From the NCBI GenBank assembly GCA_947631985.1, contig CANRNK010000010.1, forward strand, positions 1-35,055: a stretch of DNA of 35,055 nucleotides. The letters are read 5' to 3'. Below the pieces are notes generated by a model. The model ran no database searches and had not been told where the DNA came from. It saw only the letters and a list, made by a program, of their open reading frames with translations. Both the position numbers and the translations under genes were made by a program. Of this stretch, positions 1 through 35,055 are shown one piece after another. The stretch comes from an uncultured Lachnospiraceae bacterium (lineage in GTDB: Bacteria; Bacillota; Clostridia; Lachnospirales; Lachnospiraceae). Position 1 is the stretch's first letter; the number at the start of each line of letters is the position of its first letter.

Positions 1-1877
1 TGATACATGGCAACCTGTTCGGGTATCAGATCACGGTCTTCCTGTGGAATTGCAGTAACATCCAATTCATACCCAAAGGTACCTGCTAATGCCACATATC
101 CTCTCGTCTCAAAAGGAGTGATTCTTCCAACCGTATGATTGGGGCAATCACTTACATGTGCTCCCATTGTGGAAAGTGGATAGATGATTGCGGTTCCTTC
201 CTGGATGGAAAGGCGCTCAATGGCATCTGTATCGTCTGAGCACCAGATCTGTGGGCTATAATAGAGCATCCCCGGATCAAACCTGGCGCCACCACCCGAG
301 CAGTTCTCTAGCAAGAGATTCGGGAACGCGGTAATGAGTCTTTCCTGTAATTCATACACACCAAGAACATAGCGATGGTATAATTCACCCTGTCTCTCTT
401 TTGGCAAATCATAGCTTCCAATATCACTAAGTGGACGGTTCATATCCCATTTTACGTATTCAATATTGGCACTGCTCAGAATCTTTTCCAATTTTTGGAA
501 TAGATACTCAACTACTTCTTTTCTAGAAAAATCCAGCACAAGCTGGTTCCTGGCAAGTCCTGGTACTCTGCCTGGAATACTGATTGCCCAATCAGGATGG
601 CTTCTGTAAAGATCTGAATCCGGAGAAATCATCTCGGGCTCAAACCAGATTCCAAATTTCATCCCTAATTTATTTACTTCACTTACCAGGTAGGGGAGAC
701 CTCCCTTTATCTTCTCTTCATTTACCTCCCAGTCACCCAGTGCCATATTATCACTGCTACGCGCTCCAAACCAGCCATCATCCATTACTAACATTTCAAT
801 TCCAAGTTTTGAAGATTCTCTGGCAATCGCAATTAACTTCTCGGTATCGAAGTCAAAATAAGTGGCTTCCCAGTTATTAATTAAAATGGGTCTCTTTGTG
901 TCTTTATAAGGACTTCTGATCAGATGATTCCGGTACAAATCGTGGAATTCCCTGGTCATTTTGCCAATTCCTTCTTCTGAGTAGACCAATACTGCTTCCG
1001 GAGTTTGAAAATACTCTCCTTTTTCCAGCTTATATCGAAATCCATCTGGATGAATTCCAACTACAGCGCGAATCCCATCAAACTGATTTTGATGAACCTG
1101 TGCCAGGAAATTTCCCGAATATATAAAATTAATTCCATAGGCTACTCCCTGATCTTCATCGGTATTCTTTCCTACGATACCAAGAAACGGATGATCCTGA
1201 TGCCCCGTTTCTCCTCTAACAGAGAAAACCCCCTGTTGTCCATATCCAATCGGTTTGCGTTGTATATGGCGTTCTCTTGCCCAGGATCCATGTAATGTAA
1301 TCAGATCGAATTCCTGATTATCCATATCAAGACATGCCGAAAGTGCTTTTTCAAGATAGATTGGATTCTCAGAGCAATTCCTAATCCTGCTGCTACGAAT
1401 AACAGCATCACTGTCTTCAAATACGGTATAAAACAAACTAACCTCAAGATCATTTTCCAAATCAGCACAGATTAGTTCAAGTGTAGACGCCGTTTCCACA
1501 TCTCCAAAAACGCCTGGGAGTCCCTTTGGTGCTTCTTTTCCCTTCAGAATATGATGCGCCTGATAGGAGAGCTTCGTCGCAAAATGACCACCCGCTGTCT
1601 CAACTGCCAGACAATCCTCTCTGAAGTCACCTATCCCACGTGTGGAATATTCCCATGGAAAACTTTCATAAAAGGCCAGTCGGTCCCTGTTATTCTGACT
1701 GGGAACAAAGGGCGCTTCCTGGAGCCTGAGTAAATGTGCAATTCTGTGATCCTTTATTTTTTTTCCAAAATAGATATGCCCAACAAACTGTTCTTCATCC
1801 ACAATTCCAATTACGTAACTAATCTCTTTTCCATCCAGTTTAAAAATACGCTCCTGCTCGAAATAACTGATTCCCAT
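1..1877 (-). CDS. GH36 alpha-galactosidase (3' end beyond window)
   Basis: Not in the ORF track because it is open at the left edge. I translated the minus strand from ATG 1877, which follows AAGGAAA, and it stays open for about 625 codons. It has the glycoside hydrolase family 36 clan-D signatures: the WDMNRPLSD nucleophile Asp motif and the CSDDTDA acid/base motif, plus MDDGWFGAR before them. The family is usually about 730 residues, so roughly 100 C-terminal residues are missing. Family knowledge: it releases terminal alpha-1,6-galactose from raffinose-type sugars or galactomannan fragments. There is no signal peptide, so it is probably cytoplasmic and acts on imported oligosaccharides. 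It lies 49 bp behind the beta-mannosidase with no terminator seen, so co-transcription is likely. Together they suggest removal of galactose branches and then mannose. Confidence 0.93.
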   Translation of the reverse strand, partial: MGISYFEQERIFKLDGKEISYVIGIVDEEQFVGHIYFGKKIKDHRIAHLLRLQEAPFVPSQNNRDRLAFYESFPWEYSTRGIGDFREDCLAVETAGGHFATKLSYQAHHILKGKEAPKGLPGVFGDVETASTLELICADLENDLEVSLFYTVFEDSDAVIRSSRIRNCSENPIYLEKALSACLDMDNQEFDLITLHGSWARERHIQRKPIGYGQQGVFSVRGETGHQDHPFLGIVGKNTDEDQGVAYGINFIYSGNFLAQVHQNQFDGIRAVVGIHPDGFRYKLEKGEYFQTPEAVLVYSEEGIGKMTREFHDLYRNHLIRSPYKDTKRPILINNWEATYFDFDTEKLIAIARESSKLGIEMLVMDDGWFGARSSDNMALGDWEVNEEKIKGGLPYLVSEVNKLGMKFGIWFEPEMISPDSDLYRSHPDWAISIPGRVPGLARNQLVLDFSRKEVVEYLFQKLEKILSSANIEYVKWDMNRPLSDIGSYDLPKERQGELYHRYVLGVYELQERLITAFPNLLLENCSGGGARFDPGMLYYSPQIWCSDDTDAIERLSIQEGTAIIYPLSTMGAHVSDCPNHTVGRITPFETRGYVALAGTFGYELDVTAIPQEDRDLIPEQVAMY

Positions 1878-1926
1878 TACTGTATTTCCTTTCTATCTTT
1901 CAACCTAATCTTCTTATTAAAATCGC

Positions 1927-4452
1927 TTATGCTTCGTAGGTGTCCCCAAGGCTTCTAATTCTAAGCATACTATTTAACTGATCCACATTTATTTGCCTAA
2001 AATCATCTTCTGTTTTCGCCTCACCAATCATAGCTCGAAGATCACATTTAGCAAGTGTGATCACAATATTTTCTTTCGATGTAATCCAAAAATAGTTGTC
2101 TTCAAAAATAGCATCCAATTCATCGAAATCTAATTCAACAAATGCTGCAAACTTTTGACTTGAAAGAATAATTTCGTATTCTGTCTCTCTTTCAATGATT
2201 TCTTTTTTAATTTGTACCTTTGGTAGTTTTAAGTGTTTATACGGTACAAAGATATCTGCTTCCACTTGTTTTTTTCCATCTGGGTAGACTACTGTCATTT
2301 CACAAAAAATAGCTTCTCTTAAATATACGCTCATTTCATGTGCATAAGTTGCCTCAAGAACTTTGACTGCGCTAAGTGCTGGAACAAGTACCTGTGTTTC
2401 AATTCGCTCAATTTCTTCCAGTTCAACCGTTTTAAGGGAAAGGCTTACTTTTACAAGTACTCCATCCAGTGTTTCGTTTCCAATCCATGCTTCTGCTTTA
2501 TCGCCTTCTATCATAAGACTTCCCGTCACGTGATCGTAGAATCTCTTTGCAAAATAATGTAGTGCTTTCCATCTTCCAAAATAATCAACACTCGCCCAGG
2601 AGGCAACCGGCCAGTTATCATTCATCTGCCAGTAAAGGCTACCCATACATCTGCCTCTGTTTCTTCTAAAATGTTCTACCCCATATTTTATTGCCTGGGC
2701 CTGTAAGATTTGTGTCACATAGAGCAGATTTTCAAAATCCTTAGGATAGCAGAACGTTTCCGAAAGATAATAAAGCATTTTTCCATTTGCAGCATCATTT
2801 TTTTGATGGCTCTCCATCACTTTTGAAAAAATATTACGTTCTCCCTCTTTCGCATAATAGCGAACTGTTTTCATAGAAGGGAAAGACTGAAAGCCAAATT
2901 CCGAACAGAATCTGAAAAAGTGTTTGCGATAATCACTAAATGGCAATAGACCATGCCATACAGCCCAATAATGGGTATCTCCCCGGTTCTCATCATCAGG
3001 ATGATCAAAGTTTCCACCTGAAGAGGGAGAGGATGGCCAGAAGAATGTATTGGTATCTACGCTCTTAAGTGCCTTTGGAAGAATGTGTTCAAACAACTTA
3101 ATATAATCCGCTTTCAGGGCAGGTTTTTCTTTCTTAAATCCATCCCAGTTTTCCCAGGCAGATTCAATTTCATTGTTCCCACACCATAAGCCAAGGCATG
3201 CATGATGCTGAATCCTGCACACATTATCAATTACTTCCTGCACAACATTCTCGGCAAATTCCTCTGTGACATCGTATGCATTGCAGGCAAACATAAAGTC
3301 CTGCCATACAATCAGCCCCTTTTGATCACAAAGCTGGTAAAATGCATCAGATGGGTAGTATCCACCACCCCAGACCCTCAGACAATTATAATTTGCACGC
3401 ACAGCATCCTCTGTCAGCCTGTCAAGTCGGTCAAAATCTATATGTGGATAGATGCAGTCTTCCGGAATATAATTGGCACCTTTGGTGAAAATTTTAGATC
3501 CATTCACGCAAAGCGCAAATTCCTCTCCCCACTCATCCTTTTCCTGACTAATTGTTAAGGTTCGAAGTCCAATTGTATATTCTTTTTCATCTAGAATCTG
3601 CTTCCCATCACACAACTGGCAAATCACCTGATAGAGGGGTTGTTCTCCCAAACCGTTCGGCCACCATAGCTGGGGATTGGTAATAGAAAAAGAAACTAGC
3701 TCCACCGTTTCCTTTATCGGTTTCTCCTCTGTTGCAAGAACGTCCCCATTTGGATCTATCAACTGAGACAAAACCTTATATTCCTCCATGGAGCCTGCAG
3801 AAAGGTTGTCAAACTTAAGACTAGTTGTCAGGACAACCTGATTATTTTCATGGTTTTGCTCAAACATTACCTGCTCCAGCGTTGGATGAGAATAGGTCCG
3901 CAATTCTACCTCTCTAAAAATTCCAGCATCAGGAAGCTGTGCACCCCAGTCCCATCCAAGCATCGAATGTGATTTGCGAATCAACTGGTTTCCAGGAATG
4001 GAACCACTATTTACAAAAGTAATTTCCTTTCCTTCCTGATATTGATACTCCTCAATAAAGCGAAGTGGAGAGCGGAACAGAATCCTTAAGGTGTTCTCCC
4101 CTTCCCTAAGTGCTTCTTTTACAGAAAACCGATAGGTTCTATGCATATCTGAAGTGCAGCCTATTGTCGTTTCATTTAAAAAGATTTCAGTAAGCGTATC
4201 TAACCCATGAAAAATTAATTCAACTCTTTCTTGCTTTACATCCTCTTCTAAGACAAAAAAAGTGGTCTCAAATTCATAGTCCTTCCAGGAAAGATCTCTC
4301 ACCTCGTATTCATTCAGACCAACATAGGGGTCCGGTATCTCCTCTGCCTCCATGAGACAGGATAGTACAGAACATGGAACTGTTGCCTCATACCTCTTTG
4401 AAGTGCCGCTCTCTTTCATAAACCAGTTGCTTTGTAACTTATATTTTTTCAT
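1927..4452 (-). CDS. GH2 beta-mannosidase
   Basis: An 841-residue protein with the layout of GH2 beta-mannosidases: an N-terminal sugar-binding sandwich (VPCSVLSCLMEAEEIPDPYVG), immunoglobulin-like domains, and a TIM barrel from about residue 300. Visible active-site motifs are WCGNNE with the acid/base Glu and FCSEFGFQSFPS with the nucleophile Glu. The length is normal for the family (about 820-850). It removes terminal beta-mannose from manno-oligosaccharides. No signal peptide is seen, so it is likely cytoplasmic. It starts 17 bp after the LacI regulator stop and is followed 49 bp later by alpha-galactosidase, so the three form one operon. The start is preceded by AAAGGAAA at a longish spacing. 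A GH2 exo-beta-mannosidase acting on N-glycan cores is the alternative, but the alpha-galactosidase neighbour favours galactomannan. Confidence 0.93.
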   Translation of the reverse strand: MKKYKLQSNWFMKESGTSKRYEATVPCSVLSCLMEAEEIPDPYVGLNEYEVRDLSWKDYEFETTFFVLEEDVKQERVELIFHGLDTLTEIFLNETTIGCTSDMHRTYRFSVKEALREGENTLRILFRSPLRFIEEYQYQEGKEITFVNSGSIPGNQLIRKSHSMLGWDWGAQLPDAGIFREVELRTYSHPTLEQVMFEQNHENNQVVLTTSLKFDNLSAGSMEEYKVLSQLIDPNGDVLATEEKPIKETVELVSFSITNPQLWWPNGLGEQPLYQVICQLCDGKQILDEKEYTIGLRTLTISQEKDEWGEEFALCVNGSKIFTKGANYIPEDCIYPHIDFDRLDRLTEDAVRANYNCLRVWGGGYYPSDAFYQLCDQKGLIVWQDFMFACNAYDVTEEFAENVVQEVIDNVCRIQHHACLGLWCGNNEIESAWENWDGFKKEKPALKADYIKLFEHILPKALKSVDTNTFFWPSSPSSGGNFDHPDDENRGDTHYWAVWHGLLPFSDYRKHFFRFCSEFGFQSFPSMKTVRYYAKEGERNIFSKVMESHQKNDAANGKMLYYLSETFCYPKDFENLLYVTQILQAQAIKYGVEHFRRNRGRCMGSLYWQMNDNWPVASWASVDYFGRWKALHYFAKRFYDHVTGSLMIEGDKAEAWIGNETLDGVLVKVSLSLKTVELEEIERIETQVLVPALSAVKVLEATYAHEMSVYLREAIFCEMTVVYPDGKKQVEADIFVPYKHLKLPKVQIKKEIIERETEYEIILSSQKFAAFVELDFDELDAIFEDNYFWITSKENIVITLAKCDLRAMIGEAKTEDDFRQINVDQLNSMLRIRSLGDTYEA

Positions 4453-4469
4453 ATTTCCAGATTTCCTTT

Positions 4470-5507
4470 CTAGGAATCACCCAAGGATTCCTTCGCTTCC
4501 TTATAAAGAGGATAAGTTGCTACCATAATGAATGCATGATCAAGCCCTGGGTTTTCAATTTTCTCTACCGTTGTCCGGATCAGTCTTCTTCCAAGTTCTT
4601 CTTTCCTGATGTGAACGGTCAGGATATCCTGCTTAAAGAAATCCTCTTCTATTGTATTATCAAACCCGATGAGCCTAACCCGTTGCGCCAGTCTCATGTC
4701 GATTTTTATAAGGGCAGATGCCACAAATTTTGCAATATCATCATTTGCACAAATAATGACATCTGGAATTTCTGCCATCTTCCCAATCACTTCTTCTACT
4801 GCTCCATAGTTGTAGTAGCAGTCTTTTCGATCTTCAATATAATAAGATCTGTTTTCCTTGGCGATTCCAAATTCGTCCAAAGCAAGGTTCATACCCAGTA
4901 GTCGATCCCTGATACTAACACTTCCATCGGGATGCCCTATGAACGCAAATGTTTTCCGACCTTCCTCTATCACTCGTTTCGTAAGCTGATAAATCGCCCA
5001 CTTCCCCTCCATAGAGACAACGTTGCCATACGCAAGATATTCCGCCGGGTCTACTGATGCGTTAAAAAAAGTCATCACTTTCTCCGCTCTTGCAACTCCT
5101 TGTATAAATTCCATTGAAAACGCACACAAAAAGACCACACCCTGCACATCCTCATCTATAATCTGTAACGTCTTTTCTCCTTGCTCATCTTCCTCATCAA
5201 CGATATGAAGCTGCATACGATACGAGTGGTCTCTAAGTTCGTCATTAATTCCTGTTAATATGGTATTCCAGAAATTGGATTCTGCCCTGTTAAATAATAA
5301 AAGAATCGTTCCTTTCCGAATTTCTTTCATGCGGTCAAGTTCGTTTAGCAGCTCCTTGTCTAACTTTGCATATCCAAGTTGCCTTGCCGTCTTGATGACT
5401 TCCCACCTGGTCTCCGATGCTACTGCTTTCCCACTTAAGGCTTTTGCAACTGTGTTTCTACTAAGTCCAAGGGTCTTTGCTATCTCCAAAATCGTTACAC
5501 GTTTCAA
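4470..5507 (-). CDS. LacI-family transcriptional regulator
   Basis: LacI/GalR regulator of about 345 residues. The N-terminal helix-turn-helix (VTILEIAKTLGLSRNTVAKA) and hinge are followed by a periplasmic-binding-protein-like effector domain (FIGHPDGSVSIRDRL, VIICANDDIAKF). The ORF track starts at GTG 5540. I prefer TTG 5507 because GGAGG sits 5 bp upstream of it and the protein then begins MKRVTILEIA, typical for the family. It is the first gene of the operon with beta-mannosidase and alpha-galactosidase and probably represses it, with a manno- or galacto-oligosaccharide as inducer (inference). A 14-bp palindrome overlapping the upstream -35 box is a candidate operator, so it is probably autoregulated. 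Confidence 0.9.
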   Translation of the reverse strand: MKRVTILEIAKTLGLSRNTVAKALSGKAVASETRWEVIKTARQLGYAKLDKELLNELDRMKEIRKGTILLLFNRAESNFWNTILTGINDELRDHSYRMQLHIVDEEDEQGEKTLQIIDEDVQGVVFLCAFSMEFIQGVARAEKVMTFFNASVDPAEYLAYGNVVSMEGKWAIYQLTKRVIEEGRKTFAFIGHPDGSVSIRDRLLGMNLALDEFGIAKENRSYYIEDRKDCYYNYGAVEEVIGKMAEIPDVIICANDDIAKFVASALIKIDMRLAQRVRLIGFDNTIEEDFFKQDILTVHIRKEELGRRLIRTTVEKIENPGLDHAFIMVATYPLYKEAKESLGDS

Positions 5508-5565
5508 GGTTACCTCCCTGTCTTGCGCTGAAGGGCTCACTTCCTTTTCTTCAACATCAAATTTT

Positions 5566-5593
5566 ATTATAATTCTTTTGGCGGTTATGTCAA
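5566..5593 (-). promoter_or_regulatory. Promoter of lacI-mannosidase-galactosidase operon
   Basis: On the minus strand TTGACA and TATAAT are separated by 16 bp, upstream of the LacI gene. The hexamers match the sigma-A consensus exactly. The -35 box overlaps a 14-bp palindrome (see operator entry). Confidence 0.75.
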
Positions 5594-5598
5594 CATAA
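5585..5598. promoter_or_regulatory. Candidate LacI operator palindrome
   Basis: TTATGTCAACATAA: two perfect 6-bp arms around a 2-bp centre, overlapping the -35 element of the operon promoter. Its position and symmetry suit a dimeric repressor. Assignment to the adjacent LacI protein is inference. Confidence 0.5.
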
Positions 5599-5661
5599 AC
5601 TTGTCTTTCTGCACATTATTATTATGCATTTCATACAATTTTTGTGTGCGTTTTGCGTGCG

Positions 5662-6273
5662 TTATTTCAAAAAGGCGAATGGTTCTTCCGGATCCGACTG
5701 TAAAAAAAGCAGTAACAGGTACGCCCCACGTACAGAAAGCTTCTCTTCCCGTAATATTCTTCTCACTTCTTGTTTATCTGCAATTATCGTCTCTATCCAT
5801 TCTGTTTCTTCCTGCAATCTTCCGGTAACAGATCCCAATGCCAGTCCAAATACAGTGCAACTGGATTCATCCGTGAATCCAGCCCCCATAAAAAAGGGTC
5901 GCCGCAATTCTTCTCTGCCCTCATGGCAGATTTCTAATGTCATGCCTGTCTCTTCCTGCATTTCTCTGATTGCGGCTGCTTCACAACTCTCTCCAGCCTC
6001 TATCAGTCCTGCTGGAAGCTCATAGATTGTATCATCCAACGGATATCGATACTGTTTGATCATAATGATTTTCGAAGGGTCCTCTTTTAAAAGCGCATAA
6101 ATAACAAGTCCTTCTGCCCTATTTTCCTTGGTTTTAAGCTTTAAACACTCCGTCTTATTTCTTGACACAAAAAAATATTCAAACAAATTACCTTTTCGAT
6201 CCAATGCATCCAACTTAAATAAATTCAGAAACCGATTTTTACTGAGTTGTGTTATTTTTTTATATTTCTTCAT
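5662..6273 (-). CDS. Nudix hydrolase, ADP-ribose pyrophosphatase-like
   Basis: The Nudix box is complete at about residues 89-111 (G-x5-E-x7-REMQEETG), preceded by YELPAGLIEAGE, which resembles ADP-ribose/NDP-sugar pyrophosphatases such as NudF. The ORF track extends to 6348, but GGAGG lies 6 bp before ATG 6273, giving a 203-residue protein beginning MKKYKKITQL. The extra 25 residues would be encoded across a leader hairpin and are unlikely to be translated. Expected role (family): hydrolysis of nucleoside diphosphate-linked compounds to protect or recycle them. It is apparently monocistronic. The substrate cannot be told from the sequence. Confidence 0.88.
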   Translation of the reverse strand: MKKYKKITQLSKNRFLNLFKLDALDRKGNLFEYFFVSRNKTECLKLKTKENRAEGLVIYALLKEDPSKIIMIKQYRYPLDDTIYELPAGLIEAGESCEAAAIREMQEETGMTLEICHEGREELRRPFFMGAGFTDESSCTVFGLALGSVTGRLQEETEWIETIIADKQEVRRILREEKLSVRGAYLLLLFLQSDPEEPFAFLK

Positions 6274-6296
6274 TTGTATCCTCCATTTATGAGAGA

Positions 6297-6326
6297 AGGC
6301 TCCTACTGCAATAGCAGTAAGAGCCT
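6297..6326. other. Leader hairpin before Nudix gene
   Basis: A 13-bp stem with one mismatch/wobble and a 4-nt loop (AGGCTCCTACTGC / GCAGTAAGAGCCT), lying just upstream of the Nudix gene Shine-Dalgarno. There is no U-tract on the minus strand, so it does not look like a terminator. It may be an mRNA-stabilising or regulatory leader structure. Confidence 0.5.
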
Positions 6327-6533
6327 GAAAGAGAGTAGGTATTAACAAAATTTTCGTTAGAAAAGATTGACCTAAGCCAAACTAAGTTCATAATCGATAT
6401 TTTATTAATGTAAACTACTGGCGATAATTATAACCTTTTTCAAAATATTTGTCATTACCTATTTCTTATTTCTTATTTCTTATTTTCTCTTGTCCTATTT
6501 TATAAATTGAAACTTTCTTTTATTGCTTATTTT

Positions 6534-7337
6534 CTATTCGCTTCTCAATAATAATGCTCTAAGCTCTTTTAAAACACCATCATTTATGTTGGTGTCAGCA
6601 ATTTTATCCGCAATTGCCTTGACTTCTTCTCTCGCATTCCCAATTGCATAACTGGCACCGGCATGCCTAAGCATTTCGATATCGTTAATATTATCTCCAA
6701 ACGCCATAATTTCTTCTTTTTTAATTGCGAGATGGTTCTGCAGATGTTCCAGGGCAATTCCCTTGTTGGCATTCTTGTGAGAACAGTCAATCCACATAAC
6801 GCCCGCACAGCTTAGTTGCAACTGGTCTTTCCATTTATCCATGAAAAATTCCGCCGCTTTTCCTTCTGCATCTGTTTCATGATAGAGCGAAACTTTTAAA
6901 ATTTCGTCCGGAATCTCCTGTTCAAGGTGTTCAAGTTGCACTACATCAAAATGATAAGAGTCCCTGATCCATCTTGCCATTTGGCTAGTTTGATCCATTA
7001 CATAGGTAGCCTTCATCCCGCAAATCATCATATCACACCCAGGTATTTTTAGAATGTCGCGTGCAACCTCTTTTGCAACATCCGCATCAATTGTTTCTCT
7101 AAAGATAATCTCGTCACAGGTTCTAACTACACTGCCGCCATCTGGTATATAAAATATATCCTCCGCAATGGGTTCAAATAGTCTTTTTATACTAATATAT
7201 TGTCTTCCACTTGCCGCGGCAAATCTTATGCCTTTTTCTTTCAGTTGCATAATCACATCATAGATTTCTGTATTAATCTTGTCTGTACCGTCTTCGACCA
7301 ATGTTCCATCTATATCACTAACAATTAATTTTATCAT
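6534..7337 (-). CDS. Cof-type HAD phosphatase
   Basis: Haloacid dehalogenase superfamily, Cof/IIB class, 267 residues. Motif I is VSDIDGTLV with the nucleophile Asp, motif II lies around AAASGRQY, and motif IV is GDNINDIEML followed by ASYAIGNAREEVK, the usual Cof ending. I moved the start from 7343 to ATG 7337 because the AGGA element touches the upstream ATG but is 6 bp from this one. Such enzymes dephosphorylate sugar phosphates, pyridoxal phosphate or flavin nucleotides; the substrate is not predictable here. It is monocistronic, divergent from the glycerophosphodiesterase gene. Confidence 0.9.
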   Translation of the reverse strand: MIKLIVSDIDGTLVEDGTDKINTEIYDVIMQLKEKGIRFAAASGRQYISIKRLFEPIAEDIFYIPDGGSVVRTCDEIIFRETIDADVAKEVARDILKIPGCDMMICGMKATYVMDQTSQMARWIRDSYHFDVVQLEHLEQEIPDEILKVSLYHETDAEGKAAEFFMDKWKDQLQLSCAGVMWIDCSHKNANKGIALEHLQNHLAIKKEEIMAFGDNINDIEMLRHAGASYAIGNAREEVKAIADKIADTNINDGVLKELRALLLRSE

Positions 7338-7379
7338 TTGCATTCCTATCTCTTTGCTCGGTTACTGTCTACGTCGATT

Positions 7380-7408
7380 ATGCTATCTTACCTTAATTTA
7401 TTTGTCAA
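7380..7408 (-). promoter_or_regulatory. Promoter for HAD phosphatase gene
   Basis: Minus-strand TTGACA, 17 bp, TAGCAT, about 45 bp upstream of the start codon. The -35 is perfect and the -10 weaker. Confidence 0.5.
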
Positions 7409-7534
7409 CCTCGATTCCCCTGAAAATTTTATAAAGTTTTTTCACACTTTTTATCCTAACCAGTTTTTCTTTCCCTGCATTCGCGTTATAATTAAGACAG
7501 TCTTTCATTTTAATCAGCATAAGGAGTTAATGCC

Positions 7535-8359
7535 ATGTTATCTACCTATATTTTGTCTGTAATTTTCGGTTTATTTATTTTTTTCTTACTATATTTATTT
7601 GCTATCATGCCAGCGCTTAAAAAACCAGAAAATCTAAAAGGCCTTTCCGACTATCACCTTTATGCTCATAGGGGATTACACAACAATGCCTCTAATGTTC
7701 CCGAGAATTCTCTTGTTGCCGTTAGGAATGCAATCCAATGCAACTATGGCATTGAAATTGATGTTCAGCTAACCAAAGATCTGGTTCCAGTTGTTTTTCA
7801 TGATTTTAATTTAAAACGAATCTGTGGAATTGATGCCAGATTATCCAATTTTACCTGGAAAGAAATACAGACATTCCAGCTTTTTCATTCCGGAGAACGT
7901 ATCCCCTCCCTTGCAGAAGTTCTTGAAGAAGTGAATGGTCAGATTCCAATTATCATCGAGTTTAAGCAAGAGGAGCACAGCACTCAGATTTGTGAAGTCT
8001 CCGATAAGCTACTCTTTTCTTACCCAGGCGAATATTGTATTGAATCGTTCAATCCTATTGTCTTATTCTGGTATCGAAAAAACAGACCGGAAATTGTCAG
8101 AGGACAATTGTCGTCCGACTTCATGCGAGAAGGCGATTCTACGCCTGCTCTTTTCGTAATCAAGCATCTCCTTCTTAATTTTTTAACGAAACCAAACTTT
8201 ATTGCCTATAATTGTATGTATAAAAACTCTCTTTCCAGAAAACTATGCCATCGTCTTTATAAAAATCTTGCAGTGGCCTGGACGATTTATTCCAAAGAGG
8301 AATTGGATGCAAATTCGTCTTCCTTTGACTGGTTTATTTTTGAAGGATTTCTTCCCTGA
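7535..8359 (+). CDS. Membrane-anchored glycerophosphodiester phosphodiesterase
   Basis: A 274-residue GDPD-family protein. Residues 1-27 form one hydrophobic N-terminal segment (YILSVIFGLFIFFLLYLF), so it is a membrane-anchored form. The catalytic signature follows: YAHRGLHNN, NVPENSL, EIDVQLTKDLVPVVFHD. It would hydrolyse glycerophosphodiesters to glycerol-3-phosphate and an alcohol; in Gram-positives related enzymes act on lipid or teichoic-acid-derived substrates. AAGGAG lies 8 bp before the ATG. It converges with the DUF4956 gene, ending 3 bp before that gene's stop. A phosphate link with the neighbouring polyphosphate genes is possible but only suggestive. Confidence 0.9.
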   Translation: MLSTYILSVIFGLFIFFLLYLFAIMPALKKPENLKGLSDYHLYAHRGLHNNASNVPENSLVAVRNAIQCNYGIEIDVQLTKDLVPVVFHDFNLKRICGIDARLSNFTWKEIQTFQLFHSGERIPSLAEVLEEVNGQIPIIIEFKQEEHSTQICEVSDKLLFSYPGEYCIESFNPIVLFWYRKNRPEIVRGQLSSDFMREGDSTPALFVIKHLLLNFLTKPNFIAYNCMYKNSLSRKLCHRLYKNLAVAWTIYSKEELDANSSSFDWFIFEGFLP

Positions 8360-8362
8360 GTT

Positions 8363-9049
8363 TTATAATAGCTCCTGTCCTTTTCCAACGCTTCGGCCAC
8401 ATACGATTGGAAGATTTCCATTTCTACACCTTAGTGCATCCATGAACTCTTTTTCAACAGCATCAGATTTCAGAACGACTAAATAACGCAATTCGAACAA
8501 GCTTCCCATATTTGTGGTCTTTACCTGTTGTAAGCTTACATTTTTTGTATAGATTTCAAATAAATCATTAAAAACACCACTATAGTCCAGATTTTCTGGG
8601 ATTGTAATCTTAACCTCTTTTTCATCTGTTGTTCCTTTGCCAAATCCTGATTTCATCAATCCGATTGTCGCAATTCCAATCATAACTAAAAAACCCACCG
8701 CAAATCCAATATAACCCATACCATTCGCAAGTCCGATTCCCATAGCAAAAAAGATACTACTGATTTCTCTTGCTGTACCAGGTACGGATCGAAATCGCAC
8801 AAGACTAAAAGCACCTAGCACGGCCACTCCGGTTCCAAGATTCCCATTTACGAGCATGATCACAATCTGAATCATAGCAGGAAGCAACGCAAGGGTAATG
8901 ACAAAATTTCTGTTATAAGTATTCTGATACATATAAATCAATGCAGCAAGTACTCCCATAATCAAAGAAGCCAGGGTACAGACGATAAAACCTTGCATGG
9001 TTAAAGTAGTAACTGATGTTGATGACAAATCTAAGATACTGCTAAGCAT
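8363..9049 (-). CDS. DUF4956 membrane protein, partner of VTC polymerase
   Basis: A 228-residue protein with about four hydrophobic segments in the first 135 residues and a soluble C-terminal ferredoxin-like half. The stretch FSLVRFRSVPGTAREISSIFFAM is typical of DUF4956. The gene overlaps the upstream VTC-domain gene by 19 bp and has GGAGGG before its ATG, so the two are translationally coupled. DUF4956 and VTC-domain proteins are repeatedly found side by side in bacteria. A role as membrane anchor or channel for the polyphosphate polymerase is a reasonable inference but not shown by the sequence. No biochemical activity can be read from it. Confidence 0.85.
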   Translation of the reverse strand: MLSSILDLSSTSVTTLTMQGFIVCTLASLIMGVLAALIYMYQNTYNRNFVITLALLPAMIQIVIMLVNGNLGTGVAVLGAFSLVRFRSVPGTAREISSIFFAMGIGLANGMGYIGFAVGFLVMIGIATIGLMKSGFGKGTTDEKEVKITIPENLDYSGVFNDLFEIYTKNVSLQQVKTTNMGSLFELRYLVVLKSDAVEKEFMDALRCRNGNLPIVCGRSVGKGQELL

Positions 9050-9825
9050 AATTTTTTCCCTCCACTAATATGTGCTCTGTTTTTTGTTTCTGATGTTTCT
9101 GTTGTTTCATTTATAATCCCATTCGCAAGGTTCTTCCGATAACAAGTTCCATATTTTGAGAACGAAATTGGATATATTTTTAAATCTGTTAAAACTTCAG
9201 CCATCCATAATGGCATTGTTCCAGGTATTTTGATTTCCATTAATACCTTCGGTTTATCAAGTATCATTTCTCCATAGTCACCAAGTGAAAGATTCAGATC
9301 ATAATTTCGCCATCTCAGATTCCAGTCAAACGTGACACGCAGTTCTTCCTCTTCTATTCCAGACAGCGCCAGTCGGTCATAAGCGATGTATACTTTTGGA
9401 TCTGGATGATACATTTTAAAGAACCAATGTATCTCATTCATAATCTGGCTGTTCGTTTCTAACGCCTTCGCTCCTGAGGGTTCCTCCCATGCATTCTTTA
9501 ATTGCTCTTCTACTTCCTGTAATTTTATCTGCGCTCTCCTTTTGTATACAATTCCCTGATATTTCTTCTTGATTTCAAGAAATACCTTATCCTGTGCTCC
9601 GGGAGTTCCATAGCTTCTCACTCTGAATTTCTCTTTATAGACCGGCTTATCTAAAGAGCATCTGATTAATTCATAGCTCTGCGTGTCATAATAAATATTT
9701 CCGATTGTATGAACGCCATATTGATCTTCTTTCATTTTGGAGTTTATCGCCTCCCTTAATTGTTCATACTGGCTTTGTTCTAATAAATACTTTTTTTCAT
9801 ACCGTTTAAAGTTTTCCTGGCTCAT
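9031..9825 (-). CDS. VTC-domain polyphosphate polymerase
   Basis: A 264-residue VTC domain, the catalytic tunnel-fold domain that in yeast Vtc4 makes polyphosphate from ATP. It starts FKRYEKKYLL, the characteristic opening of the family, and has alternating basic residues (KEKFRVRSYG, FLEIKKKYQGIVYKRR) and acidic strands (LMEIKIPG) expected to line the tunnel. The C-terminal motif ISFSKYGTCYRK is also typical. The start was moved from 9831 to ATG 9825 because AGGAGGG abuts the first ATG. It is coupled to the DUF4956 membrane gene and divergent from a two-component system. The C-terminal 25 residues are polar and read into the next gene's start region. Confidence 0.88.
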   Translation of the reverse strand: MSQENFKRYEKKYLLEQSQYEQLREAINSKMKEDQYGVHTIGNIYYDTQSYELIRCSLDKPVYKEKFRVRSYGTPGAQDKVFLEIKKKYQGIVYKRRAQIKLQEVEEQLKNAWEEPSGAKALETNSQIMNEIHWFFKMYHPDPKVYIAYDRLALSGIEEEELRVTFDWNLRWRNYDLNLSLGDYGEMILDKPKVLMEIKIPGTMPLWMAEVLTDLKIYPISFSKYGTCYRKNLANGIINETTETSETKNRAHISGGKKLCLAVS

Positions 9826-9879
9826 TTGCATCCCTCCTGTTTGTGATCTGACCTCATTCTATCCCCCTATCCTTAAATT

Positions 9880-9911
9880 AGTCTGAAACCTTAAAAAAGT
9901 TTTTTCAGACT
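9880..9911. promoter_or_regulatory. Inverted repeat between polyP genes and two-component system
   Basis: AGTCTGAAA and TTTCAGACT are perfect 9-bp arms separated by 14 bp of A/T-rich DNA in the divergent intergenic region. It could be an operator for either direction or a weak terminator-like hairpin. Control by the adjacent response regulator is inference. Confidence 0.45.
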
Positions 9912-9936
9912 GTTTTAAGCTTTGTCCTGTATGCTA

Positions 9937-9965
9937 TTGAAAACACTCCTATAAAAATCTATACT
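9937..9965 (+). promoter_or_regulatory. Promoter of response regulator/kinase operon
   Basis: TTGAAA, 17-bp spacer, TATACT, about 85 bp upstream of the response regulator ATG. It is followed by a repetitive leader (ACTATCTACTATCT). Confidence 0.6.
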
Positions 9966-10048
9966 AAAAGATAGAAACTACTATCTACTATCTTCCAGCA
10001 TGTTAAAGGTTGCAATTATTTTAACCAGAAGAAAGGTAAGGTTCCTCT

Positions 10049-10729
10049 ATGAAACTATTAATTGTTGAAGACGAAATCCGTCTTGCGGATACGTTAGGGC
10101 AAATTATGCGTGAGCAAAAATACACTGTTGATCTCGTTTATGATGGTGAATCAGGGCTCGATTACGCATTGATGGAATCCTATGATGTGATTATCTTAGA
10201 TGTAATGCTCCCTAAAATAAATGGATTTGAGGTTGTCAAAAGATTACGTCAGGCAAAAAATGCAACACCTGTCTTGCTATTAACCGCAAGAGACGAAACA
10301 CGTGATAAAATAGAAGGTCTGGATTATGGTGCTGATGATTATATGACAAAACCTTTTGTCCCAGAAGAATTACTTGCCAGAGTGCGCGCCCTATCAAGGC
10401 GACAGGGTGAAGTCATTTTGAATGAACTCTGCTTCGAAGATCTCGTCTTAAAACTTGACACCTATACATTACATGGTAAAAACAAATCGATTCGGCTTGG
10501 ATTTAAGGAGTTCGAAATCTTAAAGCTTCTAATGAGTAATCCTGGAATGGTTTTTCCAAAAGAATCCATTCTTACTAAAGTCTGGGGGAGTGAATCCGAT
10601 GCCGAAGACAATAATGTAGAAGCATATATTTCCTTTTTACGAAAAAAATTCAATTATCTGGGTTCTATTGTGACCATTGGCACTGTTAGAAAAGTGGGAT
10701 ATCATCTGGAGGGATTACATGATTCGTAA
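10049..10729 (+). CDS. OmpR/PhoB-family response regulator
   Basis: A 226-residue response regulator. The receiver domain has the acidic pair in LLIVEDE, the phosphoacceptor Asp in VIILDVMLPKING, and the switch Thr and Lys in LLLTARDE and MTKPF. A winged-helix DNA-binding domain follows from about residue 125 (FKEFEILKLLMSNPG; SESDAEDNNVEAYISFLRKK). Its last codons overlap the kinase gene by 11 bp, a standard two-component operon. Divergence from the VTC/DUF4956 polyphosphate genes makes them candidate targets, but no direct evidence is visible. Confidence 0.95.
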   Translation: MKLLIVEDEIRLADTLGQIMREQKYTVDLVYDGESGLDYALMESYDVIILDVMLPKINGFEVVKRLRQAKNATPVLLLTARDETRDKIEGLDYGADDYMTKPFVPEELLARVRALSRRQGEVILNELCFEDLVLKLDTYTLHGKNKSIRLGFKEFEILKLLMSNPGMVFPKESILTKVWGSESDAEDNNVEAYISFLRKKFNYLGSIVTIGTVRKVGYHLEGLHDS

Positions 10730-11954
10730 GTTAAAACAAAAATTTGTCTTAGTCAACATGCTTTCTGTTGGTGCAATTCTTTTGATTGTCTTTTGTATTA
10801 TTACAGTTACCAGCTATCAACGTCAGCAAGACGAAATACAAAAGGCGTTATCTGACACCCTGGCAGAAGGCGACAAAAAAGTTGCTCCAAAGTTCCAGAT
10901 TGGGGCACATGATGACAAAGTTCATTTTCAAAATTACGCGGCTTTTCTGGTTAGCATTTCACCCGACGGAACTACTACCTCTTTCTTAAGAGACTCAGTT
11001 GAAATTGAGAAGGCTGTTCTTAACTTAGCAATTTCGATTGTCCAGAATTCTCCCAAAAGTTTCGGACGTATTCCTTCGCTAAATCTACAGTACGCAACCG
11101 CCCGGTCTTCGGAAGGCATAAAAATAGCATTTGTTGATACTTCCCTCGAAGAGGAATCTTTTCAACACCTGCTCTTCATTCTGGGCCTTTCTTCCACATT
11201 AGGTCTTTTATTATTCCTGTTATTAAGTATAAAACTTGCAAACTTGAGTATTAAACCCGTCGAAACTGCATGGCAGCAACAAAGGCAGTTTATCGCAGAT
11301 GCTTCTCATGAGCTGAAGACGCCACTTACAGTCATTCTTGCCAATACCGGCATTATGTTGAATCATCCGCAGGATAAAATAGAACATCAGAAAAAGTGGT
11401 TGAACTACATAAAAGAAGAAGCTGATCATATGAAAAAATTAATTGAGGATATGTTGTTTCTTGCAAAGTCCGATGACGGAAAATCCGTAATTCCTATGTC
11501 AGAACTAAATTTCAGTGATTTAACTTATGAAGTTTTGCTTCCCTTTGAGTCTATTGCATTCGAAAAAAGCCAGCATCTCGAAAGTGCAATCCAGGAAAAT
11601 CTCTATCTTTCTGGGAACCCTTCTCAATTAAAAGAATTGATTTCTATTTTGCTTGATAATGCCTGCAAATATACACCAGAAGGCGAGAAAATTTCACTAC
11701 AATTAAAAAAGGAACACGATAAAATAATCCTTACCGTTTCAAACTCTGGCTCATTTATTCCTGCTGAAGCGCAAGCCCATTTATTTGAACGGTTTTATCG
11801 TCCGGATCAATCGCGAACACTTGAGACCGGTGGATATGGACTTGGACTGGCAATCGCCAAAAGTATTACCTCGTTGCACAAAGGCTCCATTCATCTTCAA
11901 AGTTCCCCCAGAGAAGGCACCTCTTTTCAAGTCATATTTTCAGATATCAAATAA
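10719..11954 (+). CDS. Membrane sensor histidine kinase
   Basis: A 411-residue kinase. The ORF track begins at 10677, but ATG 10719 has GGAGGG just upstream and overlaps the response regulator end by 11 bp, the usual coupling. There are two transmembrane segments (about residues 14-34 and 160-182) with an extracellular sensor loop of about 125 residues between them. The HisKA box is FIADASHELKTPL near residue 207. The ATP-binding lobe shows N-box LLDNACKYTP, FERFYRP and GGYGLGLAIAKS. The signal is unknown. No HAMP domain is obvious beyond a short linker. Confidence 0.94.
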   Translation: MIRKLKQKFVLVNMLSVGAILLIVFCIITVTSYQRQQDEIQKALSDTLAEGDKKVAPKFQIGAHDDKVHFQNYAAFLVSISPDGTTTSFLRDSVEIEKAVLNLAISIVQNSPKSFGRIPSLNLQYATARSSEGIKIAFVDTSLEEESFQHLLFILGLSSTLGLLLFLLLSIKLANLSIKPVETAWQQQRQFIADASHELKTPLTVILANTGIMLNHPQDKIEHQKKWLNYIKEEADHMKKLIEDMLFLAKSDDGKSVIPMSELNFSDLTYEVLLPFESIAFEKSQHLESAIQENLYLSGNPSQLKELISILLDNACKYTPEGEKISLQLKKEHDKIILTVSNSGSFIPAEAQAHLFERFYRPDQSRTLETGGYGLGLAIAKSITSLHKGSIHLQSSPREGTSFQVIFSDIK

Positions 11955-11978
11955 AGAAACGGAACGCTAAAATAAAAA

Positions 11979-12019
11979 CAAAAAAGCAACACGGCTCATT
12001 TTTTATACCGTCTTGCTTT
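11979..12019. terminator. Bidirectional terminator between kinase and amtB
   Basis: AAAAAGCAA-c-ACGG pairs with CCGT-c-TTGCTTTTT across a 13-nt loop, with T-runs on both sides. It can end the two-component operon on plus and amtB on minus. Confidence 0.8.
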
Positions 12020-12090
12020 TTTGCTTTTGTTTCTTTTCGTATTCTTTTATATGATTTATTTCTACTAAATTAGAACTTTCATTTTTTTAT

Positions 12091-13383
12091 CTACTTATTA
12101 TCCTCATGTAATCTGAAATTAGCATATGCACTCATACCATGTTCATGTAGGTCAAGTCCATCTTCCTGTTCCTGATCACTCACGCGTAATCCGTGAGCCT
12201 TATCAAGTAATTTAAAGATGATAAACGCCATAATTCCAACGTATGCAATGACTGCCACAACACCAAGTGTCTGAATTCCTGTAAACTGCAATCTACTCTT
12301 CCCCATTTCATTTAAAATCTCTGATTTACATAAGATACCTGTCATAATTGTACCCGCTGCTCCACATGCTCCATGTACTGCAATCGCACCAACCGGATCG
12401 TCAATTTTTACCACTTTGTCTAAGAATTCTACTACCACTACTACGATAAGCCCTGCTATCACACCAATAAGTAATGCGGAATAATTTGACACATAATCAC
12501 AACCAGCTGTGATTGCAACTAATCCTGCAAGTGATCCATTTAACGTCATCGAAACATCAGGCTTTCCATATCTTATCCATGTAATCACCAGAACGCAAAC
12601 GGTAGCCGCTACTGCCGATAAATTTGTTGTCATTGCAATGTCTCCAATAGAAGTGGTTGCTGCTGTTGTAGAACCTGCATTAAATCCAAACCAACAGAAC
12701 CATAATATAAATACTCCAAGTGCTCCTATCAAGATATTATGTCCCGGTATCGCGTTCACTTTACCTTTTGGTCCAAATTTTCCAAGTCTTGGACCCACAA
12801 TCTTGGCTCCTACAAGAGCACATACACCACCCACCATATGAACTGCTGTTGAGCCTGCAAAGTCGTGAAACCCTAATCCTGATAACCATCCATCGCTCCA
12901 AATCCAGTGTCCTGTGATTGGGTAGATAAAGATAGAAATACAGGCACTATACACCAGATAAGCTGAGAATTTTGTTCTCTCTGCCATTGCACCCGAAACA
13001 ATAGTTGCTGATGTTGCGCAGAATACTGTATGGAAAATCATGAAAACACCAATTGGAAGTCCATTTTTCATTCCCATTTCATCCGCTAAGGAATAGGTGT
13101 CAAAAAATCCTGTCGTTCCAAAAATCCCACCAAAATCACTTCCGAACATAAAAGCAAACCCAATTAAAAAAAAGAAAATACTACCAAGCACAAAATCCAT
13201 TAAATTTTTCATAATAATATTTCCTGCATTCTTTGCTCTCGTAAAACCAGATTCTACCATCGCAAATCCCGCCTGCATAAAAAATACTAAAAAAGCTGCG
13301 ACACTTGTCCACACAATATTAAGCAATAACTCTACTGCTACATTACTTTCCATTCCACCTGCAATTAAATCAGTCAAATTCAT
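12091..13383 (-). CDS. amtB: Ammonium transporter AmtB
   Basis: A 430-residue ammonium transporter, full length, with about 11 predicted membrane segments. Recognised signatures are FFMQAGFAMVESGFTRAKNAGN near the N-terminus, the family motif HDFAGSTAVHMVGG containing the first pore-lining His, and VHGACGAAGTI with the second His. The cytoplasmic C-terminal tail (LDLHEHGMSAYANF) is the region PII proteins contact in other AmtBs. It lies downstream of glnK in the usual glnK-amtB order. An intrinsic terminator lies between the two genes, so part of the transcription may stop after glnK. A GC-rich mini-hairpin (GCCGCTACGGCGGC) lies just before its ribosome site. Confidence 0.97.
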   Translation of the reverse strand: MNLTDLIAGGMESNVAVELLLNIVWTSVAAFLVFFMQAGFAMVESGFTRAKNAGNIIMKNLMDFVLGSIFFFLIGFAFMFGSDFGGIFGTTGFFDTYSLADEMGMKNGLPIGVFMIFHTVFCATSATIVSGAMAERTKFSAYLVYSACISIFIYPITGHWIWSDGWLSGLGFHDFAGSTAVHMVGGVCALVGAKIVGPRLGKFGPKGKVNAIPGHNILIGALGVFILWFCWFGFNAGSTTAATTSIGDIAMTTNLSAVAATVCVLVITWIRYGKPDVSMTLNGSLAGLVAITAGCDYVSNYSALLIGVIAGLIVVVVVEFLDKVVKIDDPVGAIAVHGACGAAGTIMTGILCKSEILNEMGKSRLQFTGIQTLGVVAVIAYVGIMAFIIFKLLDKAHGLRVSDQEQEDGLDLHEHGMSAYANFRLHEDNK

Positions 13384-13396
13384 ACTTTGCTCCCAT

Positions 13397-13411
13397 CTGC
13401 CGCTACGGCGG
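13397..13411. other. GC-rich hairpin in amtB leader
   Basis: Minus-strand GCCGC-cgta-GCGGC sits directly before the amtB Shine-Dalgarno (GGGAG). It stands out in AT-rich surroundings and could affect ribosome access. Function unknown. Confidence 0.4.
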
Positions 13412-13468
13412 CCCTAAAATAAGGGAGTGTGAAAACTTTTTCACACTTTTTTCTCCTCGTATTCCATA

Positions 13469-13516
13469 AAAAAGGAGACAGAACATCTGGCATCCTGCCA
13501 AATATGCTATCTCCCT
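13469..13516 (-). terminator. Terminator after glnK
   Basis: Minus-strand GGGAGATAGCATATTTGGCA pairs with TGCCAGATGTTCTGTCTCC (a few mismatches/wobbles) and is followed by TTTTTT. It lies between glnK and amtB and probably sets their ratio by partial termination. A second perfect hairpin (AGTGTGAAAA/TTTTCACACT) follows at 13426-13449 without a U-tract on this strand. Confidence 0.7.
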
Positions 13517-13531
13517 TGATAACGAATCTTC

Positions 13532-13870
13532 TTATAATGCATCGTATCCACGTTCTCCGGTTCTAATTCTTACAGCGTCATCCACATCATAGACAAATAT
13601 TTTACCATCTCCATAATGTCCTGTTTTAATTTCGTCTACGATTTTTGCAATCAATGCTTCTGCCACCTCAGTTGGAACAACAGTTTCGACCTTAATCTTG
13701 GGAAGCAGATTAACTCTGTACTCAGCACCGCGATATTTGTTCACAATTCCTTTCTGATTTCCATACCCCATTACATTGACAAGATTGAGCCCATTTACTT
13801 CACTCTTGTCCAGAAGTTCTTTTAGATCCTCTAGTTTTTCAGGTTTAATGATAATCTCCAATTTCTTCAT
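13532..13870 (-). CDS. glnK: Nitrogen regulatory PII protein GlnK
   Basis: A 112-residue PII protein, full length. The T-loop region (YGNQKGIVNKYRGAEYRVN) keeps a Tyr at the position uridylylated in enterics. The C-terminal PII signature is present as GDGKIFVYDVDDAVRIRTGERG. It senses 2-oxoglutarate and ATP/ADP and blocks AmtB when nitrogen is plentiful. GGAGG precedes the ATG. It is encoded directly upstream of amtB on the same strand. Its promoter lies upstream of a terminator-like hairpin (see findings). Confidence 0.96.
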   Translation of the reverse strand: MKKLEIIIKPEKLEDLKELLDKSEVNGLNLVNVMGYGNQKGIVNKYRGAEYRVNLLPKIKVETVVPTEVAEALIAKIVDEIKTGHYGDGKIFVYDVDDAVRIRTGERGYDAL

Positions 13871-13929
13871 ATTCTGCCTCCTTCATACTCTAAATTGAAT
13901 GAACAGGTTGCTATCCCTGCCATGAACTC

Positions 13930-13960
13930 AAAAAAAGACATTTCCTCTCGGAAACGTCTT
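13930..13960 (-). terminator. Terminator-like hairpin upstream of glnK
   Basis: Minus-strand AAGACGTTTCC-GAGA-GGAAATGTCTT plus a run of seven T: an 11-bp stem with one wobble and a GNRA loop. It may end the DEAD-GNAT transcript. It also lies just downstream of the probable glnK start site, so it could be a 5' leader structure. Confidence 0.75.
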
Positions 13961-13971
13961 CGTTTATGTTT

Positions 13972-13999
13972 ATTATACAGATAAGTTTTAACTTGTCAA
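13972..13999 (-). promoter_or_regulatory. Promoter of glnK
   Basis: Minus-strand TTGACA, 16-bp spacer, TATAAT. The spacer contains a short inverted repeat AAGTT-AA-AACTT, a possible operator. Confidence 0.65.
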
Positions 14000-14060
14000 A
14001 CATTTTTTTATTTTTTTTATGAATCCAGATAATCTAATTGATTTTATCTACTTTAAAAAT

Positions 14061-14897
14061 CTACTTTAAACATTTCCCATACTCAAAATATATTTTTCCC
14101 TCAAGTAACTTTTTCCCTCGAAATGTAAAGCCAAGTTTCTCACATAACCGTATTGATGCACTATTTTCAGGAATCACTTCTGAGTATGCAAATTCATAAT
14201 CCAACTTCTCCCTTGCAAATCGGAGAATTGTAGAGCACACTTCATACGCAAATCCCTGCCTCTGGTATTCTTCTGCTATGATAAATCCTAGTTCAATCCC
14301 ATCTGGATAATCATCTTTTACTTCAAATCCAGCTCTGCCAATCACACGATTGGAAGCTTTTTCCACGATTACCCACATGCCAAATCCATAAAGCGGGTAA
14401 ATGGTATCAATATAGGTTCTTATATAATCAAGCTCATCCTGTCTATTTGCAAATAGTGGCTCCATATATTGAGTAATCTGTGGTACCGCATAAATTTCAT
14501 ACAGTCTTTCCAGATCTCTCTCATCAATTTCTCTAACCTTGCAACGCCTTGTTTCCAGAATTTCCATGGGAATCCGATGTTCCCTGCAATAAACTTCAGT
14601 CAGATATTCTCTGGTAACCGCTTCCACTGTTTTGAAAATATATCGAATCCCTATTTCGGAATCATAACAAGTCTCGCCAAGTTCAAAGAAAGTCACAGGA
14701 ATTCCTTCCCGCTTTTTTTCTTCCGCCTGTTTTATGTTGTCGGATAAGAAGATTGCCTCATCGGGAAATTCAATTTCGCCCATTTTTTCAGGCAAAAACT
14801 CTATAAATGTAATCCCATCCCATTCAGCAAGTGCCGACAAGCCCACTATCTGGACTCTGTTTTGTTTCTCAAGATAATAATAAACATAGCGAAACAT
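14061..14897 (-). CDS. GNAT acetyltransferase with extra N-terminal domain
   Basis: A 278-residue protein. Residues 120-278 are a RimJ/RimL-type GNAT fold: RRCKVREIDERDLERLYEIY at the start, the acetyl-CoA loop IIAEEYQRQGFAYE (Q/RxxGxA), and ENSASIRLCEKLGF at the end. The first 115 residues (VYYYLEKQNRVQIVGLSAL, EAIFLSDNIKQAEEKKREGIPV) form an extra domain I do not recognise; it could determine substrate. It begins 31 bp after the DEAD-box helicase stop on the same strand and has GAGGTGA before the ATG, so it is probably its operon partner. Ribosomal-protein or small-molecule acetylation are both possible. Confidence 0.85.
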   Translation of the reverse strand: MFRYVYYYLEKQNRVQIVGLSALAEWDGITFIEFLPEKMGEIEFPDEAIFLSDNIKQAEEKKREGIPVTFFELGETCYDSEIGIRYIFKTVEAVTREYLTEVYCREHRIPMEILETRRCKVREIDERDLERLYEIYAVPQITQYMEPLFANRQDELDYIRTYIDTIYPLYGFGMWVIVEKASNRVIGRAGFEVKDDYPDGIELGFIIAEEYQRQGFAYEVCSTILRFAREKLDYEFAYSEVIPENSASIRLCEKLGFTFRGKKLLEGKIYFEYGKCLK

Positions 14898-14928
14898 TGA
14901 CTCACCTCAAATGCAAACCGAAGAATTC

Positions 14929-16506
14929 CTATCTTCTGTTGGCAGGCTCAATATTGATTGGTCTTCCCTTTATTTTGACATTTTTCATAGCTGCCATTAC
15001 TTCAGCTGCAAGATGCTTTGGCACTTCCACGAAAGTATATTTATCATACATATCAATCGATCCAACCAGATTTCCTTTGATGCCTGATTCTCCGGCTATC
15101 GCTCCCAGAATATTTCCCGGTGTAACTTTCTGATTCTTTCCAATATTAATAAAAAGACGGACCATTCCCTCTTCTGCGCCTGTATTTTCAAAATTGTCCA
15201 CCGCAACTGCTGTGTCAACTTCTTTATTGTTCATATACATTTTTACAAACGCTGCAGCAACATCCATCGCTGTGTAATCTTCATCATTAATCTTTTTCTC
15301 GATAATGGTAATCATCGCTTCTAGATTTTCCGTCTCAATAATGTTATTGACATCACGGAATAAATTATCAACTCTGGTTTGTGTGACATCATTTAAAGAT
15401 GGAATCGGTTTTGCAACAATTGTTGTCTTACAGTAGCGTTGGATTTCCTTTAATTTATAAACTTCTTTTCCACGAATAAAAGAAAATGCAAGACCTGTCT
15501 TACCAGCACGTCCGGTTCTTCCAATTCTATGTACATAATATTCTTCATCCTGAGGTAAATCATAGTTGAAAACGATATCGATATTATCAACATCAATTCC
15601 TCTTGCCGCAACATCAGTTGCTACCAGAATTTCTGTTTTTCCTTTACGGAAGCTTTCCATGACGCGATCCCTTTGTTGTTGTTTCAAATCGCCATGAAGT
15701 CCTTCAGCAAAGTAGCCTCTACCCTGAAGATCAGCCGTCAGTTCATCTACTTTTTTCTTGGTGTTACAGAAAATCACAGATAACTTAGGATTATAAATAT
15801 CGATTAGACGCGAAAGCACTTCATCTTTATTGTTTGGTTTTACTTCAAAATAGTACTGCTCTGTATTTGAAACAGTCAGCTCTTTTTTCACCACTTTAAT
15901 AATCTCAGCATTTTTCTGATATGTCTTAGCAATATCCATAATCGGTTGTGGCATTGTTGCAGAAAAAAGAATTGTCTGTCTGTCTTCTGGTGTATCCGTC
16001 AGAATTGTTTCAATATCTTCACGGAATCCCATGTTAAGCATTTCGTCTGCTTCATCAAGAACTACCGTGTGAATCCCTTCAAATTTTACCGTTTTTCTTC
16101 TCATATGATCCATCACTCGTCCTGGGGTTCCAATAATAATCTGAACACCAGCTTTGAGGGATCTGATCTGTTTAGAAATGTCCTGTCCACCATAAACTGG
16201 AAGGATTTTAATATCATGTGTAAACAAACAGAGTTTTCTAAACTCTTCAGCGACCTGAATTGCCAGTTCACGGGTTGGGCAAAGAATAATTGCCTGTGGC
16301 TTTTTGTTCGCTCTATCTATTCTTTCAAGTGTTGGAATTGCAAAGGCTGCTGTTTTACCAGTTCCTGTTTGTGCCTGACCAACAATGTCTCTTCCAGATA
16401 AAATTACTGGAATTGCCTTTTCCTGAATGGGCGTCATTTCCTCAAACCCCATTTCTACAATTCCTCTCATTAACTTACTATTTACTTCTAATTCATCAAA
16501 ATTCAA
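14929..16506 (-). CDS. DEAD-box RNA helicase (CsdA/DbpA type)
   Basis: A 525-residue ATP-dependent RNA helicase. The motifs are in order: Q motif MTPIQEKAIP, Walker A AQTGTGKT, PTRELAIQ, VLDEADEML, FSATMP, VATDVAARGIDV and HRIGRTGRAGKTG. The last 75 residues are a DbpA-like RNA-binding domain (RLFINIGKNQKVTPGNILGAI), as in CsdA/DeaD and Bacillus YxiN. The start is TTG at 16506, with AGGTGG about 5 bp upstream. Family role: remodelling rRNA and mRNA structure, often at low temperature. A promoter and a terminator-like hairpin lie in its 5' leader, suggesting attenuation control (see findings). Confidence 0.95.
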   Translation of the reverse strand: MNFDELEVNSKLMRGIVEMGFEEMTPIQEKAIPVILSGRDIVGQAQTGTGKTAAFAIPTLERIDRANKKPQAIILCPTRELAIQVAEEFRKLCLFTHDIKILPVYGGQDISKQIRSLKAGVQIIIGTPGRVMDHMRRKTVKFEGIHTVVLDEADEMLNMGFREDIETILTDTPEDRQTILFSATMPQPIMDIAKTYQKNAEIIKVVKKELTVSNTEQYYFEVKPNNKDEVLSRLIDIYNPKLSVIFCNTKKKVDELTADLQGRGYFAEGLHGDLKQQQRDRVMESFRKGKTEILVATDVAARGIDVDNIDIVFNYDLPQDEEYYVHRIGRTGRAGKTGLAFSFIRGKEVYKLKEIQRYCKTTIVAKPIPSLNDVTQTRVDNLFRDVNNIIETENLEAMITIIEKKINDEDYTAMDVAAAFVKMYMNNKEVDTAVAVDNFENTGAEEGMVRLFINIGKNQKVTPGNILGAIAGESGIKGNLVGSIDMYDKYTFVEVPKHLAAEVMAAMKNVKIKGRPINIEPANRR

Positions 16507-16537
16507 ATTTCCACCTAATACCTTTCACATAAATCAC

Positions 16538-16595
16538 AAAAAAAGCTTCAGTCAGAAAAAACGGCCTCTAGGCATCCATTTTTCGGGACTAAAGC
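16538..16595 (-). terminator. Long hairpin terminator in helicase leader
   Basis: Minus-strand GCTTTAGTC pairs with GACTGAAGC. Inside, AAAAATGG can pair with CCGTTTTT. Seven T follow. It lies about 30 nt upstream of the helicase start and downstream of a good promoter, so it is either a leader attenuator or the GH18 gene's terminator. Confidence 0.75.
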
Positions 16596-16612
16596 GTGTT
16601 TACAACTATATA

Positions 16613-16641
16613 ACATTATCAGAGAAACAGCATTATGTCAA
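16613..16641 (-). promoter_or_regulatory. Promoter for DEAD-box helicase
   Basis: Minus-strand TTGACA, 17-bp spacer, TAATGT, between the GH18 stop codon and the hairpin terminator. Predicted transcription start is near 16606. Confidence 0.6.
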
Positions 16642-16653
16642 GCAAAATAATCT

Positions 16654-18342
16654 CTATTCATTGACATATGTGTTTAGTAATGGCCAAACATCAGGCGTCT
16701 CAAGTCCCAGCTTCCACGCAGCGACACCACCAAGATTATATTTCCTCATGATATTTAACTTCACTTCTAAGGAAGCTGCATCTTCGAGCCACACCTGGTA
16801 TAACGTATTTTCCTGATTTATTTCAGCATAGTTCTGGCATGTCTCTTCATCCCATGAAATTTCAGCGCCTTTTGAAGTCATAAAAGATTCTGCAATCCCC
16901 ATCGCAACACTGTCTGCCTTTATTTCTGTTCCAGCCGTAGACCAGATTCTTGTATAGAAGGGAACCGCATTGATTACCTTTTCAGAGGGAACTTCTGCTA
17001 CCGTATTGATTATTCCCTCTTCAACAAAATTAATAGAAGCAACCGACCCTGCTTTATTTCCTCCTGCATAATGCTCATCATATCCCATTATGATAAGGTA
17101 ATCAGCAAATATTCCCTGCTCACTCCGATGATAATGCGCAGAATAATCTTTAGGAACATAATTATCCACTGACAAAACCAATGCATTTGCTCTACATGCT
17201 ACAGAAAGTTCTCTTACAAACTGGATAAAATCTTCTCCTGTATCCTCATTGAGACTTTCAAAGTCGAGATTGATTCCATCAATTCCATATTCTTTCGCTG
17301 TGTTTACAAGGTTTTGTATCAAATACGTTCTTTTAGATGTATAGGATAAAATCTCTTTCGTTGTAATATCCGGGCTGAAATTATCAATCAAAGCCCATAC
17401 TTCCATCCCCATTGCATGTGCCTGATTTACATACTCCACAGATGCAAGGTTTGAGAAATTCCCTTCGTTATCAATTAGAGATAACCAGGTTGGCGATATT
17501 ACATTGACACCCGAAGCGTTCACCATCATTTCAGCCAAATAGGTATTCGCAGTCGCATTCGTAACCTGATGCCACACCAGATTGATTTTGTGATCTCTTG
17601 TAAGGCTTGAAAACACCTGTTCCTGGACTTCTTCAATTGGTTCCGTCTCTTGCGTTCTTTCCTTCATTAATCTTTTATTTTCTACATAACCAATCAAAGA
17701 ATCTGTTGTCTTGACTTTTGACCATTTCTCCATTTTTTCCAGAATAATAACAGTCTCATTTTTTTTCAGGTCTTTCAGAATTTCACTCTTGATGCCGCCA
17801 AGAACTCTCACAGCAGTATCTTTCTTAATCTCAGCTACCTGTCTTTGTGACCACTGGTTATCAATCTGTATTCTGGATGGGTTGTCAAATACTTCATAAG
17901 ATAAGTTTGAGTATTTTTTGAGATATTCTATCGCTATATATAGATTTTCTCCCTCTAAAATGGATATTGGATACTCCGCTTCAACTGTTTCAGACGTTGA
18001 ACTATAAGTGTTCGAACCCACAATATTCGTGACCGTTTCCGTCGGACCCGTATATAAAAGATAACCCTCATTTACATCAAAATAGAATCTGTCATTAAAA
18101 TATTCTTGAACCAGGTTAAATTCAAGATATGCCACATCGTCTATTATTTTTGCTTTCTGCTCAAGAATCTCGTCTTGAAGCATAATCGCTGTTTCGTTTT
18201 CAGAAATATTAAAATATTCAAATAAATCTGCTCTTTCTTTTGAATAAGAGTATTTTTCAATTATTTTCATTCCATAAGTTGCTACTATCGTGATTATAAT
18301 CAAGACGATTGCAGCGATAACTGGAATTATTTTTTTCTTCAT
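16654..18342 (-). CDS. Membrane-anchored GH18 glycosidase with SH3-like domain
   Basis: A 562-residue protein. An N-terminal membrane anchor (IIPVIAAIVLIIITIVATYG) is followed by a region like the copper-amine-oxidase N-terminal repeat (about residues 60-170), a bacterial SH3-like segment (DTAVRVLGGIKSEILKDLKK...VIGYVENKRLM type, about 175-230), and a GH18 barrel from about 250. The catalytic motif is DGINLDFE, with the acid Glu and Asn in place of the first inner Asp of DxxDxDxE, as in YaaH/SleL-like spore and cell-wall GH18 enzymes. It probably acts outside the membrane on N-acetylglucosamine-containing polymer. The start was moved from TTG 18348 to ATG 18342, which is 9 bp from AGGAGG. It is a single gene with a palindrome at its promoter. 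Confidence 0.88.
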   Translation of the reverse strand: MKKKIIPVIAAIVLIIITIVATYGMKIIEKYSYSKERADLFEYFNISENETAIMLQDEILEQKAKIIDDVAYLEFNLVQEYFNDRFYFDVNEGYLLYTGPTETVTNIVGSNTYSSTSETVEAEYPISILEGENLYIAIEYLKKYSNLSYEVFDNPSRIQIDNQWSQRQVAEIKKDTAVRVLGGIKSEILKDLKKNETVIILEKMEKWSKVKTTDSLIGYVENKRLMKERTQETEPIEEVQEQVFSSLTRDHKINLVWHQVTNATANTYLAEMMVNASGVNVISPTWLSLIDNEGNFSNLASVEYVNQAHAMGMEVWALIDNFSPDITTKEILSYTSKRTYLIQNLVNTAKEYGIDGINLDFESLNEDTGEDFIQFVRELSVACRANALVLSVDNYVPKDYSAHYHRSEQGIFADYLIIMGYDEHYAGGNKAGSVASINFVEEGIINTVAEVPSEKVINAVPFYTRIWSTAGTEIKADSVAMGIAESFMTSKGAEISWDEETCQNYAEINQENTLYQVWLEDAASLEVKLNIMRKYNLGGVAAWKLGLETPDVWPLLNTYVNE

Positions 18343-18370
18343 GCCCAATTACCTCCTGACCGTCATTATT

Positions 18371-18387
18371 ATAACAGAATCTGTTAT
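18371..18387. promoter_or_regulatory. Palindrome at GH18 promoter
   Basis: ATAACAGAATCTGTTAT: 7-bp perfect arms around 3 bp, overlapping a minus-strand TATAAT 24-29 bp upstream of the start codon. It is also bracketed by a direct repeat CGTCATTATT. A candidate operator for an unknown regulator. Confidence 0.45.
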
Positions 18388-18578
18388 TATCGTCATTATT
18401 CTTTTTTTGTTTTTTTCTTAATTTTGATTTTCACGTTCCCACGTTCCCGCATCCTGAAATAATTAATTCCTCTTCATTCTGCACCATTGTACCGCATGGA
18501 GGGGCTTCCATTTACAGTGCAATATTCCCTGTGAAAATCATACTTTGGCTTATAATAGTTTTTAAGATTTAGATTGCT

Positions 18579-18870
18579 CTAAAAAAAATTTACTCTGTCA
18601 TATCTTAGTTCTCTTAGCTGACCCGAGTCATCCAACACATAATCTGCCATATAAACCGCTCCATGCTCCTGGCAACACCGAATCGTGATTTCTTCCGGCG
18701 ACGATATTCTACCTTCAAAATAGAGCATGACTCCACCATAGACAAACCATTTAAGTCTGGCGTACTCCTCTAGCTGATTTCTTTTTAAACTTAAAATGTC
18801 TGGTAACCCCCCGTCTTATCAGCTGTAGACCAAAAGGAATTGTGATATATTCCGCACTACTGATATTCAT
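18579..18870 (-). pseudogene. Frameshifted small hypothetical gene
   Basis: Too broken for the ORF track. On the minus strand ATG 18870 opens MNISSAEYITIPFGLQLIRR. A run of six G then shifts the frame, and the adjacent frame continues GLPDILSLKRNQLEEYARLK through FEGRISSPEEITIRCCQEHG to a TAG at 18579. Removing one G gives a continuous reading frame of about 96 residues with protein-like composition. I do not recognise the family. It may be a decaying gene, a homopolymer sequencing error, or phase variation at the G-run. No clear ribosome site precedes the ATG, which lowers confidence. Confidence 0.5.
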
Positions 18871-19284
18871 AATTTTACGAATAATGACGATAAATAAAAT
18901 AACAGCTTAGAGATGTCTGGATTTGCATCAAAAAAAATCCTGTCATGTTTTGAATTGTATAAAATTGTTGGAATTTAGTTTGGAAATAAAATTTGATTTC
19001 GCGAACAGACACGTACGCCTGTAAGACAATACCCCTATGATAGAATTCTTAGGGATTAAGATAGGAAGACAAACTTCCCTTTTTGAAATGTAGAACTAGC
19101 CTGCTGTAGAAAACAGCGGAACTTATTTGCAGCAAGTCTGCAACCACTCGTTCTTGCCTCCTAACCGATACCGATTATCCAAGAACATCTCTAGAAATAT
19201 TATATTCATATTTGCATAAAAATTCAAGACATTTCTTAAATTTTTTTAAAAAATATGAAATTTTTGAAACTGACCCAGGTGCTA
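18871..19284. other. Intergenic region with clustered hairpins, no gene assigned
   Basis: No convincing protein gene. Between about 19031 and 19145 several short perfect hairpins follow one another: CCCTA/TAGGG, GGAAG/CTTCC followed by T5, GCTGT/ACAGC, and TTGCAG/CTGCAA. A TTGGA/TCCAA pair could close the whole block (18969-19182). This looks like a structured RNA, but I could not match it to 6S, tmRNA, SRP, RNase P or a known riboswitch. On the minus strand a TTAGGAGG with a 32-codon GTG ORF is also present. Confidence 0.35.
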
Positions 19285-19311
19285 TTGACTAAAGATTGTT
19301 TAAAGTATAAT
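19285..19311 (+). promoter_or_regulatory. Promoter of mecA
   Basis: TTGACT then TATAAT at 15 bp (or TAATAT at 17 bp), about 95 bp upstream of the mecA ATG. Confidence 0.55.
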
Positions 19312-19403
19312 ATCATCATATATTACAAAGCTATTGGTAATCTGGTGTTTCAGTCACGGTACCTATTCACTGTTCTTAGCACAAAAGAAAAGGATGTGAT
19401 ACT

Positions 19404-20192
19404 ATGAAGATTGAAAAAGTGAATGACCATCAAATACGTTGTACCTTAACAAAAGCAGATCTTGCTGATCGGGAACTTAAAATCAGCGAGCTGGCATACG
19501 GAACCGATAAGGCAAAAACATTATTTCGAGATATGATGCAACAGGCTGCTTTTGAATTTGGTTTTGAGGCGGAAGATATCCCACTTATGATAGAGGCTAT
19601 TCCTTTGAATTCAGAGTGTATCGTTCTCATAATTACAAAAGTCGAGGATCCTGAAGAGCTTGATACCAGATTCTCTAAGTTTGCCCCCTCAGTTCACGAC
19701 ACAGATGGAAACCCTGACGAAGCATCGAATGTTGTTTCTGAAGGTGCTGATGATGTTCTCGATTTGTTTAAGAGAATACATGAAAGTAATTTTATAGATG
19801 TTCCTTCCAAAGAAGTAAGTTCTAATTCTTCTACGGATTCTGTAAAAGAAAACGAAATACCTGTAGCAGATGAACTTTTAGAAGAAAAACCAATTTTGGA
19901 TTTGACAAAAGTATATCTGTTAGACACTCTGGATTCTGTGACGAAATTATCCCGCGTTTTAAAATTTTACTATCAAGGTTCCAATTCATTATATAAGAAT
20001 AAACAAACAGGAGCATATACTCTTGTTATATCAAAAAGCGGACATACACCTGAGGAATTCAATAAGATTTGTAATATAATATCTGAATACGCAGCTCCCG
20101 AACGTTTTACACTCGCTGGGGAAGCATATTTAGAAGAGCATTTTGAACCGGTAATTAAAAATACTGCTGTTCAGTCATTTGCTTTAATCTAA
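19404..20192 (+). CDS. mecA: MecA-family adaptor protein
   Basis: A 262-residue MecA/YpbH-type adaptor. The N-terminal domain (MKIEKVNDHQIRCTLTKADL, FEAEDIPLMIEAIPL) recognises substrates. An acidic, low-complexity linker (about residues 85-160) connects to the C-terminal domain (SVTKLSRVLKFYYQGSNSLY to the end), which in Bacillus binds ClpC. It delivers proteins to the ClpCP protease. It is monocistronic, with its own promoter and a perfect intrinsic terminator. In clostridia MecA targets are poorly known. Length is slightly above the Bacillus protein (218), mostly because of the linker. Confidence 0.92.
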   Translation: MKIEKVNDHQIRCTLTKADLADRELKISELAYGTDKAKTLFRDMMQQAAFEFGFEAEDIPLMIEAIPLNSECIVLIITKVEDPEELDTRFSKFAPSVHDTDGNPDEASNVVSEGADDVLDLFKRIHESNFIDVPSKEVSSNSSTDSVKENEIPVADELLEEKPILDLTKVYLLDTLDSVTKLSRVLKFYYQGSNSLYKNKQTGAYTLVISKSGHTPEEFNKICNIISEYAAPERFTLAGEAYLEEHFEPVIKNTAVQSFALI

Positions 20193-20193
20193 C

Positions 20194-20222
20194 AAAAAAG
20201 GCCGGTAAATCCGGCCTTTTTC
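20194..20222. terminator. Terminator after mecA
   Basis: AAAAAAGGCCGG-TAAAT-CCGGCCTTTTTT: a perfect GC-rich stem with flanking A and T runs. It may also serve the convergent DUF1858 gene. Confidence 0.92.
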
Positions 20223-20253
20223 TTGTTTAAAGATTATTTTTCATAAACTAGCT

Positions 20254-20445
20254 TTAAAGTGCATTGATTTTTGACATCAATACGTTGACATCCATCCCGT
20301 GAACCATAGCTGCTTCTTCTAACGTTTCTCCTTGCGCAGATGGGCACCCAAGGCAATGCATTCCCGCTTCCATAAGGATTGGAGCAACTGCAGGGTTTGT
20401 TCTAAGCATTTCACCAATTGTCATATCTTTACTAATTGCTGACAT
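20254..20445 (-). CDS. DUF1858 small protein
   Basis: A 63-residue protein matching DUF1858: [20 protein letters not shown] followed by a cysteine pair C31-x2-C34 in [27 protein letters not shown] precedes the ATG. Such small proteins are common in anaerobes, alone or fused to hybrid-cluster or disulfide-type redox proteins; the function is unknown. It is divergent from the pyruvate formate-lyase operon and shares its 313-bp intergenic region, so a redox or anaerobic role would fit (inference). Confidence 0.85.
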
Positions 20446-20630
20446 TACCGTTACCTCCTAATTAATTAAATAATAACGAATATAAATTTTTAAAATTCGA
20501 TTTTTAAAGTATATTCCTTTTTCGTGTTTAATGCAACTCGTATGATTCATCTTTTTTACATTGCCCTTCGCATTAGATTTTCACAGTGTTTTCAAATGAT
20601 TTTGTACCCCAAAAAGAACATTCCCATCTA

Positions 20631-20659
20631 TTGACGCTGTTAATTAATTAACATATAAT
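20631..20659 (+). promoter_or_regulatory. pfl promoter
   Basis: TTGACG, exactly 17 bp, TATAAT, 100 bp upstream of the PFL start codon: a near-perfect sigma-A promoter. Sixteen of the 17 spacer bases form a palindrome (see operator). Confidence 0.85.
20638..20653. promoter_or_regulatory. Rex-like operator in pfl promoter
   Basis: TGTTAATTAATTAACA is a perfect 16-bp palindrome and matches the core of the clostridial Rex consensus TTGTTAAnnnnTTAACAA. It lies between -35 and -10, where a bound repressor would exclude RNA polymerase. Rex senses NADH/NAD+, so derepression at high NADH would suit a fermentation gene. Rex itself is not in this window. Confidence 0.7.
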
Positions 20660-20758
20660 GATTTTTAGTGACAGCTAACAGAAAAAACAATGTAACATCG
20701 TCTTATTTTTGTAAGACATAACAAAACACAATATAATATAAAATAGGAGGCTTTATTA

Positions 20759-22801
20759 ATGAGACCAGAATGGAAAGATTTTGTAGGTGGTAAATGGGAG
20801 CAAGAAATCAATGTCAGAGATTTCATCCAAAAAAACTACACTCCTTATGATGGAGATGATGAATTCCTTGCGGATGCTACCAAAAACACAAATGAGTTAT
20901 GGGCACAAGTAATGGATCTTACAAAAAAGGAAATTGCAGCAGGTGGAGTTCTTGATATGGATACTCACATCGTATCTACAATCTCCTCACATGGCGCTGG
21001 ATACCTAGACAAAAGCAAAGAAACTATTGTTGGTTTCCAGACCGACAAACCTTTCAAACGTTCCATGCAGCCTTACGGTGGTATCCGTATGGCAGAAAAA
21101 GCTTGTTCAGACAATGGATATGAAGTAGACCCTGCAATCAGCGAATTTTTCTCAACACATAGAAAGACACATAACGCAGGCTGTTTTGATGGTTATAATG
21201 ATGATATGAAAGCTTGTCGTTCAAGTCACGTCATCACAGGTCTTCCTGATGCTTATGGACGTGGACGTATCATTGGCGATTACAGACGTATTGCTTTATA
21301 TGGTATTGACAGATTAATCGAAGACAAAATCGAGCAAAAGAATTCTACAGGTCGTGTTATGACTGATGAAGTGATTCGTCTACGCGAAGAAATCTCCGAA
21401 CAAATTGTTGCATTAAAAGAAATGAAAAAAATGGCTACAGCATATGGCTGTGATATTTCTAAACCTGCTGCAAACGTACAGGAAGCAATTCAGTTTACCT
21501 ATTTTGGATATCTTGCTGCAGTAAAAGAACAAAATGGTGCCGCAATGTCACTTGGACGTACCTCAACTTTCATTGATTGTTTTGCAGAAAGAGATCTTGC
21601 AAACGGAACTTTTACGGAAGAACAGGTTCAGGAATTTATTGATCATTTCGTTATGAAGTTAAGATGTATCAAATTTGCACGTACACCTGAATACAATCAG
21701 ATTTTTGCCGGAGATCCTGTTTGGGTTACTGAATCCATCGCAGGTGTTGGTGTTGATGGCCGCCATATGGTAACAAAAATGTCATATCGTTACCTTCATA
21801 CACTGATCAACTTAGGTGCTTCCCCAGAACCAAACCTTACAGTTTTATGGTCAACAAGATTACCAGAAAACTTTAAAAGATTCTGTGCTAAGATTTCTAT
21901 TGCTACTTCTTCTATCCAGTACGAAAATGACGACCTCATGAGAGTGACTCATGGAGATGATTACGGAATCGCATGCTGTGTATCCTCTATGATTATCGGT
22001 AAACAAATGCAGTTCTTCGGAGCTCGCGCAAATCTTGCAAAATGTATGTTGTATGCTTTAAACGGTGGTGTAGATGAAGTTTCACGAAAACAGGTTGGTC
22101 CAAAATATCGTCCCGTAGCCGGAGAAGTTCTTGAATATAACGATGTAATTGGCAAATTTGACGACATGATGGAATGGCTTGCAGATGTTTATGTAAACAC
22201 ATTGAATGTGATTCATTATATGCATGATAAATATTGCTATGAAAGAGCACAGATGGCGTTACATGACAGAGATGTTCTTCGTTATTTTGCAACAGGTATT
22301 GCAGGTCTTTCCGTTGTTACAGATTCCTTATGTGCGATTAAGTATGCATCGGTAAAACCAATCAGAGATGAAGATGGAATTATTATCGATTTTGAAACAA
22401 CAGGTGATTTTCCAAAATACGGTAATGATGATGATCGTGCTGACCAGATTGCACATGATCTTGTATCTAAATTCATGAAGATGATTAGAAGACATCACAC
22501 ATACAGAAACGGATTCCCTACTATGTCAGTTCTTACCATTACTTCAAACGTAACTTATGGTAAAGCTACAGGTAACACACCAGATGGTCGTGTAAAAGGT
22601 CAGCCATTCGCACCAGGTGCAAACCCAATGCACGGACGTGATACACACGGTGCTATCGCTTCTCTTGCTTCTGTAACAAAGCTTCCTTTCCAGGATGCAC
22701 AGGATGGTATTTCTAATACCTTTACAATTATCCCAGGTGCTCTCGGAAAAGATGATCAGGTATTTGCAGGCGATCTTGATATCGAATTAGACTTAAACTA
22801 A
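20759..22801 (+). CDS. pflB: Pyruvate formate-lyase barrel protein lacking glycyl radical domain
   Basis: A 680-residue protein that follows E. coli PflB closely from the N-terminus ([36 protein letters not shown]) through the active-site pair Cys406-Cys407 ([10 protein letters not shown]) and on to the pre-C-terminal GANPMHGRD and GALGKDDQV. It stops where the C-terminal glycyl radical domain should begin; full-length PFL is about 750-760 residues and carries RVSGYA near the end. That domain is encoded separately at 23079-23324. The stop is clean, followed by a new gene. The enzyme converts pyruvate plus CoA to acetyl-CoA plus formate. AGGAGG precedes the ATG, and a Rex-like site controls the promoter. 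I infer a two-polypeptide enzyme. Confidence 0.95.
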
Positions 22802-22854
22802 TCTACTTGTAACTAACAACTATTTTTCTTTCCCCCAGAATAGGATGGTGCTGT

Positions 22855-23058
22855 ATGGATCAAAAAAATATGATTGATGATTTGGTAGCAATGCTTGATG
22901 CAGGAATTTCCAAAGGAGTAGGTCATGTTAATGTGGATTTCGACGATACATTGAATGAGTCTAAATCGGTTCAGACAATGGGATGTACTGATTGTTCCAG
23001 AACTCCAACAGCATGTAGTATTCCTACTCTTCAACAAGGGTTAGACGATTATCGATAA
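22855..23058 (+). CDS. Cys-rich paralog of the glycyl radical domain N-terminus
   Basis: A 67-residue protein between the PFL barrel and radical-domain genes, 53 bp and 20 bp from them. Residues 7-29 ([20 protein letters not shown]...) align without gaps to the start of the downstream 81-residue radical domain ([20 protein letters not shown]...), about 11 of 23 identical. After that the sequences diverge: there is no RVSGY glycyl loop, and instead C44-x2-C47-x6-C54 and the tail [13 protein letters not shown]. It cannot carry the radical. Possible roles, all inference: a metal- or oxygen-responsive cap of the PFL barrel, an assembly or protective factor, or an inhibitor competing with the radical domain. 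I know of no named family. Its start has AGGATGG upstream. Confidence 0.8.
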
Positions 23059-23078
23059 AAATTATAGGAGGTAATACT

Positions 23079-23324
23079 ATGTCACAGACAAGCCAAGCAC
23101 AGATAGATAATTTAGTATCATTATTAGATGGATATGCAACAAAAGGTGGCCACCACTTAAATGTTAATGTATTAAACAGAGATATGTTATTAGATGCACA
23201 GCAGCATCCCGAAAACTATCCTCAGCTTACAATTCGTGTATCTGGATATGCTGTTAACTTTGTTAAATTGACTAAGGAACAGCAGAATGATGTTATCAAC
23301 CGTACTTTTCACGAAACAATCTAA
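23079..23324 (+). CDS. Stand-alone PFL glycyl radical domain (GrcA-like)
   Basis: An 81-residue protein equal to the C-terminal domain of [21 protein letters not shown], then [19 protein letters not shown] and the usual ending FHETI. Gly56 in RVSGYAV is the expected glycyl radical residue. It resembles E. coli YfiD/GrcA, the spare part that repairs oxygen-cut PFL. Here, however, the main PFL gene lacks this domain, so the small protein should be an obligatory subunit rather than a spare. A strong AGGAGG lies before the ATG, and it is the last gene before a terminator. It must be activated by the PFL activase encoded 1.6 kb downstream. Confidence 0.95.
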
Positions 23325-23345
23325 GTATCGAATAAGAAGCTTTTC

Positions 23346-23378
23346 ACTCCAGGCATAAATTTGCCTGGAGTTTTTTTT
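23346..23378 (+). terminator. Terminator of pfl operon
   Basis: ACTCCAGGCA-TAAATT-TGCCTGGAGT followed by T8: perfect stem and U-tract directly after the radical-domain gene. Confidence 0.95.
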
Positions 23379-23388
23379 ATAAAATTAC

Positions 23389-23417
23389 TTGACCTGTCGT
23401 AGTAATCATGCTATATT
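23389..23417 (+). promoter_or_regulatory. Promoter of padR operon
   Basis: TTGACC, 17-bp spacer, TATATT, 70 bp upstream of the padR start. The spacer begins with one copy of the TGTCGTAGTA repeat. Confidence 0.75.
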
Positions 23418-23466
23418 AATACTACGCCAGACGTAGTATGATTGTCGTAGTACATCTGTCGTAGTA
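23395..23466. repeat. CGTAGTA operator repeat cluster
   Basis: Four forward copies of CGTAGTA (starting 23398, 23432, 23446 and 23460; three of them in the longer form TGTCGTAGTA) and one inverted copy (23419-23426) that makes ATACTACG-5-CGTAGTAT. The last three forward copies are exactly 14 bp apart. It spans the padR promoter and leader and is most likely the PadR binding region. Confidence 0.75.
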
Positions 23467-23486
23467 GTTAGAAAGGGGGTTTTGCA

Positions 23487-23813
23487 TTGATCAGTAGTGA
23501 CATCATAAGAGGCTATAACGATACCATGATCCTCTATTTATTACTCCAAGGTGATTCTTATGGATATGAAATCTCTAAGAATATCAAAGAGCAAACAGAA
23601 GAAAAGTATATCATTAAAGAGACAACTCTCTACTCAGCATTTACCAGACTTGAAAAAAATGGGTATATCTCCTCCTATTATAGTGATGAGACAAATGGAA
23701 AGCGCCGAACCTACTATAAGTTAACCGATGAGGGGTTACTTTATTACAAAGAAAAGTGTCAGGAATGGCAACTAACAAAAATCGTTGTTGATAAATTTAT
23801 AAAGGAGATGTGA
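23487..23813 (+). CDS. PadR-family transcriptional regulator
   Basis: A 108-residue PadR regulator with the winged-helix core LLLQGDSYGYEISKNI, ETTLYSAFTRLEKNGYISS and the wing GKRRTYYKLTDEG. It starts at TTG 23487, with AGGGGG about 7 bp upstream. It is encoded 2 bp before a HAAS/DUF1700-like membrane protein, a recurrent pairing in Firmicutes in which the PadR protein represses its own operon and often responds to envelope stress. A cluster of CGTAGTA repeats over the promoter is the probable operator. It interrupts an otherwise PFL-related cluster but has its own transcription unit. Confidence 0.93.
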   Translation: MISSDIIRGYNDTMILYLLLQGDSYGYEISKNIKEQTEEKYIIKETTLYSAFTRLEKNGYISSYYSDETNGKRRTYYKLTDEGLLYYKEKCQEWQLTKIVVDKFIKEM

Positions 23814-23815
23814 AT

Positions 23816-24784
23816 ATGAATACAATCATTAACTATCTGGAGAATATGTTTGCAGGCATGCCACAAACGGCAGAACTCATTAAATTAAAAGAAGATCTTC
23901 TTAGTAGCATGGAAGACAAATACAATGAATTGAAAAAAAACGGTAAAAGTGAAAACGAAGCGATTGGTGTTGTTATTTCAGAATTTGGAAATATCGACGA
24001 ATTAGTAAGAGAATTAAATATAGAAATGTCCTCTACTTCAGCACAGAAGTCTGCTCCTGTTATCAGTAAAGCAGAAGTGAATAAAATCATTCATGATAAG
24101 AAGTTTTTTGGAACTTTAATTGCTCTCGGTGTTTTTTTATGTATTATTGCTCCTGCGATTTTCATACTTGGTGTTTCTTTTTTCAGCCTACGCATGCCCG
24201 AGGATGCTGCTGCAACCCTTTTTCTTTTTCCACTTTTTATCTTAATTGCAATTGCCGTAGGACTCTTTATTTATAGCGGAATCCATCTCGATCAATATAA
24301 GTACCTCGAAAAGCCGTTTGTTCTTGATTTTTCACTAGCCGAAATCATTCGACAAAAAAAACTTTCTTTCCTTCCTGTTTTTACGCTTGAAATCGTAGTT
24401 GGAGTTGTACTATGCATTCTCTCTCCACTTGTGCTTATTTCCTTCCAGGTATTTTTAACAGATTCAGAACCTTACAGTGCAATAGGAGTTTTTGCCTTAT
24501 TACTACTCGTTGCAACTGCAGTTTTGTTATTTATACATGCGGGCGTAACAATGGATTGTTATAAGGAACTACTTCAGGAAGATGAATTTTCGAGAGAAAA
24601 AAAAGAAGATAAGCTAATTGGTGCCGTTGCCTCTATCGTCTGGCCTCTTACAACAGTCGGTTATCTTTTATGGAGTTTTTTATCTGGTGACTGGCACATT
24701 ACATGGATTGTATGGCCTATCATGGGTATTTTGTTTGGTGGTTTCTCCGGAATTGTTGCCTCTATAAGAGGCGAGTCTCGGTAA
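23816..24784 (+). CDS. HAAS-domain (DUF1700-like) membrane protein
   Basis: A protein of about 322 residues. The cytosolic N-terminal helical domain (residues 1-75: LKEDLLSSMEDKYNELKKNGKSENEAIGVVISEFGNIDELVREL) is the HAAS/DUF1700 type found next to PadR regulators. About six transmembrane helices follow. The start was moved from GTG 23810 to ATG 23816, which has AGGAG 8 bp upstream. No catalytic motifs are visible. Likely a membrane sensor or effector working with PadR; the molecular function is unknown. Confidence 0.85.
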   Translation: MNTIINYLENMFAGMPQTAELIKLKEDLLSSMEDKYNELKKNGKSENEAIGVVISEFGNIDELVRELNIEMSSTSAQKSAPVISKAEVNKIIHDKKFFGTLIALGVFLCIIAPAIFILGVSFFSLRMPEDAAATLFLFPLFILIAIAVGLFIYSGIHLDQYKYLEKPFVLDFSLAEIIRQKKLSFLPVFTLEIVVGVVLCILSPLVLISFQVFLTDSEPYSAIGVFALLLLVATAVLLFIHAGVTMDCYKELLQEDEFSREKKEDKLIGAVASIVWPLTTVGYLLWSFLSGDWHITWIVWPIMGILFGGFSGIVASIRGESR

Positions 24785-24839
24785 CCCGGCTGTACCCATA
24801 CGTGTATGTACTAAATCAAATACATTACCTGCTAACAGA

Positions 24840-24868
24840 TTGAATTCTCTCTCCACAAATAGTATACT
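24840..24868 (+). promoter_or_regulatory. Promoter of pflA
   Basis: TTGAAT, 17-bp spacer, TATACT, 38 bp upstream of the activase ATG. Confidence 0.7.
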
Positions 24869-24906
24869 AAGCATGCAGGCAACTGCCTTTGATTGGAGGT
24901 TATATT

Positions 24907-25677
24907 ATGAGTGGAAGAATTCATTCGATAGAGAGTTTTGGTACCGTGGATGGTCCTGGCGTAAGACTTGTTGTTTTTTTACAGGGTTGTCCCATGAGAT
25001 GTGCCTATTGTCACAATCCCGACACCTGGGACCTTAAAGGTGGAAAAAAGGTTGAAGTCTCACGAATCATAAAAGATTTTGAACGTAATAGAGGTTTTTA
25101 TCGTGGTGGTGGAATCACTGTAACTGGTGGTGAACCTCTTCTTCAGGTTGATTTTTTGATTGAATTATTTCTCGAATGCAAGAAGCATGAAATACATACC
25201 TGCATCGACACTTCAGGGATTACTTATAAGCCCGAAAATATTGAATACATAGAAAAACTTGACCGTTTACTAGAGTTGACTGACCTCGTCATGCTGGATA
25301 TTAAACATATTGATCCCGAGAAGCATCTCCATCTTACCGGTCAGCCAAACGAAGGAATTCTCGCTTTTGCTTACTATCTAAGTAATAAAAATATACCCGT
25401 CTGGATAAGGCATGTTGTAGTTCCAGGCTTAACCGATGATGAAGAATATCTGTTTCAACTTGGTTACTTTATTGGTGATCTAAAAAATGTAAAAGCCCTG
25501 GATGTTCTCCCTTACCACTCCATGGGAAGGGCAAAATACGAAATGCTTGGCATCGATTATAAACTCAAGTTCGTTCCTGATATGGACAAAAGAGAAGTCG
25601 TCGACAAAAAAAAGTCCATCCTGGAAGGAATTAAGAAACGTCGACTTGAGCTCCGATCTCAAGAAGGTTCTAATTAG
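24907..25677 (+). CDS. pflA: Pyruvate formate-lyase activating enzyme
   Basis: A 256-residue radical SAM enzyme with the cluster motif C28-x3-C32-x2-C35 in FLQGCPMRCAYCHNPDTW, and the GGEPL motif in VTGGEPLLQ. Other activase signatures are IHSIESFGTVDGPGVR at the start and VLPYHSMGRAKYE near the end. It abstracts a hydrogen from the PFL glycine. Here its substrate glycine is on the separate 81-residue protein (inference). The ORF track starts at TTG 24889, but GGAGG stands before ATG 24907. It is expressed from its own promoter, not with the split PFL genes. Confidence 0.96.
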   Translation: MSGRIHSIESFGTVDGPGVRLVVFLQGCPMRCAYCHNPDTWDLKGGKKVEVSRIIKDFERNRGFYRGGGITVTGGEPLLQVDFLIELFLECKKHEIHTCIDTSGITYKPENIEYIEKLDRLLELTDLVMLDIKHIDPEKHLHLTGQPNEGILAFAYYLSNKNIPVWIRHVVVPGLTDDEEYLFQLGYFIGDLKNVKALDVLPYHSMGRAKYEMLGIDYKLKFVPDMDKREVVDKKKSILEGIKKRRLELRSQEGSN

Positions 25678-25717
25678 GTTCTCTTCAAAAATAATCTGTG
25701 TTTCATCCTTGTTTTAC

Positions 25718-25746
25718 TTGTATTCAGTCTCCAATTGTATTAAAAT
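25718..25746 (+). promoter_or_regulatory. Promoter of ferredoxin gene
   Basis: TTGTAT, 17-bp spacer, TAAAAT. A 20-bp palindrome follows just downstream of the predicted start site. Confidence 0.5.
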
Positions 25747-25754
25747 AATTTTAG

Positions 25755-25774
25755 TTACGAAAGTAAATTCGTAA
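25755..25774. promoter_or_regulatory. Palindromic operator candidate before ferredoxin
   Basis: TTACGAA-AGTAAA-TTCGTAA: perfect 7-bp arms. Its position, about 9-28 bp after the predicted -10 box, suits a repressor roadblock. It differs from the Rex-like site at pfl. Confidence 0.5.
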
Positions 25775-25802
25775 ACCGCAATATAAAAAGGAGGACTATA
25801 TT

Positions 25803-25973
25803 ATGGCATATGTAATCAGTGACGCTTGTGTTAGCTGTGGAGCTTGTGAACCACAATGTCCAGTAGGCGCTATCAGCCAGGGCGATACACAATATGAAAT
25901 TAACGCAGATTCCTGCATCAGCTGTGGAGCATGCGCAGGTGTTTGCCCAACTGGAGCTATTTCAGAAGAATAA
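25803..25973 (+). CDS. 2[4Fe-4S] ferredoxin
   Basis: Too short for the ORF track. A 56-residue clostridial ferredoxin with two C-x2-C-x2-C-x3-C-P motifs: Cys 9, 12, 15, 19 (CVSCGACEPQCP) and Cys 38, 41, 44, 48 (CISCGACAGVCP). The two halves are internal repeats. AGGAGG lies before the ATG. It is a low-potential electron carrier for pyruvate:ferredoxin oxidoreductase and hydrogenase, and possibly the electron source for the radical SAM activase encoded just upstream (inference). It has its own promoter and a terminator. Confidence 0.97.
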   Translation: MAYVISDACVSCGACEPQCPVGAISQGDTQYEINADSCISCGACAGVCPTGAISEE

Positions 25974-25980
25974 GAACAAC

Positions 25981-26008
25981 AAAAAAAGACACTCGCGTGT
26001 CTTTTTTT
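25981..26008. terminator. Terminator between ferredoxin and dnaB
   Basis: AAAAAAAGACAC-TCGC-GTGTCTTTTTTT: perfect stem with A and T runs, so usable by both convergent units. Confidence 0.93.
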
Positions 26009-26044
26009 ATTGGGCAGATAAATCCTGTTATCAAGTCAACTTAT

Positions 26045-27382
26045 TTATTTTTGCATATTTGCAAACTTCGTATAGTCCGGAAGCCATACAAGGTTAATCG
26101 TTCCAATTGGACCATTTCTCTGTTTTGCAATAATTACTTCTGCTATGTTTTTCATTTCTGTGTCTTTGTTGTAGTAATCATCACGATAGAGGAACATTAC
26201 AACATCGGCATCCTGTTCGATTGCTCCTGATTCCCTAAGATCAGAAAGCATAGGCCTGTGATCAGGTCTCTGCTCTACTGCACGGCTTAACTGTGACAGT
26301 GCAACAACAGGTACGCTAAGTTCCCTTGCAAGTGATTTTAGTGACCTGGAAATATCAGAGATTTCCTGTTGCCTGGATTCTGTTCTTCCACTTCCAGACA
26401 TTAACTGCAGGTAATCAATCACAATAATACTTAAGTTATGCTCTAATTTGTACTTTCTGCACTTAGAACGCAGTTCAGAAATACTAATTCCAGGCGTATC
26501 ATCAATGATTAGATTTGACTTCCCAATTACTCCAGCACTCTCAATCAATTTTTCCCATTCTGCATCCGAAAGGTTTCCAGTACGGATATGTTGCGAATCA
26601 ACTTTTGACTCCAGAGAGAACAGTCTATTAACCAACTGTTCTTTTGACATTTCCAGACTAAACACTGCTACTGTTTTCTTTTGGTGAAATGCCATATACT
26701 GCGCGATATTTAAAACAAATGCCGTCTTACCCATGGAGGGTCTTGCTGCAATCAAAATCAGATCAGAAGGTTGAAATCCAGCCGTTCTGTAATCAAGATC
26801 AATAAATCCTGTGGCCAGTCCAGTTACTGCCCCTTTATTTTTAGATGCCTGCTCAATTTTATCCATGGCATTCATAACAACCTGCCTAATCGGAACAAAG
26901 TCACCTGTATTTCTCTTTTGCACAAGTTCAAAGGTTCTTTTTTCTGTTTCTTCCAGAATCACTTCCAGAGACTCTTTTCCAACGTAGCAGGTGTTTGCAA
27001 TCTCTTCATTCAGTCTGATTAGCTTACGTAATGTGGATTTTTCAGCTACGATCCCAGCATAATACTTTATGTTGGCGGAGGTTGGAACCGCAGTGAGTAA
27101 TTCTCTTACAAATTCAAGGCTACTCACTTCGGGTGATGCCTCTTTTTCTTTCAGCCTATTCTGAAGCGTTACTACATCTACAGGTTTCCCCTCATCATTT
27201 AACTCAACCATTGCCTGAAATAGAAGTGCATATTGTTTACTGTAAAAATCTTCATCCTGAACAATTTCACTTGCTGATACAATTGCGTCCCGATCCATAA
27301 TCATCGATCCAATTACTGACTGTTCTGCTTCCAGGCTATGTGGAAGTACTCTTTTTAATATTGATTCTTCAACCGTTGCCAT
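26045..27382 (-). CDS. dnaB: Replicative DNA helicase DnaB
   Basis: A 445-residue hexameric replicative helicase of normal length. The N-terminal primase-interaction domain (LPHSLEAEQSVIGSMIMD) precedes the RecA-like motor: Walker A ARPSMGKTAF, Walker B IIVIDYLQLM, LSQLSRAVEQR and the arginine-finger region near the end (AKQRNGPIGTINLVW). GGAGGAG precedes the ATG. It is the last gene of GGDEF - gdpP - rplI - dnaB, starting 12 bp after rplI. The gdpP-rplI-dnaB order is widespread in Firmicutes. Confidence 0.98.
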   Translation of the reverse strand: MATVEESILKRVLPHSLEAEQSVIGSMIMDRDAIVSASEIVQDEDFYSKQYALLFQAMVELNDEGKPVDVVTLQNRLKEKEASPEVSSLEFVRELLTAVPTSANIKYYAGIVAEKSTLRKLIRLNEEIANTCYVGKESLEVILEETEKRTFELVQKRNTGDFVPIRQVVMNAMDKIEQASKNKGAVTGLATGFIDLDYRTAGFQPSDLILIAARPSMGKTAFVLNIAQYMAFHQKKTVAVFSLEMSKEQLVNRLFSLESKVDSQHIRTGNLSDAEWEKLIESAGVIGKSNLIIDDTPGISISELRSKCRKYKLEHNLSIIVIDYLQLMSGSGRTESRQQEISDISRSLKSLARELSVPVVALSQLSRAVEQRPDHRPMLSDLRESGAIEQDADVVMFLYRDDYYNKDTEMKNIAEVIIAKQRNGPIGTINLVWLPDYTKFANMQK

Positions 27383-27394
27383 GGAACTCCTCCG

Positions 27395-27844
27395 TTATTT
27401 TTCCTCTTGAACCTTCACTTTTAGAGAAGCTGTGACCTGTGGATGAAGTTTAACGCCTACCTCATAGACTCCAAAGTTCTTAATTGCTTCTGACAATACT
27501 ACTTTTTTCTTGTCAAGCTCTATTCCATGCTGAAGCTGTGCTTCGCGCACTATTTCCTTCGAAGAGACCGAACCAAACGTTTTCCCACCTTCGCCTGATT
27601 TTATAGAAACATCTATTACAAGTTCTGAAAGTCTGTCTGCAAATTGTTTCGCTTCCTCTAATTGTTCTGCTGCCAGTTTTTCTGCGTGCGCCTGTTTTAG
27701 CTTAAGGTCATTTAAGTTCTTTGTACTTGCCTCAAGACCAAGTTTCTTCGGTAATACAAAGTTTCTTGCATATCCGTCGTTCACTTCAATAATCTGACCT
27801 TTTTTCCCTAATGTTTTCACATCTTCTAATAATATAACTTTCAT
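27395..27844 (-). CDS. rplI: 50S ribosomal protein L9
   Basis: A 149-residue L9. The signature [24 protein letters not shown] is intact at the N-terminus. A long central helix and the C-terminal domain ([23 protein letters not shown]) follow. It binds 23S rRNA near the L1 stalk base. The start overlaps the gdpP stop by one base (TAATG), so translation is coupled. Nothing unusual. Confidence 0.98.
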
Positions 27845-29889
27845 TATAAATCACCTTCCTGTATCATACTGTCTAGTATCTGCTTTAAAGTCTCCTCTGC
27901 CTGGGCAATTGTAATATCTTCCAGCTGGGCCCCTGCAATGTTCATATGTCCGCCTCCTCCGAGACGCTCCATAATAACATGTACATTTACTTCATCAATA
28001 GACCTTCCACTTATATATACTTTGCCTTGATATTCCGTTAAAACAAAGCTTGCCTTTATTCCTTTGATATCAAGCAGTTCATTGGCCGCCTGTGCACCAA
28101 CTATTGTCGGGCTTTCAATTCCACTACTTGGACATCTTGAGATTGCAAAATCATTTCTATAGATTTCTGCATGACGAACCGTCTCTGCTTTTGCCTTATA
28201 ATCAGATGCTTCTTCCCGAAACAATTTGCGTACCCTTGTAACGTCTGCACCATTCCTGCGCAAAAATGCTGCTGCCTCAAATGTTCTGACTCCAGTTTTT
28301 GCGACAAAATTATTCGTATCAATTATAATTCCAGCATAGATGCAATCGGCTTCGTTTGACCGAATTTTAATTCCATCTCCTACGTATTGCAGAATCTCCG
28401 CTACCATCTCACATGCCGAAGATGCATAGGGTTCAACGTAAGAAAGTGTCGCATTTTCAATTACCTCTGAGCTCTGTCTGTGGTGATCAAGTACTACAAT
28501 TGATTTGCAGATTTTTAGCAATTCTGGACACTCTGTAATACTAGGTCTATTAACATCTACAATTACAAGAACTGTATTTGCCCCGGCAGCTTCAATTGCC
28601 TGCTGGCTATTAATAAACATATCTGCTTCATATTCCGGATGCCCTGTAAATAATTCCAGCAATGGCTTTACTGAAGTCGAAACTTCATTAATAACAATAT
28701 GCGTTTTTCGTTGTAATGCTTTTGAAATACAATATACACCAATTGCCGCACCAAAACTGTCAACATCAGTAAGGTTATGACCCATTACAATCACTTTATC
28801 TTTTGCAGATATGATTTCTCTAAGTGCATAAGCCTTTACTCTGGCTTTTACCCGGGTATTTTTCTCAACCATCTGGCTCTTTCCACCATAGTAAGATAAG
28901 GACTCCATCGTTTTAACAACCGCCTGGTCTCCTCCTCTTCCAAGCGCAAGATCAATAGAAGTTCTTGCAAATTCATAGTTTTGGGAGTAGGTAAGTCCAT
29001 CAAGTCCAATTCCAATGCTAAGCGTGACAGACATGTCATTTCCTATATTGACTGTTTTGATTTCTTCCAGAATGTCAAATTTAGATTCCTGTAACTGTTT
29101 GAGTGCTTTTTTTCTTAAGATGACCAAATATTTATCCTTCTCTGTCTTTTTTACAATTCCATCCAGGGAAGCAATATATTTATTGATCTTTCGATCAATC
29201 AACGCAACAAGCAAAGACCTTCTTACTTCTTCAATACTATCAAGCGCCTCTTCATAATTGTCAATGTAAATCAAGCCTACTGCAAGGCTTTGGTCATCAT
29301 TCTCCTGTAATGCAAACTTGAGTGCAGTTTCATCGAATAAATAAAGGGCAATCAAAAACCCCTGATAATCATCTGCTTCAATAATATCACTATTTTCTAC
29401 CATCTCTGTCAAAGGGATTTTCTTCATTCTGACAAGAAAATTGCGTTCATCGTAGGTGATTTCTACTTCACTTTCCTCTCGGTCAGCCGGAAGTTTATCT
29501 CTCGTAACTTTGGGAAAAACCTGATGAACAAGTTTTTTTACACTCTTGTCCTGGTAAGTTACATCTTCAAACGCATTATTGACCCAGATAATTCGTCCAG
29601 TATCGTCAAGCAGTGCATGTGGCAAATCAAGGTCTTTCAAGAGCCTCTTTTGAATTTGTCCATATTGCGTTGCAAAACTAATCAGTTCATTTAATATAAT
29701 TGGCTTATTGTAATACAATAATAATAAATTTACAGTAAAATACAGAATCACAAATAGTGTTAAAAGCAAACCTGCAGTAATATCTACAAAATATACAATG
29801 ACAGTCAAGAGGGCCAGACCAACTCCCAGAAGCAAAAATGCCTGCAAATATTTTTTTAACTGTCCTTTAAGTCTGACTTGTTTCTTCAT
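27844..29889 (-). CDS. gdpP: Cyclic-di-AMP phosphodiesterase GdpP
   Basis: A 681-residue membrane protein with the GdpP layout: two N-terminal transmembrane helices (about residues 14-58), a PAS-like domain (about 80-165), a degenerate GGDEF domain (about 200-330, with no GGDEF motif), and DHH-DHHA1 from about 365. DHH motifs are [21 protein letters not shown] and [13 protein letters not shown]1 has [12 protein letters not shown]. It hydrolyses c-di-AMP to pApA. It is second in the operon after a GGDEF protein and coupled to rplI by a TAATG overlap. Length and motifs are normal. Confidence 0.96.
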
Positions 29890-29906
29890 CTATCTTCCTC
29901 ATTTTC

Positions 29907-30911
29907 TCAGGCAAAATCCGACTCTGCACTGATTGTATTTCTGCCCTTTTCTTTTGATTGATATAAAAGCCTGTCAACTCTTAGGTACAAACTGTCTTTA
30001 TCTTCTGCATTTTTTGTAAACAACGCCCCAATTGATATGGTCGCATTGACTTCTAATTCAGCGTGTAACGACTTGGTGAACAGTTCATTCAAAGAAAGAA
30101 TCTTGGTATAAAAACCCTCTGCCGATTCAGGGTTGATTTTACCAGTTACAGCAAATTCATCTCCACCAAGCCTAAACACTCTATCTTCGTCTCTAAAAAC
30201 TGACTTCAGCCACTTTCCAGTTTCTTTTAAGATTTCATCTCCTACCTGATGTCCATACGTATCATTAATCGTTTTAAAGTTATCAAGGTCAATAAATAAA
30301 ATAAAAAAAGACTCTGGATTAGCCACAATTGTTTCAAGCGTACTATTCCACGAACTTCTATTAAGCAATTTTGTAAGCGGGTCCGTCTCAATTAATCTTA
30401 TCATTTTTTCTCTGCTAATCACGATATTTACCAATACATCATTCACCAGCATAAACGATTCCACAAAGTCTTTCACTTCCTGGTTCACAAGACGTTTCGG
30501 AAAAATCAAAATAACATGTATTTTTTCGTCTTTATCTACATGAATACTTGATACTGTGACAGGATAGCACATAATCGTAAATTCTTCATGTAATGCATCA
30601 TAAACTGTCAATCCCTGTGACGTTGCAAGTGTATCAATCCCATTCATAATACATCGATACATTTTATTCTCTTTATCCAGATTTGTAAGAATAATTCCTT
30701 TATAAAACATCATGGAATAAAGGCACCCTGTGCACCCGATGATAATATCATTTAACTTTTCCAAATCAATGTTTCGGTCAAAATGGACCAGCTTTAATAA
30801 TTCAAAGCTTTGCTGTGATTCTGCAAGCTTCCTTGATAAAATACGATTCTCTTCTAGCACGATATCTTTTATGTTCTCTGGTGAATCCTTGTACTTTTCA
30901 AAATCATTCAT
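29907..30911 (-). CDS. Diguanylate cyclase with N-terminal sensor domain
   Basis: A 334-residue soluble protein. The first ~160 residues have a short coiled coil (NIKDIVLEENRILSRKLAES) and a GAF-like domain (IIIGCTGCLYSMMFYKG). A complete GGDEF domain follows (DPLTKLLNRSSW, FIDLDNFKTINDTYGHQVGD, RLGGDEFAV). The product-inhibition site RxxD (RDED) lies five residues before GGDEF, so it should be an active, feedback-controlled c-di-GMP synthase. It is the first gene of the gdpP operon, 17 bp before gdpP, which puts c-di-GMP synthesis and c-di-AMP breakdown on one transcript. AGGGG precedes the ATG. A TGGGTTAACCCA palindrome lies in the leader. Confidence 0.93.
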   Translation of the reverse strand: MNDFEKYKDSPENIKDIVLEENRILSRKLAESQQSFELLKLVHFDRNIDLEKLNDIIIGCTGCLYSMMFYKGIILTNLDKENKMYRCIMNGIDTLATSQGLTVYDALHEEFTIMCYPVTVSSIHVDKDEKIHVILIFPKRLVNQEVKDFVESFMLVNDVLVNIVISREKMIRLIETDPLTKLLNRSSWNSTLETIVANPESFFILFIDLDNFKTINDTYGHQVGDEILKETGKWLKSVFRDEDRVFRLGGDEFAVTGKINPESAEGFYTKILSLNELFTKSLHAELEVNATISIGALFTKNAEDKDSLYLRVDRLLYQSKEKGRNTISAESDFA

Positions 30912-30925
30912 TTCTTTGTTACCCC

Positions 30926-30937
30926 TGGGTTAACCCA
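30926..30937. promoter_or_regulatory. Palindrome in GGDEF-gdpP leader
   Basis: TGGGTTAACCCA, a perfect 12-bp palindrome between the promoter and the ribosome site. It may be an operator; no regulator is assigned. Confidence 0.35.
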
Positions 30938-30997
30938 ATGTGCATAATTCCACAATCGCAATATCCCAAATTTTGTATTACACCCCAAACTAATCCG

Positions 30998-31026
30998 ATT
31001 ATATCATATCCTTCTCTAAACTTCAA
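30998..31026 (-). promoter_or_regulatory. Promoter of GGDEF-gdpP-rplI-dnaB operon
   Basis: Minus-strand TTGAAG, 17-bp spacer, TATAAT, about 85 bp upstream of the first ATG. The -35 box ends 4 bp from the direct repeat flanking the insertion sequence. Confidence 0.75.
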
Positions 31027-31030
31027 TTTC

Positions 31031-31055
31031 GTAAAAAAGAAAAACACCCGAGATT
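31031..31055. repeat. Left 25-bp direct repeat (target duplication)
   Basis: The 25 bases starting GTAAAAAAGAAAAACACCCG are identical to 32215-32239 and abut the left end of the insertion sequence. They are a duplicate of one arm of the HD-GYP gene terminator. Confidence 0.88.
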
Positions 31056-31096
31056 TGTAGGGTTACAATTGATGTGACACCTACAACTATACAATA

Positions 31097-31163
31097 ACGG
31101 TTGAGTCCTATAGAATGTTAATCACCACAAAAAACAATTCTATAAAAAAGGAACATCAACCGT
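31097..31163 (+). promoter_or_regulatory. Foldback structure over transposase start
   Basis: Two nested perfect 8-bp inverted repeats: ACGGTTGA/TCAACCGT and, inside, TATAGAAT/ATTCTATA. The ribosome site AAGGA lies in the internal loop and the ATG one base after the outer arm. It could limit transposase translation. Confidence 0.6.
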
Positions 31164-31164
31164 C

Positions 31165-32118
31165 ATGAATACAATAACACATTCACAACGATATCTGCCA
31201 CATGATTCTTCTACAAGATTCCATGCTGTTAAATTATATCGCACAGGCGTAGGCCTTTCTTTCGTAACTCGAAGATATCATATATCGAAATCTTCACTAC
31301 TGCGTTGGAACAAAAAATTTGATGGTTCAAAAGATTCTCTGCTGGATAAATCGCATCGCCCTATTACGCAGCATCCGAATGCTCATACAGAAGAAGAACT
31401 TCAATGGATTAAGAATTATCATCGTAGAAATCCGCACATCTCTGTATGTGAACTTTATGGAAAGCTTCGTTCCGAAAGAGGGTACTTGCGTCATCCTGGC
31501 TCTTTATATCGTGTTTACTGCAGATTGGGTTATACCAGTAAAGCTCCTTCTACTAAAAAAATCCGAAAACCAAAACCTTACGACACCCCTACTGAATTAG
31601 GTGTAAAATGGCAGTTGGATGTTAAATACGTTCCAAATGCTTGTTATTCCGGCACTGTCACACAGAAGTTCTATCAGTATACTGTAATTGATGAGGCTTC
31701 TAGGGAACGTTTTTTGTACCCATATATGGAACAGAGTAGTTACTCAACCTGCGACTTTTTAAAACGCGCTATAATCTACTTTGGGTATAAACCAAAAATT
31801 CTTCAGACTGATAACGGTGCAGAGTTTACGCACATCCGCAAGACCAATAGGACACATCCTTTAGATGTTTTATGCGCAGAGCTAGAAATAAATCATAAGA
31901 GAATACGTCCAAGAACTCCTCAGCATAATGGAAAAGTAGAACGTAGTCATCGGAATGACCAGGAACGTTTTTATAATCACATGAAGTTTTATAGCTACCA
32001 AGATCTAATGATTCAAATGAAACGATATATGAATCGTTCCAATCGCATTCCAATGCAGGTACTCGGTTGGCAATCATCCCTGCAAAAACGATCATCGATT
32101 GAATTTCAATACAAATAA
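31165..32118 (+). CDS. DDE transposase, integrase (rve) type
   Basis: A 317-residue transposase. The N-terminal helix-turn-helix domain (KLYRTGVGLSFVTRRYHISKSSLLRWNKKF) is followed by an integrase core with the DDE residues in WQLDVKY, LQTDNGAEF and NGKVERSHR; 42 residues lie between the second Asp and the Glu. It resembles IS481/IS3 OrfB-type proteins found in many Lachnospiraceae. No frameshift is present, so it is probably functional. It is transcribed away from the GGDEF operon and toward the HD-GYP gene, whose bidirectional terminator can also end this transcript. A foldback over the start codon may keep expression low. Confidence 0.93.
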   Translation: MNTITHSQRYLPHDSSTRFHAVKLYRTGVGLSFVTRRYHISKSSLLRWNKKFDGSKDSLLDKSHRPITQHPNAHTEEELQWIKNYHRRNPHISVCELYGKLRSERGYLRHPGSLYRVYCRLGYTSKAPSTKKIRKPKPYDTPTELGVKWQLDVKYVPNACYSGTVTQKFYQYTVIDEASRERFLYPYMEQSSYSTCDFLKRAIIYFGYKPKILQTDNGAEFTHIRKTNRTHPLDVLCAELEINHKRIRPRTPQHNGKVERSHRNDQERFYNHMKFYSYQDLMIQMKRYMNRSNRIPMQVLGWQSSLQKRSSIEFQYK

Positions 32119-32214
32119 AAAAATGTAGCTTTCTATTTATTGATTAACATTTATAGTAACATACCAACCCTTTTATTTTTATAAAGTTGGTGTCACATCA
32201 TTGACTAATGTACA

Positions 32215-32239
32215 GTAAAAAAGAAAAACACCCGAGATT
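32215..32239. repeat. Right 25-bp direct repeat (target duplication)
   Basis: Identical to 31031-31055. This copy retains the neighbouring sequence needed for the HD-GYP terminator. Confidence 0.88.
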
Positions 32240-32267
32240 CATCTTATTTGATTGATCTCAGGCGTTT
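32217..32267. terminator. Terminator of HD-GYP gene
   Basis: Minus-strand AAACGCCTGAGAT pairs with ATCTCGGGTGTTT (13 pairs, two wobbles), followed by T5CT6. The 5' arm overlaps the stop codon of the HD-GYP gene. A T-rich tract on the other strand makes it usable by the transposase too. The insertion sequence went in beside its 3' arm and duplicated that arm. Confidence 0.88.
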
Positions 32268-33736
32268 CTTTTTACTTTAAGAAAGAGTTCTACAAGTTGG
32301 GGATCAAACTGCGTTCCACTGCAATCTTTAATTTCTTTTTCCGCTTCTTTGACTGATAATGCCGCTCTATAAGGTCTATCATTTGTCATAGCATCAAAAG
32401 TATCTACAATGGATAGTATTCTGCATTCAATCGGAATTTCTTCCCCTTGAATTCCCAGTGGATATCCATTGCCGTCCCACCTCTCGTGATGTTTCAGAAT
32501 CAGTGGTGCAATATCTCTGATTTCAGCAGCCTCCAGCGCTATTCTTTCTCCAATTGAGGTGTGTGTTCTCATCACCTTCCACTCAGCCTCATCCAATGCC
32601 GCTGGCTTTTTTAAAATCGCATCTGGTATTCCGATTTTACCTATGTCATGAAACTTCGTAAGCAAAACCAATCGATCCATCTGATCCTGGTGAAGTTTTA
32701 GTTCTTTTCCCAAAATAATAGCAAGATATTCCATTCTGGAAACATGTCCTTCCGATACAAAGTCTTTTACTTCAAGCGCCTTCATAAACGCTTTTACAAA
32801 AGTGCTTCTTATACTCTCTTTTTTCAAAAGCTTATTTTGGTACATGTTGTTATCAGCTTCCTGAAAAATAAATTCTGTATTTACAAATCCTTTCTTGTGG
32901 AACGCATATCCCCATGCGAGAGAAAGCCCTCTGTTCCCTGCATACTTATTATGTTCTTCAACTTTTTCACTTAAGCACTCTAGCAATATCTCAATTTTCT
33001 TTGGACTGGTATTTTCGATAAAAACACCAAACTCATCTCCACCAATTCTTGCAACCAGGCCATGTTTTTCAAAGACTTCTCTGACTATTTCAGCCACTTC
33101 GATAATCATAATATCTCCATTAAAATGGCCCAACGTGTCATTAATAAATTTTAGTCCATTGATGTCCACCGATACAATCGCGATATTTTCATGATACCGA
33201 TTAACATATCTCTCCATTTTTTCTTCAAAGCTTCGACGACTCTGCAATCCAGTCAGTGCATCGCGCTCGACTAGATATCGAAGTTTTTTTTCAAGCAATA
33301 TCCTCTCTGTCATATTCCTAAGAATAATCAGTATTTCTCCAGATGTTGCCCTCTGAAATCTGGCTTCAAGATAGTAGGTTTTGTCTTCTATCTCTGTCTG
33401 AATTTCTTTTGAAAGAAAAGAATGTAGACCCGAAACTTCTTTTGCCATTTCAGTAAGTGAGTTAATCAGTTCTTCCTTTTCCATTACCAGACCAGAAAAT
33501 GAATCCTTTTTGTTTTCTGGAGAAACAAGCCGTATCCCACCATCCTGATCACATGTAAGCAGAATATCAGGAATTGCTGCAATCAGCGCCTTGTTGTGTG
33601 CAACTGCTCTTTCTAATATGATTACTTTTTCCTGTAGTTCCGGATAGTAATTTTTTCGAAAAGAATCCTCTCCCAACCCAATGATAGAATCTCTGGAAAA
33701 AGATTTCTTATCCTTTCTTTCGTAAAATCTCTCCAT
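32258..33736 (-). CDS. PAS-GGDEF-HD-GYP cyclic-di-GMP signalling protein
   Basis: A 492-residue soluble protein. The N-terminal coiled coil (about residues 30-50) and a PAS domain (about 50-145, ending RNMTERILLEKKL) are followed by GGDEF (about 150-300; RIGGDEFGVF intact, but no RxxD five residues upstream) and HD-GYP (about 310-490; FHDIGKIG, HHERWDGNGYP). Family knowledge: HD-GYP domains hydrolyse c-di-GMP; with an intact GGDEF it could be bifunctional, or the GGDEF could be a GTP-binding activator. The start overlaps the upstream alcohol dehydrogenase-like gene by 29 bp, implying coupling. The gene ends in a terminator next to an insertion sequence. Confidence 0.94.
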   Translation of the reverse strand: MERFYERKDKKSFSRDSIIGLGEDSFRKNYYPELQEKVIILERAVAHNKALIAAIPDILLTCDQDGGIRLVSPENKKDSFSGLVMEKEELINSLTEMAKEVSGLHSFLSKEIQTEIEDKTYYLEARFQRATSGEILIILRNMTERILLEKKLRYLVERDALTGLQSRRSFEEKMERYVNRYHENIAIVSVDINGLKFINDTLGHFNGDIMIIEVAEIVREVFEKHGLVARIGGDEFGVFIENTSPKKIEILLECLSEKVEEHNKYAGNRGLSLAWGYAFHKKGFVNTEFIFQEADNNMYQNKLLKKESIRSTFVKAFMKALEVKDFVSEGHVSRMEYLAIILGKELKLHQDQMDRLVLLTKFHDIGKIGIPDAILKKPAALDEAEWKVMRTHTSIGERIALEAAEIRDIAPLILKHHERWDGNGYPLGIQGEEIPIECRILSIVDTFDAMTNDRPYRAALSVKEAEKEIKDCSGTQFDPQLVELFLKVKRNA

Positions 33737-34880
33737 AAATTGTTGTCACCTCATTTTGTGTTAACATTCTTGGATTTGTGACGATGCAGGGATCCGACAA
33801 GGCACCCTCCGCTAATTTTTCAATCATGTCATCATTCAGCTCTTCTACTAAAGCATAGTCTCCAATCGAAAGTTGCTTCCTTAGATTTCTGATCTTCCGA
33901 ATTAATTTCTCTTTTGTTTCTTTCGAATCACTGTCAGTTACCGCAACGCCCATCGCTTTGGCAATATCCTTATATTTTTCAGGTGCCGAATCAAAATTCA
34001 GTGCAACAACATGTTCTAATAACAAGCTATTGCATTCTCCATGCGGTAAATCCAGAAGTCCTCCAAGGCTATGTGCCATTGCATGTACCGCACCCAGGCT
34101 TGCATTCGAAAAAGCGAGTCCAGCATAGAGCGAACCGAGCATCATCTGGTACATCACTTCAATGCTTCGATCCGGTTTTACGGCAGCTTCAATTGTAGCT
34201 GCAATCATTTTGATTGCTTCTAATGCATGCATATCGGTAAGGTGAGAATTTGCATTCGATACATAAGCTTCTATTGCATGTGTCAGTGCATCCATTCCTG
34301 TGCATGCCGTTAAATAAAGATCCATAGTCATGAGTGGAACCGGATCAATCAAGGCAAGATCAGGAACAACTTTCTTACTAATAATCGCTTTTTTTACATG
34401 ATTCTCTGTATCGCATATGATTGCAAACTGTGAAACATCTGCGGAGGCCCCTGATGTCGTTGGTATTGCAATTAATGGTGGCCCCGGAAAATTAATCTCA
34501 TCTACGCCTTCATAGTCGAGAATTTCCCCGCCATTCGAGGAAACAATACTAATTCCTTTTGCGCAATCAATCGGACTTCCTCCCCCAATTGCAATGAGAA
34601 GATCACATTTTTCCTCCATGAACATTTGGGCACCAAGCATCACCTCGTACTCTCTTGGATTGGAGGTTACTTCGTCAAAAATAACAGGATTAATATGATA
34701 CTTACTAAATTCACTCAATATATCCAAAAACCAAGGCAAAACTTCAAGATTTTTGTCTGTCACAATCATTGGTTTTTTAGATGCAAAATGTCCAATATAT
34801 CTTCCAATCATAAGACGCGCATCTAGACCAGTAATAATCTCAGGTGCAACAAATTTCCTTAGTTCAGTTGTTATATCCAT
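33708..34880 (-). CDS. ErcA-like iron-containing alcohol dehydrogenase
   Basis: A 390-residue group III (iron) alcohol dehydrogenase. The nucleotide-binding motif is GGGSPIDCAKGISI, TTSGASADVSQFAII follows, and the metal-site region is HAMAHSLGGLLDLPHGECN. The N-terminus ELRKFVAPEIITGLDARLMIGRY resembles ErcA, an alcohol dehydrogenase-like protein that works with PAS sensor kinases in Pseudomonas (recognised from memory, not searched). Here it is the first gene of a two-gene unit and overlaps a PAS-GGDEF-HD-GYP gene by 29 bp, again coupling the enzyme to a PAS signalling protein. A catalytic role on alcohols or aldehydes remains possible. Confidence 0.9.
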   Translation of the reverse strand: MDITTELRKFVAPEIITGLDARLMIGRYIGHFASKKPMIVTDKNLEVLPWFLDILSEFSKYHINPVIFDEVTSNPREYEVMLGAQMFMEEKCDLLIAIGGGSPIDCAKGISIVSSNGGEILDYEGVDEINFPGPPLIAIPTTSGASADVSQFAIICDTENHVKKAIISKKVVPDLALIDPVPLMTMDLYLTACTGMDALTHAIEAYVSNANSHLTDMHALEAIKMIAATIEAAVKPDRSIEVMYQMMLGSLYAGLAFSNASLGAVHAMAHSLGGLLDLPHGECNSLLLEHVVALNFDSAPEKYKDIAKAMGVAVTDSDSKETKEKLIRKIRNLRKQLSIGDYALVEELNDDMIEKLAEGALSDPCIVTNPRMLTQNEVTTIYGEILRKKG

Positions 34881-34920
34881 CGATTTCTCACCTCCGAATT
34901 GACAATTAATTTATACATTC

Positions 34921-34949
34921 AGATTACAATTATTATTTCACTTTGTCAA
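34921..34949 (-). promoter_or_regulatory. Promoter of ercA-like / HD-GYP operon
   Basis: Minus-strand TTGACA, 17-bp spacer, TAATCT, about 40 bp upstream of the alcohol dehydrogenase ATG. Confidence 0.65.
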
Positions 34950-34986
34950 TATTTCTTTACTTTTCAGTTTTTTTACTGTTTTTATG

Positions 34987-35018
34987 CAACAAAAAAACCG
35001 CCACTATAAAAGTGACGG
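34987..35018 (-). terminator. Terminator of gene entering from the right edge
   Basis: Minus-strand ACCGTCACT-TTTAT-AGTGGCGGT followed by T7: a 9-bp stem with one wobble and a U-tract. Confidence 0.88.
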
Positions 35019-35026
35019 TCCATTTT

Positions 35027-35055
35027 TTAATCCAGTGTATAAGGCATCAATGCAA
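35027..35055 (-). CDS. 3' tip of a gene beyond the right edge
   Basis: One minus-strand frame reads ALMPYTLD and then TAA at 35027-35029, right before the terminator. Only nine codons are visible, so neither family nor frame is certain. Confidence 0.4.

Follow-up and report, generated by a model that had tools for sequence, protein, structure and literature searches.

The analyses reported here make it very probable that an insertion sequence (IS) of the IS481 type, belonging to a distinct clade, is directed to the stretch of DNA just upstream of sigma-A promoters. The promoters are predicted and the evidence for targeting is comparative throughout; the outcome would provide a concrete target rule for ISs with very long duplications, for which a target had been sought among the long-duplication members of IS1202 and none found (PMC10132070). 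The rule suggests why the duplication is so long (the upstream flank of the promoter would be restored), would bring another, unrelated kind of transposase into the small group of bacterial elements with a known preference for sigma-A promoters, is sharp enough for bench testing, and may serve as a means of marking promoters in uncultured genomes.

The inserted element and its family

Within the window (the whole stretch of DNA analysed, 35,055 nt from an uncultured Lachnospiraceae bacterium), exact copies of the 25-mer GTAAAAAAGAAAAACACCCGAGATT lie at 31031–31055 and 32215–32239 and abut both tips of an intact IS of 1159 bp (31056–32214, plus strand), which is delimited by these duplications and organised like its relatives. 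An exact 25-bp repeat at both tips is far too unlikely to be explained by chance, and the first-pass annotation of the window is borne out in its reading of a genuine insertion that duplicated exactly 25 bp of target. The ends are 26-nt imperfect inverted repeats, TGTAGGGTTACAATTGATGTGACACC on the left (31056–31081, plus strand) and TGTACATTAGTCAATGATGTGACACC on the right (32189–32214, minus strand). The left repeat contains a −10-like TACAAT (31064–31069) and the right repeat an outward-facing −35-like TTGACT (32201–32206). TACAAT also stands in the left-end consensus, where the end-finding pattern itself contained this hexamer, and it was confirmed independently in ends defined by duplications; element right ends carry TTGACA or TTTACA. 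No further copy of the window element was found in its own genome (a 233-contig draft assembly) or in the genus.

The sole ORF of the element (31165–32118, plus strand) is intact and encodes a 317 aa transposase of the DDE type (Pfam rve, 1.6e-16), in which two helical (HTH-like) regions at the N-terminus are followed by an RNase H core, with D152, D216 and E259 (invariant alignment columns) as the candidate catalytic residues. Its best NCBIfam family by far is IS481 (NF033577; 181 bits, below the cut-off of 224), in line with the earlier description of the transposase as IS481/IS3-like, and the IS481 model is matched by all 16 of the aligned clade members. Against NF033594 (ISNCY/IS1202-group) the protein scores 23.6 bits for a cut-off of 250, which leaves it outside that group. 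The predicted structure (mean pLDDT 78) finds its best fold matches in IstA of IS21 and in retroviral integrases. In a tree of 25 rows, few of them reference rows, the 25-bp-duplication clade forms one supported group, placed with the IS481 rows and away from the IS1202-like group; a supported branch unites the clade with four of the five IS481 rows, and the IS1202-like set is a separate supported group. The element is of the IS481 type, in a clade distinct from IS1202.

The window element shares with the IS481 family a single ORF, an integrase-type DDE transposase (~300 aa in that family), TGT...ACA ends and a length of about 1 kb (~1.1 kb in that family), but the IS481 duplications in ISfinder, according to PMC10045372, span 2–15 bp and are mostly 6 bp, a range that the clade, with its 24–26 bp, exceeds. 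With the IS1202 family it shares the long duplication (16–28 bp in one subgroup, 25 bp here and 24–26 bp in relatives) and the glutamine seven residues past the catalytic glutamate (Q266 of the window protein, by alignment), a residue that is absent from some distant members. Most IS1202 members are, however, larger (394–507 aa and 1327–1747 bp, compared with 317 aa and 1159 bp; PMC10132070). Thus, where the first-pass annotation had hinted at IS1202, the duplication length does fit that family, whereas by its transposase the element sides with IS481 and stands apart from the IS1202-like set. The IS481EU elements of parabasalids likewise combine an IS481-like transposase with duplications of ~4, 15 or 25 bp; they differ in having eukaryotic hosts and in mixing duplication lengths within one family, and the portion of PMC10045372 consulted, from which these traits are taken, has no mention of promoter targeting by them.

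A scan of genome contigs for relatives gave 80 loci. Wherever both ends and both flanks were resolved and a duplication was found, the latter measures 24–26 bp and differs in sequence each time, and this holds down to ~40% protein identity; an additional locus (L147) has another 25-bp duplication, and some elements, e.g. L046, have intact ends and no matching duplication. The first-pass annotation had proposed duplication lengths in other copies as a check on its reading, and by this comparison long duplications characterise the clade as a whole. Many weaker relatives (in the L038–L059 range) were excluded, since their ends were not recognisable, and the plasmid and phage collections yielded only distant relatives of the window transposase, few of them with usable ends. 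In L038, L041 and L076 (~53% identity), where ends and duplication could not be recognised, a common TACTTCCCC-GGGGAAGT palindrome lies 3' of the transposase ORF.

Duplications and sigma-A promoters in the IS481-type clade

On the minus strand, the order at the window's target site is duplication-GAAA-TTGAAG-N17-TATAAT, i.e. 4 nt (a spacing that was checked) separate the left copy of the duplication (31031–31055) from the −35 box, downstream of it, of a putative sigma-A promoter (30998–31026, minus strand; consensus scan). This promoter has TG before the −10 box and fires away from the element, and an ORF of 334 aa (29907–30911, minus strand; GGDEF-like by eye) starts 86 nt beyond it. On the other side of the element, an upstream ORF from the ORF list (32258–33736, minus strand) has an intrinsic-terminator-like hairpin (32280–32215 on the minus strand; −25.4 kcal/mol, z = −7.4) whose 5' arm contains the stop codon. 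The right copy of the duplication (32215–32239) doubles as the 3' arm and T-tract of this hairpin, so that the terminator of the upstream gene remains intact; the first-pass annotation had claimed both that the duplicated target is the 3' arm of an intrinsic terminator and that the host terminator survives, and folding agrees on the two points. As far as the predicted features go, the terminator and the flank of the promoter are both whole after the insertion. Since the terminator of the upstream gene directly precedes the promoter that serves the following gene, the 25 bp in front of this promoter happen to be a terminator arm.

An empty site had also been proposed as a check. The orthologous place in two sister species (i.e. 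in other species rather than in sister strains) has no element and, upstream of the promoter, a single terminator hairpin of different sequence, and the window promoter is conserved nearly letter for letter in both. Considering that the hairpins at this intergenic place in the sister species (L088:2962-3190 and L089:2950-3170) are quite different in sequence while the promoter stays conserved, the terminator at this site seems to be replaced more quickly than the promoter.

In the flanks of 23 target sites of the clade with both ends resolved, a predicted sigma-A promoter that points away from the element recurs, its −35 box starting 4 nt beyond one boundary of the duplication and 28–31 nt from the element tip. 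The score used was a simple promoter consensus with hand-set weights, not fitted to the target sites; its mean over the 23 sites has a maximum of 7.93 exactly at an offset of 4 nt (~4–5.8 elsewhere), and 19 of the sites lie above the 99th percentile of a null taken from the same flanks. The rule was first seen in these 23 sites and was therefore tested on elements outside the discovery set, where 26 of 34 left flanks have their best promoter within 90 nt starting 28–31 nt from the tip. In a pooled, non-redundant set that contains the 23 discovery sites (the hold-out does not), both flanks are available for 43 elements, and the best promoter within 90 nt is found at 28–31 nt in 34 (29 left, 5 right; binomial p ~3e-38) and elsewhere in nine. 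A score of at least 7 at this distance is reached by 51 of 72 elements, compared with 3.1% at random offsets; L006 has no convincing promoter at 28–31 nt. When aligned, the targets read TTGA(C/A)A-N17-TRTGnTATAAT, with a spacer of 17 in 45/51, and the TRTGn element emerges although it is absent from the score. Additionally, an ORF of at least 60 aa starts downstream in the direction of the promoter at 41 of 49 sites, compared with 23 of 49 when the opposite direction is taken.

Five canonical IS481 plasmid loci and one integrase locus gave no statistical control, L210 being the only one with clear ends (and a 6-bp duplication), and for this reason an element of genome G621 with a 6-bp duplication served as the control: the promoter register is absent from all five of its copies. 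These copies (L189, L192, L198, L201 and L204) represent a multicopy element of 3.0 kb with a distant NF033594 match, mostly 6-bp duplications and space for passenger genes.

IS1202-like elements

The sigma-A promoter rule, read here too from predicted promoters, extends to NF033594-like elements. Those found with NF033594 (ISNCY) come from Clostridia, from elsewhere in the phylum and from one Paenibacillus plasmid, and their relatives on plasmids bear the annotation ISNCY or ISEsa1 family. Their ends were located through comparison of copies and a search for repeats; the duplications measure 16–18 bp, apart from five copies in one genome (G1280) with 26–28 bp. Whichever size the duplication has, the −35 box of the best promoter adjoins it within 1 nt in 35 of 36 copies, a count in which L183 was taken as a match (exact repeat only 12 bp, promoter 17 nt from the tip) and L243, where the abutting promoter ranks second, is the single miss. 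The −35 box of the IS1202-like elements is at offset 0 from the duplication, in contrast to offset 4 in the IS481-type clade. While the promoter spacer varies (16, 17 or 18), the −35 box is still found at a distance of 16–18. Since two supported and separate groups of the tree obey the rule, promoter targeting would appear to be present in two branches. A text search of the literature, subscription papers aside, retrieved no paper that describes IS481 or IS1202 elements as targeting promoters.

In L213 (1385-1437), and also in L221, L223, L230 and L259, the end motif of the IS1202-like element is repeated ~27 nt inside the tip, as if there were two transposase-binding sites per end.

Proposed mechanism and competing explanations

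We suggest that the transposase is guided by promoter-bound RNA polymerase holoenzyme, possibly through sigma region 4 or the C-terminal domains of the alpha subunits. The two strand attacks would fall ~25 bp apart, with the near cut 4 bp and the far cut ~29 bp upstream of the −35 hexamer, i.e. at roughly −40 and −65, the region of UP elements. The duplication would then copy the upstream flank of the promoter, such that the native flank is retained and the host gene is expected to remain expressed. Given that the −10 box and TRTGn are conserved as well, recognition of the whole promoter is favoured, and we infer guidance by the promoter-bound holoenzyme rather than by DNA reading alone. More tentatively, and with somewhat less than an even chance in our estimation, the IS481-like clade and the long-duplication IS1202-type elements may both be delivered to promoters through a transpososome that touches the RNA polymerase holoenzyme, with the duplication lengths (16–18 and 24–28 bp, steps of about one helical turn) set by the seat of the transpososome just upstream of the polymerase.

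Other elements offer a precedent: sigma-A promoters have TnGBS, ISLre2 and certain ISKra4 members inserted upstream of them (TnGBS and related ISs at 15–17 bp from the −35 box), and contact with RNA polymerase has been proposed for them (PMC3942029). The window clade resembles these systems in its fixed distance upstream of sigma-A promoters, but the distance itself differs (28–31 nt, compared with 15–17 bp upstream of −35), and so does the enzyme, theirs being Mutator-like transposases and the window protein an unrelated one with an integrase core (rve).

Alternatively, the transposase itself might read promoter DNA, e.g. the −35 hexamer, with RNA polymerase playing no part. Direct recognition of this kind predicts the same pattern as polymerase contact; moreover, the register of the IS1202-like copies is anchored to the −35 box despite the varying spacers, and, with TTGACA or TTTACA in the right ends of the elements, a hexamer of this kind may be something that the protein binds already. 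However, a reader of the −35 box has no need of the −10 box and TRTGn, which lie ~20 nt and more further out and are nevertheless conserved, and we consider direct reading rather unlikely.

The first-pass annotation had surmised a terminator-seeking element and had proposed examining whether target sites are terminators. A transposase recognising terminator hairpins or U-tract DNA would suit the window target, which is a terminator 3' arm, and hairpins occur at the site in L021 and L025 too; yet few of the 23 targets overlap a hairpin (4/23, compared with 25/318 control windows, in a scan that used loops of 3–12 and missed the window's own hairpin), several are plain AT-rich DNA without a terminator, and what recurs instead, at ~20 of the 23 sites, is a sigma-A promoter at a fixed offset, which makes terminator seeking highly improbable. 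It is likewise hard to credit that insertion is wide and that the survivors are the harmless intergenic ones, often upstream of promoters: intergenic insertions are generally better tolerated, but tolerance predicts broad distances, neither a register of 28–31 nt nor the exact abutment seen in IS1202-like copies, and the register is missing in the 6-bp-duplication relative. A preference for AT-rich or curved DNA (e.g. UP elements), with promoters as a by-product, has very little in its favour, for the 25-bp targets are indeed 71% A+T, but GC-richer ones (e.g. L021, L028 and L029) retain the promoter register, and composition is unable to fix an offset that is precise to a nucleotide.

Returning to the element that we envisage as guided by the polymerase, we suggest that transposition may proceed via a circle, because a −35-like hexamer in the right end and a −10-like one in the left end both lie 8 nt from their tips. 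If the tips were joined, these hexamers could give a promoter whose spacer would be 16 nt and whatever bases the junction adds, and which would act as a strong promoter for the transposase. Finally, in L020, L021 and L025 a GC-rich inverted repeat lies between the transposase stop codon and the right end, and is possibly a terminator of the element's own.
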